Notes under the pieces: model-generated
Told to the model about the DNA's origin: nothing
The model's database searches: none
The model's input: only the letters and a program-made list of their open reading frames with translations
Translations under genes and position numbers: made by a program
Source of the DNA: a bacterium
Lineage (GTDB): Bacteria > Armatimonadota > Zipacnadia > Zipacnadales > UBA11051
Assembly: GCA_030604405.1 (NCBI GenBank)
Contig: JAUVVY010000001.1
Location: 62,001-126,000, forward strand
Length of the DNA stretch: 64,000 bases
Direction of reading: 5' to 3'
Shown: one piece after another, positions 1 to 64,000 of the stretch
Position numbering within the stretch: position 1 is the stretch's first letter
Layout: each line of letters starts with the position of its first letter

Positions 1-1121
1 GAGCGGGTGCGCGAGCCGAATATCAGCAGGTGCCCGGGGCAGTTCATCGGCTTGATGCCGTAGGACTGGCCCTCGACGTCGGTATAGTACATGGGATAGC
101 CCTGCTGGGCGTGGCCGGAAGTGTGCCAGATGTCGGCTTTGATCAGATGCGGCGTTCTGAGCAGTTGGTAGCCGCGCTTGAGGTGTTCTTTGATGGAGAA
201 GTCGATGACTAACTGCCGCAGCATCGCACCCTTGGGATGGTAATACGGCAGGCCGGCACCGGCTTCCTCAAAGAAGGTGAACAGCTCCAGCTCTCGGCCC
301 AGGACTCGATGATCGCGGCGCTTGGCCTCGGCCATGCGATCGAGATACTCCTGCAGCAGCTTCTGGTCGGGGAAGGATATCCCGTAGATGCGCTGCAGCA
401 TGGGATTGAGCTCAGTGCCGCGCCAGTAGGCACCGGCCACCGAGGTGAGCTTGAAGGCTTTGATGCGGCCGGTTGATGGGAGGTGCGGGCCGCGGCACGT
501 GTCGGTGAAATCGCCGTGAGTGTACTGGGTGACAACAACGCTCTCAAAGAGGCCGGAGTTGTTGTCCATGAACTCCTGAACCGCATCCTGCCCGCGCGGC
601 GGTTGCTGGTCGGTCTCGGCGGCCACGATGTCGGCGGCCAGTTCCACCTTGTAGCGGTTGTCGCGGCCCTGCCAATACTCGACCGCCTCCGCAGCCGTCA
701 TCTCCGCGCAGCTAAACGCCATGTCCTGGGCGATTATTTTCACCATCTCGGCTGCTATCTTCTCCAGGTCCTCTTCGCTGAAAGGCCGGTCCATGTGAAA
801 GTCGTAATAGAAGCCCTCTTCGATGGCCGGGCCGATCGTCAGTTTGGCCTGCGGGAAGATGCGCAGCACCGCATCGGCCATCACGTGAGCCGTGGAATGC
901 CAATAGACAGCCTTCCCCTCGGGGTCATCGCAGGTGAGGATGGCGAACTCGGCATCTTCCTGCAGTGGCTTTTGCAGGTCGGTGATCTGCCCGTTGACCT
1001 TGGCGGCTACAGCGTCCCTGGCGAGCCCGGGGCCGATTTCTTCGGCAACCTGCAGGGGGGTAGTCCCCTGGGGCACCTCCATCTCAGAATTGTCGGGTAG
1101 AATCAGTGTGATCTCGCTCAT
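1..1121 (-). CDS. thrS: Threonyl-tRNA synthetase (3' part missing)
   Basis: Class II aminoacyl-tRNA synthetase that charges tRNA-Thr with threonine in the cytoplasm. About 373 codons are visible; the reading frame runs off the left edge, so the rest of the catalytic core and the anticodon-binding domain are outside the window. In order: a TGS domain (about residues 1-62), the editing/SAD domain with the metal motif HSTAH (75-79) and CRGPH, then the catalytic core with GAGLPYYHPKG and KPMNCPGH, whose Cys is a zinc ligand. The ATG at 1121 has a GGAGG ribosome site 7 nt upstream. The tRNA-Val gene lies just upstream on the same strand. Confidence 0.96.
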   Translation of the reverse strand, partial: MSEITLILPDNSEMEVPQGTTPLQVAEEIGPGLARDAVAAKVNGQITDLQKPLQEDAEFAILTCDDPEGKAVYWHSTAHVMADAVLRIFPQAKLTIGPAIEEGFYYDFHMDRPFSEEDLEKIAAEMVKIIAQDMAFSCAEMTAAEAVEYWQGRDNRYKVELAADIVAAETDQQPPRGQDAVQEFMDNNSGLFESVVVTQYTHGDFTDTCRGPHLPSTGRIKAFKLTSVAGAYWRGTELNPMLQRIYGISFPDQKLLQEYLDRMAEAKRRDHRVLGRELELFTFFEEAGAGLPYYHPKGAMLRQLVIDFSIKEHLKRGYQLLRTPHLIKADIWHTSGHAQQGYPMYYTDVEGQSYGIKPMNCPGHLLIFGSRTR

Positions 1122-1184
1122 GGGACTACCTCCTTCCGTGCTGATTGGTTGATATGCGGCCAAAGCCGCAACTTGCGACATCGT

Positions 1185-1211
1185 GTCGGGCTGGAAGCCC
1201 GACCTACGCGT
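1185..1211. repeat. Dispersed palindrome, 'GTCGGGCTGGAAGCCCGAC' family
   Basis: Inverted repeat GTCGGGCT/AGCCCGAC followed by CTACGCG, lying between thrS and tRNA-Val. Close relatives occur at about 6421, 15639, 27060, 29990, 33993, 51061 and 60780 in this window, always between genes. It can form a hairpin in either strand. Function unknown. Confidence 0.75.
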
Positions 1212-1294
1212 TTATTGTATCGCTGGTTGATTTGTCGAACCAGAATTTGCGCAAATGCCGCCGGCAACTGATGCCCGCGGCTGTTGCTATCAAG

Positions 1295-1369
1295 TGGTGG
1301 GCGCTGGTGGACTTGAACCACCGACCTCTACCGTGTCAAGGTAGCGTTCTTCCCCTGAACTAAGCGCCC
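1295..1369 (-). tRNA. tRNA-Val (anticodon GAC)
   Basis: Reading the minus strand, the acceptor stem GGGCGCT pairs with AGCGCCC, followed by discriminator A and an encoded CCA. The anticodon stem-loop is CTACC-TTGACAC-GGTAG, giving anticodon GAC (Val). The T arm contains GGTTCAAGTCC. The total is 75 nt including CCA. A consensus promoter lies 14 bp upstream. Confidence 0.95.
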
Positions 1370-1382
1370 GCCGGGATGCGGC

Positions 1383-1411
1383 ATTATAGCAGACTGCAGG
1401 GCAGGTGTAAA
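1383..1411 (-). promoter_or_regulatory. Sigma70-like promoter of tRNA-Val
   Basis: On the minus strand TTTACA (5/6), a 17-bp spacer and TATAAT (6/6). The -10 box ends 13 bp before the mature tRNA 5' end, so the precursor leader is very short. It could also read through into thrS. Confidence 0.8.
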
Positions 1412-1469
1412 GCGTAGTGAGCGGCCCGGTGAACTGGTAACATACACGCGTTACAGTCGGCGCGGATAC

Positions 1470-1499
1470 TTGACAGGCGGGCGCAAGCACCGCTACAAT
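1470..1499 (+). promoter_or_regulatory. Sigma70-like promoter of the pentapeptide-repeat gene
   Basis: TTGACA (6/6) at 1470-1475, an 18-bp spacer, and TACAAT (5/6) at 1494-1499. It lies 75 bp before the chosen start at 1575 and argues against any start upstream of about 1506. Confidence 0.7.
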
Positions 1500-1574
1500 C
1501 GCCCATGCGTGTGCAGCAACGGCAACGACGATGTCAGTCACGGCCAATCCCGGCGTGGGAAGGTGTCCAGGCCA

Positions 1575-3014
1575 ATGACAAGAGCAGCACGGCAATTGCT
1601 ATTGATTGCGGCAGTCCTGGCGCTGGTATGCGGCGCGGTATCAATGGCACAGACTACAAGCCGTGAGCAGCTCCAGGAGCTGTGCGGCAGTACCAGCGCG
1701 CTGTCGGGCTACGATTTCTCACAGGCCTCAGCGCCAGGGATGGATTTCAAGGCGCTGGAGCTGCGAAATACCAGGTGGCACGGGGCCGACTTGCGGGGAT
1801 GCCGGTTTATCGGCTGCAACCTGCAGGGAGCGGATTTGAGCGGGGCTGCAGTGCGCGGCGCGATCATAGAGGACAGCAGCCTGGCCGATGCAGTGATGAC
1901 GGGCACCGACCTGAGCGGGGCGCTGCTGCGGGGCGTCAACCTGGCCGGCGCGAATATGACCGATTGCCGATTTGAGGGGGCCTTGTTTGAGGACGTGCGG
2001 CTTTCGAGCAATGGCGGCACGCACGTTCCCACCCTCACGCTGGCGCTGCGCAAGGCTACGGGCCAGCCGCTGAGCCGGGCCTGGGTCAATGGGCTTTCCG
2101 GGGACGCATTTTGCTTTGTCTATAACACCGAACTGCCCACCTACTGGCCGTGCAGGCCCTACTACCAGCACCCGGTGCTGGGAGCGGGGCGGATGCTGGG
2201 CGTGCCCGTCGAGCTGTACTATGACCTGTCCCCGCCGGATGCCTACGCGCGCCTCAAGAATGCAATGAAGCAGGAATTGGCGTGCATGATCCCGGTGCGG
2301 CTGGTGAGGCCGCAGATTCTTGACACCGAACAGCAGGGCGTCTGGGCGCTGGTGGAAAGAATCGAGAAAACGGATGGCGGCGACACCATAGACCTGACGC
2401 TGCTGCCGCTGGGAGCGGTACACTGGAATGAAACCGAGCTTAAGATGAACTGGGCAGGCCCCTGGCAGACGCTGTATCCGGCCGGCCATCCCAACAGTAA
2501 GGCTCAATATCCGCTGCTGACGATGGCCTCCAGTAGCTCGCCGCTGAATCAGGCCGAGCAGGTGGTGCCGATATTGAAACTAGCCGGCCGCATTATCAAT
2601 GACCCGCGCACCTACGGGCCGCTGATGCCGGGCGTCAGAGGGCTGAAGCAACTCGCCGAAGACCTGCACCTGGCCGGCTCGCAGCAGCACCCGGAGCGCA
2701 TGAGAGGGCTCGGCCTGTGGAGCCTATGGCCGCGTCAGTGTCTGGCGGGTGCCCGGAGCGAAGCGCATCAGTTCTGCGTCGAAGCAGCGGCGTTGTGCCA
2801 GGAGCCGAACCGCTCGATACTCTCGCAGATTGCGGCGATGTACGAAACCGAAGCCAGAATGCTCCAGGATGCTTTCCCCGTGCTGGTGCCGGGTGAAGGT
2901 GAGCAAGTGGACGCTACGGAAATGGGACAAAGATTCGTCGCCGCCGGCCAGATTATCCAACAAGTGCGAGCCACCGAGCTGCGGATAGCGGCTCTTGTAG
3001 AGACGTTGCAGTAG
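1575..3014 (+). CDS. Secreted pentapeptide-repeat protein with unrecognised C-terminal domain
   Basis: A 479-residue protein. The ATG at 1575 gives a classic signal peptide (MTRAARQ, then a Leu/Ala-rich stretch, AVSMAQ) and follows a GGAAGG site; the open frame further upstream overlaps the promoter and is not expected to be translated. Residues about 52-142 are pentapeptide repeats of the A(D/N)LXX type (for example ADLRG, ADLSG, TDLSG, VNLAG), which fold as a right-handed beta helix. The remaining ~330 residues have no repeat and were not recognised; one stretch (PGVRGLKQLAEDL) looks like an amphipathic helix. The protein is probably exported. It is followed after 24 bp by the GerW-like gene, likely as one transcript. 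Confidence 0.8.
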   Translation: MTRAARQLLLIAAVLALVCGAVSMAQTTSREQLQELCGSTSALSGYDFSQASAPGMDFKALELRNTRWHGADLRGCRFIGCNLQGADLSGAAVRGAIIEDSSLADAVMTGTDLSGALLRGVNLAGANMTDCRFEGALFEDVRLSSNGGTHVPTLTLALRKATGQPLSRAWVNGLSGDAFCFVYNTELPTYWPCRPYYQHPVLGAGRMLGVPVELYYDLSPPDAYARLKNAMKQELACMIPVRLVRPQILDTEQQGVWALVERIEKTDGGDTIDLTLLPLGAVHWNETELKMNWAGPWQTLYPAGHPNSKAQYPLLTMASSSSPLNQAEQVVPILKLAGRIINDPRTYGPLMPGVRGLKQLAEDLHLAGSQQHPERMRGLGLWSLWPRQCLAGARSEAHQFCVEAAALCQEPNRSILSQIAAMYETEARMLQDAFPVLVPGEGEQVDATEMGQRFVAAGQIIQQVRATELRIAALVETLQ

Positions 3015-3038
3015 CAATCCGACAGGAGGCAAGACAGC

Positions 3039-3425
3039 ATGTCTGCAGATGCATTGCTCAAGGAACTGGGTGCCATCAAGGACGCGGCTACCGTGAAGCG
3101 TGTCTTCGGCGACCCAATCGTCGTCGGGGAAAAGACGTTTGTGCCAATCGCCAGCGTCCACGCCGGCTTCGGCGGTGGCTTCGGCAAAGGCACCCAAAAA
3201 GGTGAAAAGGACGAAGCCGGCGAGAGTCAAGCCGCCGGGGAAGGCGAGGGGGCCGGCGGTGGTGGCGGAATGTGTGCCCGGCCGGTCGCAGTTATCGAGA
3301 TCACCGAGGAGCAGACTACCGTCCACCACATAATAGACCACACCCCGGTCATCATCGGTAGCATGGTCCTCAGCGGGATCGCGGTGCTGGTCTTTGGCGG
3401 CATCTTTGCCCGTAGGCGGGATTAG
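3039..3425 (+). CDS. GerW/YtfJ-family protein
   Basis: A 128-residue member of the GerW (sporulation protein YtfJ) family. The N-terminal part (LLKELGAIKDAATVKRVFGDP, split here for length) and the segment VPIASVHAGFGGGFGKG followed by a Gly/Glu-rich linker and PVAVIEI are the family signature. In Bacillus the protein is needed for spore germination, but homologues are common in bacteria that do not sporulate, where the role is unknown. A single membrane helix (about 107-124) and RRRD at the C-terminus suggest membrane anchoring. RBS AGGAGG lies 9 nt before the ATG. Confidence 0.8.
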   Translation: MSADALLKELGAIKDAATVKRVFGDPIVVGEKTFVPIASVHAGFGGGFGKGTQKGEKDEAGESQAAGEGEGAGGGGGMCARPVAVIEITEEQTTVHHIIDHTPVIIGSMVLSGIAVLVFGGIFARRRD

Positions 3426-3450
3426 CCAGGAGCAATTCCATAGCCTCGGG

Positions 3451-4230
3451 CTATTTTGTCCACGTGCACGGCACCAGGCTATCCTCATCGCAGTCGCTGC
3501 CATGAGTGCCGCGGCCGTCGCCGTCATGCTGGCCGTGGTCGGATAGAATGATTATCCCGTAATCAAGCTCTGCAAGCCCCTCTACCAGCCGGTTCAGCCG
3601 CGCATCCATGTCCTGCAAGTGGGGCACCACCTGCGGTGACGAGGGCTTGAACTCGTGGAATATGTCGTCCGTGGTCACAAGCTGGGTGATGAGAAAGTCC
3701 GGCGTATCCTCAGCGGCTACCTCCAGAAGCATATCCGCAACCGTGTCATCCTCATATCGCGGCGCTCTTTTTCCGACCTGGCCACAACACTCCGCCCAGC
3801 GGCCAATCAGATCGGTCATCGTGCAGCCCTCCTGGCCCACTGCCGCACCCCGCTTGCCGTCTGCTGCCAGGACTTCGAATATCGTCTCACACTGGAAGTC
3901 CTCGTCCTTGGCCTGTATCCCGTGGGCGGACTGATCTGCGCCGGTGACCATGGTGGCGAAGTTGACCGGCGTAATGGTCGGCATGACCGCGCGCAGTACC
4001 ACATGGCGCTGGTTGATTAGCAAGCCCAGAAACGGCATCGCCTGGTGCCACAGGCCCCACTGGTACATACCGAGGGCGTCGGGGGCCAGTATCGCACAGC
4101 GCTCCGAGCCTGTCAGGTCGGCGACGATCTCGGCAAGCGGCTCGCCGGTGCTTTGTGCGGGCGCGGGTATGTCAAGTATTGCGGCAATGGTCGGGGCGAC
4201 ATTCGTCAGCGGATATATCGGTGTGGGCAA
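3451..4230 (-). CDS. Alkaline-phosphatase-superfamily phosphodiesterase/nucleotide pyrophosphatase-like
   Basis: A 259-residue protein of the type I phosphodiesterase/nucleotide pyrophosphatase fold. Visible family features are APDALGMYQWG near the first metal site, a Thr-containing TPVNFATMVTGADQSAHGI segment, DFLITQLVTTDDIFHEF, and the C-terminal metal motif LSDHGQHDG followed by HGSD. It starts with TTG, supported by GGGAGG 9 nt upstream. It is shorter than typical family members (about 400). No signal peptide is visible. It is the last gene of a three-gene operon after the NAD(P)HX repair enzyme and a small membrane protein. Substrate unknown. Confidence 0.75.
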   Translation of the reverse strand: MPTPIYPLTNVAPTIAAILDIPAPAQSTGEPLAEIVADLTGSERCAILAPDALGMYQWGLWHQAMPFLGLLINQRHVVLRAVMPTITPVNFATMVTGADQSAHGIQAKDEDFQCETIFEVLAADGKRGAAVGQEGCTMTDLIGRWAECCGQVGKRAPRYEDDTVADMLLEVAAEDTPDFLITQLVTTDDIFHEFKPSSPQVVPHLQDMDARLNRLVEGLAELDYGIIILSDHGQHDGDGRGTHGSDCDEDSLVPCTWTK

Positions 4231-4245
4231 CGCAGATCGCCTCCC

Positions 4246-4782
4246 TCAGGGCTTTTCGTCGACAAACTTGTGCATCTCCACTGGGGCCATCGGTATCTCC
4301 GACAGTAGCGGAATGATGTACTCGTCCCGCTTCGGCGGACCGCAGCAGCCCTCCTCGATTCGGTAATCGGTTGCCAGCGCCCGGACTACGCCGTCCGGCC
4401 CCCTGATGACGATGTGCGTGAAGTTGACGTCATCCCAGTCGTAAGTGTACTTGATCCGCTGGCCCGGCGCCATTCGGATACTGCGTGATACAGCACTACG
4501 CGCTGGCGGGTAGTCATCCTGGTAACTTGGCAACTCGACCAACCGATGGGCGGTCTGCGTAGCGCCGATGGGGGTGATGGTGATCGTTTCTCCTGACTCG
4601 TTGGCGATATCGACAGTCTCCAGAAACGCCAGTAGCATGGGGTTGTACGGCACTGTGACTGCTCCGAAGACCAGCAGCCAGAAGCACAACACGACCACTG
4701 CCACACCAGGCACCAGCAGCATCAGCAGCCACCGGGGAGGTTTGTTGAGTACGGCCACGAGCGCGCGCAACACCGCCATCAC
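4246..4782 (-). CDS. Membrane-anchored protein of unknown function
   Basis: 178 residues with one strong N-terminal membrane helix (about 18-42), then a soluble, probably beta-rich domain containing ESGETITITPIGATQ and a double-Cys motif EEGCCGPP. I do not recognise the family. It is translationally coupled to the upstream NAD(P)HX repair gene: the start GTGATG overlaps that gene's TGA. Either the GTG or the following ATG could be used. The downstream phosphodiesterase begins 15 bp later, so the three are co-transcribed. Confidence 0.7.
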   Translation of the reverse strand: MMAVLRALVAVLNKPPRWLLMLLVPGVAVVVLCFWLLVFGAVTVPYNPMLLAFLETVDIANESGETITITPIGATQTAHRLVELPSYQDDYPPARSAVSRSIRMAPGQRIKYTYDWDDVNFTHIVIRGPDGVVRALATDYRIEEGCCGPPKRDEYIIPLLSEIPMAPVEMHKFVDEKP

Positions 4783-6329
4783 CTCGTGCCAGTTGAAGCG
4801 TGTAGTTCGTCAAAGACCGAGGGGATGAGTTCGAGCAGGTCGGTGGCGAGGTAGCCGCGAGGGCCGATTCGCTCGGCGGCCGCGTCGGCGGCGCGGCCGT
4901 GCATCCACACCCCTGCGCATGCGGCAGGCAAGGCCTTCGTACCGCCCGCCAGCAGTGCGCCAATCATGCCACTGAGGATGTCGCCCATGCCGCCGCTAGC
5001 CATGCCCGGATTGCCGGTCGGATTGATCCAGGTCTCGCCACCGGGCGCGGCAGAGACGGTCGCAGCGCCCTTCAGAACCATGACGGCGTCAAGTTCGTCG
5101 GCCCAGGCTCTGGCGGCTGCAATGCGGTCGCTCTGGATCTCGCCAACTGACGTGCCTGTGAGGCGCGACAGTTCACCCGGATGTGGTGTGATGACCAACT
5201 GGCCAGGGCACCCGGCAAACAGATCGGCGTGCCCGGCAAAGGCGTTGATGCCGTCAGCGTCGAGCACCACAGGACATTCGATCTGTGCGACCAGGTCACG
5301 AACCATTTCGGCAGTTGCGTCCTGGCTGCCCAGGCCGGGGCCGATGATCACCGCTTGAGCATCGGTGGCTAGGGCCAGTATCTCGTCGGTGTTGCGCGGC
5401 CGCAGGTATCCGCAGCCGTGATCCATCAGCGGCGCGGTCATTACCTCGGTGCACGTTGTCTCCAGTATGGAATTGAGCGCGAAGGGGATTGCAAGGGTAA
5501 CCAACCCCGCGCCGGTGCGAGCGGCTGCCAGTGAGGCCATAGCAGCGGCCCCGGTCAGGCCCGTCGAGCCTGCCACCACCAGCACCCTGCCGCAGTCGCC
5601 CTTGTGAGCGTCAGGGGCGCGTGCGGGCAGCGCCGCAGCCACATCGGCCGGCTCGGTGATGTAAGTCTTGAGTTCAGGATTGTCAATGGTGGGCGCCGCC
5701 AAACCGATTTCGGCGACGCGGATCTCTCCGCAGTAGCCGCGGCCGGGATACAGATACAGGCCCTGCTTGGCCAGGCCGAAGGTGACCGTGATCTCCGCGC
5801 GCGGGACATCGCCAAGCAATGCGCCGGTGTCGGCGTTGATGCCGGAGGGGATGTCCGCCGCCACGATGGGGCCGTCATGGGTGGCAAGCACCCCAAGGAC
5901 CTCGGCAAACCGGCCGCTCACCTGGCCGCTAAGACCGGTGCCGAGAATCGCGTCAATGACCACGTCAGCTTCGCCGAGCAGTTGAGCAAGCTGCTTGTCA
6001 AACGGGTTCTGATGTATGGGAATGTCGAGCTCGATCGCGCGCTCGCAGTTGGTCGCCGCGTCGCCGGTCAATTCTTCGGCATCAGCCAGTAGCGCGACTT
6101 GTGCAGTGAAGCCGCGCTCAACCAGATGCCGGGCGGCGACAAAGCCATCTCCCCCATTGTTGCCCTTGCCTGCGACTACCAGTACGTGGCCGCTTGCCGG
6201 CAACAGCTCAACGGTGGCATCGGCCAGCGCGCAGCCGGCATTCTCCATCAGCTCCAGGCCCGGGATGTTGAAATCGTGGATGGTTGCGCAGTCAATTTCG
6301 CGCATCTGCGTGGCCGTAACAGCTTTCAT
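4779..6329 (-). CDS. nnr: Bifunctional NAD(P)HX epimerase / ADP-dependent dehydratase
   Basis: About 516 residues. The N-terminal YjeF_N domain (about 1-215; ENAGCALAD, GKGNNGGDGF, LGTGLSG) epimerises R- and S-NAD(P)HX. The C-terminal ribokinase-like domain (about 225-510; KGDCGRVLVVAGS, GPGLGSQD, VLDADGIN, TPHPGELSRL, NPGMASGGMGDILSG) is the ATP/ADP-dependent dehydratase. Together they repair hydrated nicotinamide cofactors in the cytoplasm. Length and domain order match bacterial fused Nnr. The ATG at 6329 directly follows an in-frame GTG that could also serve as start. It heads an operon with a membrane protein and a phosphodiesterase. Confidence 0.95.
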   Translation of the reverse strand: MKAVTATQMREIDCATIHDFNIPGLELMENAGCALADATVELLPASGHVLVVAGKGNNGGDGFVAARHLVERGFTAQVALLADAEELTGDAATNCERAIELDIPIHQNPFDKQLAQLLGEADVVIDAILGTGLSGQVSGRFAEVLGVLATHDGPIVAADIPSGINADTGALLGDVPRAEITVTFGLAKQGLYLYPGRGYCGEIRVAEIGLAAPTIDNPELKTYITEPADVAAALPARAPDAHKGDCGRVLVVAGSTGLTGAAAMASLAAARTGAGLVTLAIPFALNSILETTCTEVMTAPLMDHGCGYLRPRNTDEILALATDAQAVIIGPGLGSQDATAEMVRDLVAQIECPVVLDADGINAFAGHADLFAGCPGQLVITPHPGELSRLTGTSVGEIQSDRIAAARAWADELDAVMVLKGAATVSAAPGGETWINPTGNPGMASGGMGDILSGMIGALLAGGTKALPAACAGVWMHGRAADAAAERIGPRGYLATDLLELIPSVFDELHASTGTR

Positions 6330-6332
6330 CAC

Positions 6333-6639
6333 ACACTCACCCTAACCGTCGCGTGGGTCAGGCTTTCCCGCAGGTCCTGAGCTTGTCGAAGGGCAGCCTG
6401 ACAATGCCTTTCATTTATCCCGTGGGTCGGGCATCCTGCCCGACTCCGTATCGTAGGAATCGCTTGAGGACTTCGCGACAGCAGGGCTTTCTTCCTGCCC
6501 ACGCGTGACAAAACACCTCTCGCGCATTGGTTAAGAAGGAGTCTCCATGAGCCGGGAGAAAGTAGGCTCTAGACGAGATAGCGACAAGTAGGAGACGGAA
6601 TGAACGGGAAGACGTGAGCACAGTTGGAGGAACAAGCGC
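6333..6639. repeat. Gap of ~300 bp with two dispersed repeats
   Basis: No gene is seen. At 6358-6402 the arms GTCAGGCT/AGCCTGAC enclose the word CCTGAGCTTGTCGAA (the family that recurs near 28929 and inside rpsE). At 6421-6445 lies a GTCGGGCA/TGCCCGAC palindrome. The rest probably holds the 5' region of the sialidase-like gene at 6640; I see no clear promoter. Confidence 0.6.
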
Positions 6640-7911
6640 ATGGCTATGACAGGGAAGCCGACTTTCCGCAAGCCCGCACCAGAGGGCGTTGTCGAACACA
6701 TCGGGTTGGGCAAGGGCGAAGGCACCGCAATGGTGGAGCTGGATGATGGGTCGTTGATGCTGATAGCAGGGAGCGACTATCTCATCTCGAGCGATGGCGG
6801 GCAGACATGGGGCGAGCCGCAGCCGCTGAACTGCGAAGCGATGGGCGCGCCGACGAGTGTGTCCTGCATCCGCCTGCAGTCAGGGACGTTGGCACTGGCG
6901 CACCGCGGCAAGGAAGACGCCGGTCGGGGAACCGAGGAATACGGCTGGAATCCATTCTATCTGTCCGTGTCCGAGGACGAGGGCAAGAGCTGGTCAGGCG
7001 CGTGGCCGATGAAGCTGCTCGGCGGACCGTATTATGATGCGATGATGCAACTGTCTGGCGGGCGGCTGCTGATGCCGAGCCGAATCTGCTTCAGCAATAA
7101 CCAGCACCCGGGCCTGGAGTACGAGCGGATCAGCAGCTACGGGTACTGGAAGGGCCTGCGGGTGCAGATCAGCGGACACTATCACTATCCGGAGGTTGAC
7201 ATCGCCGCCGTAAGCTACTCGGATGACGAAGGCCAGACATGGCAGCGCTGTAATGGCCAGCTCATGGGCTGGTTCGACGCCGAGGGCATACCCAACGGCC
7301 GGGGCGGGGTCACCGCTGTGGATGAGCCGAATGTAGCTGAGTGCGCCGATGGACGGGTCATGCTGCTGGCGCGTTCGACCGTGGGGCGGCTGGTGCAAAG
7401 CTACTCCGAGGACGGGGGAGAGAACTGGGAGCCGATCCTGCCCAGCGATCTGGCCGGCTCGTATTCTCCGCCACGGCTGCGGCGGATTCCAAGCAGCGGG
7501 GACCTGCTGAGCGTGTGGAACCAGGTGTCGCGGGACGAAGTCCGGCGCGGCTACCGGCGCGGGCGGCTGTCATCTGCCATCTCGAAAGATAACGGTGCAA
7601 GCTGGGAGAACTTCAAGACCATCGAAGTGACCACCGGCATAGAGGATGTGGACAAGATCCCGCCGCAGTATCCGATTACGCCGATGATAGCAATGCCGGA
7701 GCTGGGTACGCTGCCGGACGACTGCGCCACCTTCGACTACACCAACGTGTGGTTCGTCGGCGATAAGGTGCACCTGATGTACCACCGGAGCTGGATTGAG
7801 GCGGACGAGGAGACACAGGAGGCGGTAACACTGGGCGAGCGGCACGGCACCGCCCACAAACCTGCCGAAACAGTGCTGCGCATCTATCCGCTGGAGTGGT
7901 TCTACAGCTAG
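6640..7911 (+). CDS. Sialidase-like Asp-box (BNR) protein, cytoplasmic form
   Basis: 423-residue six-bladed-propeller-type protein of the sialidase superfamily. Five Asp-box motifs (S-x-D-x-G-x-x-W) are visible: SSDGGQTW, SEDEGKSW, SDDEGQTW, SEDGGENW and SKDNGASW. Arg-containing RLRRIPSSGDL and RRGYRRGRLSSAISKD may supply part of the sugar-binding site. It has no signal peptide, unlike its neighbour at 7983, which has the same length and strongly similar motifs; the two are a tandem duplication. RBS GGAGG lies 9 nt upstream of the ATG. True sialidase activity cannot be asserted: many members act on other sugars or are uncharacterised. Confidence 0.8.
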   Translation: MAMTGKPTFRKPAPEGVVEHIGLGKGEGTAMVELDDGSLMLIAGSDYLISSDGGQTWGEPQPLNCEAMGAPTSVSCIRLQSGTLALAHRGKEDAGRGTEEYGWNPFYLSVSEDEGKSWSGAWPMKLLGGPYYDAMMQLSGGRLLMPSRICFSNNQHPGLEYERISSYGYWKGLRVQISGHYHYPEVDIAAVSYSDDEGQTWQRCNGQLMGWFDAEGIPNGRGGVTAVDEPNVAECADGRVMLLARSTVGRLVQSYSEDGGENWEPILPSDLAGSYSPPRLRRIPSSGDLLSVWNQVSRDEVRRGYRRGRLSSAISKDNGASWENFKTIEVTTGIEDVDKIPPQYPITPMIAMPELGTLPDDCATFDYTNVWFVGDKVHLMYHRSWIEADEETQEAVTLGERHGTAHKPAETVLRIYPLEWFYS

Positions 7912-7982
7912 TATCCCAACGACTTTGGGGCGAGGCGTGCCAAGAACGCCATTCAGAGACCCTGAGAGAGGATGTGAGTTGT

Positions 7983-9254
7983 ATGCACTTGCCCTTGTTG
8001 TTCGTGCTGTCGGTGTTGCTAGTCTTGTGCCTGTTGGCCATGGAGGGGCGGGCGGGGGATGAGCGCGTTGCCATCGGCACACCGCCGCCAGAGGGTGTCA
8101 TCGAGGTGGTGGATGTCGGTGGCATAGGGTGTAGCCTGGTCGAGCTCAACGACGGCTCGCTCATGCTGGTCAGGGGGGAAGACTATCTCGTGTCCGCTGA
8201 TGAAGGCGTGACGTGGAGTGAGCCGCAGCCATTTACCGAGGGCCTTTCGGGAAATGGCATTACGCGACTTGCCTCTGGCGCGCTGGCTCTGACCGGCGGG
8301 CCCGGAGGCTGGCTGTCGGAAGATGAAGGCAAGACCTGGAGCCCGATGGCGGAGCCCTTCCCCAGGATGATGGGCAAGCCGCCGGCCGGCCTCGGTGACG
8401 AGATGATACAACTCAGCAGCGGCCGCCTCGTGTGGCCCCGTCATGTCGGCTTCGGCGGCAGGCACCCTGAACTGCTCTATGAGGACGTTTCCGCCTATGG
8501 CGTGTGGCGAGGTCAGCGCGTGCAAACAGAGGGTCACGGTCATCTGCCCGAGATCTATGTCACCTTGGTCAGCTACTCCGATGATGAGGGCCAGACATGG
8601 AAGCTTGCCGAGGGCAACCACGGCAATGTCAACGCGTTGATGGGCTGGTTTGATGCGGAGGGCTTACCGACCGGCTACGCGGGCGTAACCGGCTGCGGGG
8701 AGGCCACAGTGGCCGAGACGCAGAATGGCCGCATCCTCTTGTTCGCTCGCCCCACAGTCAACCGCATTGTCTATAGTTGCAGCGGTGACGGAGGCGAGAG
8801 CTGGTCGGCGGTGCTGCCGGCGGCGCTGGCGAATTCGATTTCACCGCCCCGGCTGCGGCGCATGCCCAGCACCGGGGACCTGATGTGCGTGTGGAACCAG
8901 GTGTCGGCCGAAGAGATTCGCCGCGGCTACCGGCGCGGCCGGCTCTCGGTGGCCATCTCACGCGACAGCGGTGAGACGTGGGAGAACGTCAAGACAATCG
9001 AAGTCAGCGAGGGCCTGGACGACGTTGACCGCGTCCCTGCCGACTATCCAATCAAGCTGGTGCGGGCACGCGATGACGTCGGTCAGTTGCCTGATGGCTT
9101 TGGCTACTTCCATTACGCCAATGTCTGCTTCGCCCGCGACAAGGCCTACATCATGTACAGCCGTGGCGGGCCTTCGCTGGGCATCGCCGAGCAGAACCTG
9201 CACAAGCAGGAGCAGGCTCTGCGTATCTACCCGCTGGAGTGGTTCTATAGCTAA
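7983..9254 (+). CDS. Sialidase-like Asp-box (BNR) protein, exported paralogue
   Basis: 423 residues from the ATG at 7983, which gives a hydrophobic signal peptide (MHLPLLFVLSVLLVLCLLA) ending near EGRAGD. Asp boxes include SADEGVTW, SEDEGKTW, SDDEGQTW, SGDGGESW and SRDSGETW. Shared blocks with the preceding gene (LMGWFDAEG, PPRLRRMPS, RRGYRRGRLS, LRIYPLEWFYS at the C-terminus) show a tandem duplication with gain or loss of the export signal. Probably co-transcribed with it (71-bp gap). Likely works outside the cytoplasm on host or environmental glycans; substrate unknown. Confidence 0.8.
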   Translation: MHLPLLFVLSVLLVLCLLAMEGRAGDERVAIGTPPPEGVIEVVDVGGIGCSLVELNDGSLMLVRGEDYLVSADEGVTWSEPQPFTEGLSGNGITRLASGALALTGGPGGWLSEDEGKTWSPMAEPFPRMMGKPPAGLGDEMIQLSSGRLVWPRHVGFGGRHPELLYEDVSAYGVWRGQRVQTEGHGHLPEIYVTLVSYSDDEGQTWKLAEGNHGNVNALMGWFDAEGLPTGYAGVTGCGEATVAETQNGRILLFARPTVNRIVYSCSGDGGESWSAVLPAALANSISPPRLRRMPSTGDLMCVWNQVSAEEIRRGYRRGRLSVAISRDSGETWENVKTIEVSEGLDDVDRVPADYPIKLVRARDDVGQLPDGFGYFHYANVCFARDKAYIMYSRGGPSLGIAEQNLHKQEQALRIYPLEWFYS

Positions 9255-9282
9255 ACGGGCCACTGCGTCGGTTGGCCCACGA

Positions 9283-9330
9283 ATACTCATCGCCTGACCT
9301 CGTCAGGGCGAGCGTGGCGATGCTGAGTAA
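9283..9330. terminator. Hairpin between convergent genes
   Basis: Arms ATACTCATCGCC and GGCGATG(CTG)AGTA enclose a smaller CTGAC-CTC-GTCAG stem between two convergent stops (9254 and 9371). There is no clear T-run, so a bidirectional terminator role is only possible. Confidence 0.3.
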
Positions 9331-9370
9331 GCAGCCGATGCCGTCCTGCAGCAATGCTTGAAGTCACAAC

Positions 9371-10108
9371 CTATACACTGGGCTCGATGTCCTCGAGCGG
9401 CTGATAGTTGCCGAAAGTTCGTTGCGGGCGGTCTAGCGGCGCGGCCCAGCGCACCGCGTTGTAGATGACCCGCAGGATCTCCTCGTTGTGATAAATCGGC
9501 AGCGTCTCATGCCCGGGGCGGAAGTAGAAGATCTTGCCCATGCCACGGTGGAAACACATCCCTGAGCGAAAGACCTCGCCACCGGCAAACCAGCTTATGA
9601 AGATGAGCTGGTCCGGCGCGGGGCAGTCGTGGTGCTCGCCATACATCTCCACATGCGGAAGCTCGATGTAGTCGCCGATGCCCTCGACAATCGGGTGACC
9701 CGGCTCGACGACCCACAGCCGCTCCTTTTCGCCGATCTCGCGCCACTTGAGCTGGCATGTAGTGCCCATCAGCTTCCTGAAGATCTTCGACATGTGCGAG
9801 GAATGAAGCGGAATCAGGCCCATGCCGTCAAGAACGCGCGCGTGAGTCTTTTCGACGATTTCATCACGCACCTCACCGTGCGCTCCATGGCCCCACCATA
9901 TCAGCACATCGGTATTGGCTAGCACCTCGTCGGTCAGGCCGTGATCTGGCTCATCGAGGGTGGCCGTCCGCACGTCCAGCCCTGGCTTTTCGCGCAGATA
10001 GTTGCCAATGGCCTCGTGCATCCCATCGGGATAGACCTTGGCGATCTCAGGGCTTTCCTTCTCATGGCGGAATTCGTTCCATACAGTTACGCGTATCGGA
10101 TCTGGCAT
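9371..10108 (-). CDS. ThuA-like domain protein (trehalose utilisation family)
   Basis: 245 residues of the ThuA/class I glutamine-amidotransferase-like fold. Visible landmarks are [11 protein letters not shown] at the N-terminus, [42 protein letters not shown] and [11 protein letters not shown]. In Rhizobium ThuA is linked to trehalose/maltitol catabolism (3-keto sugar metabolism). The ATG at 10108 is preferred because GGAGG lies 11 nt upstream; a longer frame to 10195 lacks such a site. It sits between two pairs of sialidase-like genes, fitting a role in sugar breakdown. Confidence 0.85.
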
Positions 10109-10261
10109 TTGATATTCAGCCTCCAGAGTGGCGCTTCTCAGGATCAATGGTGGACTTACATTTCTTTCGATGCGAAGTAATCCCTCCCGCCGCACGGAGC
10201 AGATGTGGCGCAGATATAGCTGTAGAGAGCAATCGCCCGCTCCACAATCCGAAGCGGGCGC

Positions 10262-11494
10262 TTAGCCGGTCAGTTCAAGCGTGTACCTGTACACATTTGC
10301 GGTCCAGAAATCCTGGCTCACTGCGGTGCTTTCCGCCCGCTCGCCGAGGCGCGTGAGGTACAGCTCGAAATGACCGGTCTCGCGGTTCTCAAACAGGCTG
10401 AAATTGGTCAGTTGCAGCCCTGCCGAGTCGTCTTCCGGATCCCGGTCGTCAATCACCGTTAGCGTATCCCGCTTCAGCGCGTGCAGCTCCTCGTCAACTT
10501 CCGCGATATACAGCGGGTAGCGCGGCGAATTGCCCTGGGGCGGCGTGGGCCTGATGTTTCCGACCCAGTACAGCTTGCCCGTGCGGCTGCTGCGTATCAT
10601 GTGGGCGAAAGTTGAGGGCGCGTAGAACTGCTCGCCGTCGTCATAGCGCAGGTCGGTCGGCTCGGTCCAGGTCTCGCCGCCGTCACACGACACCGCGTAC
10701 CACTTCCGCCCCGGCGTCACGTCCGTATTCGACCCGCGCATCTCCAGCATCAGGTCACCGTTTTCCAACTCCGCAATGAACGGTTCCAGCAACCCCCGCG
10801 AGGATACACTCAGCGGCACGGCCACATGCTCGCCCACCTGCCAGTCGTAGTCCTGCGCTGCTTCATTCCACCGCCCGATCCAGCAGGCCACCCCCGCCAC
10901 AGTTTCGATCTCTCCGTGATGATTCGGCTGCTGCACACTGAACGTAAACGGATTGATGATCGTGTCGTTGCTCAGCGCCGGGATGTTGTAGCCGCCGTAG
11001 GAGATGTTGGTGCGCACATATTCCTCATTGGCCCAGTCATCGGGATCGAATGCCGGGCCGTCCTCATAACGCAGCAGCCGCGGCTCCGACAGCGTCCTGC
11101 CCTCATCCTCCGAAAGCTGGTAAAACGTGTGGTCGTACATGTTGTCCCACGCCGTCTTGTCTTCGCCGATATACAGCCGCCGCAGCGTGGTATGGATTGT
11201 CCGCCGCGACACCGGGTCATAGCCCCACGCGAGGTCGAACAGCTCCATCTGGATATCGCCTTGCCAGTACTTCCTGTTCGGCCTCGGCGTCCATTCGCTC
11301 CACGTCTTCCCGTTATCCTCCGAATACCTCTGCACATGGCGGTCCAGGGTATCGCTTGAGGACTCATCCCCGCACATTTCTATGCGCCGCAGACCGTTGC
11401 CCACGTAGGCCGTTGTCATAGTCGCTGCAACGCCTCTGCCCGGCGATGGCAGATACATCTCCCTTGTCACATTCGCAATGCCGGCACCAGACAT
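10262..11494 (-). CDS. Sialidase-like Asp-box (BNR) protein
   Basis: 410 residues without signal peptide. Asp-box-like motifs are SEDNGKTWSEW, SEDEGRTL and SCDGGETWTEP. Shared with its downstream neighbour: STFAHMIRSSRTGKLYW/AAMARMVRSTRTGKLYW, IRPTPPQGNSPRYPLYIAEVDE, and a long match starting at the N-terminus (TREMYLPSPGRGV versus SRELYIPSPREGV). These two form a subfamily different from the pair at 6640-9254. Substrate unknown; annotation as exo-sialidase rests only on fold. Confidence 0.75.
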   Translation of the reverse strand: MSGAGIANVTREMYLPSPGRGVAATMTTAYVGNGLRRIEMCGDESSSDTLDRHVQRYSEDNGKTWSEWTPRPNRKYWQGDIQMELFDLAWGYDPVSRRTIHTTLRRLYIGEDKTAWDNMYDHTFYQLSEDEGRTLSEPRLLRYEDGPAFDPDDWANEEYVRTNISYGGYNIPALSNDTIINPFTFSVQQPNHHGEIETVAGVACWIGRWNEAAQDYDWQVGEHVAVPLSVSSRGLLEPFIAELENGDLMLEMRGSNTDVTPGRKWYAVSCDGGETWTEPTDLRYDDGEQFYAPSTFAHMIRSSRTGKLYWVGNIRPTPPQGNSPRYPLYIAEVDEELHALKRDTLTVIDDRDPEDDSAGLQLTNFSLFENRETGHFELYLTRLGERAESTAVSQDFWTANVYRYTLELTG

Positions 11495-11538
11495 AGCCCT
11501 GCACCTTCTTTCTCGGTCTGCAAGCCCGCAATCAGTGC

Positions 11539-12885
11539 CTATTCCGTCAGGTGGATGAGGTACTTGTAGGTATCCGCCGTCCAGAAGGCGGGATTGCGGG
11601 GCCCGTGCTGTCCATAGCGCGCCATGTACATCTCGAAATCCCCGGTCTCGGGGTTCTCGAATATGCAGAAATTTGACAGGTTCACCGTAGTTGTCTCCGG
11701 CGAATCGATCTCAGGATCAACGGTATCGAGGATCGTGACGGTACTGCGCCTCAGAGCGTAGAGGGTCTCATCAATCTCCGCCATGTGCAGCGGGTGCCGT
11801 GGCAGCCCGCCTTGGGGTGGCTCAGCGCTGATGTTGCCGATCCAGTACAGCTTCCCGGTCCGCGTACTGCGTACCATCCGCGCCATTGCGGCGGCCGCGT
11901 AGAACTGCGTTCCGTCATCATAGCGCAAGTCGGTGACGTCGCTCCACGTATGGCCGCCGTCGCGGGAGACAGAGATCCATTTATGCCCGGGGGTCACCTC
12001 CGTATTGGTGCCCCGCATCTCCAGGAGTAGCTCCCCGCTCTGCAGTTCTGCAAGGTATCCCTCACACAGACCACCGGCGCAAATGCTTTTCGGCACCGCA
12101 ACAGGCTCCGAGATGTCCCAGTCATAGTCCTCTCGCTCCGCATTCCAGCGGCCGATCCAGCACCGTATCCCCGCCACCTTCTCCTTCTCGCCCTCGGCGT
12201 TGGCAACCGTGACCCATTGCCCGCAACAGGCCGTGATGATCGTGCCGTTCCGCAACGGGATCAGGTTGTACCCGCCATAGACGCTGTTTGCTCTGAGATA
12301 CTCCGGCTTTGCCCAGCTCTCGGGATCCTGCTCCGGGCCGTCCTCAAACCGCAGCAGCTTGTAAGGGGTGAATGTCCGCCCTTCATCCTGCGAGGTGCGG
12401 TAGAATGTGTGCAGATACACGCCCCCACCAGCCCGCAGCACCTCCATCATCAAGTGCACCGTACGCTGCGACACGGGATCATGGCAGAAGGCCAGGTGCA
12501 TCAGCCCCCTGCTCAAATCGCCCTGAACGGAGTCGCTCTCTGGCTGCTGCTGCCACTCCGTCCAGGTCCTCCCGTTGTCGTCAGAATACCGTTCCCACGG
12601 GTTGACGTACACATCACTGGCTACCTCATCGGTCTTGTGCTCAAGCCGCCTCAGGCCGTTGCCCACGTACGATGTCCACAGGATTGCCGGAACGCCCTCG
12701 CGCGGGGACGGTATGTAGAGTTCCCTTGAAACGGTCGCTAGCTTGCGGGCGCTCATCGCCTCTTCCTTCCCCTGAGCGGGCGTGCCGTTCGCGGCATCCT
12801 GCCCGGAAGCTGCCACGCACGCCGCCAGTACCATGAAAGCGGCGGCGCAACTAATCATAGCTTGACTAACCATCGGCTCTCTCAT
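11539..12885 (-). CDS. Sialidase-like Asp-box (BNR) protein, exported paralogue
   Basis: About 448 residues starting MREPMVSQ, with an Ala-rich signal peptide ending near AASGQD, then a domain paralogous to the gene at 10262 (Asp-box SDDNGRTWTEW, SQDEGRTF, SRDGGHTWSDV). The start is uncertain: the ATG at 12885 is only 1 nt from GGAGG and the ATG at 12873 is 13 nt away; both keep the signal peptide. As in the pair at 6640/7983, one copy is cytoplasmic and one exported. It follows the fucosidase gene on the same strand with a 40-bp gap and may share its transcript. Confidence 0.75.
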   Translation of the reverse strand: MREPMVSQAMISCAAAFMVLAACVAASGQDAANGTPAQGKEEAMSARKLATVSRELYIPSPREGVPAILWTSYVGNGLRRLEHKTDEVASDVYVNPWERYSDDNGRTWTEWQQQPESDSVQGDLSRGLMHLAFCHDPVSQRTVHLMMEVLRAGGGVYLHTFYRTSQDEGRTFTPYKLLRFEDGPEQDPESWAKPEYLRANSVYGGYNLIPLRNGTIITACCGQWVTVANAEGEKEKVAGIRCWIGRWNAEREDYDWDISEPVAVPKSICAGGLCEGYLAELQSGELLLEMRGTNTEVTPGHKWISVSRDGGHTWSDVTDLRYDDGTQFYAAAAMARMVRSTRTGKLYWIGNISAEPPQGGLPRHPLHMAEIDETLYALRRSTVTILDTVDPEIDSPETTTVNLSNFCIFENPETGDFEMYMARYGQHGPRNPAFWTADTYKYLIHLTE

Positions 12886-12925
12886 TCCTCCACCACCTGT
12901 CATCCGACGACACAACATCTGGCGC

Positions 12926-14224
12926 TTACTCCTTCAAAAACAGCTCGATCACCGGCACTTCCACTGGCGGCTTCTGCACTGGAATCTCCAGCACCAGAGT
13001 ATTCTTGGCATGCTCAGGCAGGCGATGGTGCATCTTTTCCGCGTCGGATATGGCGATTTCCGAGCCGTCGTTGAGCAGTTGGGCGTAGTCCACCTTGTCT
13101 CCCAGGTCCGGGCAGTAGATGTGCTTGAAGGGCCAGGAGAACATGTGCAGATACAGCCTATCACCGGCGGCATTCTGGGTGAAGCGGCCATCGCCCGGTG
13201 GCGCGAATTCGCTCGGGCCGCAGCCGTAGATTGACCGCCCATTGAGCTGCATCCACGCGCCCACAGCCTTCAGGCGCTCGACCGCGCGCGGCTCGATCTC
13301 ACCACGACCGGTCGGCCCGACGTTGAATAGCATGTTGCCGCCTTTGGCCACCCCGTCAACGAGCATCTTGACGATCATCTCCGGGCTTTTCCAGTCGAGC
13401 TGGTCGCGGTAGTAGCCCCAGCTTCCGGAGAAGGTCTGGCACGCCTCCCAGATCAGCAGCTTGCCGTCCTGGTCGCGTACCGGCCCGGCGGGCTGGACCT
13501 GCTCCGGTGTGACCAGGTCCTGCGGAAGCTCGGTGCGGTCGTTGATGACGATGCCCGGCTGCAGCTCCCGGACCATCGCGATAAGCTCCTCGGCATGCCA
13601 GTCGGCCTTGCCCTTCCCCGGCCCCAGCAGACCCTCGGCAGGCGCTGACGAGTAGGAATAATCGAAGAAGATATAGTGAATCTTGCCCAAGCTGCTCATC
13701 AGCTCGCGCACACAGCCGTGCAGGTACTCGACATACTTGCTCCAGTCGCGATCCTGGTTGGCCCTGACGTACTCCTCATCGGCCGCACGCGGGTGCATCC
13801 GGTCCAGGGTGTACTCGGGATGCGTCCAGTCAATCAGCGAATGGTAGAAGCCTACCTTCAGCCCCTCGGCGCGGAAGGCCTCGACCATCGGTGCAATCAG
13901 GTCGCGGCCGGCCGGAGCGTTGGTCACCTTCCAGTCGGTAAGCGCGGTATCCCACAGGCAGCAACCGTCGTGGTGCTTGGTGGTGATGACGAAATACTTC
14001 ATGCCCGCTGCTTTGGCCAGCTTCGCCCATTGTGTGGGGTCGTAGAGGTCCGGGTCGAAATGGTCGAAGTATTTCTGGTACTGCTGATCGGTCATCTGCT
14101 CATATTTCTTGACCCATTCGTGCCTTCCCGCCGCCGCATAGACGCCCCAATGAATAAACATCCCAAATCGGTCATGCACAAACCACTCAGTATCTCCCGG
14201 TGTGTCCTTGTACTCGAATGCCAT
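12926..14224 (-). CDS. Alpha-L-fucosidase, GH29 (copy 1)
   Basis: 432-residue glycoside hydrolase family 29 enzyme that would remove alpha-linked L-fucose. Motifs include FGMFIHWGVYAAAGRHEW, FDHFDPDLYDPTQWAKLAK and the active-site block TTKHHDGCCLWDT (about 81-93). The nucleophile position is Asp188 in YIFFDYSYS, where family members (and copy 2 at 15856) usually have a W-F-D-G context. The Asp is kept but its surroundings have changed, so specificity may differ. No signal peptide, so probably cytoplasmic and acting on imported oligosaccharides. GGAGG lies 7 nt before the ATG. Confidence 0.9.
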   Translation of the reverse strand: MAFEYKDTPGDTEWFVHDRFGMFIHWGVYAAAGRHEWVKKYEQMTDQQYQKYFDHFDPDLYDPTQWAKLAKAAGMKYFVITTKHHDGCCLWDTALTDWKVTNAPAGRDLIAPMVEAFRAEGLKVGFYHSLIDWTHPEYTLDRMHPRAADEEYVRANQDRDWSKYVEYLHGCVRELMSSLGKIHYIFFDYSYSSAPAEGLLGPGKGKADWHAEELIAMVRELQPGIVINDRTELPQDLVTPEQVQPAGPVRDQDGKLLIWEACQTFSGSWGYYRDQLDWKSPEMIVKMLVDGVAKGGNMLFNVGPTGRGEIEPRAVERLKAVGAWMQLNGRSIYGCGPSEFAPPGDGRFTQNAAGDRLYLHMFSWPFKHIYCPDLGDKVDYAQLLNDGSEIAISDAEKMHHRLPEHAKNTLVLEIPVQKPPVEVPVIELFLKE

Positions 14225-14455
14225 GAGCTTCCCTCCAGCTTGATGATTCCGTTTTGCAATACAGTGTTCCTGTCAGCCTGCAATACCAGTTTCCCCGCTT
14301 CCGCTAGGTTTTCCTTGGTGTTGTGGGATTCCTGCGTCGGGAGCAGGAATGCTCTCCCGCATGGACAATAGTATCAAAAGAGTTGCTATGGCTATTCCTT
14401 GTCAGGATAGCGACGTAGGCTGGCAATGTGACGAGATGAAAAGGAGCTGTGCCCC

Positions 14456-15598
14456 GTGAAGCGATCCTGTTGGCTGACCATAATCTGCCTGTGTTTTCTT
14501 GTGAGGAGCGCACCCGCCTGGGCGGCGAGTGAAGAATCCGCGAAAGAAGCAGTCGCCAAGGCCTTTCCCGACGCATCCTTCGCACAGGCCGCGGCGATCT
14601 TCCAGTTGCTGACCACGCTGCAGGACGGCGACACTTTGGTTATCACGATCAACGCCGCCGGCGCCTCGTTCTATGCCGACGGGGACAAGATCGTAATCGG
14701 TGGCAAGCCGGAAGCTCCGGCTGCACCGGCACCGGCTACTACAGCCAAGCCGCAGACGCAACCTGTGGTCAAGCCTCCGACGCAGCCGCCGACAGAGCTC
14801 CCGGCGTGCAATTCGGCGCTTGTGTACAGCATCACCACAAAGCCCCTTGATCTGGCTCCCTTCCGGGCCGAGGTGGCGCGCAACGGCCACAATATAGTCG
14901 CCACAACAGACAATTCAGTCACCTTTCTCATGGGTGCCAACGCCGACATCGTCACCCTGACCAGCGATGGCACCATCTGTGTGCGCAGCGCAACTCCGCT
15001 CGACAGCCTTGAGACGGTGGCCCTGCTTCGGGCAGAGGCTGCCGCGGCGATGAGCTATCTGCAGAAGGTTAACTCCAGCGTCAGCGGCGGCACGATCGCA
15101 GCGGGCCTGCGCGGCCACATATATTACTCAAATCCGCCGTACACATATAAGCAAATGGTCTTTCTCGGCCAAAGGCCTGACAACCGGTGGATGTCGTCTC
15201 GTTTTGGGCCCACGCTGCGGATAGCGGATGTCGAGGTAAGAGAGGCTCGACTGAGCTTGCGGTTCCTGCGCCGCAGAGATGTGTTCTCTGGGTGGGACTG
15301 GGTCGCGCCGACCATAACCATAGACGGAACAGAAGTCATCAAGCCCAGCGCAGCAAAACGCGCTTACACCGCTGATATCACTGACCTTCTGACCTCTGGG
15401 GATCACATCCTTGGTGTGGAGGTGCGGGAAGGTCAAGGCAAGGCGACCGGTAGCGAGTTCGGCATTGACATGATAGTGGCGGCCGGGGGTGAGGCCGACT
15501 TCGAGGCCATCGTCAGGGGCGAGACGATCGCCAGTTCCTCATCGCAGCCGATGGAGGCGATCACAGGGGACTGGGAGGGACTGGCTGGGGCGCTGTAG
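14456..15598 (+). CDS. Secreted protein of unknown function
   Basis: 380 residues beginning at GTG (AAGGAG lies 9 nt upstream). The signal peptide is MKRSCWLTIICLCFLV...AWA. After a mature N-terminus there is a Pro/Ala/Thr-rich linker (APAPATTAKPQTQPVVKPPTQ, in part) around residues 82-115, then a domain of ~260 residues containing YKQMVFLGQRPDNRWMSSRFGP and DVEVREARLSLRFLRRRD. I do not recognise the family. The linker suggests two extracytoplasmic domains. It lies between the two fucosidase genes but on the opposite strand. Confidence 0.65.
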   Translation: MKRSCWLTIICLCFLVRSAPAWAASEESAKEAVAKAFPDASFAQAAAIFQLLTTLQDGDTLVITINAAGASFYADGDKIVIGGKPEAPAAPAPATTAKPQTQPVVKPPTQPPTELPACNSALVYSITTKPLDLAPFRAEVARNGHNIVATTDNSVTFLMGANADIVTLTSDGTICVRSATPLDSLETVALLRAEAAAAMSYLQKVNSSVSGGTIAAGLRGHIYYSNPPYTYKQMVFLGQRPDNRWMSSRFGPTLRIADVEVREARLSLRFLRRRDVFSGWDWVAPTITIDGTEVIKPSAAKRAYTADITDLLTSGDHILGVEVREGQGKATGSEFGIDMIVAAGGEADFEAIVRGETIASSSSQPMEAITGDWEGLAGAL

Positions 15599-15638
15599 GG
15601 CAGCCACACGACGTTCGGGTCTTCCACAACTGATCATC

Positions 15639-15800
15639 GCGTAGCTCGGGCTTTCCAGCCCGACGCCGTTGCCGTTGTCGTTGCCCCTCTCCCCGCGGGA
15701 GAGGGGAAGGGGTGAGGGTGCTGTTGCCGTTGCCTTCCGGAGGGGCCGCGTCGAACGCGCGGACTGAGCTTGGCGAAGTCCGCCGTGAGCCCGGCCCGTG
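15639..15800. repeat. Composite of palindromic repeats
   Basis: Three dispersed families sit side by side: the GCTCGGGCTTTCCAGCCCGA palindrome (15642-15663), a GCCCCTCTCCCC/GGGAGAGGGG hairpin (about 15684-15709) flanked by GTTGCCGTTG words, and a GCGGACTGAGCTTGGCGAAGTCCGC-type palindrome near 15761-15783. It lies between convergent genes. No coding signal is credible here. Confidence 0.6.
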
Positions 15801-15855
15801 GCGCCCTGCAGGCAACCGTCCACGTTCACACGCAAGCGGATGGTCGCCTTTTTTG

Positions 15856-17115
15856 CTACTTCAGGAACAGTTCAATCACCGGCACCGCTGCCAGCGGCTT
15901 CTGCACCGGAATCTCCAGCACCAGAGTATTCTTGGCGTGCTCAGGCAGGCGATGGTGCATTGCTTCCGCGTCGGATATGGCAATTTCGGAGCCGTCGTTG
16001 AGAAGCTGAGCGTACGCCACCTTATCTCCCAGGCCTGGGCAGTAGATGTGCTTGAAGGGCCAGGAGAATATATGCAGATATAGCCTATCTCCCGCCGCAT
16101 TCTGGGTCAAGCGGCCATCAGCCGGCGGCGTGAACTCACTCGGCCCGCAGCCGTAGATTGACCGCCCGTGCAGCCTCATCCACGCGCCCACTGCCTTCAG
16201 CCGCTCGACCGCGCGCGGCTCGATCTCACCGCGGCCCGTCGGCCCGACGTTGAATAGCATGTTGCCGCCCTTCGAGACCCCGTCAACGAGCATCTTGACG
16301 ATCATCTCCGGGCTCTTCCAGTCGAGTTGGTCGCGGTAGTAGCCCCAGCTTCCGGAGAAGGTCTGGCACGATTCCCACACCAGTAGCTTGCCGTCCTCGT
16401 CACGGAGCGGCTCGGCCAGTTGCACCTGCTCCGGCGTCGTAATATCCTGCGGCACACGGGCGCGGTCATTGATGATGATTTCCGGCTGCAGCGACCGGAT
16501 CATCTCGATGAGTTGCTCACTCCGCCACACCTCCGCCGAATGCTCGCCCCCGTCGAACCACATGATGTCAACCTTCCCGAAGTTGGTCAGAAGCTCGCGC
16601 ACACAGCCGTGCAGGTACTCCACGTACTTGCTGCCATCGCGGTCGCGGTTGGCCTTCATGAACTCTTCGTCTTCGATCCGCGGGTGAGTGCCCCCAATCG
16701 GGTAATCGGGATGGTGCCAGTCGAGAATCGAATGGTAAAAGCCGACCTTCAGCCCTTCATTGCGGAACGCTTCGACCATCGGCGCAAGCAGGTCGCGACC
16801 GGCCCTGGTGTTGGTCACTTTCCAGTCGGTGAGCTGCGTATCCCACAGGCAGCAGCCGTCGTGGTGCTTGCTGGTGATGACGAAATACTTCATGCCGGCT
16901 TCTTTCGCCAGCTTCGCCCATTGCTTCGGGTCGTACAGGTCCGGGTCGAAGTGGTCGAAGTATTTCTGGTATTCCTCATCGGTCATCTTTTCATACATCT
17001 TGACCCATTCATGCCGCCCCGCTGCCGCATAGATGCCCCAGTGAATAAACATCCCGAACCGATCATGGACAAACCACTCCGTATCCCCCGGCGTATCCTG
17101 GTACTCAAATGCCAT
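15856..17115 (-). CDS. Alpha-L-fucosidase, GH29 (copy 2)
   Basis: 419 residues, very similar over its whole length to the fucosidase at 12926 (identical MAFEY start, IHWG block, TSKHHDGCCLWDT). The nucleophile context is the canonical MWFDGGEH with Asp188. No signal peptide; GGAGG precedes the ATG. The two copies are separated by an unrelated secreted protein gene, so this is a dispersed rather than strict tandem duplication. Probably cytoplasmic removal of fucose from imported glycans. Confidence 0.92.
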   Translation of the reverse strand: MAFEYQDTPGDTEWFVHDRFGMFIHWGIYAAAGRHEWVKMYEKMTDEEYQKYFDHFDPDLYDPKQWAKLAKEAGMKYFVITSKHHDGCCLWDTQLTDWKVTNTRAGRDLLAPMVEAFRNEGLKVGFYHSILDWHHPDYPIGGTHPRIEDEEFMKANRDRDGSKYVEYLHGCVRELLTNFGKVDIMWFDGGEHSAEVWRSEQLIEMIRSLQPEIIINDRARVPQDITTPEQVQLAEPLRDEDGKLLVWESCQTFSGSWGYYRDQLDWKSPEMIVKMLVDGVSKGGNMLFNVGPTGRGEIEPRAVERLKAVGAWMRLHGRSIYGCGPSEFTPPADGRLTQNAAGDRLYLHIFSWPFKHIYCPGLGDKVAYAQLLNDGSEIAISDAEAMHHRLPEHAKNTLVLEIPVQKPLAAVPVIELFLK

Positions 17116-17324
17116 GATTATTGCCTCCAGATTGCTGGTGTGGCCATGTCAGGCCCCCCGACTGTTCGCGTGCCAAATACTATTTCCCCCTTTGCTCCAG
17201 ATATCCCTTGGCGCGTGCCTAAGCGAAAATGCAAGAAGCTCATTGACCCAAATTTCAGCCTGACGCATAATAGGCACATGGTATTCTTACGCACGGTTTA
17301 TGCGGCGGTTCTCGGAGGCCAAAC

Positions 17325-18551
17325 ATGTTACTGATGGGCAAGCAACTGAGCGAGATAAGCGTCGAAGATCTGCAGCGCCTTGTTGAAAACAAGGTCCTGG
17401 AAAAGAAGACACTCGAATACAAGCAAGAGTTGCCCGGCAGCAGCGACGCCCAGAAGAAGAAATTCTTGGCCGAGGTATCTTCTTTTGCCAACGCTGCCGG
17501 AGGCCACATTATCTTCGGGATAGCAGAGAAAGAAGAGCAAGATGAAACCACTCTCGATTTGTGTGGCCTAGGAAGCGTCAATACAGATAGTGAGATCTTG
17601 CGCCTAGAGAATTCTATAAGAGACGGCATAAGGCCCCGGATTCTTGGAATAGCTACAGAGCCTATTCGCTTGGAGGGCGAAGATGTTGCGATCATCATCG
17701 AAGTTCCCAGGAGTTGGTCTTCCCCGCATAGAGTGACGTTTAGTGGGCATGACAAATTTTACACGCGGGATTCTGCAGGAAAACACTCTATGGATGTGGA
17801 TGAACTTCGCGCTGCGTTTCTGCTCTCCGACACTATTGCAGAGCGCCTCCGCAACTTCCGAGTCGAAAGGCTGAGCCGAATAATCGGCGGCGAGACTCCA
17901 GTGGCACTCCCTGACGGGCCAAAGATTGTCCTACACATAGTGCCCTTTGCAGCGTTTCAGCCCGGTGAACGCTTTGACTTATCCACCCTTAAAAGCCACA
18001 AGAAACTGCTAACCCCGCTGGACGACTACCCAAGCGGATCTCGCTATAACCTGGATGGTCTGGTCTATTACAGCAACCGTCGCGACAACTCCTCGCCATA
18101 TTCGTATACTCAAGCCTTCTGGAATGGCAGTATCGAGGCAGTGGATACTAATCTGTTGAGCCCGGAATTGCGGGGCCTCGACAGTGCCTATATTCCAAGC
18201 GGCAACTTTGAGGAAGCATTGGTGGGAGCAGTAGGTCGCTACCGCTCCGCCCAAGAACTCTTGGGTGTTGAGGCACCGCTAGTCATAATGCTTAGCTTGT
18301 TGGGGGTAAGAGGGTTTCACATTGAAGCACCTAAACGTGTTATGCAGGTTCAGCGTGAGCTTCACGCTGAACAACCAGTGATTGACAGAGACGACGTTAT
18401 AGTACCTGGGACCATCGCCGATGACTTCGAGTTTGAGCCCAGCGCGATCATGAAGAACGCCTTCGATGCGGTTTGGAATGCGGCCGGGTGGCCTGGCTCT
18501 GTGTATTACGACGAGGACGCGAACTGGAAACTGGGCAAGAAGCGTTCTTAG
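17325..18551 (+). CDS. AlbA_2 / Schlafen-like ATP-binding-domain protein
   Basis: 408 residues. The N-terminal AlbA_2 (Schlafen AAA_4) domain is seen at about residues 20-160: EKKTLEYKQELPG, FLAEVSSFANAAGGHIIFGIAE, then PRSWSSPHRVTF and FYTRDSAGKHSMDVDELR. The C-terminal ~230 residues are not recognised. Such proteins are DNA/RNA-binding or regulatory and several are found near defence genes, but function cannot be given from sequence. Codon use and base composition look more AT-rich than the surroundings, suggesting transfer. The ATG is backed by GGAGG 6 nt upstream. No partner gene is adjacent; a SIS-gene remnant follows. Confidence 0.75.
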   Translation: MLLMGKQLSEISVEDLQRLVENKVLEKKTLEYKQELPGSSDAQKKKFLAEVSSFANAAGGHIIFGIAEKEEQDETTLDLCGLGSVNTDSEILRLENSIRDGIRPRILGIATEPIRLEGEDVAIIIEVPRSWSSPHRVTFSGHDKFYTRDSAGKHSMDVDELRAAFLLSDTIAERLRNFRVERLSRIIGGETPVALPDGPKIVLHIVPFAAFQPGERFDLSTLKSHKKLLTPLDDYPSGSRYNLDGLVYYSNRRDNSSPYSYTQAFWNGSIEAVDTNLLSPELRGLDSAYIPSGNFEEALVGAVGRYRSAQELLGVEAPLVIMLSLLGVRGFHIEAPKRVMQVQRELHAEQPVIDRDDVIVPGTIADDFEFEPSAIMKNAFDAVWNAAGWPGSVYYDEDANWKLGKKRS

Positions 18552-18602
18552 CCCGTGTGTGCGAGACTTGGCCCGAAGATCGAACCCCAGATGCGTTGGT
18601 CG

Positions 18603-18680
18603 TCACATATAATGAACCCGCGCGGCGTTTTGGGCCAGGAGGCGGGCGTTGTGCTCCTCGCTACCCGGCCGAGTATACTC
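18603..18680 (-). pseudogene. C-terminal remnant of a SIS-domain sugar isomerase gene
   Basis: Reading the minus strand gives EYTRPGSEEHNARLLAQN then AARVHYM and a stop, which matches the last ~24 residues of the intact SIS protein at 22163 (NMPGGDEHNARLLAEN, AERIHYM, stop). An in-frame stop appears shortly upstream of the match and the rest of the gene is missing. It lies at the right flank of the atypical AlbA_2 gene, so it may mark a past insertion/deletion junction. Confidence 0.7.
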
Positions 18681-18760
18681 GTGGATATTACGACATTCTC
18701 ATCCACACCTGATGGCCGCCCGTAAAGGACGGGGCCGGGGCTCTGAAGAGCTCTGGGGGG

Positions 18761-19465
18761 TTAGCCTTCGTCTTCTTCGTCTTCTTCGCCCTGTGCGGAA
18801 AGCCTTTTCTTCAGCTCCGCCAGGCGAAGCTCTATCTCCTCGTCACCCGCGCCACGCTCAAGGGCGCGGAGTCTGTCTCGCACCGACGCCGCACTCGTTT
18901 CCGCCAGGGCCTGGGCGTGCGCCTCCTGATGGTCCAACTCGTTTTCGATGATGTCGAGGTCGCCGATCTCGCCACTGCTCTCTCCTACCTGCTGAAACAG
19001 ATCCGCCACGTGCAACATCGCGTCGGCCGCCTTGTGACGGGACAGGACCGAAGACATGCGAATCTCGGCATCTTCGATCCGGTCTGAGAGCTGCCTGCCG
19101 GCCGCCTCGAGTCTTGCCACCTGCCGATCCTGCGCATGAACCTGTGCCGCCCAGTCGGCACTGGCATCCTCGAAGCTCTTCTGTCTGCGCAGGGCCTGTC
19201 TGGCCGCATCTTCGTCATCTACGCTGATAGCCTGTTCCGCGCGCTTGCCCCACTTGCGGGACTGTTCTTCGCTGGCGTTCTGCCGCCTTTGCAGGATCAA
19301 GAGCTCCGCCCTGGCGTCCACCAACTCCTCGTGAACTTCGGCCCGGGCGGTCTGAGCCTTCGCCACATATTCTCGCAGTGCGCGCTCAGGAGCCTCGGCC
19401 TTATCCACCATGGCATTGATGTTGACAGAGATTATGTTCCCAATCCGTTCGAGGAGTCCGCCCAT
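18761..19465 (-). CDS. pspA: PspA/IM30-family membrane-stress protein
   Basis: 234 residues from the ATG at 19465 (an in-frame GTG at 19474 is possible; the ATG gives MGGLLERIGNIISVNINAM, the usual PspA N-terminal amphipathic helix). The remainder is an almost continuous alpha-helical coiled coil (DKAEAPERALREYV typical block) ending in an acidic tail EEDEEDEG. PspA/Vipp1 proteins form ESCRT-III-like assemblies that protect the inner membrane. It is divergent from the NfeD-like and flotillin genes with a 425-bp intergenic region, a known functional association. Confidence 0.9.
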   Translation of the reverse strand: MGGLLERIGNIISVNINAMVDKAEAPERALREYVAKAQTARAEVHEELVDARAELLILQRRQNASEEQSRKWGKRAEQAISVDDEDAARQALRRQKSFEDASADWAAQVHAQDRQVARLEAAGRQLSDRIEDAEIRMSSVLSRHKAADAMLHVADLFQQVGESSGEIGDLDIIENELDHQEAHAQALAETSAASVRDRLRALERGAGDEEIELRLAELKKRLSAQGEEDEEDEG

Positions 19466-19890
19466 CGAACTCACGCCTTTCGTAGTCCCGCGTCAGGAAA
19501 GGCCTGGGCATTGCTGCACAGTCCTGGCCGCGGGGCAGATGTTTTGGTGTAACCCGCAATATAGTTATTCGCGCAATGAAGCCAAGCTCCTGCACCATCT
19601 AGACTGATTGACGTCCCGCGCAGTGGCACGCGGCCAACATTGCCCGCAATTGCACGTAGCTGCCACGCACGGCCACACGCCCCAGGTAGATTTCGCACGA
19701 ATTATGTTTATATTCCGGTAATTCTGTGGTATAATATCCAATAGAGAGATTGAAAATACACAATATGGATAGATAATTTAAGTGAAGCTAGTATTGTTGC
19801 TTGCTCTCTTTTTTTGCTTCCTGGCAGGAATCTATTTCGCCTGAGTAGAACAGAACACAGGAACCTCAATAATAGGCCGGAGGCGGAGTC
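19466..19890 (+). promoter_or_regulatory. Divergent intergenic region with probable promoter
   Basis: This 425-bp gap between pspA and the NfeD-like gene is unusually AT-rich at 19690-19870. A TATAAT at 19730-19735 with TTTATA 17 bp upstream (4/6) points toward the NfeD/flotillin genes. A run of seven T follows at about 19809. No regulator site was recognised; stress regulation of both flanking units from here is plausible. Confidence 0.4.
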
Positions 19891-20478
19891 ATGGAAACCG
19901 TAGAGACGTTGCGCATTCTGTACTGGGTCATGGCTGGCGTCGGCACACTCATAGTGGTGGCGCTGTTGGTGCTCGGCGGCGACTACGACGTTGATCATGA
20001 TGCGGACTTCGATTTCGATCACGATGTGGACTTCGCGGCGGATCACGACGTTCACCTCGAGCACGCGGGCGAGGCAGAAGGCGGCCCGGGACCGGTGAGT
20101 CTGCGAACCATCATGGCCTTCGTAGGCGGCTGGGGCTGGGGTGGCCTTATCGGCCTCGATGGGATAGGCTGGGGCATGATGAGTCTGCCCTTCGGCGCGG
20201 CGATGGGCTTGGTGCTGGCTCTAGCCGTATTCCAGTTCATGAAGTTCCTGCATGCTCAGGAGGCCACCAGCACCGTGGGCATAGCGCACATGATGGGGCA
20301 AGATGGCGTCGTTCTGACCACCATTCCCCCCGGAGGCACCGGGGAAGTGCGCATCAACGTCAGAGGCACCACGATAAAGTCCCTGGCCCGGGCGGATTCG
20401 TCGGAGGAAGTCGCTGCAGGCTCCAGCATCAGAGTTGTCGAAGAGATCGGGGGCACCCTAGTCGTCAGACAGGTCTGA
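19891..20478 (+). CDS. NfeD/YuaF-like membrane protein, flotillin partner
   Basis: 195 residues. One helix at about 8-29, a Asp/His-rich loop (DYDVDHDADFDFDHDVDF, about 32-49), two further helices (about 68-112), then a C-terminal OB-fold-like beta domain (GQDGVVLTTIPPGGTGEVRI, in part). This is the NfeD/YuaF plan; these proteins pair with flotillins in the membrane. The next gene is a flotillin 35 bp downstream, confirming the pairing. The His/Asp-rich loop could bind metal, which is inference. GGAGG lies 7 nt before the ATG. Confidence 0.8.
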   Translation: METVETLRILYWVMAGVGTLIVVALLVLGGDYDVDHDADFDFDHDVDFAADHDVHLEHAGEAEGGPGPVSLRTIMAFVGGWGWGGLIGLDGIGWGMMSLPFGAAMGLVLALAVFQFMKFLHAQEATSTVGIAHMMGQDGVVLTTIPPGGTGEVRINVRGTTIKSLARADSSEEVAAGSSIRVVEEIGGTLVVRQV

Positions 20479-20513
20479 TTCGCAAATAACAGGTACACGG
20501 AGGAGTGAGTAGC

Positions 20514-22130
20514 ATGCCTCAAGGTATGGCGATGGTTCCTTATTATGTTGGCGGGGCGCTGGTACTGCTTATCGCGATCCTGGGTACGGCAGCCAGGTAC
20601 TACACCCGAGTGCCGCCCAACCAGGTCGCGATCGTATTCGGCAGACGAGTGAGGGACACCGAAGGCAGGTACGCCGGCTTCAGGCTGGTACAGGGCGGCG
20701 GATTCATGAACTGGCCCATCATCATCTCGGTGCAATGGCTCTCCCTGGAAGTGATGCCGATCCCGGTCAGCACCACCGCCTCGGTCACTGTGGACGGTGT
20801 TCCGGTGCGGGTGGATGCGCTGGCTAATGTGAAGATGGGCTCGACCGAGAGCCTGCAAAGAGCCGCAGCAGAACGGTTCCTGGCCATGGCAGAAGCAGAG
20901 ATCCACCAACTCGTGCAGCAGACGATGGAAGGCCACCTGCGCGCCATTGTAGGCACCATGACGGTGGAGGACCTGATCCAGAATCGCGCTGCATTCTCAA
21001 GCAACCTCGTGGACCAGTCGGCCAAGGATCTCGAAACCATGGGCCTGATCATTGACAACATGCCGATCCGCGAAATAACCGATGAACACGGCTACATAGA
21101 TGCTCTGGGCAAGAAAAGGACTGCCGAAGTGAAGCGGGACGCCGCCATCGGTATGGCAAATGCCCAGCGAGACGCCGACCTGGAAGCCTCCGATGCGCGA
21201 AAAATCGGCGAGACCGCCAAGATAGTGGCCGACGTCGGCATCGCCGAGGCGGAGAGGGACAAGCGCATGAAGCTGGCGCAGTTCGACGCCGATGCCGACA
21301 CGGAACGAGCGCGTGCCGACCAGGCCGGGCCACTGTCCTCAGCCCAGGCCCAGCAGGCGGTCAAGGCTGAAGAGGTCAGGATTGAACAGATAGACCGTAA
21401 TGCCCGCATCGCCGTGCAGGAGCAGGAAGCGCTGCGCAAGGAGCAGGAACTGCTGGCCACGGTCGTCAAGCCGGCCGAGGCCGAAAGAGAGCGCGTAGTG
21501 ATCGCCGCCGAGGCTAAACGCCAGGCCGCCATCGTGGACGCCCAGGGCGACAAGCAGGCGGCAGTGCTCCGCGCCGAAGGCCAGAGAGACGCCCGGATCA
21601 ATCAGGCTGACGCGGACCAGGCAGAGCGCGAGCGACAAGGTGTTGGCGATGGCGCCAAGGCCCGGGCGATCGGTGAAGGCGAGGCAGAAGCCATAAGAGC
21701 CAGGGGTCTGGCCGAGGGTGATGCCACCAAAGCCAAGATGCTGGCTGAGGCCGAGGGTATGATGGAAAAGGCAGATGCCTGGCGGCAGTACGGTGACGCG
21801 GCCGTCCTGCAGATGCTGCTGGAGCAGTATCCCGAGATAATCGAAGCCATGAGCGGCCCCATGCAGGCCATCGGCTTGGGCCTCGCTGCCATCGAGCACA
21901 TCTCGGTAGTGGATATCGGCGGCAATGGTGACGGGACAGGCGACCCGCTGGGACGTGTGGTCAACCAGATACCCCAGCAGTTCCTGCAGTTCAACGAGCA
22001 ACTGAAGGCGATGTTCGGTGTAGACCTGGCGGAACTGCTGGCCCAGAAGCTCGAGACCGGCCAGACGGAAAAGCCGACTCTTGAGGAGCCGGTAAGTGAG
22101 GAACAAAGCCCGGACGAGCAGCCGAGCTAG
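20514..22130 (+). CDS. Flotillin-family SPFH protein
   Basis: About 538 residues from the ATG at 20514 (GGAGG 10 nt upstream; an in-frame GTG at 20505 is too close to that site). One N-terminal membrane helix, an SPFH/Band 7 domain (about 25-220: RVPPNQVAIVFGRR, VTVDGVPVRVDALANVKMG), a long Ala/Glu/Lys-rich coiled coil (about 220-430) and a C-terminal segment with MLLEQYPEIIEAMSGPMQAI. This is the YqiK/YuaG flotillin class that organises membrane microdomains. The tail is acidic (EEPVSEEQSPDEQPS). Forms a unit with the NfeD-like gene and, functionally, PspA. Confidence 0.92.
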   Translation: MPQGMAMVPYYVGGALVLLIAILGTAARYYTRVPPNQVAIVFGRRVRDTEGRYAGFRLVQGGGFMNWPIIISVQWLSLEVMPIPVSTTASVTVDGVPVRVDALANVKMGSTESLQRAAAERFLAMAEAEIHQLVQQTMEGHLRAIVGTMTVEDLIQNRAAFSSNLVDQSAKDLETMGLIIDNMPIREITDEHGYIDALGKKRTAEVKRDAAIGMANAQRDADLEASDARKIGETAKIVADVGIAEAERDKRMKLAQFDADADTERARADQAGPLSSAQAQQAVKAEEVRIEQIDRNARIAVQEQEALRKEQELLATVVKPAEAERERVVIAAEAKRQAAIVDAQGDKQAAVLRAEGQRDARINQADADQAERERQGVGDGAKARAIGEGEAEAIRARGLAEGDATKAKMLAEAEGMMEKADAWRQYGDAAVLQMLLEQYPEIIEAMSGPMQAIGLGLAAIEHISVVDIGGNGDGTGDPLGRVVNQIPQQFLQFNEQLKAMFGVDLAELLAQKLETGQTEKPTLEEPVSEEQSPDEQPS

Positions 22131-22162
22131 CAAACCCAACTGCAAAGGCCACCAGTTGCTGC

Positions 22163-22900
22163 CTACATATAGTGTATCCGCTCGGCGTTTTCGGCCAGCA
22201 GGCGGGCGTTGTGCTCGTCGCCACCAGGCATGTTCGCGCTGATGTAGATCGGAGGCTCAATGCCGCGCTGGACCAGATGCGCTATCGTCTGGCAGGCGAT
22301 GGCATTGACCACCACAACGCCCAGCACCGTTGACAGCGGGCCGGTCTTCTGCTCGACACCGGGCACCTCAACCGCCGCATCGCCCAGTGGCGCGCAGTTG
22401 TCAATCACGAGGTCGCAGAAATCCAGCAGCCGCTTGCCGCTGGGATGACGGCTGGGCACACTGGTGCTATATTCCACGGACGTGATGCCGATAGTCCTGA
22501 TCTCCTGCTCCTGTGCGGCCATTGCCATGTCAATGACCACAGCGTTGCGTCCGGAGGTCGAGGCGATAAGCAGCGCATCACCCGCGCGGGCCGGAGAGTT
22601 CTCCAGCAGCACGCGGCCGTACTCGGGGATGCGCTCGATCTGCGAGGTCATCGCCAGCGGCCGCACCGTCAGGTCCATGCCGTGCGGGTAGATGGGGTTT
22701 ATGAGCATGAGTCCGCCGGTGCGATAGACTAGCTCCGTTGGCAGCATAAATGAATGACTGGCGCCGAATGCGAAGATGGCCTTGCCGGCCTGGATGGTAT
22801 CGGCCAGAAGCTCGGCGGCGGCCTCGATATTGGCTAGCTGCTCGTCTTTGAGCTTCTCAAGTCCTGCTGCCGCGGCATTGAAATAGGCTTGCGCTGACAT
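22163..22900 (-). CDS. SIS-domain sugar isomerase-like protein (copy A)
   Basis: 245 residues, SIS_2-type sugar-phosphate binding protein. IFAFGASHSFMLPTEL and the phosphate-binding loop LLIASTSGRNAVVIDMA are visible, as are DLVIDNCAPLGDAAVEVPG and the tail EHNARLLAEN. Related to the GmhA/MurQ-like UPF0309 group that acts on amino-sugar or hexose phosphates. It is the third gene of a kinase-SIS-SIS operon on this strand, 15 bp after its paralogue. AGGAG precedes the ATG. Exact substrate unknown. Confidence 0.82.
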   Translation of the reverse strand: MSAQAYFNAAAAGLEKLKDEQLANIEAAAELLADTIQAGKAIFAFGASHSFMLPTELVYRTGGLMLINPIYPHGMDLTVRPLAMTSQIERIPEYGRVLLENSPARAGDALLIASTSGRNAVVIDMAMAAQEQEIRTIGITSVEYSTSVPSRHPSGKRLLDFCDLVIDNCAPLGDAAVEVPGVEQKTGPLSTVLGVVVVNAIACQTIAHLVQRGIEPPIYISANMPGGDEHNARLLAENAERIHYM

Positions 22901-22915
22901 ATTGCTTCAGCTCCT

Positions 22916-23677
22916 TTAGTAGCCTTGACGCTTGAACTGCTCCTGCATCTCCTCATTGAATTCCGGCCCGTCGGGGCGGTTGGCGCTGATGTAGTAGCTC
23001 GGCTCCAGGCCCCTGGCCAGCAGCTTCTCGACGACCTGGGTGCAGATCATCCAGCAGGTCATAATGGTCGCCACGCCCGATAGTGGAACCGCCTTCTCCG
23101 ACAGCCCGGGCACCTCCATCGAAGCGTCGCCGTACGGGACACAGTTATCAATGACGATATCGCACACCTCGCTGAGTTTCTTGCCTGATGAGTGTATGGC
23201 AGCGATCTGCGAGCTGTACTCTAAAGCTGTGACGCCGATTGTCGTAGCGCCGATTTCGCCCGCGGCGATGGCAAGCGACACCGGGGCGGTGCTGCGGCCG
23301 GACACGGAGCCGAGGATGATGCAGTCACCGGCCCGCATGTGGCTGCCCCGGACAGCGACGCGCGCCGCTTCCAGGCCTGTGTCGTAGGGCTTCTCACGCG
23401 GCCGGTCGCGCTCGATGCCATCGCGGACGTTGAAGCTGAAGCTGAACGGCTGGGCGGCCAGCAGTCCCCCGGCGCGATGCAGCAGGTCCCCATCATTGCC
23501 ATGTCCCAGCGAGCTTATGTAGAACTGATTGCCCGCGATCAGGGCATTGACTATGGCCTCTGCGGCCGCATCCGTCTGCTCGGCCGATCTGCTCTCAAGG
23601 TCATCAATCAACTTGCGAACTCGTTGCAGGTACTCCATCTGAAGCAATCTAATCGCCTCCAGCGAAGATATGTTCAT
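22916..23677 (-). CDS. SIS-domain sugar isomerase-like protein (copy B)
   Basis: 253 residues and paralogous to copy A: FYISSLGHGNDGDLLHRAGG, IILGSVSGRSTAPVSLAIA, DIVIDNCVPYGDASMEVPG and SYYISANRPDGPEFNEE. The ATG begins 1 bp after the stop of the upstream kinase gene, so the two are translationally coupled. A heteromeric enzyme of copies A and B is possible because both are kept in one operon. Substrate likely a phosphorylated amino sugar delivered by the kinase; this is inference. Confidence 0.82.
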   Translation of the reverse strand: MNISSLEAIRLLQMEYLQRVRKLIDDLESRSAEQTDAAAEAIVNALIAGNQFYISSLGHGNDGDLLHRAGGLLAAQPFSFSFNVRDGIERDRPREKPYDTGLEAARVAVRGSHMRAGDCIILGSVSGRSTAPVSLAIAAGEIGATTIGVTALEYSSQIAAIHSSGKKLSEVCDIVIDNCVPYGDASMEVPGLSEKAVPLSGVATIMTCWMICTQVVEKLLARGLEPSYYISANRPDGPEFNEEMQEQFKRQGY

Positions 23678-23678
23678 A

Positions 23679-24647
23679 TCAGCCCTGCGTTACCACCTCA
23701 GAAGCGGGGAACGCGGTCTGGGTTTGGACGATGCGGTCGCGTATCTGCGCGGTTACGCTCAGCCCGGCGCTTTCCATGGCAAGTAGAACCGCGCCGACGA
23801 CCATCCTCACCGCCGGCACCTCCGGCACCAGCGTCGGGTCGTATTCGAGGATTTTGTCGGAAAGTATCTGCCAGTACAACGGCGATCCCTGGATCACGCC
23901 GGCTATGCCGATAAGCGGATAGCCCTGGCCGACTATATCGAGCTCATCAAGCACCAGGGCGCATATTTCCGCGAGCGAACCAGCCGCCTCATTCAGGATG
24001 CGCAGGGCAATGCGGTCACCTGCGGCGGCTTCCTTTATGACGGCGGGAGCAACAGAGGCAACCTGCCCCCGCGTGATCTCGCCGTAGGCGATCGGGCGCC
24101 CGACAACGGCCCTCGCCAGGTCCGCAACCCCGAGCACCTCAGGCACAGCTTCGGCCAGACTGGTACGTGTCTGGCGTGACCATCGCGAGCGCAAGGCCGC
24201 CTTGATGCCCCGCAGCCCGATGTCCCAGCCGCCTCCCTCATCGCCCACGAAGGGCCCCATGCCGCCCATGCGAACTTCCCTGCCGTCGCCGGTCCTGCCA
24301 TTCACCCAGGAGCCGGTGCCGGAGTGCACCGCCACGCCCCAGGCCTTGTCCGCAGCGGTAAACGTGCAGGCCCATTCCCACACACTGTGGCGGCGCACGG
24401 CTATGCCTTTTGCCTTCAGCCAGGTAGTGGCGCAATCGTCAACCCAGAGTGTAGCCATCTCCACCTCGCACACGGGCAGCTCACCCACGGCCTCAGCAAC
24501 CGCCTGGTGGCACGCACGTTGTGCTTCCTCCTTGGTAGTATAGCCGGTCGCGCCGCTCTTGCCCCAGCCGAGCACTGTGCCCTCTTCGTCAATCAGAACG
24601 GCGTCGCATTTCGAGCCGCCGCCGTCAATTCCCAGGAAAAGAGCCAA
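23679..24647 (-). CDS. BadF/BadG-type ATPase, N-acetylglucosamine-kinase-like
   Basis: 322 residues of the ASKHA ATPase fold. FLGIDGGGSKCDAVLIDEEG is the phosphate-1 loop, VAVHSGTGSWVNGR the phosphate-2 loop, and GPFVGDEGGGWDIGLRGIK the conserved NagK block. Family members phosphorylate N-acetylglucosamine or related sugars. TTG is the start, with AGGAG 9 nt upstream. First gene of an operon with two SIS-domain proteins, so phosphorylation followed by isomerisation or ether/phosphate chemistry on amino sugars (for example peptidoglycan recycling) is the natural reading. Confidence 0.85.
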   Translation of the reverse strand: MALFLGIDGGGSKCDAVLIDEEGTVLGWGKSGATGYTTKEEAQRACHQAVAEAVGELPVCEVEMATLWVDDCATTWLKAKGIAVRRHSVWEWACTFTAADKAWGVAVHSGTGSWVNGRTGDGREVRMGGMGPFVGDEGGGWDIGLRGIKAALRSRWSRQTRTSLAEAVPEVLGVADLARAVVGRPIAYGEITRGQVASVAPAVIKEAAAGDRIALRILNEAAGSLAEICALVLDELDIVGQGYPLIGIAGVIQGSPLYWQILSDKILEYDPTLVPEVPAVRMVVGAVLLAMESAGLSVTAQIRDRIVQTQTAFPASEVVTQG

Positions 24648-24757
24648 CTCCGATCACTCCTGCGCGCGTTGGATTCCTGTGTCGGCAGCTAATTCGCCAC
24701 AGGCATCGAGATTACTTTCCTGCGATGCCGAAAAACTCAATCTGGCTGTGGCCAGAA

Positions 24758-24788
24758 CAAAAGGGCCCCGTCTTCGGGGCCCTTTTTC
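24758..24788. terminator. Intrinsic terminator, bidirectional, after ftsZ
   Basis: GGGCCCCG-TCTT-CGGGGCCC stem (24763-24782) flanked by AAAA on the left and TTTTT on the right, so it can stop transcription from ftsZ (minus strand) and from the other side. Confidence 0.85.
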
Positions 24789-24825
24789 TCATCGCTTGCT
24801 TATTCGGGTATGCCGGCTGCTGGCG

Positions 24826-25950
24826 CTATTCTTTACGGCGCAGGAAGGCGGGGATATCCACATCGTCTTCGTCGTAGGTGGGCACATCCTGCTCGAACGC
24901 TGGCGATGGTGTCGAGGGTGCCAGCGACGGGGCTGCAGCGGCCTCTTCAGCCAGCTCTTCCTCTGGGCGCGCGGTGGATGTAGCTTGCGGCCTGCGTCCG
25001 GCGTCAAAGCCGGTAGCCAGCACCGTAACGCGCAGTTGTCCCTCCATCGCTTCGTCAATGACCGCTCCCAGCGTCAGGTCCACGCCGTCATCGCCGCCGG
25101 CGGCTTGCTGGATGATGTTGGAGGCTTCATGAACCTGAGCCAGGCTCATGTCCGGCCCGCCGGTGACGTTAAGCAGCACGGCGGTAGCGCCCTCGATGCT
25201 GGTCTCCAGCAACACGCTGGAGATCGCCATATTTGCCGCTTCCTCAGCGCGATTGTCGCCGGAAGCCTCGCCAATGCCCATCATAGCCGTGCCGGCATCG
25301 GCCATTACCGTTCGCACGTCGGCGAAGTCGAGGTTAATCAGACCCGGAACCACGATGACTTCGCTGATGCCCTTGACGCCCTGCTGCAGCGTCATATCGG
25401 CGAGTCGGAAGGCTTCCTGCAGTGATACATCCTCATCGGCCAGGGTAAGCAGACGGTCGTTCGGGATAACTATTAGCGTGTCCACATTGGCTTTGAGCTC
25501 CTCGACGCCCTCATCGGCGATCCGGGCCCGCTTGCGACCCTCGACGGCGAAGGGTCTGGTGACCACACCGACGGTCAGAGCGCCCATTCCCTTCGATATC
25601 TGTGCCACTATTGGGCCGCCGCCTGTGCCGGTGCCCCCGCCCATGCCACACGTGATAAAGACCATGTCTGCGCCATCGAGCGCCATCAGTATCTCCTGAT
25701 GGCTTTCTTCAGCAGCAGCGCGGCCCAGGTCCGCATCGCCGCCGGTACCAAGGCCGCGTGTCAACTCTTCGCCGATTTGCAGCTTCTTATCCGCCGCAGA
25801 GAGGTCCAGAACTTGCGCGTCGGTGTTTATGGCCATATACTCCACGCCCATCAGTCCGGACTCGATCATCCGGTCCACCGCATTGGAGCCGCCGCCGCCG
25901 ATGCCAACGACGCGGATCTTAGCGTACTCCTCCACGTTCGGCCTCAGCAT
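24826..25950 (-). CDS. ftsZ: Cell division protein FtsZ
   Basis: 374-residue tubulin-like GTPase that forms the cytokinetic ring. [11 protein letters not shown] (18-28), the tubulin signature [10 protein letters not shown] (104-113), and the T7 loop [11 protein letters not shown] near 210 are all present. A variable linker leads to the C-terminal peptide [10 protein letters not shown], the docking site for division partners such as FtsA/SepF. The ATG has AGGAGG about 10 nt upstream and a consensus promoter sits 60 bp upstream. No ftsA/ftsQ or mur genes flank it, so it is outside a dcw cluster here. Confidence 0.98.
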
Positions 25951-26009
25951 ATTGTTGTCTCCTCCTTCGCGCCACGTTCTGGCACATCATGGTCGAAAAA
26001 CTTGCGGGC

Positions 26010-26038
26010 ATTATAGTATCGGACTCAGGCCAAGTCAA
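26010..26038 (-). promoter_or_regulatory. Sigma70-like promoter of ftsZ
   Basis: Minus strand TTGACT (5/6), 17-bp spacer, TATAAT (6/6). It lies 60 bp upstream of the ftsZ start, between grpE and ftsZ, so ftsZ has its own transcription start. Confidence 0.8.
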
Positions 26039-26116
26039 GCTCACAGCCGCCGCCCATGCCCGCCTTCCTCGGCCTCACAGTACTTCTACAAGAAATGCGT
26101 ATGCTCCGCTTGTTTT

Positions 26117-26725
26117 TCAAGAATCAGAAGACGCCTCAGGGGCCACAGCCACTCTGACTCTCGCCGCCCGCAGCACCCGGTCATGCAGAACATACCCGGG
26201 TTGCACCACCGCGATGATAGTATTCGCATCCACCTCGTCACTGGGCACTGCCTCGACCGCCTCATGTAGGTCAGGGTCGAATGGCTCGCCCTCCGGGTTA
26301 ATCTGCTCGACCCCGTGGCCTTTCAGGAAGCCTTGAAGCTGGGTGAGGATCATCTCGACGCCCTTGGACACACTCTCGATATCGTCAGTGTCGGAGATGC
26401 TGGCCAGCGCCTGCTCGTAGTTATCGCTGAGCGGCAGCAGTTCGGCCAGCAGGCTTTCATTTGCATATTGCTGTCGCTGAGCCATTTCCCGGGCCGCTCG
26501 ACGGCGGTAGTTTTGCAGATCAGCCAGCGCCCGCAGGTACTTCTCGTGCGCCTCCTCGTACATCGCCTGCCAGTCCGGCTGCTCTGCAGCGCCCGGCTCT
26601 TCGGCCGGCTGCCCACCATCCTGCTGCGCCTGTGCTTCAGCGGTCTCGCCGGCGCCATCTTCGTCTGGCTGCGCGCCTGCTTCAACCCTTGCGGGAACAG
26701 GCCTATCTTCATTGTTGTCTGTCAT
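26117..26725 (-). CDS. grpE: Nucleotide exchange factor GrpE
   Basis: 202 residues from the ATG at 26725 (GAGGAG 6 nt upstream; an extended frame to 26767 lacks a site). The acidic, Gln/Glu-rich N-terminal tail (AEAQAQQDGGQPAEEP) precedes the long dimerisation helix (YLRALADLQNYRRRAAREMA) and the four-helix/beta-wing region (HGVEQINPEGEPFDPDLHEAV, PGYVLHDRVLRAARV). It releases ADP from DnaK. dnaK and dnaJ are not in the window. hrcA lies upstream on the same strand, but a 407-bp gap with a MITE-like element separates the two. Confidence 0.95.
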   Translation of the reverse strand: MTDNNEDRPVPARVEAGAQPDEDGAGETAEAQAQQDGGQPAEEPGAAEQPDWQAMYEEAHEKYLRALADLQNYRRRAAREMAQRQQYANESLLAELLPLSDNYEQALASISDTDDIESVSKGVEMILTQLQGFLKGHGVEQINPEGEPFDPDLHEAVEAVPSDEVDANTIIAVVQPGYVLHDRVLRAARVRVAVAPEASSDS

Positions 26726-26786
26726 ATATAACTCCTCGATTACCCAACGGAGCCGGCATGGCATCAATTCCCTCCGTACCGCGTGG

Positions 26787-27047
26787 CACAGGCTTTCCAG
26801 ACGCTGCTGCTTTTTGAGATACGCTGCATGCGGGGACAGTCCCTAAAGGGACAGTCCCCTACTAGGTCCTCAATAGGTCGGAGTGCGTGATAGCTGTTTC
26901 GCGACATTCTTGTCGTATCTGTTAGGAACTTTCAACAACCTATTGACAACAGCCGGTATTCTGTAGGGCGGGGGCTTGTACCCCGCCGCAGGTATTAGAC
27001 GACTAAATAAGCAAGCCCAAAAAGCAGCAGCGTCTTTCCAGCCTGTG
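26787..27047. mobile_element. MITE-like element between hrcA and grpE
   Basis: 261 bp bounded by 30-bp imperfect terminal inverted repeats. Left arm 26787-26816 is CACAGGCT-(5 nt)-GACGCTGCTGCTTTTTG; right arm 27018-27047 is its reverse complement apart from the 5-nt block, with 17 inner bases perfectly paired. Inside are a near-palindrome GGGGACAGTCCC-TAAA-GGGACAGTCCCC (26832-26859) and GGGCGGGG/CCCCGCC arms near 26965-26985. It has no ORF of its own. No target-site duplication was confirmed. Confidence 0.6.
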
Positions 27048-27132
27048 ATTGCCGTTGCCGGCGTAGCTCGGGCTTTCCAAGAAATCTGCATAACTACTGT
27101 TCCAGCCCGCAGAAATGCTCACGGGCACATAT

Positions 27133-28194
27133 CTACCATGTAGCGTCTTCGCCCTGAGCCAGAGCCTCGCCCAGGCTTTCGGCGACGAAAGAGACTACTG
27201 ACATGGCGTTGAGATAGTCCATGCACATCGGCCCAAGCACGGCGACGCTTCCTGCGCGCAAGCCGGTGTGAGCGTACGAGCGCGCCACCATACTGCAGCG
27301 GCGGATGCCCCTGACACGGTTCTCAGTGCCGATTGTAACAGTGACATCCGAGGCCGTGGCCGCCGACAGAAGTGCCTCGCGCAGCAGCGCATGGTGGTCG
27401 AGGGTTTCAATCAACTCGCGCAGGTTGTTGGCCTGCTGGAATTCGGGCTCGCGAAGAATGTAGCTGGTGCCATCCACGTAGATATGGCGGTCCTCTTCGG
27501 CTTCAACGGCCTGCCGCAGCGCCTGGAGTAGTGTCTCGGGCAGGTTGCAGTCGGCGACTGCTGCCGCCAGGTCGGTGGTCGTAACGGTGGCCAGCTCACC
27601 GATGCACCGACCGCGGTAGATCTTGCGCAGCGCCCGGCTCAGTTTGGCGATCTGCTCGGCTGTTAGCGGCTCGGGGCTGCGCAGCAATTGCTGCACCTGC
27701 TTGCCCGTGTCAGTCTTGTAGGTCAGCAGCAGATTGTTGCTGCTGACTGGTGATACGGCTATGTCATCGAAGCACTCTTGTATGCGGGAGGGGCTCATAA
27801 CCACGCTGGGATAGCCGGTCAGCGCCGCCAGACTACGGGAAGTAGCCCGCATCAGCGTCCGCGGGCGTCCCTTCAGGCGCCGACATTCGCTCTCGTAGAT
27901 GCGTGAGGCCTCGCTGTGTTCGGGCAGTGGGCCTTCGCGCACTTCGTTCACGTACAGCCGGTAAGCCTCGGGCAACGGCACTCGCCCCGAGGAGGTATGG
28001 GGCTGGCACAGGTAAGACGCCTGCTCCAGATAGGCCATCTCGTTGCGGATGGTGGCGGTGCTGACGCTGAAGCCGTACTTTTCTTTGAGCTGTTTGGAGC
28101 CTACCGCCGCCTTGGTAGCGATATGCTCTCGCACCACAGCCATCAGTATCTCTCGTTGCCTGGCCGACAGCGGCGGGGCCGGGCTATGGCGCAT
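27133..28194 (-). CDS. hrcA: Heat-inducible transcription repressor HrcA
   Basis: 353 residues. The N-terminal winged helix is LSARQREILMAVVREHI, VGSKQLKEKYGFSVSTATIRNEM and the strongly conserved SSGRVPLPEAYRLYV; the C-terminal region is the GAF-like and dimerisation part. HrcA binds the CIRCE operator; one CIRCE is present upstream of groES at 33849. No CIRCE is seen upstream of hrcA or grpE, so hrcA may not repress itself here. GGGAGG lies 9 nt before the ATG. Confidence 0.95.
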   Translation of the reverse strand: MRHSPAPPLSARQREILMAVVREHIATKAAVGSKQLKEKYGFSVSTATIRNEMAYLEQASYLCQPHTSSGRVPLPEAYRLYVNEVREGPLPEHSEASRIYESECRRLKGRPRTLMRATSRSLAALTGYPSVVMSPSRIQECFDDIAVSPVSSNNLLLTYKTDTGKQVQQLLRSPEPLTAEQIAKLSRALRKIYRGRCIGELATVTTTDLAAAVADCNLPETLLQALRQAVEAEEDRHIYVDGTSYILREPEFQQANNLRELIETLDHHALLREALLSAATASDVTVTIGTENRVRGIRRCSMVARSYAHTGLRAGSVAVLGPMCMDYLNAMSVVSFVAESLGEALAQGEDATW

Positions 28195-28667
28195 CAGTAG
28201 CTACCTCCCAAGCCTGAAATTGCACCAGGACTATATTGTATGTATACGGCACCAAGATAACAGCGCACGCCAGGCATTGTCAAGCTCCAGCCTTACTGCG
28301 GGCGCATGTACCAATTGTCGGCGGGGTACCCACTCCGCAGCAGTGGGTCGGGCGTCTCCCCTCTCGGGGCTTGGACAGCCAGGGATGTTGTTTGCCGTAG
28401 GCGCGTAACGGCGAATCTTGTCATTAGACAATAACTGTATTGAAGGTCTGGTCGTGAATTCCGGGATTAGGAATCAAGTATCTGCTTGTTGTAGGGCGCG
28501 GGCCTGGCGTAGGCCCTGCCGTGTGCGCCCTGCCGCCCGCGCCCTACAACAAGGCCCAGTCAGCAGCGGCGCGGAGGGCGTGATCAATCACGCCCCTACG
28601 AACAGCCACAGCCGGCCTTTTGTGACCTACCGGCAATCTTTACACGCACCCCAGGGGCCTCAAGACG
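28195..28667. repeat. Gap with palindromic repeats, including a long hairpin
   Basis: Part of a ~800-bp stretch without a gene. At 28485-28553 the 18-bp arms CTTGTTGTAGGGCGCGGG and CCCGCGCCCTACAACAAG pair exactly around a 33-nt centre. At about 28578-28597 lies GGGCGTGAT/AATCACGCCC, and near 28329-28350 a CCACTCCGCAGCAGTGG palindrome with a GTCGGGCG word. These look like unrelated dispersed palindromes stacked in one gap. Confidence 0.6.
28254..28283 (-). promoter_or_regulatory. Sigma70-like promoter of hrcA
   Basis: Minus strand TTGACA (6/6), 18-bp spacer, TATCTT (4/6). It lies about 60 bp upstream of the hrcA start. No CIRCE overlaps it. Confidence 0.65.
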
Positions 28668-28697
28668 TTGACAGTCTTGGCAGCCGTGTGCTATTCT
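28668..28697 (+). promoter_or_regulatory. Sigma70-like promoter upstream of rpsE
   Basis: TTGACA (6/6) at 28668-28673, 18-bp spacer, TATTCT (4/6) at 28692-28697. It would give rpsE its own transcript with a leader of about 290 nt. Confidence 0.65.
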
Positions 28698-28708
28698 GAA
28701 GCTCCGCT

Positions 28709-28990
28709 GGCTTCCTGTCTCAATAGGAAGCCGCGTAGTTTCTTGTGTCTTTACCTGTCAGGCGATATTCAGGGTACCGCAAGCCTCGGCATCGGGGGCA
28801 AAGCGAGAGCCTGATTGTAGTTGTAGTCCTGCCCGCAAGTTATTTGCAGACGAGATGCCCGCGTGGCACGAGCTTGCCCGCCATAGCTTTAGCGAAGGCG
28901 GGGCTTTCCGCAGGCCCTGCCGCGTGCGCCCTGAGCTTGTCGAAGGGCAGCCCGTGAACGCCATTTACAAACGAGAGGGATAATAAGGGT
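28709..28990 (+). promoter_or_regulatory. Long rpsE leader with 5' hairpin and dispersed repeat
   Basis: The predicted leader begins with a perfect 8-bp stem GGCTTCCT/AGGAAGCC (28709-28732). A dispersed repeat near its end (about 28902-28952) has the arms GGGCT/AGCCC around CCTGAGCTTGTCGAA. Whether the leader regulates rpsE (as ribosomal protein leaders often do) is inference; it does not match a leader motif I know. Confidence 0.4.
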
Positions 28991-29881
28991 ATGACCTACA
29001 GAGGACGGGGTCAGGAAGAACGCGATGAAATAGAAGAGCGCGTGGTCCGCATTGACCGCACGCGAAAGACCGTCAAGGGCGGGCGCATATCGTCGGTACG
29101 CGTCGTTGCTGCGGTGGGCAACGGCAAAGGCAGTGTCGGCCTCGGCGTCGGCAAGGCGCGCGACATCCCCGAGGCTATCGAGAAAGCGATCAAGCGAGCC
29201 AGGGAGAACATGATCCGCATTCCCATGGACGGCTACACGATCCCGCATCTGGTGCAGGCCAAGGTGGGAGGCGCAGTTATCTTGCTGCGTCCGGCCTCGC
29301 GCGGCACCGGGGTCGTAGCCGGCGGCGCGACCCGGCAAATTCTTGAGGTCAGCGGCATCCGCGACATCCTCACCAAATCGCTGGGCAGCGGCAACGTATT
29401 CAACCGCGCGCAAGCCTGCTTCAAGGCCCTCCAGATCTTGCACAATCCTGCTGACATCGCAGCAGAGCGGGACATGAGCGTCGAGGAGATGCTGGGCCGC
29501 ACCGTCGAGGATCCCTACGCCGAGCTCGAAGCAGAGGAAGCCGAGCAAGCTGCCGAAGAGGCTGAAGCCGAACAGGCTGCACAAGAGCCGGCAGCAGCCG
29601 AGGAGCCTGAGGCCGCAGAAGCGGCCGAAGCTCCTGAGCTTGTCGAAGCGGCCGGAGGCCCTGAGCCTGTCGAAGTGGCCGAAGCTCCTGAGCTTGTCGA
29701 AGCGGCCGAAGGTCCTGAGCCTGTCGAAGCGGCCGAAGGTCCTGAGCCTGTCGAAGTGACGGCCGAGCCTGAAGAGGGAGCCGAAGAGGCAGGAGTTGCC
29801 GGCGGGGCCGTCATTGAGGATACCATGACCGACAGCCTCACGGACCTCTTCATTGGTGATGAGAAAGACGAAGAAGACTAG
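28991..29881 (+). CDS. rpsE: 30S ribosomal protein S5 with long acidic C-terminal extension
   Basis: 296 residues; typical S5 has about 165. The S5 core is complete at about 1-170: ERVVRIDRTRKTVKGGRISS, VVAAVGNGKGSVGLGVGKA, IPHLVQAKVGGAVILLRPAS, then RQILEVSGIRDILTKSLGSGN. The extension (about 175-296) is Glu/Ala-rich and holds five 9-residue repeats (213-257: EAPELVEAA, GGPEPVEVA, EAPELVEAA, EGPEPVEAA, EGPEPVEVT), then an acidic end. The gene stands alone, away from the spc operon (no rplR, rpmD or rplO next to it), and has its own promoter and terminator. The window cannot show whether another rpsE exists elsewhere. Confidence 0.93.
   Translation: MTYRGRGQEERDEIEERVVRIDRTRKTVKGGRISSVRVVAAVGNGKGSVGLGVGKARDIPEAIEKAIKRARENMIRIPMDGYTIPHLVQAKVGGAVILLRPASRGTGVVAGGATRQILEVSGIRDILTKSLGSGNVFNRAQACFKALQILHNPADIAAERDMSVEEMLGRTVEDPYAELEAEEAEQAAEEAEAEQAAQEPAAAEEPEAAEAAEAPELVEAAGGPEPVEVAEAPELVEAAEGPEPVEAAEGPEPVEVTAEPEEGAEEAGVAGGAVIEDTMTDSLTDLFIGDEKDEED
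29627..29761 (+). repeat. Five tandem 27-bp repeats inside rpsE
   Basis: Each unit carries CCTGAGC(C/T)TGTCGAA, the same 15-base word found between genes at about 6374 and 28931 and, degenerate, in prmC at 45751 and at 59774. The period of 27 bp keeps the frame, giving 9-residue protein repeats of the form xxPE(P/L)VExx. Confidence 0.85.
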
Positions 29882-29910
29882 CTCGCGGCACCCGACCACG
29901 CCAAATCAAA

Positions 29911-29937
29911 CTGAGCCCCTGCCAGGGCTCAGTTTTC
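29911..29937 (+). terminator. Intrinsic terminator of rpsE
   Basis: CTGAGCCC-CTGCCA-GGGCTCAG stem followed by TTTT, starting 30 bp after the rpsE stop. It implies that rpsE is transcribed as a single gene. Confidence 0.75.
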
Positions 29938-30151
29938 TGTTAGCAGGAAGACGGCAGTAGGCCGACCGAGAAAAAGACTTCTCTCTGGCGCGTAGCTCGC
30001 GCTTCCCAAAAATATCGCGTGGCTCGGGCTTCCAGCCCGAGTCGTCGTTGCCGTTGCCACCAAGGGTAGGCGAGTAGTTACGAACGTCGTTCGGACCTTC
30101 AACTCCAGTTGCTCTTCGACAAGCCTCGTCAGCAAAACGCGCATGCCGTTG

Positions 30152-31108
30152 TCAAGGAATATACCCCTGCTCAACGCCCAGGCGCATCGTCTCGCGAATC
30201 GCGATGAGATAGTCGTCCACAATGTCGGCCTCGTCACACCACGGGAGGATATCGAGGAAGCCCTGGCGGCCCTCGTACGGGAAAGCCAGCGTGCCGAAGT
30301 GGACGTACAGCATCCGCACATTGCCCAGGATGCCGCTTTCCTCAGTGTCACCATAGATGTTGTCCGAGTACTGGTGGCCGAGCGCCTTGATGCGGGCCGC
30401 CGTAGCCGTGTTGATTTCGCGCAGCTTTTCACGGTACGGCTCAGAGAAGCCACGGTTCATGCAGAAGAAGTTTGAGCCGCAGGCGTGCAGGTCAATGTAG
30501 CACTCCGGCGGCTCCGCTTCCATGTATGCAAGCAACTGCTGGAACTCGACGAACAGAGTAGTGCTGACATCCACGGGCCGGTTCGCCAGGAAGCCGTCAT
30601 CGTTGAAGCGCCCGCCCAGGAAGATGATCTCATCGGGGTTGATGCCATTGGGAACGGCCTCCTCAATGGCGACAACGCTGCGGTCTTTCCGCCATGATTG
30701 GGCCAGGCCCTCGAGGCCGCCGGTAGACCAGCCGACCAGGCTGTCGGGGCAGCGGGCGCGGCCATCGGGGTTGAAAACCGGCACCACGGTGATGTCCAGC
30801 TCGTCGGCCAACCCCGCGATCTCCGGCCACGGTTTGCCCTTCAGGTCTTCGCCGTGGTCGAGGATGTGCAGCAGGTTGAAGCATGATGCCACGCTGCCCG
30901 GTTCGTGACCGTGGGTGCCGGCGATGACCCAGAGCCGCGGCCGGCCGGGATTCGGTCTTCTGATCAGATAGAGATCGCGCCCGCCGGCGGAAGTGCCGTA
31001 CTTCTCCAGCCGCTCGGCAGGCACCGCCGCGATGTGAGCGTTGATGCCGGCCTCGTCGGCCGGCCAGAAGTCGGGGAGCCTCATCTTCGCGACATATCGG
31101 GGGTCCAT
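30152..31108 (-). CDS. M14-family zinc carboxypeptidase-like protein
   Basis: About 318 residues from the ATG at 31108 (GAGAGG 10 nt upstream; another ATG at 31117 is possible). The metal motif HxxE is His66-Glu69 in AGTHGHEPGS and the distal His lies in CYIDLHACGSNF near 208. Near the C-terminus TLAFPYEGRQGF could contain the general-base Glu. This is the plan of the M14 succinylglutamate-desuccinylase/carboxypeptidase group; no signal peptide, so a cytoplasmic amidase or peptidase. Partner genes are not obvious. Confidence 0.75.
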   Translation of the reverse strand: MDPRYVAKMRLPDFWPADEAGINAHIAAVPAERLEKYGTSAGGRDLYLIRRPNPGRPRLWVIAGTHGHEPGSVASCFNLLHILDHGEDLKGKPWPEIAGLADELDITVVPVFNPDGRARCPDSLVGWSTGGLEGLAQSWRKDRSVVAIEEAVPNGINPDEIIFLGGRFNDDGFLANRPVDVSTTLFVEFQQLLAYMEAEPPECYIDLHACGSNFFCMNRGFSEPYREKLREINTATAARIKALGHQYSDNIYGDTEESGILGNVRMLYVHFGTLAFPYEGRQGFLDILPWCDEADIVDDYLIAIRETMRLGVEQGYIP

Positions 31109-31734
31109 TCGCGTCATTCCTCTCAGCAACATTGGGCGTGATTCGGCCCGCCACAAATGCCCGGGCTGCATGGTTTTTCGCCGCCGGCAGTGACAATCCT
31201 CTTTGCACATTTGCCCTGCCGAATCGCGCAGAAATGCTCAGGTCAATGCCACTGAATTGCGGGGTGGTGACATGAGCTAACTTCGCCGTAGCGCCGTTTT
31301 GTCAATTCTGCAGAGGCCTTTTTCGGCTATACCCCACAAGCAACGAAGCCCTGGTGCAGCGGGGCTGGGGGCAATAACTTGTCGTGGTATGGGGTGCTAC
31401 AAGCCGTTGCTGGGGGGGGTCAGTGCTGACCCCCTACCAGAAAAGGAATTTAGTGCCAAGCGGCCAGGAGGCCCTGAAAACGCGGGCCTTTTTGCTAGGT
31501 ATGAGGTCCGCGCGCGGGGCAGACCGGAAGACGGCACTGGGGGGGAGCACTGTGAACAAAGTGTGACAAGAAGGGTGATCAGGCCCTGCTACTGCGGGCC
31601 TCCTTACTGGTGGGGAGGTACTCTCAGCGAGAAAGGAGACGGAGCCCTTTTTTCGTCATGCGAATGGGGGAGTGTCCCGACTTGCATCGTTCTTGAAAGC
31701 GTGCTCGGCCCCCTTTTTCCCAGCATCGGCGCAC
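31109..31734. other. Gene-free stretch with several GC hairpins
   Basis: About 630 bp without a credible gene; open frames here lack start sites and family resemblance. Visible structures are GGGGTCAG-TG-CTGACCCC (about 31416-31433), a GGCCC/GGGCC stem followed by TTTTT (about 31470-31493, terminator-like on the plus strand), a second AGGCCC/GGGCCT stem (about 31581-31601), and CCCTTTTTT near 31644. The arrangement could include a small RNA with its terminator, but no known RNA family (RNase P, tmRNA, SRP, 6S) was recognised. Confidence 0.4.
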
Positions 31735-31766
31735 AAAAACAGGGACGGGCAAGCAGCCCGTCCCTG
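31735..31766 (-). terminator. Intrinsic terminator of groESL
   Basis: On the minus strand CAGGGACGGGC-TGCTT-GCCCGTCCCTG followed by TTTTT, about 32 bp after the groEL stop. Confidence 0.85.
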
Positions 31767-31797
31767 TGTGATCCAGTCGTCTTGTGACGCGTGCCGG

Positions 31798-33411
<1,614 letters not shown>

Positions 33412-33445
33412 CTAAGACTGTACCCCCGTCGTGGTGGAGTGGGGG

Positions 33446-33730
33446 TCAGACTACTTTGGCGTAAATCTGGCTGGTTTCGAGTATCTTGTACTCTTCGCCC
33501 TCGTCAGTGATCTCGGTACCGCCGTACTTGGCGAAAATGACTACATCACCCTCCTCGAGGTCTGACGGAATCAGCTCGCCATCTTCTGTGCGCGTGCCCT
33601 CTCCAACGCCTACAATAGTGCCGCGCTGAGGCTTTTCCTGCGCAGTTTCGGGCAGCAAGATGCCGCCCTCGCTCTCGGCCGCCTCGTCAACTTTAATCAT
33701 AACTCTGTCGCCCAGAATCCTGAGTCCCAC
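33446..33730 (-). CDS. groS: Co-chaperonin GroES
   Basis: 94 residues starting with GTG at 33730; AGGAGG lies 8 nt upstream, and the frame upstream of this is not conserved. Sequence: GLRILGDRVMIKV, GGILLPETAQEKPQRGTIV (mobile loop region) and GDVVIFAKYGGTEI, the usual GroES ending. It caps the GroEL ring. First gene of the groESL operon. Confidence 0.97.
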   Translation of the reverse strand: MGLRILGDRVMIKVDEAAESEGGILLPETAQEKPQRGTIVGVGEGTRTEDGELIPSDLEEGDVVIFAKYGGTEITDEGEEYKILETSQIYAKVV

Positions 33731-33812
33731 GTATTGCACCTCCTTTTGAAACTGAAGCCTCCGCATCGCGGAAGCCAGAGTGGCTACAAGCAGTCTGTGT
33801 TGAGCGGGCCTA

Positions 33813-33841
33813 ATAATAGCCCAAAAGATGTCAAGAAGCAA
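33813..33841 (-). promoter_or_regulatory. Probable groESL promoter
   Basis: Minus strand TTGCTT (TTG plus a weak half), 17-bp spacer, TATTAT (5/6). The CIRCE lies directly upstream of the -35 box. An alternative -35, TTGACA at 33829-33834, has an unsuitable 10-bp spacer. Confidence 0.5.
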
Positions 33842-33848
33842 GAGCTAA

Positions 33849-33875
33849 TTGGCACTCTATTGTGGAGAGTGCTAA
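33849..33875. promoter_or_regulatory. CIRCE operator (HrcA binding site)
   Basis: TTGGCACTC - 9 bp - GAGTGCTAA, against the CIRCE consensus TTAGCACTC-N9-GAGTGCTAA: one mismatch in the left arm. It is about 120 bp upstream of groES, just before the promoter. HrcA encoded at 27133 is the expected repressor. Confidence 0.93.
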
Positions 33876-34624
33876 ATGGGGAGGTTTGTTGGCAACTGCA
33901 GATGCTGAGCGGCGTTTGGCCGGTGCCTCGAAAGGCAACCCTCACCCCCGGCCCCTCTCCCGCAGGGAGAGGGGAGAACGGCGACGGCAACAGAGTCGGG
34001 CAGGATGCCCGACCCACGGTAATATTTGGGAAGCCCGAGCCACGGGATGAATGAACAGCATTGCCAGGCTCGAAAGCCTGGCCCACGCGAACATATTTGG
34101 GAGGTCGGAGCGGCGCAATGATGAAGGGCGTGGGCCGGTCTCACTGAGGACGCAAAGCGTCCTCAGATTCGGCCGGTCCCTCCGAAAGGCGACGGCGACG
34201 GAGTCGGGCAGGATGCCCGACCCCCGGGATGTTTTGGGGATGCCCGAGCCACGGGATGAATGAACAGCATTGCCAGGCTGGAAAGCCTGGCCCACGCGAA
34301 CATATTTGGGAGGTCCGAGCGGCGCGATGATGAAGGGCGCGGGCCGGTTTCACTCCGGACGCTGCGCGTCCTACGTTCAGCCGGCCCCTCCAAAAGGCTA
34401 CGGCAACCCTCACCCCGGGCCCCTCTCCCTGTGGGAGAGGGGAGAAAGGCGACGGCAACGCCAACAGGCGAGGCCACGGGCGCACGCCATGTCACCCACA
34501 CCCTTGGTGTGGGTACCCGACAACATCGGCAGCGCCACGCAGCATCGGCCTATCGCACAGGGCGGGCCTTTTCTCGTTTGCCAACAATCTTGACACGCAC
34601 CCTGCAATAGCCTCGGCCAAGTTC
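33876..34624. repeat. 750-bp repeat region with a 208-bp tandem duplication
   Basis: Two direct copies of a ~208-bp unit start at 33993 and 34201. Each unit holds the palindromes GTCGGGCAGGATGCCCGAC and GCCAGGCT...AGCCTGGC plus a GGACGC/GCGTCC hairpin and a shared GGGATGAATGAACAGCATT word. The pair is flanked by CCCCTCTCCC/GGGAGAGGGG hairpins at about 33953-33975 and 34420-34442. Short open frames here repeat in both copies only because the DNA repeats; they are not genes. It is not a CRISPR (only two long units, no spacers). Confidence 0.8.
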
Positions 34625-35938
34625 TTAGCTTTCTGCGAGGCGGTTGAGCAACTCGACCGCCGCATCCACCATCTGCTTTTCCGTACCCGGGGCGGCTTTG
34701 CCCCAGCGGCATAACCAGGTCTCATAGCTGCCCTCCTGGAGGGCAGTGTCGGTGGGGCAATAGCCGAGAAAATCGTTGGCCAGCTCGATGGTCATGGTGC
34801 GGGCAAATGGCGAGCGGGCCTTAATCTGCAGCCCGTAGTCAGCAAACATCTCCCCCGGCACGCCGACGATGCCCAGGTCGCCGACGCGCAGCGCCATCAC
34901 AGGGGTGGGCCGCACCAGCGGCTCCTCCGCGACCTTCAGCGCCTCCAGGGCATAGACCCACTCGGCCAACTCAAGTGCGTCCCTGTTTTCGTACTTTTGC
35001 TTTGCCTCCGCTAGCTCCTCGGGAGTCGACTCGCGCCGTCTGAAATCAACCATCTGCGTGGCGGCAGCGAGAACGGGAGCCGGATCGTAGTCCCTAATCT
35101 GCTGCCAGGCACCGTACGCGCGCGAAGCCACCGCGTTGCCCACCCGCTCGACCTGGTAGTGAGGATGCGCCATCGGCGGTTCGGGACGCGTCCGGTCGCC
35201 GTTATTGATGTCACCGCAGCAGCCGTTAGCCATGATGGCGACAAAGTCGCTGCCGGCCATGCGCTGCAACGCCCGCCCGAAGGCACCGAAATAATTTGCC
35301 GAAATCGCCGTGGCTGCCATGCTGCCGACATAGTGCAGCGAGTAGTTACACAGCGCCGCAATCGGCTCATAGCTGTCCTGGCCCAAGAGAATCGCCACAG
35401 CGACTTCGGGATCGGTTGGCCCGGCCGGACGCACCATGTCGGCACTCAAGTAGCCGGGGTTCATCTGCACGCTGCCATCTTTCATGTGCCAGCGGCGGTT
35501 GTGCGTCTCCTCCGGACAACTTCCCGAGGCATGACCGACACGCGCCGGCTGCAGACGGTTGTATGCCAGCTTGACCGCATCGCCGACTTTCTCCATCGCC
35601 CACGCGGTGTACTCCGCTTCGTGCGGCAGGTGCGCAAGCTCAAGCGTATTCGGCCCATAGTGTGTGTGCGTGCAGGAGATGAAGATGTTTTCATAGGGGA
35701 TGCCGGTAAGCTCGGTCGCGCGAGCCTTAGCAGCGTCAAGGTAATGCTTGTAGGTGCCGATCACGTCGCAGACGACCACTGCCAGCGCCGTTTCGTCGTT
35801 CTGCAGCACTATCGCCTTGGCATGAAGCTCATCGGCAACGTCGTCAGCCGGGCGCTCGCCGAAGAAGCCCTGCATGCGAGTTCCGAGCTTGGGGGTGATA
35901 TTACTCGTTGCGGCTCCGACATGAAGTTGCGAGGCCAT
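34625..35938 (-). CDS. Neutral/alkaline ceramidase-like protein (copy 3 of 3)
   Basis: 437 residues, related to the N-terminal domain of neutral non-lysosomal ceramidases. VGAATSNITPKLGTRMQGF starts the family fold, FISCTHTHYGPNTLEL has the metal-binding His pattern, and VAIMANGCCGDINNGD is the GxxGD block. True ceramidases need a second domain and a catalytic Ser motif I cannot confirm, so substrate is unknown and annotation is by fold. Paralogous to the genes at 35969 and 37649, all 437 codons long. AAGGAG lies 8 nt before the ATG. Confidence 0.8.
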   Translation of the reverse strand: MASQLHVGAATSNITPKLGTRMQGFFGERPADDVADELHAKAIVLQNDETALAVVVCDVIGTYKHYLDAAKARATELTGIPYENIFISCTHTHYGPNTLELAHLPHEAEYTAWAMEKVGDAVKLAYNRLQPARVGHASGSCPEETHNRRWHMKDGSVQMNPGYLSADMVRPAGPTDPEVAVAILLGQDSYEPIAALCNYSLHYVGSMAATAISANYFGAFGRALQRMAGSDFVAIMANGCCGDINNGDRTRPEPPMAHPHYQVERVGNAVASRAYGAWQQIRDYDPAPVLAAATQMVDFRRRESTPEELAEAKQKYENRDALELAEWVYALEALKVAEEPLVRPTPVMALRVGDLGIVGVPGEMFADYGLQIKARSPFARTMTIELANDFLGYCPTDTALQEGSYETWLCRWGKAAPGTEKQMVDAAVELLNRLAES

Positions 35939-35968
35939 CTCTTTGTCTCCTTGGGATTACACTTGTCG

Positions 35969-37282
35969 CTACTGGCTTTCCGCCAGGCGGTTGAGTACCT
36001 CGACGGCGGCGTCAACCATTTGCTTTTCGGTGCCGGGGGCGGCCTTAGCAGTGCGTGCCAGCCTGGTTTCATAGCTGCCCTCGACGAGTGCGACATCTGT
36101 CGGGCAGTAGCCGATGTAATCATTGGCCAGCTCGATGGGCATGGTGCGGGCAAAGGGCGAGCGGGCCTTGATCTGCAGGCCGTAGTCAACGAAAATCTCC
36201 CCGGGCATGCCCACGATGCCGAGAGCGCCGATGCGCAGCCCCATGATCGGCGTCTGTCGCACGAGCGGCTCTTCAGCGAGTAGCAGCATTTCGCGGGCGT
36301 ATATCCACTCCTTGTCGCCGGTATCGCTCTTGTCTGCATAGAGCTGTCTGGCCCGCGCCATTTCCTGTTCTGACGACTCGCGGCGGCGGAAATCAATCAT
36401 CTGAGTGAGGACGCCAAGATCAACATGTGGCTCAAAGTCGCGTATCTGCTGCCAGGCACCATAGGCACTGGCGGCGACCGCACTGGCGGACCGCTCGACC
36501 TGGTAGAAGGGATGCGGCGTCGGCGGCGCTTCCCCGGTCGGGTCGGCGTAGTACACATCGCCGCAGCATCCGTTGGTCGCGACGGTGACGAAATCGTGTC
36601 CGGCAAGACGCGGCAAAGCGCGGCAGAAAGCGCCGAAGAAGTTGGCCGATACGACATTGGCGGCGGAGGTGCCGACGTAGTGCGTGGGGTAGTTGCACAG
36701 GGCGGCAATGGGGCGGCCGTCCTCGCCGATGAAGACGGCCACCGCGACCTCCGGGTCTTTGGGCCCGGCCGGTCGAACGATGTCAGGGCTCTGGTGCGGA
36801 GGGTGCATGATGACGCTACCGTCCTGCATGTGCCAACGGCGGTTATGCGTTTCCTCCGGGCAGCTTCCTGAAGCGTGGCCTACACGCGCCGGTTGCAGAC
36901 GGTTTTGAGCCAGCTTCACCGCATCGGCAGCCTTCTCCATCGCCCAGGACATATACTGCTCGTCGCGGGGCGTACCGAGGCCGCCTATCGTTGCCGGGCC
37001 ATAGTGGGTGTGCGTGCAGGAGATGCAGATGTTGTCCGCCGGTATTCCGGTGAGGTCGGACGCGCGCTGCTTGGTGACGTCTAGATCAGCCTTCCATGCT
37101 ACGGCCAGATCCAACACGACAATCGCCATGGCCATGTCATCGTTGTGCAGAACGAGGGCTCTGGAACAGATCTCATCGTGGACATCTTCAGCCAGGCGGT
37201 CTTCGAAGAATCCAATCATGTGAGTGCCCAGCGTTGGAGTGATATTGCTGGTTGCTGCGCCAACATGGAGTTGAGATGGCAT
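35969..37282 (-). CDS. Neutral/alkaline ceramidase-like protein (copy 2 of 3)
   Basis: 437 residues: VGAATSNITPTLGTHMIGF, CISCTHTHYGPATIGGLG and FVTVATNGCCGDVYYAD. In the GCCGD block Asn-Asn-(G/C)-Asp of the other copies has become Val-Tyr-Tyr-Ala, and an Ala-rich YGAWQQIRDFEP is shared. The gene starts 30 bp upstream of copy 3. Its 5' neighbour is the small TIGR04076-type gene. Operon with the other copies. Function unknown beyond the fold. Confidence 0.8.
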   Translation of the reverse strand: MPSQLHVGAATSNITPTLGTHMIGFFEDRLAEDVHDEICSRALVLHNDDMAMAIVVLDLAVAWKADLDVTKQRASDLTGIPADNICISCTHTHYGPATIGGLGTPRDEQYMSWAMEKAADAVKLAQNRLQPARVGHASGSCPEETHNRRWHMQDGSVIMHPPHQSPDIVRPAGPKDPEVAVAVFIGEDGRPIAALCNYPTHYVGTSAANVVSANFFGAFCRALPRLAGHDFVTVATNGCCGDVYYADPTGEAPPTPHPFYQVERSASAVAASAYGAWQQIRDFEPHVDLGVLTQMIDFRRRESSEQEMARARQLYADKSDTGDKEWIYAREMLLLAEEPLVRQTPIMGLRIGALGIVGMPGEIFVDYGLQIKARSPFARTMPIELANDYIGYCPTDVALVEGSYETRLARTAKAAPGTEKQMVDAAVEVLNRLAESQ

Positions 37283-37314
37283 CTCATAACACCTCTGAGT
37301 GCTGCTTTATCGGT

Positions 37315-37623
37315 TTATTCGGGCTCGATTCTTTCAATGGCGAAGATGACCGGCCGGTAGCCGTCAGTGCAGGCGGCGACGGTTTTTCCGGGCTTGGAGC
37401 CGAGGAAATTGCCGCCGCGCGCGAGAGTGACAATGTACTTATGCAGGTCAGCCCAGGCCCAGCTACAGAAGCCGTCCGGAATGCCAATGTCGGTGCCGGA
37501 GACGATGAACTCCTGGCCGTCTGTAAGGCGGCTACAGGGAGCCCAGTCGCCTTCGGCGTACTCCTCACACGCGTCCTCGATAAGCAGGCGCTTCAGTACG
37601 GTAATCTTGATATCCGCTTGCAT
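37315..37623 (-). CDS. TIGR04076-family small protein
   Basis: 102 residues from the ATG at 37623 (GGGAGG 7 nt upstream). The sequence IKITVLKRLL, PCSRLTDGQEFIVSG, GFCSWAWADLHKYIVTLARGG and TVAACTDGYRPVIFAIER match the small TIGR04076 group, which has conserved Cys residues and no known role. It sits inside the ceramidase-like operon, 26 bp after copy 1 and 33 bp before copy 2, so it is expected to be co-expressed with them. Confidence 0.65.
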   Translation of the reverse strand: MQADIKITVLKRLLIEDACEEYAEGDWAPCSRLTDGQEFIVSGTDIGIPDGFCSWAWADLHKYIVTLARGGNFLGSKPGKTVAACTDGYRPVIFAIERIEPE

Positions 37624-37648
37624 TGTCCACCCTCCCTTGATACGGGAC

Positions 37649-38962
37649 TTACTCGATTTGCGCCAGCTCGTCAAGCACGCCCAGGGCAGTGTCCACCATG
37701 AGCTTTTCGGTTCCGGAGGCGGCCTTGGCGCTACGGGCAAGCGCGGTTTCGTAGCTGCCCTCGACCAGTGCGACATCTGTCGCGCAATACCCGAGGTAGT
37801 CGGTGGCCAGCTCCACAGTCATCGTCCTGGCAAACGGCGAGGCGGCCTTCACCTGTAAGCCGTACTCGACGAAGATTTCGCCCGGGAGCCCGACGATACC
37901 GAGGTCGCCGATGCACAGGCCCATTATCGGGGTCGGTCGCACGAGCGGCTCTTTATCAACTTCAAGGACCTCATTTGCATAGACCTGGTCTCCCACTTCG
38001 TGATCGTCGGGCTCGGCGAGAATCTCCCGCGCCTGCTGGAGTTCTTCTTCGGTAGATTCGCGGCGGGTGAAGTCCATCATCTCGGTGGCTGCGCCGAGAG
38101 TAACTTCCGACTCGAAGTCGCGGATCTGCTGCCATGCGCCGTAAGCTCGCGAGGCAACGACATTTGCCACGCGCTGGACCTGATAGTAGGGGTGTGGATG
38201 CTCGCGCGCAGGCCTGGCAAAATCGCAGTTGTTGATGTCACCGCAGCAGCCATTGGCCATGATCGCAACGAAGTCACTGCCGGCGATGCGCTGCAGGGCC
38301 TGTGCGAAGGCGGCGAAATAGTCGGCGGAGATGGAGGTGCCACTGCCGCCGCCGACATAGTGCAGCGAATAGTTGGTGAGCGCGGCAATCGGATTGCAGT
38401 CATCGTCAATAAACACCGCAACGGCAACCTCGGGGTCGGCGGGGCCAGCGGGACGGACCAGGTCCGGGTTCTGGTAGCCGGGATTGGTCTTGACCGTGCC
38501 GTCTTGCATGTGCCAGCGGCGGTTGTGGGTTTCTTCCGGGCAACTGCCTGAAGCGTGCCCTATGCGCGCGGGTCGGAGGCGGTTGTAAGCCAGCTTCACG
38601 GCATCGGCGGCCTTCTCCATCGCCCAGGACATGTACTGCTCATCACGCGGCGCGCCCAACAGGCCCGTCGTAGCAACACCGGTATGGGTGTGAGTGCATG
38701 AGATGAAGATGCTCTCAACCGGGATGCCGGTGAGCTCAGAGGCACGCTGTTTGGCGATGCCCAGATCCTCCTTCAGTGCTACGATGAGGTCCAGCACAAC
38801 GATGGCTATCGCGGTGTCATCATTCTGCAGCACGATGGCCCTGGAGTTTAGCTCATCGTTGACATCATCGGCCAGCCTGTCGGTGAAAGAGCCGGCCATG
38901 TGGGTCCCGAGCTTCGGGGTTATGTTGCTGATTGCGGCTCCGACATGCAGTGCTGAGGCCAT
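37649..38962 (-). CDS. Neutral/alkaline ceramidase-like protein (copy 1 of 3)
   Basis: 437 residues from the ATG at 38962, chosen because MASALHVGAAISNITPKLG aligns with the starts of the other two copies (an upstream ATG at 38971 is too close to GAGAGGG). Has FISCTHTHTGVATTGLLG and VAIMANGCCGDINNCD. First gene of the four-gene operon. Three full copies of one length suggest recent amplification or selection for separate substrates. No signal peptide. Confidence 0.8.
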   Translation of the reverse strand: MASALHVGAAISNITPKLGTHMAGSFTDRLADDVNDELNSRAIVLQNDDTAIAIVVLDLIVALKEDLGIAKQRASELTGIPVESIFISCTHTHTGVATTGLLGAPRDEQYMSWAMEKAADAVKLAYNRLRPARIGHASGSCPEETHNRRWHMQDGTVKTNPGYQNPDLVRPAGPADPEVAVAVFIDDDCNPIAALTNYSLHYVGGGSGTSISADYFAAFAQALQRIAGSDFVAIMANGCCGDINNCDFARPAREHPHPYYQVQRVANVVASRAYGAWQQIRDFESEVTLGAATEMMDFTRRESTEEELQQAREILAEPDDHEVGDQVYANEVLEVDKEPLVRPTPIMGLCIGDLGIVGLPGEIFVEYGLQVKAASPFARTMTVELATDYLGYCATDVALVEGSYETALARSAKAASGTEKLMVDTALGVLDELAQIE

Positions 38963-39044
38963 TTCGAACATCCCTCTCTGAGTCGAGTGATTGCCCTTTC
39001 AGACCACAGGGATTTCGCCGGCAGCCTGCGCGCCACCTGCAGAG

Positions 39045-39213
39045 GAAATTGGGGACAGTCACCTATTTCCAGTCTCCACTCTCATTCGTGTATGAGGCAA
39101 ACTGGCAGAAATAGGTGACTAAGGGGAAATTGGGGACAGTCACCTATTTCCAGTCGCCGCTCTCATTCCTGTATGGGGTAAACTGGCGGAAATAGGTGAC
39201 TGTCCCCAATTTC
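39045..39213. repeat. Two palindromic REP-like elements
   Basis: The second copy (39126-39213, 88 bp) is a near-perfect inverted repeat with arms GAAATTGGGGACAGTCACCT...AGGTGACTGTCCCCAATTTC. The first copy (39045-39120) has the left arm complete and the right arm truncated at GAAATAGGTGACT, and starts 81 bp earlier. A third copy is at 43024-43110. Such arms resemble repeats mobilised in trans by REP-associated tyrosine (IS200-like) transposases, but no such gene is in the window. Confidence 0.75.
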
Positions 39214-39218
39214 CTATG

Positions 39219-39227
39219 TGCTATAAT
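39219..39227 (+). promoter_or_regulatory. Extended -10 promoter next to the REP-like element
   Basis: TGCTATAAT, an extended -10 box (TGN plus TATAAT), 6 bp after the palindrome and 49 bp before the TSUP gene. No good -35 box is seen. Confidence 0.4.
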
Positions 39228-39275
39228 GCCGATTACGCATTTCTCTCTCGACGCGCATTCTGGAGGTAGGTTGCT

Positions 39276-39821
39276 TTGAAATGGACATGGAAGATAGGCG
39301 GCCTGGTCGGCCTGTTGGGCCTTGCTGCTGGTGTGCTTTCGTCATTGCTGGGCATCGGGGCCGGCATTATCGTGGTGCCGGCACTAAGCCTCGCCTGGGA
39401 CAAGATTTATGACTCGCCACAACACCTCGCGCAAGGCACGGCGCTGGCGCTGATGGTACCGATGGCCGTGGCGGGGGCACTGCGCTACCACTTCAGCGCC
39501 GATCCCAGCAACTGGAAGGTCGCCCTCCCCATCGCCGTTTACGCTCTGCTTGGGGCGCTTGTCATATTCGCGGTGCCGCTGCTTTTCGCACGCCACATCG
39601 GCTATACCAACGTCCTGGGCAACGTGAACTGGCATACCGTGGGCATCATGTCGTTGACCGCCATAGTGGGCGTCGTCTGGCTGGGCGCGCCGCTGGCCAA
39701 CTCGCTGGCCACGGAGACTTTGCGCAAACTCTTTGGCGTGCTGGCTATCATAGTAGGGATCCGAATGCTGGGCTGGCACGCTGTCATCATCAGCCTGTTC
39801 TCGGGCGGCTCGAATGGATAA
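39276..39821 (+). CDS. TSUP/TauE-SafE family membrane permease, short form
   Basis: 181 residues, starting with TTG (GGAGG 11 nt upstream). Glycine-rich LGLAAGVLSSLLGIGAGIIVVPAL is the first TSUP half-signature; the C-terminal LRKLFGVLAIIVGIRMLGW is the usual end of such a repeat. About four to five membrane helices are visible, so it may be a shortened member (full TSUP proteins are about 250) that works as a dimer. Family members export sulfite, sulfonates or related anions. Nearby sulfatase and glycan genes make a sulfur-related substrate attractive, but this is inference. Confidence 0.7.
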   Translation: MKWTWKIGGLVGLLGLAAGVLSSLLGIGAGIIVVPALSLAWDKIYDSPQHLAQGTALALMVPMAVAGALRYHFSADPSNWKVALPIAVYALLGALVIFAVPLLFARHIGYTNVLGNVNWHTVGIMSLTAIVGVVWLGAPLANSLATETLRKLFGVLAIIVGIRMLGWHAVIISLFSGGSNG

Positions 39822-39960
39822 CCGGCCCCGTACCAACGCCCGCTGATATTGCCTCCCGACAAGCCACGGGCCTGCAGCCTTTTTTCTGAAGGGTGTAGCA
39901 CCGTTATGGCGAAGTAGTTGGACACAATGCTGCAACACTCGTGAAGAAGGTGAAATTAAG

Positions 39961-42900
39961 ATGACATTGAGAGCCTCTCTGACATTAGGATTTATTCTGG
40001 CGATCACGGCCTGCAGTTGCGATCGGCTGCTGGCAAAGACCGGCAGTCACATAGTGACGGCGCAGATGCGCGCCAATGCGCTGGCCAATATCGAAAAGTA
40101 CGATTGGGCCAAGTCGCAGCAGCAACGGGCGATCAATGACGCTCAGAAATATGTTGAGATGTCGGACGAAGAACTGTGGCGGATGGTGCCCAGCCAGTGG
40201 GTGCCGCGCAACTGCGGCATACACAAGACGGCAGGCTGTCCCAACTGTGGCGAGGAGATCTTCAAGGTCAAAGCAGTGGGTTACGGCCGCTACGCGTACA
40301 ACAGCCAACTGCACCCCTGGAAGATGCAGTGCAGGAACTGCGAGACCTTCTTCCCCGCAAATGATTATGGCGCCTATTACGAGTCGGGGCTGGACGAGCG
40401 CGGCGAATTCGACCCCGAAAAGGCCGACAAGAACCTGCTTTTCAACCCCGAACACCCCGACGCTAATGATCCCGATCACCTCAAGTGGGTGGATGACGGG
40501 TTTGGCCTGAAATACGGCGGTGATACGCTGACCATGATCGCTCACTATACGTACTTGCTGTGGAGCGAGCTCTCCAGCGCCACCAATAAGCTGGCCAGAG
40601 CCTACGCTTTGACCAGCGACCCCATCTACGCGCACAAGGCGGGTATTCTGGTGGATCGCTTTGCGGACATCTACCCCAACATTGATTACTCATTCGTGGT
40701 CAGGAGCGGGTTCGGGATATCCGACGGCGGCAGTCGCAAGGGCATGATATTGGGCCGTATCTGGGAGACCGGCACTGCGGCTAACCTCTCCTATGCTTAC
40801 GATGTTATCTATGAACAGCTCCCCGAAGATCAGGAACTGGTCGAGTTCAGCGCGCAGATGAGGCAAGAGTACCCGGGCCTGGACGAAAAACCCGGCGCGG
40901 AAGCCATCGCCCGTCACATCGAAGATAACCTCATCACTCTGTTTTGCCAGGCAGTGATTGATGTCAATATCCACGGCAATGTCGGCTCGCACCAGAGAAG
41001 CATGACGATGGCTGCGATCGCCCTTGACCGGCCCGAACCGACCGGGCAGTACCTCGACTGGCTGTTTGAACCCGACGGCGGGACCATCCCCCGGATCCTG
41101 GTGGACCTGGTTGACCGCGATGGGCCCTCGTATGAGGCTTCTACCAGCTATTCGCTGAGCCCGCGCAGCCTTTACCCGGTGGGTGACCTGCTGCGGGCCT
41201 ATGAGGGCTACACGAAGCACGATCTGTACCGCGATTACCCGAAGATGAAGCAAATCTTCATGGCGACCAAGGCGTTCCGGTGCCTGGACCAGGTCAACCC
41301 CAAGATCGGCGATTCAGGCAAGTACATGAACTGGAATCTGACGGTGCAGCCTATCCCGATGCTGATCAGCGGCTTCCGTGCCTATGGTACTGAAGATATC
41401 GGCCATGAGCTGTGGCGGTCAGCGGGATATGATCTGGCGAAACTGCAGGCCCAGGTTGACATCTTCGACGAGGACCCGCAGAAGCTCATTGATGAGCTGA
41501 TTGCCCTCAAGCCGGAAATGCCCATTGAACTGGAGAGCGTCAACCATCCTGGCTACGGCCTTGCCATACTGCAGAGCGCCGAGGGCGCTGAGGTCGGAAG
41601 TACTCAGGGCCGCTGCGTTTCTCTCTGGTACGGTCGCATGGGGGGGCACGCGCACGCCGACCGCCTCAACATGGGCATATTCGCCAAGCACATCGTGATG
41701 AATCCTGATCTGGCCTACCCGGAATACACAGGTAGTTGGCCCAAGCGCCACTCCTGGACGAACCACACAGGCAGCCACAACACGGTTCTGGTCAATGACC
41801 GCAGACAGCGCAACAACTGGAGCGGCAAGACCGAACTGTTCAGCAGTGGCGACACGGCGCGTATTGCTATAGTTGACGGCGGGCCGCCGGTCTATGAGGG
41901 TGTTACGACGTACCGCCGTGCTCTGAGCCTAATTGATGTCTCAGAAGATGATAGCTACGTTGTGGACGTGTTCTGGGTGCGTGGCGGAACCAGTCACCGC
42001 ATGGTCAACAACGGCGCGAGCCGCGCAGTCACCTACGAGAACCTGCAGTTGACCAAACAGGCCACCGGCACGTTCGCCGGCCCGGACATCGAGTTCGGCG
42101 CGAGGCTAAATGAGCCTGGCGCACATTATCAGTACGAAGGCGCTCCCGAAGGCTGCGCGGCGTTCTCCTGGCTAGGTGATGTCGAGCGCGGCAATGCCAC
42201 GGCGGATAGCTGCTGGATTGACTGGGACATCGTCTATAAGACCGGCGAGATGGCCGAAGGCCGCGACCCGCACCTGCGCATGTACTGCCTGTCGCCAGTT
42301 GACGAGATCGCTATCGCCATCGGTGAACCGCCGCACCACCGCTACCGGGACGACTACATGCCGTGGGTCATCCGCAGCCGCTTGGGCGAGGACATCGAGA
42401 GCCAGTTCGTCACCGTGCTGGAGCCGTACGAGCTTGAGCCGTTCATCGGCTTTGCCAAGCCGCTCAAATTGGACGCACACGACGACGAGGGCTTTGCCGC
42501 CGCAGTGCAAATTGACCTGCAAGACGGGCGCACTGACATCGTTATCATCGCGGAGAATCCCTGCCACGTCGAGGCAGGGGGCCTGAGTCTGGACGGTCAG
42601 ATGGGCTTTGTGCGGCTGCGCGACGGAGAAGTCGAGGCCGCCAAGCTGGTGCGTGGCACGAAGCTGACGTATAACGATTACACGCTGGAGGCGGATTGGG
42701 CAGAGATCACGGGCCGTCTGACCGGCTTCGATGTCTCCGACTGGCAAGACAACCTGCTTAAGGTCGAGCCGTCGGTGCTGGCGGAGGGGCTGGCCGCCGA
42801 TGACCTGATCGGCAAATACATCATCGTCAAGAACTCGGAGCGCTCCGACGGCAGCTATCTGATCAAGGACATCCGCGAGAACGGCACCGTGATATCGCTG

Positions 42901-43020
42901 GGTGATAAGACGCTGGTGGAGCGCTTCGTAGATGGAAACGATTACTCCAAGGGCGTGATCTACAACGTAGCCGAGGGCGACGAATTCACGATACCGCTAA
43001 GCGTCAGCTTCAAGCTGTGA
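39961..43020 (+). CDS. Heparinase II/III-family lipoprotein
   Basis: 1019 residues. N-terminal lipobox-like sequence ITAC at about 15-18 after a hydrophobic stretch suggests a lipoprotein. A zinc-ribbon-like block follows: CPNCGEEI ... WKMQCRNCETFFPAND (about 94-135), common in this family. The alpha/alpha toroid region (about 190-500) leads to the C-terminal heparinase beta domain with GGHAHADRLNMGIF (His residues likely catalytic) and NHTGSHNTVLVND. A polysaccharide lyase acting on acidic glycans is expected. Length exceeds typical family members by a C-terminal beta region. It starts 139 bp after the TSUP permease gene. Confidence 0.85.
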   Translation: MTLRASLTLGFILAITACSCDRLLAKTGSHIVTAQMRANALANIEKYDWAKSQQQRAINDAQKYVEMSDEELWRMVPSQWVPRNCGIHKTAGCPNCGEEIFKVKAVGYGRYAYNSQLHPWKMQCRNCETFFPANDYGAYYESGLDERGEFDPEKADKNLLFNPEHPDANDPDHLKWVDDGFGLKYGGDTLTMIAHYTYLLWSELSSATNKLARAYALTSDPIYAHKAGILVDRFADIYPNIDYSFVVRSGFGISDGGSRKGMILGRIWETGTAANLSYAYDVIYEQLPEDQELVEFSAQMRQEYPGLDEKPGAEAIARHIEDNLITLFCQAVIDVNIHGNVGSHQRSMTMAAIALDRPEPTGQYLDWLFEPDGGTIPRILVDLVDRDGPSYEASTSYSLSPRSLYPVGDLLRAYEGYTKHDLYRDYPKMKQIFMATKAFRCLDQVNPKIGDSGKYMNWNLTVQPIPMLISGFRAYGTEDIGHELWRSAGYDLAKLQAQVDIFDEDPQKLIDELIALKPEMPIELESVNHPGYGLAILQSAEGAEVGSTQGRCVSLWYGRMGGHAHADRLNMGIFAKHIVMNPDLAYPEYTGSWPKRHSWTNHTGSHNTVLVNDRRQRNNWSGKTELFSSGDTARIAIVDGGPPVYEGVTTYRRALSLIDVSEDDSYVVDVFWVRGGTSHRMVNNGASRAVTYENLQLTKQATGTFAGPDIEFGARLNEPGAHYQYEGAPEGCAAFSWLGDVERGNATADSCWIDWDIVYKTGEMAEGRDPHLRMYCLSPVDEIAIAIGEPPHHRYRDDYMPWVIRSRLGEDIESQFVTVLEPYELEPFIGFAKPLKLDAHDDEGFAAAVQIDLQDGRTDIVIIAENPCHVEAGGLSLDGQMGFVRLRDGEVEAAKLVRGTKLTYNDYTLEADWAEITGRLTGFDVSDWQDNLLKVEPSVLAEGLAADDLIGKYIIVKNSERSDGSYLIKDIRENGTVISLGDKTLVERFVDGNDYSKGVIYNVAEGDEFTIPLSVSFKL

Positions 43021-43023
43021 ACT

Positions 43024-43110
43024 GAAATTGGGGACAGTCACCTATTTCTTGCCATTTCTCCAAGTCCACTCCCGCTCCTCTACAGAAATAGGTGACTGTC
43101 CCCCAATTTC
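43024..43110. repeat. Palindromic REP-like element, third copy
   Basis: 87 bp with arms GAAATTGGGGACAGTCACCT and AGGTGACTGTCCCCCAATTTC (one extra C), related to 39045-39213. It lies just after the heparinase stop and just before the rpmE promoter. Confidence 0.75.
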
Positions 43111-43112
43111 CA

Positions 43113-43142
43113 TTGCGATGGGGCGTTGAATCGTGCTATACT
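43113..43142 (+). promoter_or_regulatory. Sigma70-like promoter of the rpmE-prfA operon
   Basis: TTGCGA (4/6), 18-bp spacer, TATACT (5/6). It starts 3 bp after the REP-like element and 115 bp before the rpmE start. Confidence 0.6.
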
Positions 43143-43227
43143 ATGTCCCGTACTTCAGGTTGTACCCGCGATACATTCGTATGACAGGAGTAAGCCTCTA
43201 CCCAGCTTCCATACAGGAGCGTATGCA

Positions 43228-43473
43228 ATGAAGACCGATATTCATCCGGAGTATCTAGAGTGCACGGTCACCTGCGCATGCGGTGAGACCTTCACGACGC
43301 GCTCTACCAAGTCGGAGATCAAGGTTGACGTGTGCAGCAAATGTCACCCGTTCTTCACGGGTACGCAGAAGATCGTAGATACCGAAGGCCGCGTCGAACG
43401 ATTCATCAAGCGCTACGGGCTGCAAGAGCGCTACGCCGACTACACCGACGACAGCAAATCCGACGAGCAATAG
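43228..43473 (+). CDS. rpmE: 50S ribosomal protein L31
   Basis: 81 residues. Zinc-ribbon type L31 with Cys pairs at CTVTCACGE and [11 protein letters not shown] and the conserved IHPEY start. The ATG at 43228 has AGGAG 8 nt upstream; the open frame further upstream is not conserved. It opens the operon with DUF1385, prfA, prmC and tsaC. The C-terminus is acidic ([11 protein letters not shown]). Confidence 0.95.
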
Positions 43474-43552
43474 CTGTTATCAGACAACCTGGCGCCATAT
43501 TGACCCAGGCCGCCGCTGGCCTGGGTAATTGGCGCGTGAAGTTGGTTTGCAA

Positions 43553-44557
43553 ATGAGCGAAAACGATAAGTTCTACGGTGGGCAGGCGATAATCGAGGGT
43601 GTGATGATGCGGGGCACTGACGCCTGGGTCGCGGCGGTGCGGCGGCAGGATGGCACCGTGGTGATAACCCGCCAGCCGGTCAGCGACTTTGCGCGCAGGC
43701 ACAAGTGGGCGAAATGGCCGCTAATCCGAGGCAACGTGGCGCTGGTGGAAGCGCTTTCGCTGGGCATGCGCTCGCTGATCTACTCGTTCAACGTGCTGAC
43801 CGAAGAAGAAGCAGAAAGCCTCGGCGCTGACCAGCAGGTAAAGAAACAGGCCAGCAGCGGCTGGCTCGTGTGGCTGAGCATCATTCCGGCGCTGGCGTTA
43901 GGTATCGGCCTGTTCGTGCTGCTACCGGCCTGGGTTCCTGACTGGCTTCGCGCCGAGGAGATGAGCCCGACTGGAAAGAACTTGGTCGAGGCGGTTGCCC
44001 GCATCGCCGCAATTATCGGCTACATCGCGGCTATTTCGCTGATGCCCGACATCCGGCGGGTGTTTCAGTATCACGGTGCCGAGCATGCCACGATCAACTG
44101 CCTGGAGGCGGGCGAGCCCGTGCGCCCACAGAACTGTGGCAAGTTCAGCCCGTTTCACCCGCGCTGTGGGACCAGCTTCCTGCTGCTGTTCGTAGTGGTC
44201 AAGCTCCTGCTCAACGTCCCGTTGGGCTGGCCTGACTTGTGGCTGCGACTGCTCCTGCGACTGGCGATGGTCTTGCCGGCGGCTGCGGTATCGTATGAGA
44301 TTCTGCGCTTCGCCGGCCGCAACCGCGCTTCGTGGTTCGGCCAGGTCCTGGCCGCGCCCGGCAAGCTGCTGCAAAGATTGACCACCCGCACGCCCGATGA
44401 GCAGCAATTGGAAACCGCCATTTACGCGCTGGCTGCTCTGGCTGACGAGGTAGATCTGCCGCCGGATTGCGCCACGCCCAGATACGCCAACATGGACGGC
44501 AAGATTACGGACGAGGCCCAGCCGCCAGAAGCGGAAGTAGAAAAAGAGACGGTTTGA
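43553..44557 (+). CDS. DUF1385 membrane protein (YqhQ-like)
   Basis: 334 residues from the ATG at 43553 (the ribosome site is weak; an upstream TTG at 43529 is possible). Conserved pieces: YGGQAIIEGVMMRG at the N-terminus, LSLGMRSLIYSFN, and RRVFQYHGAEHATINC. Four or more membrane helices. In many Gram-positive-related lineages this gene is next to rpmE and prfA, as here; its role is unknown. Confidence 0.85.
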   Translation: MSENDKFYGGQAIIEGVMMRGTDAWVAAVRRQDGTVVITRQPVSDFARRHKWAKWPLIRGNVALVEALSLGMRSLIYSFNVLTEEEAESLGADQQVKKQASSGWLVWLSIIPALALGIGLFVLLPAWVPDWLRAEEMSPTGKNLVEAVARIAAIIGYIAAISLMPDIRRVFQYHGAEHATINCLEAGEPVRPQNCGKFSPFHPRCGTSFLLLFVVVKLLLNVPLGWPDLWLRLLLRLAMVLPAAAVSYEILRFAGRNRASWFGQVLAAPGKLLQRLTTRTPDEQQLETAIYALAALADEVDLPPDCATPRYANMDGKITDEAQPPEAEVEKETV

Positions 44558-44563
44558 GCGACC

Positions 44564-45648
<1,085 letters not shown>

Positions 45649-45652
<4 letters not shown>

Positions 45653-46605
45653 GCCGCGAGCATAGCCCGATGAAGCCACTCCACTCTGAGGCCGCCGTGC
45701 CGATCAGGAGCCTGCTGGCAGCGGCCGCAGATAGCCTTGCCGCCGCCCGCCCTGAACCTGTCGAAAGCGCCTGTCCCGAGCCTGGACAAGCGGCGGGCAC
45801 TGACCGCCCCGACTTCGAAGCAAGAGCCATCCTGGCGCACGTGCTCGACACCAGCCCCGGCAGCATCGCAGCAGCCGACTGTGAGATTTCGCCCACTGAC
45901 GCTCGGATCATGAATCATCTTGTTGCCCTGCGCACCCGGCACATGCCGCTAAACTACGTGCTGCGCAACGCCGAGTTCATGGGCCTGAGATTCCGCACCG
46001 ACGCGCGGGCGCTCTCGCCACGGCAGGAAACCGAGCTACTGGCAGAAATCTTCATCGAGCACATGCAACGAGCCGGCGCCGTCAGCGAGCTGTTGGTGGA
46101 TGTTGGCTGCGGCTGCGGCGTTCTGGGTCTTAGCGTGGCCTACACATTCTGCGACCTTACGCTGATAAGCAGCGACATATCGGGGGCGGCGCTGCAGCTT
46201 TATCGCGAAAACGCGCGGCTCCTGGGCCTGACCGAACGGTCTTATGCGGTCGCCGGCAGCTATCTTCGGTGGCTGTCTCCTGAAGGCGCACGGTCGGTGC
46301 GCTACCTGGTCAGCAACCCGCCGTACGTCCGGCCCGCCGATTATGAGGCCCTGCAGCCGGAGATCGTCCGCTACGAGCCGCGTGTGGCGCTGGTCAGTCC
46401 CAGCAGCGATGGGCTCGGGGCCTACCGTGAAATCGCTGCCGGGCTGCCGGATATGGTCAATCTGCACCTGGCCGGGTTCGAGATCGGCTACGACCAGGCG
46501 CAAGTGGCGGATATTATGCGGCAGGCTCGGCCTGACATGAAATGGAATGTGCACAACGACTACGCGGGCCATCCCCGCATCGTTATCGGTGAGGCCAATG
46601 GGTAA
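45649..46605 (+). CDS. prmC: Peptide chain release factor N5-glutamine methyltransferase
   Basis: 318 residues. The SAM-binding loop is LLVDVGCGCGVLGLS and the catalytic NPPY motif is VSNPPYVRPADYE. The typical PRQETELLAE block precedes them. The start ATG overlaps the prfA stop by 4 bp. Oddity: residues 34-50 (RPEPVESACPEPGQAAG) come from a copy of the genomic repeat word CCTGA(A/G)CCTGTCGAA in the loop between two N-terminal helices, so the repeat has been fixed within a coding gene. Confidence 0.93.
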
Positions 46606-47275
46606 GATACTGCGGCTCGACGAGGTCAGTAGCGACGAGGCCACCGCCGAAGCGGTCGCGGCCTTGCGGGCCGGCGAGCTGGTCATCATCCCCACCGATA
46701 CGGTCTATGGCCTGGCCGGAAATGTTTCACGTGAAACATCGCTGCGCATATTTGAGCTGAAGGGCCGTGACTACGACAAGCCACTGCCGGTGCTGGTGAG
46801 CGGGCTGGAGCAGTTGCAGCAGGTGGCCCGGGATCTGCCGCCGGCGGTCGCGGTGCTGGCCGAACGCTACTGGCCGGGCCCGCTGACTCTGGTCCTCCAG
46901 AAGGCCGACCGTCTGCCGGTGGAAATCACCGCCGGGCATGAGACCGTAGGCGTACGCGTTCCGGACCACGCCCTGGCATTGGCGCTCCTGGAGCGTCACG
47001 GCAGGCCAATTGTAGCCACCAGCGCCAATCCCTCAGGTGCGCCGCCCGCAACCAGTATGGACGAAGTGGCCTGCGATCTGATTGAGGCAGTCGCAGTGGC
47101 CCTTGACGCAGGCCCGTGTCCGGTGCAGCAGGCCTCCACGGTGCTTGACGTGACGGTCAGCCCGCCTGCCATCCTGCGCCCCGGCCCGATCACGCAAAGC
47201 GAGCTATCCGACACTTTGCGCATAGAGGTCGAGACAGCTTATAATGCGCATGATGCTGCCGATTGTTGCCAGTGA
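46598..47275 (+). CDS. tsaC: Threonylcarbamoyl-AMP synthase (Sua5/YrdC)
   Basis: 225 residues from the ATG at 46598, which overlaps the prmC stop by 8 bp. Motifs: PTDTVYGLAGNVS, KPLPVLVSG, WPGPLTLVLQK, VGVRVPDHAL and PIVATSANPSGAPP. Makes the intermediate for t6A on tRNAs that read ANN codons. The size suits TsaC without a Sua5 C-terminal domain. The codons for NVSRET (46721-46738) spell a perfect parS site (see that feature). Confidence 0.93.
   Translation: MGKILRLDEVSSDEATAEAVAALRAGELVIIPTDTVYGLAGNVSRETSLRIFELKGRDYDKPLPVLVSGLEQLQQVARDLPPAVAVLAERYWPGPLTLVLQKADRLPVEITAGHETVGVRVPDHALALALLERHGRPIVATSANPSGAPPATSMDEVACDLIEAVAVALDAGPCPVQQASTVLDVTVSPPAILRPGPITQSELSDTLRIEVETAYNAHDAADCCQ
46723..46738. 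promoter_or_regulatory. parS centromere site (ParB binding), perfect 16/16
   Basis: TGTTTCACGTGAAACA, the consensus parS palindrome bound by ParB/Spo0J, exactly. It lies within tsaC and codes for part of NVSRETS. parS sites cluster around the replication origin in most bacteria, so this locus may be origin-proximal. No parA/parB genes are in the window and no second parS was noticed. Confidence 0.88.
47216..47245 (+). promoter_or_regulatory. Sigma70-like promoter of ychF
   Basis: TTGCGC (4/6), 18-bp spacer, TATAAT (6/6) at 47240-47245. It lies inside the 3' end of tsaC, about 79 bp before the ychF start. Confidence 0.65.
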
Positions 47276-47323
47276 TGGGGGCGTCTGGATGCGCCAGAGA
47301 GTTTCTAAGGGGGAGGAGCTGCC

Positions 47324-48379
47324 ATGAAGATCGGACTCCTGGGTCTGCCAGGGGGTGGCAAGAGCACCTGTTTTCGCGCGGTGACCGGCAAGGCGCAGGA
47401 GGCACAGTTGGGCGATGACATTGCCGTCGTGCAGGTGCCTGAGCCGCGCCTGGATACCGTCGCCGAGATCTACGGCTCGGCCAAGGCTACGCCCCCGGAG
47501 CTTATTGTTGTTGACCTGACTGCTCTCCACAAGGGCGAAGATGTCTCCAGCCGCCAAACCCACCTCAGCGCCGTCGCAGGCGACGCCGACGCCTTCGCGC
47601 TGGTGATTCAAGCCTTCGGCACGGTGGACCATACCGGCGGCGAACTCGATCCCAATAATGACCTGGAGACGCTGCTGCTGGAGCTGTGCCTGACCGACCT
47701 GGATGTAATCGGCGGCCGCCTCGAGCGGCTGCAGGACGGCAGTGTGGCCAAGCGCGATCGCAGCCAGTACGAAACAGATGTGCTGCAGAAGTGCTACGAC
47801 CACCTCGAACAGGGCGGCCTGATGCTGCAGTTGGAACTTGAACCGGAGGCGGGAAAGCTTCTGCGGGGATTTGGTCTGCTCACTATGCGCCCCATGCTGG
47901 TGGTGTTCAATGTTGGCGAGGACGATCTGGCCGGCGAGACGATTTCCCCGGCAATCGAATGTGCAGACAGCCTGGGACTGCCCCACCTGGTCTTCTGCGC
48001 AGAGCTGGAAGACGAGATAGCACAGTTGCCGCCCGCAGAGCAGCAGGAGTTCCTGCGCGACTTCGGCCTGGAAGAAGCGGGCCGCGACCGCCTCATCGAA
48101 GCGGCCTATGGCACGCTGGACGTAATTACTTTCTTCACAGCCGCTGACAAGGAGGCACGGGCGTGGACGGCCAGGGCCGGCACCAACGCGCAGGAGGCGG
48201 CCGGCAAGATCCATACCGATATGGGCGAGCACTTCGTCCGTGCCGAGGTGATTCCCTGCACCGCCCTGGCAGAACGCGGCTCGGTGGCAGAGTGCCGCAG
48301 CCACGGTGACTGGGCCCTGCATGGGGCTGATTACATCGTCCAGGACGGGGACATTCTCTTCATCAGGTTTACGCACTAG
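47324..48379 (+). CDS. YchF/OLA1-like P-loop NTPase, divergent
   Basis: 351 residues. P-loop GLPGGGKST at residues 7-15, NxxE in VVFNVGEDD (the YchF-type ATP-preferring G4 motif), and the C-terminal TGS domain (FFTAADKEARAWTARAGTN ... GKIHTDMGEHFVRAEV). The G3 region is unusual: VVDLTALHKGED replaces the conserved DIAGLVKGA and the switch residues after it are lost. YchF normally binds the ribosome and hydrolyses ATP. Loss of the DxxG Gly suggests altered chemistry. GGGAGG precedes the ATG. Confidence 0.85.
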   Translation: MKIGLLGLPGGGKSTCFRAVTGKAQEAQLGDDIAVVQVPEPRLDTVAEIYGSAKATPPELIVVDLTALHKGEDVSSRQTHLSAVAGDADAFALVIQAFGTVDHTGGELDPNNDLETLLLELCLTDLDVIGGRLERLQDGSVAKRDRSQYETDVLQKCYDHLEQGGLMLQLELEPEAGKLLRGFGLLTMRPMLVVFNVGEDDLAGETISPAIECADSLGLPHLVFCAELEDEIAQLPPAEQQEFLRDFGLEEAGRDRLIEAAYGTLDVITFFTAADKEARAWTARAGTNAQEAAGKIHTDMGEHFVRAEVIPCTALAERGSVAECRSHGDWALHGADYIVQDGDILFIRFTH

Positions 48380-48483
48380 CCGCGGCCCAGGCGGCGCACA
48401 GCTCAGGAGGATAGTCGCCGCGATCTGTGGAATTGATTGTACCCAGGTCGCTTATTGTTGTTTTCGCAGAAAGGCGCAACGAG

Positions 48484-49515
48484 ATGATAATTCGCAGCCG
48501 GACGCCGACGCGAATTGATTTCGCGGGCGGGACCACCGATCTAGCGGCCTTTGCGTCAAGAGAAGGCGGCGCGGTTATCAACGCGGCCATCAACCGCTAT
48601 GCCTACTGCACGCTGGTGCCGACTGATGAGCCCGGCGTGCGAATTGTCTCACAGGACCTGGGGCAGTTCGTGCAGGCGGCCGACATCAGAGACCTCGAAT
48701 ACGACGGCAACCTCGATCTGCTCAAGGCCGCGGTGCGCCAGATGCAACTCGAGGGCGGTTTGCAAATATCGGTGCGCTGTGACGCGCCTCCCGGTTCGGG
48801 CACCGGCTCCTCGGCATCCGTGGGTGTGGCGCTGCTGGGGCTGCTGGACCATCTGCGCGCCTTCGGTCAGAGCCACGAGCGGACCAAGCTGAGCCGCTTT
48901 GAAATCGCCGACATGGCCTGTGAACTGGAACTTGAGGAACTTGAAATCGTCGGTGGCAAGCAGGACCAGTTCGCCGCTGCCCTGGGCGGGTTCAATTATA
49001 TGGAATTCTACGAAGAGGGCAAGGTGGCGATCGAGCCGGTCGCCATACCCGACAGCCTCCGCTTCGACCTCGAGAAGCACCTCATCCTTTGCTACACCGG
49101 CCAATCCCGTCTCTCCGGCGATACCAACGAGCGCATGATAAGCGCCTACGAGGCCGGCGAGCCCGTGGTCTGCGAGGCGCTCAAGACGGTAAAGCGTGTG
49201 GCTCAGGACATCTACCGCGCGTTCCTGGCCGGAGATACCGCGTGGTTCGGGGAACTTCTGGTCGAAGAGTGGGAGGCGCGTGAGAAGCTGGCGCCGGGCG
49301 TGGTGACCGATATGATGCAGGAGATGAAGCAGCGCGCGATGGCTGCCGGTGCCGTGGGTGCCAAGGTGTGTGGAGCCGGCGGCGGCGGCTGCCTGCTGTT
49401 TCTGGCCGCTCCTGACCAGGAGGCCCGGGTACGCCGCGCCCTCGAAGAAATCGGCGGTCACATACTCGACTTTTCATTCGACTTCTCCGGCCTCAGGGTG
49501 TGGGAATCACAGTGA
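48484..49515 (+). CDS. GHMP-family sugar kinase
   Basis: 343 residues from the ATG at 48484. N-terminal RSRTPTRIDFAGGTTDLAAF resembles the HddA/heptose kinase group; the ATP-binding loop is APPGSGTGSSASVGVA (101-116) and the C-terminal motif is KVCGAGGGGCLLFLA. It phosphorylates a sugar (D-glycero-D-manno-heptose 7-phosphate and fucose are known substrates in the family). It is coupled by GTGA overlap to the next membrane protein. With fucosidases in the window, a fucose or similar substrate is possible but not shown. Confidence 0.82.
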   Translation: MIIRSRTPTRIDFAGGTTDLAAFASREGGAVINAAINRYAYCTLVPTDEPGVRIVSQDLGQFVQAADIRDLEYDGNLDLLKAAVRQMQLEGGLQISVRCDAPPGSGTGSSASVGVALLGLLDHLRAFGQSHERTKLSRFEIADMACELELEELEIVGGKQDQFAAALGGFNYMEFYEEGKVAIEPVAIPDSLRFDLEKHLILCYTGQSRLSGDTNERMISAYEAGEPVVCEALKTVKRVAQDIYRAFLAGDTAWFGELLVEEWEAREKLAPGVVTDMMQEMKQRAMAAGAVGAKVCGAGGGGCLLFLAAPDQEARVRRALEEIGGHILDFSFDFSGLRVWESQ

Positions 49516-50300
49516 GCGACGAACCGACAGACCTGTCCGCCGAGCAGCCGGCACGGACCCGCCCGCGGCCAAGCTGGCAGGAGCCGGTGGTCATCACCCT
49601 GGCGATTGTGCTGTTGACGATCGTGTACTACCACGGGCGCCCGAACACACTGCCACCTGAAGTGGACCTGTTCACCTGGAAGGATATCACCTTCTTCCTC
49701 CCCACCCATTATCATCAGGCCCTGTTCAAATCGCTTGGCCTGCATGAGACGCAGCAGCAGAAGCTATTCAACTGGTTCGCCGTCAACTTCCTGTTGCTCT
49801 TTTGCGTGCCGGCGCTGGTGATCAGGCTTGGCTTGAGGCGGCCGCTTGCGGAGTTCGGCTTGCAGTGGGGCGAAGGGCAGGTGTGGGGCAAATACTTTCT
49901 CGGCTTCATCTTAGTCGTATTGCCTGTCGTGCTGATCTCCTCGCGCTGGCCGAGCTTCCAGGACTACTATTCAAGCCACCTGTGGGCCGCGGATAGCCTC
50001 CGGGCCTTCCTGCTGTTCGCCGGCGGCTGGCTGGTGTATTTCTTCGCCTGGGAGTTCTTCTTCCGGGGGTTTTTGCTGTTCGGCCTGGCCCGCAGTGTGG
50101 GCCAACTCGCCATCTTCATCCAGATGGTCCCGTTTGTCATGATGCATTTCCGGAAGCCGGAAATGGAAAGCTATGCCGCAATCATCGCCGGCATAGCTTT
50201 GGGCTTCATGGCTTATCGTGGCAAGTCCTGGCTCGGCTGCTGGCTACTGCACTGGGTAATAGCGCTGCTGATGTACGCGGTTGTAATAGCCTCAGCGTGA
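49512..50300 (+). CDS. CPBP-family intramembrane protease (CAAX-like)
   Basis: About 262 residues with at least six membrane helices. Active-site-like motifs are FAWEFFFRGFLLFG (Glu...Arg), VPFVMMHFRKPEMES (His) and WLLHWVIALL (His), the ABI/CPBP glutamate-type protease plan. GTG start overlaps the upstream stop (GTGA), so it is made together with the kinase. It ends 9 bp into the convergent AMMECR1 gene. Function unknown; relatives modify prenylated proteins or act in immunity to bacteriocins. Confidence 0.75.
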   Translation: MSDEPTDLSAEQPARTRPRPSWQEPVVITLAIVLLTIVYYHGRPNTLPPEVDLFTWKDITFFLPTHYHQALFKSLGLHETQQQKLFNWFAVNFLLLFCVPALVIRLGLRRPLAEFGLQWGEGQVWGKYFLGFILVVLPVVLISSRWPSFQDYYSSHLWAADSLRAFLLFAGGWLVYFFAWEFFFRGFLLFGLARSVGQLAIFIQMVPFVMMHFRKPEMESYAAIIAGIALGFMAYRGKSWLGCWLLHWVIALLMYAVVIASA

Positions 50301-50858
50301 CGCCGATTCTTCAGCGTCTGCTTCTCCGAACACCTCAGCTTCGAACCGCTCGATAAGCACATCGCCGCGCCAGGCGTCTTCAGGCAGGCCCGCCTTCAGG
50401 CAGGTGTGGCACAGGAACTCCTCGCGGTCCCAGCCCCATTCGACCGGCACCTGCGGCAGCAGCAACCCCCTCTGCATCCCGCTGCTGATGACCAGCCCAT
50501 CGCGGCCCACCTGTATCTCCGCAACATCTGCAACCTTCATGAGCGGCGACATCACCGATATTTCGATCGTCAGCTCTTCAATCTCGCCGGGCTGTACCGG
50601 CGGGAATCTGTAGTCCTGCAGCGCGGCCGCTTTGGCCATCTCCTTGACCGTCTCAATCAGCGGATAGACGCCCTCGATATTGCCGATGCAGCCGCGTAGC
50701 TCGCCATGCTCTTTCAGGGTGACAAACGCGCCTTGTACGTTCAGCAGGTCCGGATCGTCGGTGCGCGTATCCGGCGGCTCGGCACCAGCGACGGAGGCAT
50801 TGACTGACTGTCGGGCCACGGCCAGCAGTTTCGCCCTCTGCTCGTCGTTTAGCATCAT
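50292..50858 (-). CDS. AMMECR1-domain protein
   Basis: 188 residues from the ATG at 50858 (AGGAG 5 nt upstream). Diagnostic block LRGCIGNIEGVYPL and EVFG-type C-terminus; VPVEWGWDREEFLCHTCLKAGLP contains two Cys. In many bacteria it accompanies a Memo-like and a radical SAM gene (AmmeMemoRadiSam), but neither is adjacent here. The gene converges on the CPBP gene with a 9-bp overlap. Role unknown. Confidence 0.85.
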   Translation of the reverse strand: MMLNDEQRAKLLAVARQSVNASVAGAEPPDTRTDDPDLLNVQGAFVTLKEHGELRGCIGNIEGVYPLIETVKEMAKAAALQDYRFPPVQPGEIEELTIEISVMSPLMKVADVAEIQVGRDGLVISSGMQRGLLLPQVPVEWGWDREEFLCHTCLKAGLPEDAWRGDVLIERFEAEVFGEADAEESASR

Positions 50859-51012
50859 ACCAGCTCCTTTTCTCAGCTTCCCCACTCGGGGGTCGGGTAG
50901 CCCGGATTACTCGCGAAGACCATCGCACAAGAGCCGAAACTACCGCGAAAGAGCATTTAAGGCCGCACAGCGCCCTTTGCTAAAATACCTCCAGAATGAC
51001 ACAACGCAATTC

Positions 51013-51090
51013 TACGTAGGCCAGGCTTTCTAGCCTGGCTGGTGCCTGGCTCGTAACAGCGTCGGGCTGGAAAGCCCGACCTACGCGTTG
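51013..51090. repeat. Dispersed palindrome pair
   Basis: GCCAGGCTTTCTAGCCTGGC (51019-51038) followed by GTCGGGCTGGAAAGCCCGAC (51061-51080) and CTACGCGTTGATGAATAAT. Both words also occur in the 33.9-34.5 kb repeat block, and CTACGCGTTGATAAATAAT also at 60785. Confidence 0.7.
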
Positions 51091-51104
51091 ATGAATAATG
51101 CAGG

Positions 51105-52040
51105 TTATGTTGCCTTTGGCTTTTGATGAATGAGAATGTACTGGTGGTGGATATTGGAGACGAAGCCGTAGGGGATGCCGAACGGGTACAGGTTCTTGCT
51201 ATCCTGCAGCAGTATGGTAATGCCCTTGAGAGGCAGGCCCTGCTCTTCGATTACGGCCGCGACATCGGCGTGGTACAGGTGGAATTTGGGACCGTGGCGA
51301 AAGTCGGAAACAATGCAGGCCAGGTATTTCGCTGGCCTCAAGACTGTGGCACATTTGGCGAACACCTCGCCCAGGCTCTGCAGGAAGACTTCGTAGTCCT
51401 CTATATTGCCCAGGTCTGCTTCATGCTCGCTGTACTTAGTCGGCAGGTCTCTTTGCACTCGTTCAGTCTGGGCCTTCATGCCCGCATCCTTGCCCAGGAT
51501 GCTCCAGTACGGCGGGCTGGTCACCACGAAGTCCATGCTCTCGGGCGCGATCTCATCCAGCTTCTCTTTGGCATCGCCGGCAAGGACTTGTTGCTCTGTG
51601 CCGGCCCCGGCATCCTCCAGCCGCTGCCGCGTCACCTGCACCCATTCATCCACCAGCTCGACGCCGATGCCCTGACGCTTTGCGTTGTGGCAGGCGATGA
51701 GCGTCGAGCCGCTGCCGACGAACGGATCCAGCACGGTTTGACCCTCTTTAGTAAAAAGCCGCAGCAGCCGCTCGATGTCGCGCTCCGAGAAGGTCGCAGG
51801 GTGCAGCCGCTTGAGCTCCTCACGCGGCGGAGCGATGCTGTAGAGTGTGCTGGGCGCAAGCTGTGCAAGCAGCTCCTGGGCCTGCTCCTCACCGTAGCTC
51901 TCCAGCACCCACTGACACAGCTCCATGCGCCGCTGCTGTGTCCATGCCGATTCGCCGTCGCCCTGGGCGTGCCAGAAGCTCTTGGTCGCTTGCAGCCATT
52001 GCCGGTTCGTGAGGTCGTTGAGTTTGTTTTCCCTGCCCAT
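51105..52040 (-). CDS. Site-specific DNA methyltransferase (N4-cytosine or N6-adenine)
   Basis: 311 residues. AdoMet-binding motif I VLDPFVGSGSTLIACHNA comes before the catalytic motif IV VVTSPPYWSILGKD; this order and the SPPYW form suggest an alpha/gamma-type amino-methyltransferase. N-terminal ~90 residues and the loop around LPTKYSEHEADLGN may read the target site. No restriction endonuclease lies nearby, so it is a solitary enzyme; it may have an epigenetic or protective role. ATG has AGGTG upstream. Confidence 0.85.
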   Translation of the reverse strand: MGRENKLNDLTNRQWLQATKSFWHAQGDGESAWTQQRRMELCQWVLESYGEEQAQELLAQLAPSTLYSIAPPREELKRLHPATFSERDIERLLRLFTKEGQTVLDPFVGSGSTLIACHNAKRQGIGVELVDEWVQVTRQRLEDAGAGTEQQVLAGDAKEKLDEIAPESMDFVVTSPPYWSILGKDAGMKAQTERVQRDLPTKYSEHEADLGNIEDYEVFLQSLGEVFAKCATVLRPAKYLACIVSDFRHGPKFHLYHADVAAVIEEQGLPLKGITILLQDSKNLYPFGIPYGFVSNIHHQYILIHQKPKAT

Positions 52041-52408
52041 AGTGTCACCTGCGAGATGCCGACAGGCGAGACGCCCGACCCACTCCTCCGGAGTGGGTGC
52101 CCGACTGTCTTAGGTTCGTTTGACGCAGTGTGTAGCCATAAGGTAAGTAGTTACTCAGAATCAGAACTGGCCGGGGCAATTTTAGCACGTTTGTCGCCGT
52201 CGCCGCAAATAGGAAGGAACTGGGCAAGTTGTTGTGGAAATCTAATACAGACCTGGGGCGAGAAGCAGGTGCTTTTGGTTAACCGGATTAGCCGAAGGCC
52301 GATCCCTGCTCAAGTTCGTGTGTGCTGGACCTCATCCCGAGCACTGGCACGCGTTCTGGTCAGTTTCCCGACCTGCTCCAGGCGACACAACAGCGGAGGT
52401 GACCTTTG
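52041..52408. other. Gene-free gap between methyltransferase and membrane LC7 gene
   Basis: 368 bp. A short palindrome CACTCCTCCGGAGTG (about 52080-52094) with CGCCCGACC words sits at 52068-52110. The rest is more AT-rich at 52120-52200 and contains no convincing promoter. The downstream gene has a good GGAGG at 52395. Confidence 0.4.
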
Positions 52409-54154
52409 GTGGCAGACACAGCCGGCACACCTTCAAGTCGCGTGACGCCCTTCTGGGCGATCCTGTGGCTGGTCGCCGTATTCGTCATCGGCATTACCGC
52501 AAGTGTGGTCTTGTATAACTACCAGCTCGTTGATACCCAGCCGACGGCTCGTCTTACCGGGATGCTGCTGATTGGCGAGGTGCTGCTGTATTTCATCGTG
52601 CTGATGGTCCCGGCCGAGGGGATTGTGCCGCCGGGCCGCACACTACTTGTGGTGCTCGTGGCGATGGGCGGGCGAGCGGCGATGGCCATGGGCGCGGCCA
52701 AAGTCGCCACACTCACCGGCGCCCAGGCCGGCTTTCAACAGCTATGGCTCGACTTCTACACCGGCTTCTGGCTCGCGGCGCTAGTCCAGATGCTGATGAT
52801 ATTCGTGTACCTTTGGCTGATACGGTCGGCGCTGGAAGTGTCCCGGCCAGGCGTACCTGTGCCGCAACAGCGCCCGCCGCAGGACATGGACTATGCCAGC
52901 GAATTCCGCATCCCCGCCCCGCCAACGGATGAGGACACCAAACAGCGCCAGGAACAGCTCCTGAGCGCGCTGATGGAGAATCCCGAAGCGCCGGTAGAGG
53001 AGACTGACGAAGCCGCCGAGCAGTTACTGGCCGAGGCCGGCGTCGAGCCGCCTGCTGAAGCCGACGACGCGACCGCCGCCGAGCAAGGGCCCGCTCCCGA
53101 CCACCCGGCCGGGGCTGTGCCGCCTGATGCCGAGGCTGCGCTCCAGCCCGAAACCCAGCAGCCGTCTGAGGCCCCACCGAGCCCCGAACCCAAGGCCACA
53201 GAGCCCGAAACCGAGCAGGCCGAGCCTGGACAGATGACCATGGACCTGTCCGAGCCGCGCGCGCCTGAGGAAGCTGAGGATGAGGCGGGCGAAGCGACCG
53301 ACTCCTTGCCGCCGGTTCCCGCTCTACTGGCTGATGAGGAACTCGAGCCGCCGACAGCGCAAGAAGAGCCGCAGCCGGCTTCTGCCCCGGGCGCGGGGCC
53401 GGACTCCGAGCAAGAGGCGGCGCTGCAGGCGGCGGCATCGAACGTGGTAGAGGGCGAGACTGTGGAAACAGCGGTCTCTGGCACCGGCCGCATCTACGCC
53501 CTTATCGGCCTGGCCCCACTGCCGGCCGATACCAGCCTTCTCGACAGCCTCGATGCCCTGTTTGCTGCACTGATGGCGGCAACTCAAGCAATCCATGCCG
53601 GTAGCGCCAAGAGTCTGGTGCTGATGGCCGATGCTGGCACGCTCGTGGGTGCTGCTTCACGGGATCGTGCAAGCCAGATACTCATCCGCGGTGGCGCAGA
53701 CGCAAAGCTGGGGCAGTTGAGCCTGTTGGCCCGTCATGCCAGGGCCGCCGCGGCCGACCTCGACCTGGGCGACGGCCGCCGCGACCAGCCTATCGAGCAG
53801 AGCGCACTGCTGCCTGACGAGCCCCAGAGCCGGCAAGCCACTGAAAAGACCGGTCAACAGGTGTTGGCTTTCACCGGCAGCACATACAGCATCCTGACAA
53901 CCGCCGCCGCCGCTGATGCCGCGATCATAGCTGCGGCCGCCGAGTGCGCCTATGATGCGGCCGGAGTTGTTGCCGAGGCGATGCACTTAGGCGCAGTTGA
54001 CCGCCTGCTTGTCGAGGGTGACGGCGCGGGGCTGGTAGTAGGCCGCTGCGATGCCGCAGCGTTGCTTGTCATTGCGGCCGAGACAACCGCTAAGATGGGC
54101 GCCGCCAACATCGCCTTGACAAAACTGCGCGCTGCCCTGCGAGGCGAGGCGTGA
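52409..54154 (+). CDS. Membrane protein with acidic linker and two Roadblock/LC7-like domains
   Basis: 581 residues starting GTG at 52409 (a TTG at 52406 is also possible; GGAGG at 52395). Four membrane helices occupy about 10-140. A long Glu/Pro/Ala-rich linker (about 155-355) follows. The C-terminal ~220 residues hold two copies of a Roadblock/LC7-like fold: SLVLMADAGTLVG ... GGADAKLGQLSLL and RLLVEGDGAGLVVG ... ETTAKMGAANIALTKLRAAL, the second being the clearer match. Roadblock proteins usually regulate small MglA-like GTPases; none is nearby. The stop overlaps the next gene's start (TGATG), so both are translated together. Confidence 0.6.
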   Translation: MADTAGTPSSRVTPFWAILWLVAVFVIGITASVVLYNYQLVDTQPTARLTGMLLIGEVLLYFIVLMVPAEGIVPPGRTLLVVLVAMGGRAAMAMGAAKVATLTGAQAGFQQLWLDFYTGFWLAALVQMLMIFVYLWLIRSALEVSRPGVPVPQQRPPQDMDYASEFRIPAPPTDEDTKQRQEQLLSALMENPEAPVEETDEAAEQLLAEAGVEPPAEADDATAAEQGPAPDHPAGAVPPDAEAALQPETQQPSEAPPSPEPKATEPETEQAEPGQMTMDLSEPRAPEEAEDEAGEATDSLPPVPALLADEELEPPTAQEEPQPASAPGAGPDSEQEAALQAAASNVVEGETVETAVSGTGRIYALIGLAPLPADTSLLDSLDALFAALMAATQAIHAGSAKSLVLMADAGTLVGAASRDRASQILIRGGADAKLGQLSLLARHARAAAADLDLGDGRRDQPIEQSALLPDEPQSRQATEKTGQQVLAFTGSTYSILTTAAAADAAIIAAAAECAYDAAGVVAEAMHLGAVDRLLVEGDGAGLVVGRCDAAALLVIAAETTAKMGAANIALTKLRAALRGEA

Positions 54155-54960
54155 TGTGCAACCCGGGCCGCAAAGCCGCCCTGCCTGCCGTACTGCTCAC
54201 CGGCCTGTTCGCGATCCTGCTGGCGGTCATGCTCAATCAGGGCGGTGTGCTTGCGCGCCAGCCGGTTCCCACGGCGGTTCATGTGGGCTTGGCAGCGGCT
54301 TACCTTATTACCGCGCTGCTGGCCACCGGAGCTGAGATCGTGCGCGGCGTGGTGGTATTCGTGGCGATGCTGGCGACACAGGCCGTCATGGCACTTTTCA
54401 CCGGACTTGCCTACGCTGCGGCGCCAGGTGGAGCGCTCGACGTGCCCGCTGCGTTCGTATATGCCCTGAGCGGCTATTTGCCCGGTCTGCTTCTGCAGTC
54501 AGCGGTGGTTTTCCTGATGGCCCCGGTGGCAGCGGCGTGGTGGGGCGGCGCGGAGGCGGAAGTGCGCCGAAAGCGGATGCCGCGGGTACCTCATAGCCGT
54601 GATGCTGAGAGTTTCCAGGACTTCCTGGATAGGGCCTGCGAGTGGCCGGAGGTGGCCGGTGTTGCAATATGCGAGGGCGAGCAGGCCTGGGGCGCTGGCA
54701 TCTGGCGCAGCGATCCGGGGGCGGCCTGTGAGCGTGCCCGTTCGGTGCTGGCCCGGACCGGCAAGGCGTCACACCTGTTGATACTGGGAGATGCCGCCCT
54801 GGGCGTGTATACTCGCAAAGACCGGATTGTCGCTGTCTCGCTAGGCGACGCATCACACAGACATATCGCCCAATTGCTCGGTCTGAGTTTATGTCGAGCC
54901 GGCGATCTTGCACAACTCCCCGGCCCTGGGAACACAGCTTCTGACACTCCCGACGACTGA
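54154..54960 (+). CDS. Second membrane protein with a Roadblock/LC7-like domain
   Basis: 268 residues starting at the ATG coupled to the previous stop (an overlapping GTG at 54151 would add one residue). Five hydrophobic segments cover about 8-130 and a soluble domain follows at about 148-255: SFQDFLDRACEWPEVAGVAICEGEQ, HLLILGDAALGVYTRKDRIVAVSLG, reminiscent of Roadblock/LC7. It shares architecture (membrane plus LC7-like) with its partner. The next gene, for a ribulose-phosphate epimerase, starts 10 bp after the stop. Function unknown. Confidence 0.55.
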   Translation: MCNPGRKAALPAVLLTGLFAILLAVMLNQGGVLARQPVPTAVHVGLAAAYLITALLATGAEIVRGVVVFVAMLATQAVMALFTGLAYAAAPGGALDVPAAFVYALSGYLPGLLLQSAVVFLMAPVAAAWWGGAEAEVRRKRMPRVPHSRDAESFQDFLDRACEWPEVAGVAICEGEQAWGAGIWRSDPGAACERARSVLARTGKASHLLILGDAALGVYTRKDRIVAVSLGDASHRHIAQLLGLSLCRAGDLAQLPGPGNTASDTPDD

Positions 54961-54970
54961 AGGGATAAAT

Positions 54971-55645
54971 ATGCGGCGCGAAATAATCATATCGCCATCG
55001 CTTCTCTGTGCCGATTTTGCCCATCTGGAGGACGAAGTCCGTGCGCTGGAAGCCGGCGGTTGCGAGTGGCTGCACTTTGATTGCATGGACGGTCATTTCA
55101 CCGACCAGGTGACTTACGGGCACATCGTCGCCCAGGCGCTACGCGATCTGACTGACCGCTTTTTCGACTGCCACCTGATGTTCACCAATCCCGAAAAGCA
55201 CCTGGAGTTTTTCGCCGAGGCTGGCGCTGACGGCATCTCGGTGCATTACGAGGTAACTGACGATCCGGCCGGCTTGCTTGCGCGCATCCGCCGGCTCGGC
55301 TGCAAGGCCAACCTGGCGGTCAACCCGGATACTCCGATCGCGCAAGTCGAGCCGCTGCTGGAGCACTGTGACATCGTAATGATAATGGGCGTTTTCCCCG
55401 GCTATGCGGGCCAGAGCTTCATCCCCGAAAGTACCCAGCGAATTGCCGAGTTGCGTCACATGATTGATGCAGGCGGATATGAGACCCTGATTGAGTTTGA
55501 CGGCGGGCTGAATGCCGAGACTGCCGAAGGCGTAATCCGCGCCGGGGCCGATGTGCTGGTCTCCGGCTCGTTTCTATTCAAACACCTTGGCGGCTACGCG
55601 GGTGCGGTCGAGTTTCTGCGGGACGTGGCCGCTGCCGTCGGATAG
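54971..55645 (+). CDS. rpe: Ribulose-phosphate 3-epimerase family
   Basis: 224 residues from the ATG at 54971 (AAGGG 6 nt upstream). TIM-barrel motifs: ISPSLLCADFAHL, WLHFDCMDGHF, FDCHLMFTNPEKH, IVMIMGVFPGYAGQSF and EFDGGLNAETA. Interconverts ribulose 5-phosphate and xylulose 5-phosphate; an allulose-6-phosphate epimerase role is a possible alternative. FDCHLMF in place of the common DVHLM is slightly unusual. It follows the LC7-like membrane pair closely. Confidence 0.9.
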   Translation: MRREIIISPSLLCADFAHLEDEVRALEAGGCEWLHFDCMDGHFTDQVTYGHIVAQALRDLTDRFFDCHLMFTNPEKHLEFFAEAGADGISVHYEVTDDPAGLLARIRRLGCKANLAVNPDTPIAQVEPLLEHCDIVMIMGVFPGYAGQSFIPESTQRIAELRHMIDAGGYETLIEFDGGLNAETAEGVIRAGADVLVSGSFLFKHLGGYAGAVEFLRDVAAAVG

Positions 55646-55752
55646 TGCAGCGTGGTGCGTGAAGGAGATAAGCATCTCAACGGAGAAGCTTCCTGAAGAA
55701 TGCACAATGAGTTGCTGATGAGACAATCAGCACTTTGAGGAGGTGGGCTCAG

Positions 55753-56730
55753 ATGCTCAACATTGCTCTTATCGGGGCGGGCACGATGGGCCAAATGCAC
55801 GCAAGCAACTACCGGGAGATCGAGGGTTGCCGCGTAGCAAAGGTCTATGACGTCGTCCCGGAGGCCGCCGAGACTGTGGCTGCAGCTCTCGGCGCACAGG
55901 CCGTACCCGATGTTGCCGAAGCGTACGCTGACGACATTGACATCGTAGCCGTCACCTGCCCGACGCCGCACCATGCCGAATACTGCTGCCAGGCCGCCAG
56001 CGCGGGGAAGCACATCTTCTGCGAAAAGCCGCTGGCACGCACCGTGCAGCAGGGCGAAGAGATCGTCAATGCGGTGAGCGATGCCGGCGTGATCATGATG
56101 GTCGGCCATGTGGTGAGATTCTTCCCCGAATACGCCACAGCCACCGAGCTGGTCAAAAGCGGCACCATCGGCGATGTCGGCATGGTCAGGACTACCCGCA
56201 TTAACACTATGCCCGGCGGTCCCGGCAGTTGGTTCCAGGACTACGAGCAGAGCGGCGGGGTGACGCTCGACATGATTATTCATGACTTCGACTGGCTGCT
56301 GTGGACCTTCGGCAAGCCCAAAACCGTCTATTCCCGGGCCCTGTACCAGCACATGCCGACGCTCGATTACAGCCTCACCTCGATCCGGTTCGAGAGTGGT
56401 GCCATCGCGCATGTCGAGGGTTCCTGGGCGGACCTGACCACTTTCCGCACCAGTTTCGAGATCGCCGGCAGCAATGGCCTGATCGAGCACGACAGCACCC
56501 AAAACGCCACGTTCACCGTCCAGCAGCGCCAGGTCGAGGAGGGCCTTGCGGCGGTGCAGGTGCCATCAAGCCCGGCCAAATCGCCCTACCTGGTCGAGGA
56601 CGAACTATTCATCGAAGCCGTCGCAAAGGGCAATCAGGCCCCGATCTCCGTGGATGACGCGTTCGCTTCCCTACGGCTCGCCCTCGCGGCGTGCGAATCT
56701 GCGGAAACCGACGAGGTCATCAACTTGTAA
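55753..56730 (+). CDS. Gfo/Idh/MocA-family oxidoreductase (copy 1)
   Basis: 325 residues from the ATG at 55753 (AGGAGG 9 nt upstream). N-terminal NAD(P)-binding Rossmann fold (LNIALIGAGTMGQMHASN), EKPLAR motif (ICFEKPL-type, here HIFCEKPLARTV), and a C-terminal alpha/beta domain containing DMIIHDFDWLLWTFG with the His-Asp active site. Likely oxidises a sugar, inositol or similar polyol. Shares a locus with another family member 51 bp downstream. Confidence 0.87.
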   Translation: MLNIALIGAGTMGQMHASNYREIEGCRVAKVYDVVPEAAETVAAALGAQAVPDVAEAYADDIDIVAVTCPTPHHAEYCCQAASAGKHIFCEKPLARTVQQGEEIVNAVSDAGVIMMVGHVVRFFPEYATATELVKSGTIGDVGMVRTTRINTMPGGPGSWFQDYEQSGGVTLDMIIHDFDWLLWTFGKPKTVYSRALYQHMPTLDYSLTSIRFESGAIAHVEGSWADLTTFRTSFEIAGSNGLIEHDSTQNATFTVQQRQVEEGLAAVQVPSSPAKSPYLVEDELFIEAVAKGNQAPISVDDAFASLRLALAACESAETDEVINL

Positions 56731-56781
56731 GCGGCTTCGTACGCCGACTGCGCGCACAGTTGCATATCGGAGGCGATAGAG

Positions 56782-57771
56782 ATGTCAGTGAATATAGGAA
56801 TGATCAGTTTTGCACACATGCATGCGGCAAGTTACGCCGCTTCAGTAAGTGCCAACCCGGACGCTAATCTCGTCGGGATATCGGACGCCGACTGCGAGCG
56901 CGGCAAACAGGTGGCTGAGCACTTTGAGACCGCCTATTTGCAGAGCGACGAGGCGCTGTTAGACGCCGGCATTGACGCGGTGATCATCTGTACCGAAAAC
57001 GTAGGGCATAAGGAGAAGACCCTCCTTGCTGCGGACGCCGGCAAGCACGTGTTGTGCGAAAAGCCGATAAGCACTTCGGTCGCAGACGCCCAGGCTATGA
57101 TTGATGCCTGCGAAAGCGCGGGCGTGCAGCTCATGACCGCCTTCCCTTGCCGCTATGGCCCGGCGTATATCGAGGCCAAGAAGATGGTGGACGCCGGCGA
57201 GTTGGGCGACATTCTAGCCATCAATGGCACCAACCGCGGCCGCAATCCGGGCGGCTGGTTCGTCGAGCCGGAGCTTTCCGGCGGCGGCGCCACCATTGAC
57301 CACACCGTCCACATCGTTGACCTGATGCGCGACGTCACCGGCGATGAGGTCGCCACGGTCTATTGTGAAATGGACAAGTTCTTCAACCCGGAGCTCAAAT
57401 GCGACGACGCCGCGCTTATCACCATGGACTTGACCGGCGGCTGTATCGCCGCACTCGACTGCTCTTGGTCACGCCCGCCGCATTATCCGATCTGGGGCGA
57501 TGCCACAATGTGCATCATCGGCAGCGGTGGCAACGTCTGGGTGGACCTGGTCTCAGAGAAACTGAACTTGTATCAGAACGAGGAGTCCAGCTACACCTGG
57601 GTCGGCTACGGCGAGAGTATCGATTACGCGCTGGTTGCGGACTTTTGCAGTTGCGTCGAGGCCGGCGCGCCCGTGCCGATTACCGGCTCCGATGGGCTAA
57701 AGGCCACGGAAGTCGCCCTGGCGGCCTATAAGTCGGCTGAAGCCGGGAGCAAAGTCACCTTGCCGCTGTAA
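56782..57771 (+). CDS. Gfo/Idh/MocA-family oxidoreductase (copy 2)
   Basis: 329 residues. SVNIGMISFAHMHAASYAASV, the conserved HVLCEKPIST motif, and TIDHTVHIVDLMRDVTGDEV in the C-terminal domain. GMISFAHMHA in place of the usual GxGxxG loop makes the cofactor site atypical. GGAGG lies upstream of the ATG. Probably part of a sugar catabolic operon with copy 1. Confidence 0.85.
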   Translation: MSVNIGMISFAHMHAASYAASVSANPDANLVGISDADCERGKQVAEHFETAYLQSDEALLDAGIDAVIICTENVGHKEKTLLAADAGKHVLCEKPISTSVADAQAMIDACESAGVQLMTAFPCRYGPAYIEAKKMVDAGELGDILAINGTNRGRNPGGWFVEPELSGGGATIDHTVHIVDLMRDVTGDEVATVYCEMDKFFNPELKCDDAALITMDLTGGCIAALDCSWSRPPHYPIWGDATMCIIGSGGNVWVDLVSEKLNLYQNEESSYTWVGYGESIDYALVADFCSCVEAGAPVPITGSDGLKATEVALAAYKSAEAGSKVTLPL

Positions 57772-58094
57772 CCCGTCTTTCTGGCGGGCGCACCGCTGCG
57801 AACGTGGCTTGCGTCGGTTGCATGAAGGCCGGATTCGCCATTTAGAACGGGGGTAGAAGAGCGGAGTTACCAGGGCCGGGGAAGGAATCTGTGCGGCGAC
57901 GAGAGAATTGCATAATTCGAGGCTTAGGTGCCGAAACGCCGGTCTAGAACACCGGTGTTTATACAACTTGGTCCTGACGAGTAATACAGGGCGCCGCAGT
58001 TGGCAAAAGGCCAAACTGCAGCGCAGTCCGAGCAATAATGTGTCCGACAAGGTCCAAGCACGTGAACACCAAGATGCGCCAAGGAGGTCAAACT
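57772..58094. other. Leader/gap before the response regulator with hairpins
   Basis: 323 bp. Contains AACGCCGGT-CTAGAAC-ACCGGTGTT (about 57936-57960) and GCAGTTGG/CCAAACTGC (about 57995-58018). The AAGGAGG ribosome site of the response regulator is at 58081-58087. No gene seen. Confidence 0.4.
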
Positions 58095-58484
58095 ATGTCA
58101 GAGTCGAAAGCAACAATCCTTGTGGTTGAGGACACACCTGACGTGGCCAAGATAGTGAGGATAATCCTGGAGCAAGGGGGCTATGAGGTGACGCTGGCAG
58201 CGGATGGCCAGGAGGGTCTTGAAAAGGCACAGGCCGAGCAGCCAGACCTTATCGTTCTCGATGTGATGATGCCAGTACTTGACGGCTTCGCCGTGTGTCG
58301 CAAACTGCGTAAGGATCCTCAGCTAAAGCACACCCCCGTTATCCTGCTAACAGCAGTTGGTGAGCATATCCAGGACACCGACTATCCGGCGGACGGTGTC
58401 CTCCAGGCAGATGCTGACGAATACATAGAGAAGCCCGTTGATCCAAAGATTCTCTTGGCGGCGGTCGGCCGCCTGTTAAGCTAG
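58095..58484 (+). CDS. Single-domain response regulator (CheY-like)
   Basis: 129 residues: a receiver domain alone. Acidic pocket Glu12-Asp13 in VVEDTPD, phosphate acceptor Asp56 in IVLDVMMPVLDGF, conserved Thr in VILLTAV and Lys in EYIEKPVDP. It has no DNA-binding or output domain, so it likely works through protein interaction. No histidine kinase is nearby. AAGGAGG precedes the ATG by 7 nt. Confidence 0.93.
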   Translation: MSESKATILVVEDTPDVAKIVRIILEQGGYEVTLAADGQEGLEKAQAEQPDLIVLDVMMPVLDGFAVCRKLRKDPQLKHTPVILLTAVGEHIQDTDYPADGVLQADADEYIEKPVDPKILLAAVGRLLS

Positions 58485-58857
58485 CGCGCCAGGGGACACA
58501 GCATCGCTGCAGTAGCAGCGATAAACAGGCCGATGACTGTCACCTACTGGCAGGCGCTGTGACGCGAGCACCCCGCCCTCCGAACGACAACGGCTGTCGG
58601 GCTGCAAACAGTAGTTATGCAGATGTTTGGTTTGTGGCTCACGTATCTCTGATTGTTGCCGCTGGTACTGTGATGGGCCTTGGGCCGGATAGGGAACCCG
58701 AATTTTGCTTTCGCAAAATCTACCCTGACCCACTCCTGCGGAGTGGCTACCCGGGCCCCTCCATTACGACTGACGACGCTAGACCGTCGCCCTACAGCTT
58801 GAGTTGCCCAATATTCGCATAACCACAGTGCCAGCCCGAGTCTGCCGGAGGAATCAC
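58485..58857. repeat. Gap with dispersed repeats (A copy of the 85-bp element)
   Basis: 58755-58840 matches 60699-60785: both begin GCCCCTCCATTACGACT and end near GCATAA(C)(C/T)ACAGTG, with CGTCGCCCTA(C/T)AGCTTGA in common. A reversed fragment of the same element lies at about 58605-58626 (CAAACAGTAGTTATGCAGAT), and a partial forward one at 27083-27107. A CCACTCCTGCGGAGTGG palindrome sits at about 58730. No gene seen. Confidence 0.65.
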
Positions 58858-59730
58858 ATGCGCATCGGCTATCTGACCCAGTATTCTGAAGAGGAAATCG
58901 AGTTCGCCAAGGCGGCCGGCTTTGGTAGCATCCAACTGCTCATCTGGCCGGGCTATCCGCTCGACCCCACAGTAACGGGCGATGACGAGATTCTCCGCGC
59001 CAAAGAGCAGTACGCTGAGGCCGACATCAAGGTCTCTGCGCTCGGCTACTACCCCAACCACCTCGACCCGGACGAGGCTACGGCGAAGCAGAATCACGAG
59101 TATTTCAAGATGCTTTTTGATGTCGCCGAGAAGATGGAAGTCGGCATCGTCTGCACCTTTGCTGGTCGTCATCCACAACTCGACATTCCGGATAACATCC
59201 CGCTCTTCAAGCAGGTCTGGGCCGAGACCGCTAAGGAGGCCGAGGGCCGGGGACTGAGGATTGCCTTCGAGAACTGCCCGATGTTCCATTACTTTCCCTT
59301 CCGCGGGTCCAACATCGCCTACACGCCGCGGGCGTGGGACTTGATGTTCGAGGCTGTGCCCTCCCCTGCTCTCGGGCTGGAGTACGACCCCTCGCACATG
59401 GTCTGCCTGCTGATGGACTACCTGCAGGCGATATACGACTACGGCGACAAGATCTACCACGTGCACGCCAAGGACGCCGAGGTGCTGTGGCGGAACGTGA
59501 AGCGCAACGGCATCCTGGAACCGGGGGCCGTTCGCCACCGCACGCCAGGCATGGGTGTCGTGAAGTGGAACGAGGTGATCTCGGCGCTAGTCGAGGTCGG
59601 CTACAGCAGCAATCTCGACATCGAGGGCCGCCACGACCCGGTGTATAAGGATAAGCGCGAAAACGAGGGCCTGCTCATCAGCCTGCGGCATCTGCAGCAG
59701 TTCGTCAAGCCGGAGTGGATTCACGACTAG
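58858..59730 (+). CDS. Sugar phosphate isomerase/epimerase (xylose-isomerase-like TIM barrel)
   Basis: 290 residues from the ATG at 58858 (GGAGG 6 nt upstream). AP-endonuclease-2/xylose isomerase-like fold: MRIGYLTQYSEEEIEFAKAAGFGSIQLL, then metal ligands in LRIAFENCPMFH (Glu), LEYDPSHMV (Asp-His) and KIYHVHAKDAEVL (His), and LDIEGRHDPVYKDKR. Probably a cytoplasmic epimerase for a hexose, inositol or keto sugar. Stands between dehydrogenases and the RbsD-like gene, suggesting one catabolic path. Confidence 0.85.
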   Translation: MRIGYLTQYSEEEIEFAKAAGFGSIQLLIWPGYPLDPTVTGDDEILRAKEQYAEADIKVSALGYYPNHLDPDEATAKQNHEYFKMLFDVAEKMEVGIVCTFAGRHPQLDIPDNIPLFKQVWAETAKEAEGRGLRIAFENCPMFHYFPFRGSNIAYTPRAWDLMFEAVPSPALGLEYDPSHMVCLLMDYLQAIYDYGDKIYHVHAKDAEVLWRNVKRNGILEPGAVRHRTPGMGVVKWNEVISALVEVGYSSNLDIEGRHDPVYKDKRENEGLLISLRHLQQFVKPEWIHD

Positions 59731-59873
59731 AAAAAAAGCTTTCTCACATCACACGGAACAGCCATCCGCCTGACCTGAGCCTGTCGAATGTTGCCTGCCA
59801 ATGCCGTTGATGCGCGCCGTGTGCGCCACCGGAAGGGCATCGGCACTACACATTGCAGGGGACGTGAAATTAC

Positions 59874-60461
59874 ATGGACAAATGGGAATACACTGAGGCC
59901 ACCGCCATTGACCAGATCGCCGAGATGGGTGCGGGCGGCTGGGAGGCGGTCGGTGCGCTTGTAAATGGCAACATTCTGATGAAGCGGCCGGGGCCGACGC
60001 TGCGCGACGAGCTTACGCAGGCCAGCGTTGATGCCTTCTTTGCCGCCGGAGCGCAGGAAATGGGCGAACCCGAGGGTGGCAGCAAGCTGCTGAGTCCAGA
60101 TCTGGCCTATATCGTCCGCAACCTCGGCCATACCGACATGATGGTCATCTCGGACATGGGCTTTCCGATGCCGGACTTGCAGTACAACCTTGACCTGGCG
60201 GTCAAGCCCGGTGTGCCCACCGTCCTCGATGTGCTGGACGCCATCTCAGCGGACTTCAGCTTTGACCGTATCATCATCGCAGCGGAGGCCCACAAGGCGG
60301 TGCCAGAGCGAGTCTCTCAGCTTCGAGCAGCTTACCCGCAAGTCATCTTGGAGGACTGCGAAAGCCACGTGGCCTTCAAGCACATGGCCGCACGCTGCAA
60401 GGCCGGCGTGCGCACCGGTGACCCGACGCCATTTGGCAACGTCATCCTGGTCTGCGGCTAA
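59874..60461 (+). CDS. RbsD/FucU-like pyranase with DUF4177-like N-terminal extension
   Basis: 195 residues. Residues about 72-195 form the RbsD/FucU fold: LSPDLAYIVRNLGHTDMMVIS with His86 in the place of the RbsD catalytic His, DAGFP-like SDMGFPMP, LDLAVKPGVPTVLDVLD, and ending FGNVILVCG. The N-terminal 40 residues (DKWEYTEATAIDQIAEMGAGGWEAV, in part) look like a DUF4177 unit. RbsD and FucU interconvert anomers of ribose or fucose. The fusion is unusual. The gene stands alone between repeat-filled gaps. Confidence 0.75.
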   Translation: MDKWEYTEATAIDQIAEMGAGGWEAVGALVNGNILMKRPGPTLRDELTQASVDAFFAAGAQEMGEPEGGSKLLSPDLAYIVRNLGHTDMMVISDMGFPMPDLQYNLDLAVKPGVPTVLDVLDAISADFSFDRIIIAAEAHKAVPERVSQLRAAYPQVILEDCESHVAFKHMAARCKAGVRTGDPTPFGNVILVCG

Positions 60462-60852
60462 TCGCCATTGTTCATTATCGCGTGAGTCGGGCTTTCCGCT
60501 GTGCTTATGCAGATTTATAATCCTAAGAGGAGCTGTCGTTGGAAGGGCCGTGTCGAGCATCGGGCGACGCAGTCGTCCGATAAGAGGCCGGCCCACGCAG
60601 GACGCGATAGTGGCGAGACCTGCACACCGAAACGGCCAACGACAACGGCTGGGCCAGCCTTGCATTGCGTCCGCTCTGCGTCCGCAATGCTGCGACAGGC
60701 CCCTCCATTACGACTAACGACACCACAGCGTCGCCCTATAGCTTGAATTGCCCAGAATCTGCATAACTACAGTGGAAACCCGAGCTACGCGTTGATAAAT
60801 AATTCGGCTTAGCGCGCAGGCAATGTCACAACGCTGCTAAGGAGAGACGATC
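60462..60852. repeat. Gap with dispersed repeats (B copy of the 85-bp element)
   Basis: 60699-60785 is the second copy of the element at 58755-58840. The end GAATCTGCATAACTACAGTGGAAACCCGAGCTACGCG merges into a GTCGGGCT/CTACGCG-type repeat. Near 60505, GCTTATGCAGAT is another reversed fragment. The only site of interest for the sulfatase is AAGGAG at 60839. Confidence 0.6.
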
Positions 60853-62235
60853 ATGCCTATCGATAGCGAGGCCCCAGGTCTGCCTAATGTCATCTACATA
60901 TTGACTGATGATCAGGGCCCCTGGGCGGCCGGCTGCTATGGCAACCATGAGATTCGCACCCCGAACATTGACCGGCTGGCCGAAAGCGGCGTGCGTTTCA
61001 GCAAGTTCTTCGTCGCCACTCCGGTCTGCTCGCCAAGCCGGGCCACTTTCCTGACCGGCCGGATCTCCTCTCAGCACGGTATCCACGACTGGCTCAGAGA
61101 TGAGAACGTGGGGCCGAAAACCAAGAATATCATAGGCGGCGAAGTCGCCTACACCGATGTCATGGGCCGGCACGGCTACACCTGCGGGATGTCGGGTAAG
61201 TGGCACATGGGCGACAGCATCAACCCGCAGCACAGTTTTGACTTCTGGTACGTCCACCAGAGAGGCGGCGGCCCGTACAACAATGCGCCCATGATCCGCG
61301 ACGGCAAGCTGATAGATGAACCTGGGTATGTCACCGACCGCATTACCGATGAGGCGCTGAATTTCATCAATGACCATCATGATGACGAGCAGCCTTTTTA
61401 CCTCAGCGTGCACTATACGGCCCCGCACAGCCCGTGGGACGGGCATCCGCAGGATATTGTGGACTCCTATGACGACTGTCCTTTCGAAACCTGCCCGCAG
61501 GAGGAGAGACATCCGGCGGCCATCAGTCTCACCGACATGTGTCTGGGCAACCGCGAGATGTTGAAGGGCTACTTCGCGGCCGTGACGGCGATGGACAACA
61601 ATGTCGGCCGCATCATAGACCGCATCGAAGAGTTGGGCTTGCGCGACAATACTCTCATCATTTTCTGCTCGGACAACGGCTTCTCATGCGGCCATCACGG
61701 CTTCTGGGGCAAGGGCAACGGCACCTGCCCTCGCAACATGTACGAGAACTCCATCATCGTGCCTTTTGTGCTCTCGCATCCGGGCCGCGTGCCACAGGGA
61801 CAGGTCAGCGACGCAATGATGTGCGCCTATGACTTCATGCCCACTCTGCTCGACTATCTCGGCATGGGCGATGACATTCCCTGGGAGCAGAACCTGCCAG
61901 GGATCAGCTTCCTGCCGAGCTGGGAAGGTAACGATCAGGACAGCCCGGACATCGTGGTCATCTATGACGAGTATGGGCCGGTACGCATGATCCGCACGCA
62001 GCAGCACAAGTACGTCGAGCGCTACCCGGATGGCCCCAACGAGCTGTGGGACCTGGTCAACGATCCGGATGAGCGCGAGAACCGTATTGATGACCCGGCG
62101 CTCACTGAGGTGATAGGCGATTTGAAGGCCCGGATGGAAGAGTGGTTCGCCAGATACGTCATACCCGACAAAGATGGCCTCAAGGAAACCCATGACGCCA
62201 GCGGCGAGCCAATTGGCAAGCACCCGAGTGCCTGA
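60853..62235 (+). CDS. Sulfatase (formylglycine type)
   Basis: 460 residues. The CxPxR modification site is Cys59-Ser-Pro-Ser-Arg63 in TPVCSPSRATFLTGR. Metal-site Asp pair is in YILTDDQGPW (19-20) and Asp-Asn in FCSDNGFSCGHHG. It would hydrolyse sulfate esters, likely on sulfated glycans, but there is no signal peptide, so action may be intracellular. A formylglycine-generating enzyme or anSME is not in the window. AAGGAG lies 8 nt before the ATG. Confidence 0.93.
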   Translation: MPIDSEAPGLPNVIYILTDDQGPWAAGCYGNHEIRTPNIDRLAESGVRFSKFFVATPVCSPSRATFLTGRISSQHGIHDWLRDENVGPKTKNIIGGEVAYTDVMGRHGYTCGMSGKWHMGDSINPQHSFDFWYVHQRGGGPYNNAPMIRDGKLIDEPGYVTDRITDEALNFINDHHDDEQPFYLSVHYTAPHSPWDGHPQDIVDSYDDCPFETCPQEERHPAAISLTDMCLGNREMLKGYFAAVTAMDNNVGRIIDRIEELGLRDNTLIIFCSDNGFSCGHHGFWGKGNGTCPRNMYENSIIVPFVLSHPGRVPQGQVSDAMMCAYDFMPTLLDYLGMGDDIPWEQNLPGISFLPSWEGNDQDSPDIVVIYDEYGPVRMIRTQQHKYVERYPDGPNELWDLVNDPDERENRIDDPALTEVIGDLKARMEEWFARYVIPDKDGLKETHDASGEPIGKHPSA

Positions 62236-62303
62236 TGAGGGGCGAGGCACCGGATGCTGAAGTATATGTGGGGGTTCGGCTTCCTGACGAGAAAGCGACT
62301 GAT

Positions 62304-63317
62304 ATGACCAGCAAAGAGATAATCCGACGAGTGGTTGATTTTTCCGGTCCGGAGCGGATCGGCTTCAGCATGACCCCATACCAGGGCGAGCCGCGCCTGA
62401 ATGATTTCGTGGGCGCCGGCGCGTCCGAGGACCCTAACTTCGACGAAAAGAGGCACGAGCGCGACGGCAAGCCGTACTGGTACGATATCTGGGGCAATCT
62501 CTGGTCGAAGGCCGATCCAACCCATGGTGGTGAGGTGGTCGAGGGAGCGCTCAGGGACTGGTCGCAACTGGATAACTTCGAACTTCCGCCGCTTGATGAT
62601 CCGGCCCGTTATGAGAATGCGGCGAGGGTATTTGCCGAGCATCCTGACACGTACTGCCTCGGCGGCTTGCCTGGCTGCGCCTTCAACATTACCCGCAAGA
62701 TCCGCCGCCTGGACAACTTCCTCGCCGACTGCGCACTATATCCCGACGATGTCCGCGAGCTTAACCGCCGCGTCAACGACCTGATGGTGCGCATGGCCGA
62801 GCTGTACGCGGAGGCCGGCGCCGATGGCATCACCTACTGCGAGGACTGGGGCACGCAGGACCGGCTGATGATCAGCCCGAAGATGTGGAAGGACCTGTTT
62901 CTGTTCACTTTCGAGCACCTTTTCGGCCGCTGCCAGGAGCTCGGTCTGGACGTGTGGATGCACAGTTGCGGGTATGTCTATGATATTATGGACCCGCTTA
63001 TCGGCGCCGGCGTCGCAGCCTTTCAGTTCGACCAACAGTCCGTCTATGGCGGCGTCGAGCGTCTCAATGAGGAGTTCGGCGGCCGCGTCGTCTTCCATTT
63101 GCCGGTGGACATTCAGACTGTCTTACAGACCCGGGACAAGGATATAATACAGGCCGAGGCCAAGAAGATGCGGCAGCTCCTGGGCGGCCACAACGGTGGC
63201 TTTGTTGCCAAAGACTACGGCGATCCTGCGGCTCTTGGTATCACAGACCAGGAGCAGCAGTGGGCCTATGAAGCCTGGCTCGAAGTGATGTATTATGATG
63301 AGCAGCCAATGTCTTGA
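62304..63317 (+). CDS. URO-D-fold methyltransferase/decarboxylase-like protein
   Basis: About 337 residues from the ATG at 62304 (upstream ATG at 62235 overlaps the sulfatase stop but has no support). The fold is uroporphyrinogen decarboxylase/cobamide methyltransferase (MtaA/MtbA-like): AEAGADGITYCEDWG, MHSCGYVYDIMDPLIGAGVAAF with the His-x-Cys metal-type motif, and FHLPVDIQTVL. Family members transfer methyl groups via a zinc-activated cofactor or have unknown roles in glycan-rich genomes. It starts just after the sulfatase. Confidence 0.8.
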   Translation: MTSKEIIRRVVDFSGPERIGFSMTPYQGEPRLNDFVGAGASEDPNFDEKRHERDGKPYWYDIWGNLWSKADPTHGGEVVEGALRDWSQLDNFELPPLDDPARYENAARVFAEHPDTYCLGGLPGCAFNITRKIRRLDNFLADCALYPDDVRELNRRVNDLMVRMAELYAEAGADGITYCEDWGTQDRLMISPKMWKDLFLFTFEHLFGRCQELGLDVWMHSCGYVYDIMDPLIGAGVAAFQFDQQSVYGGVERLNEEFGGRVVFHLPVDIQTVLQTRDKDIIQAEAKKMRQLLGGHNGGFVAKDYGDPAALGITDQEQQWAYEAWLEVMYYDEQPMS

Positions 63318-63334
63318 ACGCACGGGAGGCGACC

Positions 63335-64000
63335 ATGACATCGGTTGATGTTCTTGAACCCATCACAACGAGCGGCACTCCGGCGCAGGTAGGAACCGCG
63401 CTTGGCAAAGTCAATGCTGCCACCATTCGGCGTCATCTGACCGATTTCATGGATTCATGCCGCACCAAGGATTTGGACGAGGCGGCGGTGATTGACAGGT
63501 CGGCAGTTGGGCTGCAGATCATCCGCAAGCTCGCGCCATATTGGGAGCCGGAGCTGGATGCCGTCGCCGAGGCTGCCGAGGTCTCGCCGGAGCTGTACAA
63601 GGCCTTTTCCATCGGCAAGTATCGCGGCCTGTTCTTCGGCCAGCCCGAATGTACATCGTACGCCGCAACCGGCAGTTATGTGCCGTTTGCGGGCACGACC
63701 TTTCACAAGAGCCGCGACAATGTCAACCGTCTCCAGTGCGCATTTCCGCGCAGGATCCGGGACAGCGAGCATAGCCCTTATGCCTGGTGCGGAGCCGCCG
63801 ACAGCTCCGACGCGACCACGATGATGTTTGTTAACGAGCACGGCCTGGCCGGCTCCGCCGACACCGCCGGCAAGGCCGACGACTTTTACGGCGACGGCTT
63901 GATGAACACTTTCGAACTCCGCTATATCGCTGAGAAGTGCAAGGACTGCCAGGAGACGCTGGCGGCTTTACAGGAGTGGAGCGATAACAGACACTACGCC
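63335..64000 (+). CDS. C45-type acyl-CoA:6-aminopenicillanate acyltransferase-like Ntn hydrolase (3' part missing)
   Basis: 222 codons visible; runs off the right edge. The autoprocessing region is GQPECTSYAATGSYVPF with Cys106 as the likely N-terminal nucleophile of the mature chain. MMFVNEHGLAGSADTAGKADDF follows the usual family block. Such Ntn hydrolases self-cleave before the Cys and act on amide bonds; many are uncharacterised. GGGAGG lies 5 nt upstream of the ATG. It starts 17 bp after the URO-D gene, likely in the same operon. Confidence 0.8.
   Translation, partial: MTSVDVLEPITTSGTPAQVGTALGKVNAATIRRHLTDFMDSCRTKDLDEAAVIDRSAVGLQIIRKLAPYWEPELDAVAEAAEVSPELYKAFSIGKYRGLFFGQPECTSYAATGSYVPFAGTTFHKSRDNVNRLQCAFPRRIRDSEHSPYAWCGAADSSDATTMMFVNEHGLAGSADTAGKADDFYGDGLMNTFELRYIAEKCKDCQETLAALQEWSDNRHYA

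Follow-up and report, generated by a model that had tools for sequence, protein, structure and literature searches.

Few bacterial gene orders are as well conserved as that of the spc operon. Palindromic elements that sit inside genes are known from Rickettsia. In the Leuconostocaceae, rpsN lies outside spc, and a second gene copy or isoform is available there (PMC8046335). The monocistronic gene rplY, which encodes bL25, carries a hairpin before its ribosome-binding site that serves as an autogenous operator (PMC10931766). In the same review of ribosomal protein regulation, uS5 is not described as a repressor (PMC10931766), and our literature search on uS5 autoregulation found no papers.

We analyzed a window of 64,000 nucleotides (positions 62,001 to 126,000 of contig JAUVVY010000001.1, assembly GCA_030604405.1) from a 4.37-Mb draft genome of the phylum Armatimonadota, in which rpsE was present in one copy; its closest named relative is a MAG of Candidatus Zipacnadia (Armatimonadota). 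Its 296-aa product is a genuine uS5, which matched the TIGR01021 rpsE_bact model at 181 bits (cut-off 164) over residues 12–166 and contained both the N- and C-terminal S5 domains of the bacterial uS5 family. While the full core and the single copy are as in the usual spc-encoded uS5, the gene here lies outside spc throughout its class, encodes a 126-aa acidic tail and has a promoter, leader and terminator of its own. Like rpsN of the Leuconostocaceae, it is an essential ribosomal protein gene encoded away from spc, but it is present in one copy, class-wide and with its own leader. It resembles rplY as a stand-alone ribosomal protein gene with a conserved hairpin upstream of the ribosome-binding site, here a candidate operator, and differs from it in that the Shine-Dalgarno (SD) sequence, weak in rplY, is often strong (AGGAGG) and that the leader has no Rfam match (the search returned two chance matches, nothing relevant and no described ribosomal protein leader family). 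As in the Rickettsia elements, dispersed palindromic repeat sequence is found in frame within a protein gene, although here only a 16-bp core is involved, as a tandem array, and its insertion into the ORF is a candidate event. We regard the displacement of rpsE across the class, together with its dedicated leader, as the notable finding; the preliminary description of this DNA missed both the class-wide extent of the relocation and the conserved leader hairpin.

The signals surrounding rpsE (Table 1) show it to be a stand-alone unit with its own promoter-like site, start-proximal leader hairpin, ribosome-binding site and terminator-like hairpin, in line with the orphan gene and separate transcription unit that had been described. 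The terminator was not listed by a simple terminator scan because its T run is short. Both neighboring genes, hrcA (27133–28194) and an M14 peptidase gene (30152–31210), are on the minus strand. As this is the single rpsE of the genome, its product is probably incorporated into the 30S subunit. On the minus strand, an FtsZ-like ORF (24826–25950) was also found just 3' of a GrpE-like ORF (26117–26767) and hrcA, as read from their translations.

Table 1. Features of the rpsE locus and their positions in the window
Feature	Position	Strand	Details
Sigma-70 promoter-like site	28668..28697	+	TTGACA-N18-TATTCT, TG before -10
Start-proximal leader hairpin	28708..28733	+	TGGCTTCCTGT-CTCA-ATAGGAAGCCG; fold z -5.7; GC-rich
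Segment between leader hairpin and ribosome-binding site	28856..28962	+	~107 bp; dispersed element, 16-bp word at 28930-28945
rpsE (uS5)	28991..29881	+	296 aa; core residues 1-170 = 28991-29500; acidic tail residues 171-296 = 29501-29878
Tandem array of 27-bp units	29618..29756	+	five with the 16-bp word, at 29633, 29660, 29687, 29714 and 29741
C-terminal motif codons	29813..29851	+	IEDTMTDSLTDLF; TDSL[TS][DE]LF
Intrinsic-terminator-like hairpin and T run	29908..29938	+	hairpin 29908-29935, then TTTTCTG; fold z -4.5

The spc operon of the same genome (contig C74) reads S14-S8-L6-L18-[63 bp]-L30-L15-SecY and contains no S5. A second, normal rpsE in spc, which had been proposed as the observation that would overturn the orphan state, was searched for in both the genome and the operon and was absent. 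Exactly one S5 was detected in 36 of the 41 genomes of the order, and it was outside spc wherever its context could be read (~35 genomes), with neither L18 nor L30 beside it at any of the order loci examined, a few of which are on short contigs. In all 11 other order genomes fetched, the corresponding junction (L18-L30 or L18-L15) was directly observed to lack S5; L30 was not detected in one of them. Five class members belonging to other families likewise had a displaced S5, while the order L18-S5-L30 was retained in 61 of 61 distinct genomes sampled elsewhere in the phylum, the large family f25 among them. The surroundings of rpsE differ from family to family; hrcA adjoins it in one genome of another family as well as in four of the five members of the genus.

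That the orphan state or the length of the S5 frame stems from an assembly artefact, or that this copy is non-functional, is strongly disfavored and, in our judgment, extremely improbable. The genomes used all appear to be drafts and S5 was undetected in five of the 41 order genomes, but those five are drafts, so the absence probably reflects incompleteness; moreover, ~40 genomes assembled separately share the arrangement, with one copy in each and a conserved core, and the spc junction lacking S5 was observed directly. The uS5 gene is outside spc throughout the class, and rpsE would have left the operon in an ancestor of the class. In the spc operon of G031 (L300), no L30 was found by tblastn between L18 and L15, which are separated by a spacer of ~100 bp; L30 may have been lost or displaced in this genome.

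The conserved promoter and the hairpin following it first became visible in an alignment of the genus, within which the promoter site is kept; as a type, it is kept within the order. In each of the 35 order genomes whose upstream region could be read, such a promoter was followed 3–17 nt later by a stem (weak in G027), and the SD lies 9–21 nt beyond the stem in most families. The median stem score for these genomes and three class outgroups was 20.75 versus 11.5 for stretches drawn at random from the same loci; of the 38 scores, 30 were above the 95th percentile of the null. We built a covariance model from 16 leaders; because it contains promoter columns, its specificity is that of the promoter plus the hairpin. 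Its best match was rpsE in 20 genomes (43–61 bits), including some unused in model building (G005, G012, G030 and G034), and the search yielded no non-rpsE site above 29.6 bits. Family f4 was left out of the model, and most of its leaders were afterwards recovered by the search. In an alignment of 28 leaders, which was fitted to the model and so leans towards the structure, 99% of the cells were paired, and 17 both-side changes were counted versus 3.7 in shuffles (0 of 500), although the shuffle level can be exceeded by related sequences. A conserved, structured 5' leader with covariation, as used to recognize autogenous ribosomal protein leaders, is thus present upstream of rpsE.

Among a control set of 22 strong extended -10 promoters of the window genome, the rpsE hairpin had the highest score (24); most of the others were at null level, the exceptions being those of cspA-like and sat-like genes (names read from translations). 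Weak matches of the model in other genomes preceded tRNA-Asp, purA-like and lexA-like genes. A TTGACA..TGnTA promoter with a start-proximal hairpin was observed before tRNA-Asp in L263, L264, L266 and L270, and a similar combination before a purA-like gene in L267. A start-proximal hairpin is possibly a common feature of some strong promoters.

Transcription would start just before the hairpin, and the 5' leader would most likely be a post-transcriptional control site, either as an operator bound by free uS5 for autogenous repression or as a hairpin stabilizing the mRNA. Having lost its coupling to the other spc genes, rpsE would be controlled through the hairpin. By analogy with the rplY operator, uS5 itself may be the effector, and we tentatively consider, at rather less than an even chance, that the hairpin is the operator of an autogenous uS5 circuit that evolved when rpsE left spc and lost its regulation there. 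About as likely is that it is a generic 5'-end stabilizer or an initial-transcription feature of strong promoters with nothing specific to uS5. The hairpins at similar tRNA-Asp and purA promoters of relatives and those near the starts of the cspA-like and sat-like genes agree with a generic role, as does the change of stem sequence between families (GCCTCCC, GCCCCCG and GGCTTCC), although a conserved binding motif would have suited a shape-specific site better than this variation does. Against it, such hairpins are absent from most of the 22 strong promoters, rpsE is the top model match in most genomes, and the placement just ahead of the ribosome-binding site is retained in most families. An anti-SD switch through the 5' arm of the hairpin was also considered, since complementarity of at least 5 was found in 18 of 31 genomes, but was not adopted as the mechanism because the complementarity is missing in family f4. 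The hairpin is a candidate RNA regulator that is directly testable, and a class with rpsE outside spc and a covarying leader offers a natural experiment in ribosomal protein stoichiometry without operon coupling. If uS5 control through the hairpin is true, the class would illustrate how a new regulatory RNA is gained by the gene for a ribosomal protein.

The tail beyond residue 170 contains 45 D/E and a single K/R among its 126 residues, in accordance with the ~125 extra acidic residues described previously. An acidic S5 tail was found in all sampled members of the order (29–128 aa, median 50 aa, median net charge -19), compared with a median of 23.5 aa and a median net charge of -3 outside the class, and it occurs in relatives without any copy of the 16-bp word that recurs in the array. 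The alignment of S5 from relatives that had been suggested for dating the tail thus shows it to be order-wide, with the array confined to the window species and a sister species (G012); judged from these sequences, the acidic tail is an old trait of the order and the array a recent local elaboration. The AlphaFold model of the window uS5, built on a shallow alignment, has a predicted helix at residues ~177–197 and low confidence beyond residue 200. Between the window species and G012, dN/dS was 0.09 for the core and 0.38 for the tail, and the differences in tail length are whole codons. The C-terminal motif TDSL[TS][DE]LF was found in five of five members of the genus and was absent from all other aligned sequences.

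Long acidic tails are likewise a feature of uS3 in this order, and in some of them in-frame repeats are obvious. Tails of 155–212 aa with in-frame tandem repeats, such as the VEPEAV units in L211, were observed in uS3 genes of relatives (L205, L208, L211, L212 and L215), where they consist of other sequence than the S5 tail. The correlation between S3 and S5 tail lengths was not significant (rho 0.35, p 0.12). The conserved S3 C-terminus '-DVDA' was set aside as a motif, since it is probably explained by rplP downstream, whose start it overlaps. Both proteins are placed together at the mRNA entry (PMC10931766), and the uS5 tail would be a tolerated or useful acidic arm, for the most part disordered, on the side of the 30S subunit where mRNA enters; its length, as in uS3, would drift through in-frame tandem duplication.

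The five tandem 9-residue repeats claimed for the tail were recovered as 27-bp units. The claim that the tail derives in part from a dispersed repeat held in a narrower form: the word common to the array and the dispersed copies is 16 bp (CCTGAGCYTGTCGAAG) rather than 15 bases, the palindromic flanks are absent from the tail, and the acidic tail is order-wide and older, while the array arose late, with one sister species only. The word occurs 69 times in the window genome and 70 times in G012, and not at all in three other genus members; reversed-pattern controls likewise gave zero. Within the window, CCTGAGCTTGTCGAAG had 10 matches at up to 3 mismatches versus 0.57 expected. Dispersed copies have a GC[word]GGC setting inside a larger palindrome, and those sampled were mostly intergenic, as had been reported, or in spurious N-terminal extensions of genes. 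The five tail copies match these over the 16-bp core but lack the GC..GGC palindrome around it, and the full element (core plus palindromic flanks) is absent from the rpsE ORF, its flanked copy at this locus being that in the leader. A literature search for the word as text gave only unrelated matches, to one fragment.

We prefer, with slightly better than even confidence, the reading that the word was captured from the dispersed element and then duplicated in tandem and in frame, the capture itself being plausible but not proven. Alternatively, and with a probability a little short of even, the array arose solely through internal tandem duplication of codons of the acidic tail, and the match to the word is convergence. 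The missing palindrome is in keeping with convergence, as are a degenerate unit without the word ahead of the array, the three units of the G012 tail, each one or two bases off the word, and the uS3 tails that lengthen through unrelated in-frame repeats. It accounts less readily for the exact match to both Y variants of the word, five times over, and for the two species with the array being the only sampled genus members rich in dispersed copies.

The segment between the leader hairpin and the ribosome-binding site is flanked by 14-nt near-identical direct repeats (28842–28855 and 28963–28976), is lacking in three other genus members and has a shorter version in G012. It looks like an insertion with target duplication as the presumed mechanism, by which the dispersed palindromic repeat whose core overlaps the tail array would also have entered the leader. 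Degenerate dispersed-repeat-like sequence (CAGCAAGCTCAGGGC) was also observed between the L6 and L18 genes of the spc operon itself (L034:8640–8720).

As a joint explanation, we find it reasonably probable that an ancestor of the class already had rpsE moved out of spc, that the gene is controlled through the hairpin and that its acidic arm drifts by duplication. The acidic tails grown from repeats on both uS3 and uS5 suggest that the 30S subunit of this lineage has a surface feature as yet unexplored. At the N-terminus, the S5 of G001 (L184) has an extension of Gly-Pro-rich repeats (GPGGPGGSQRGG).
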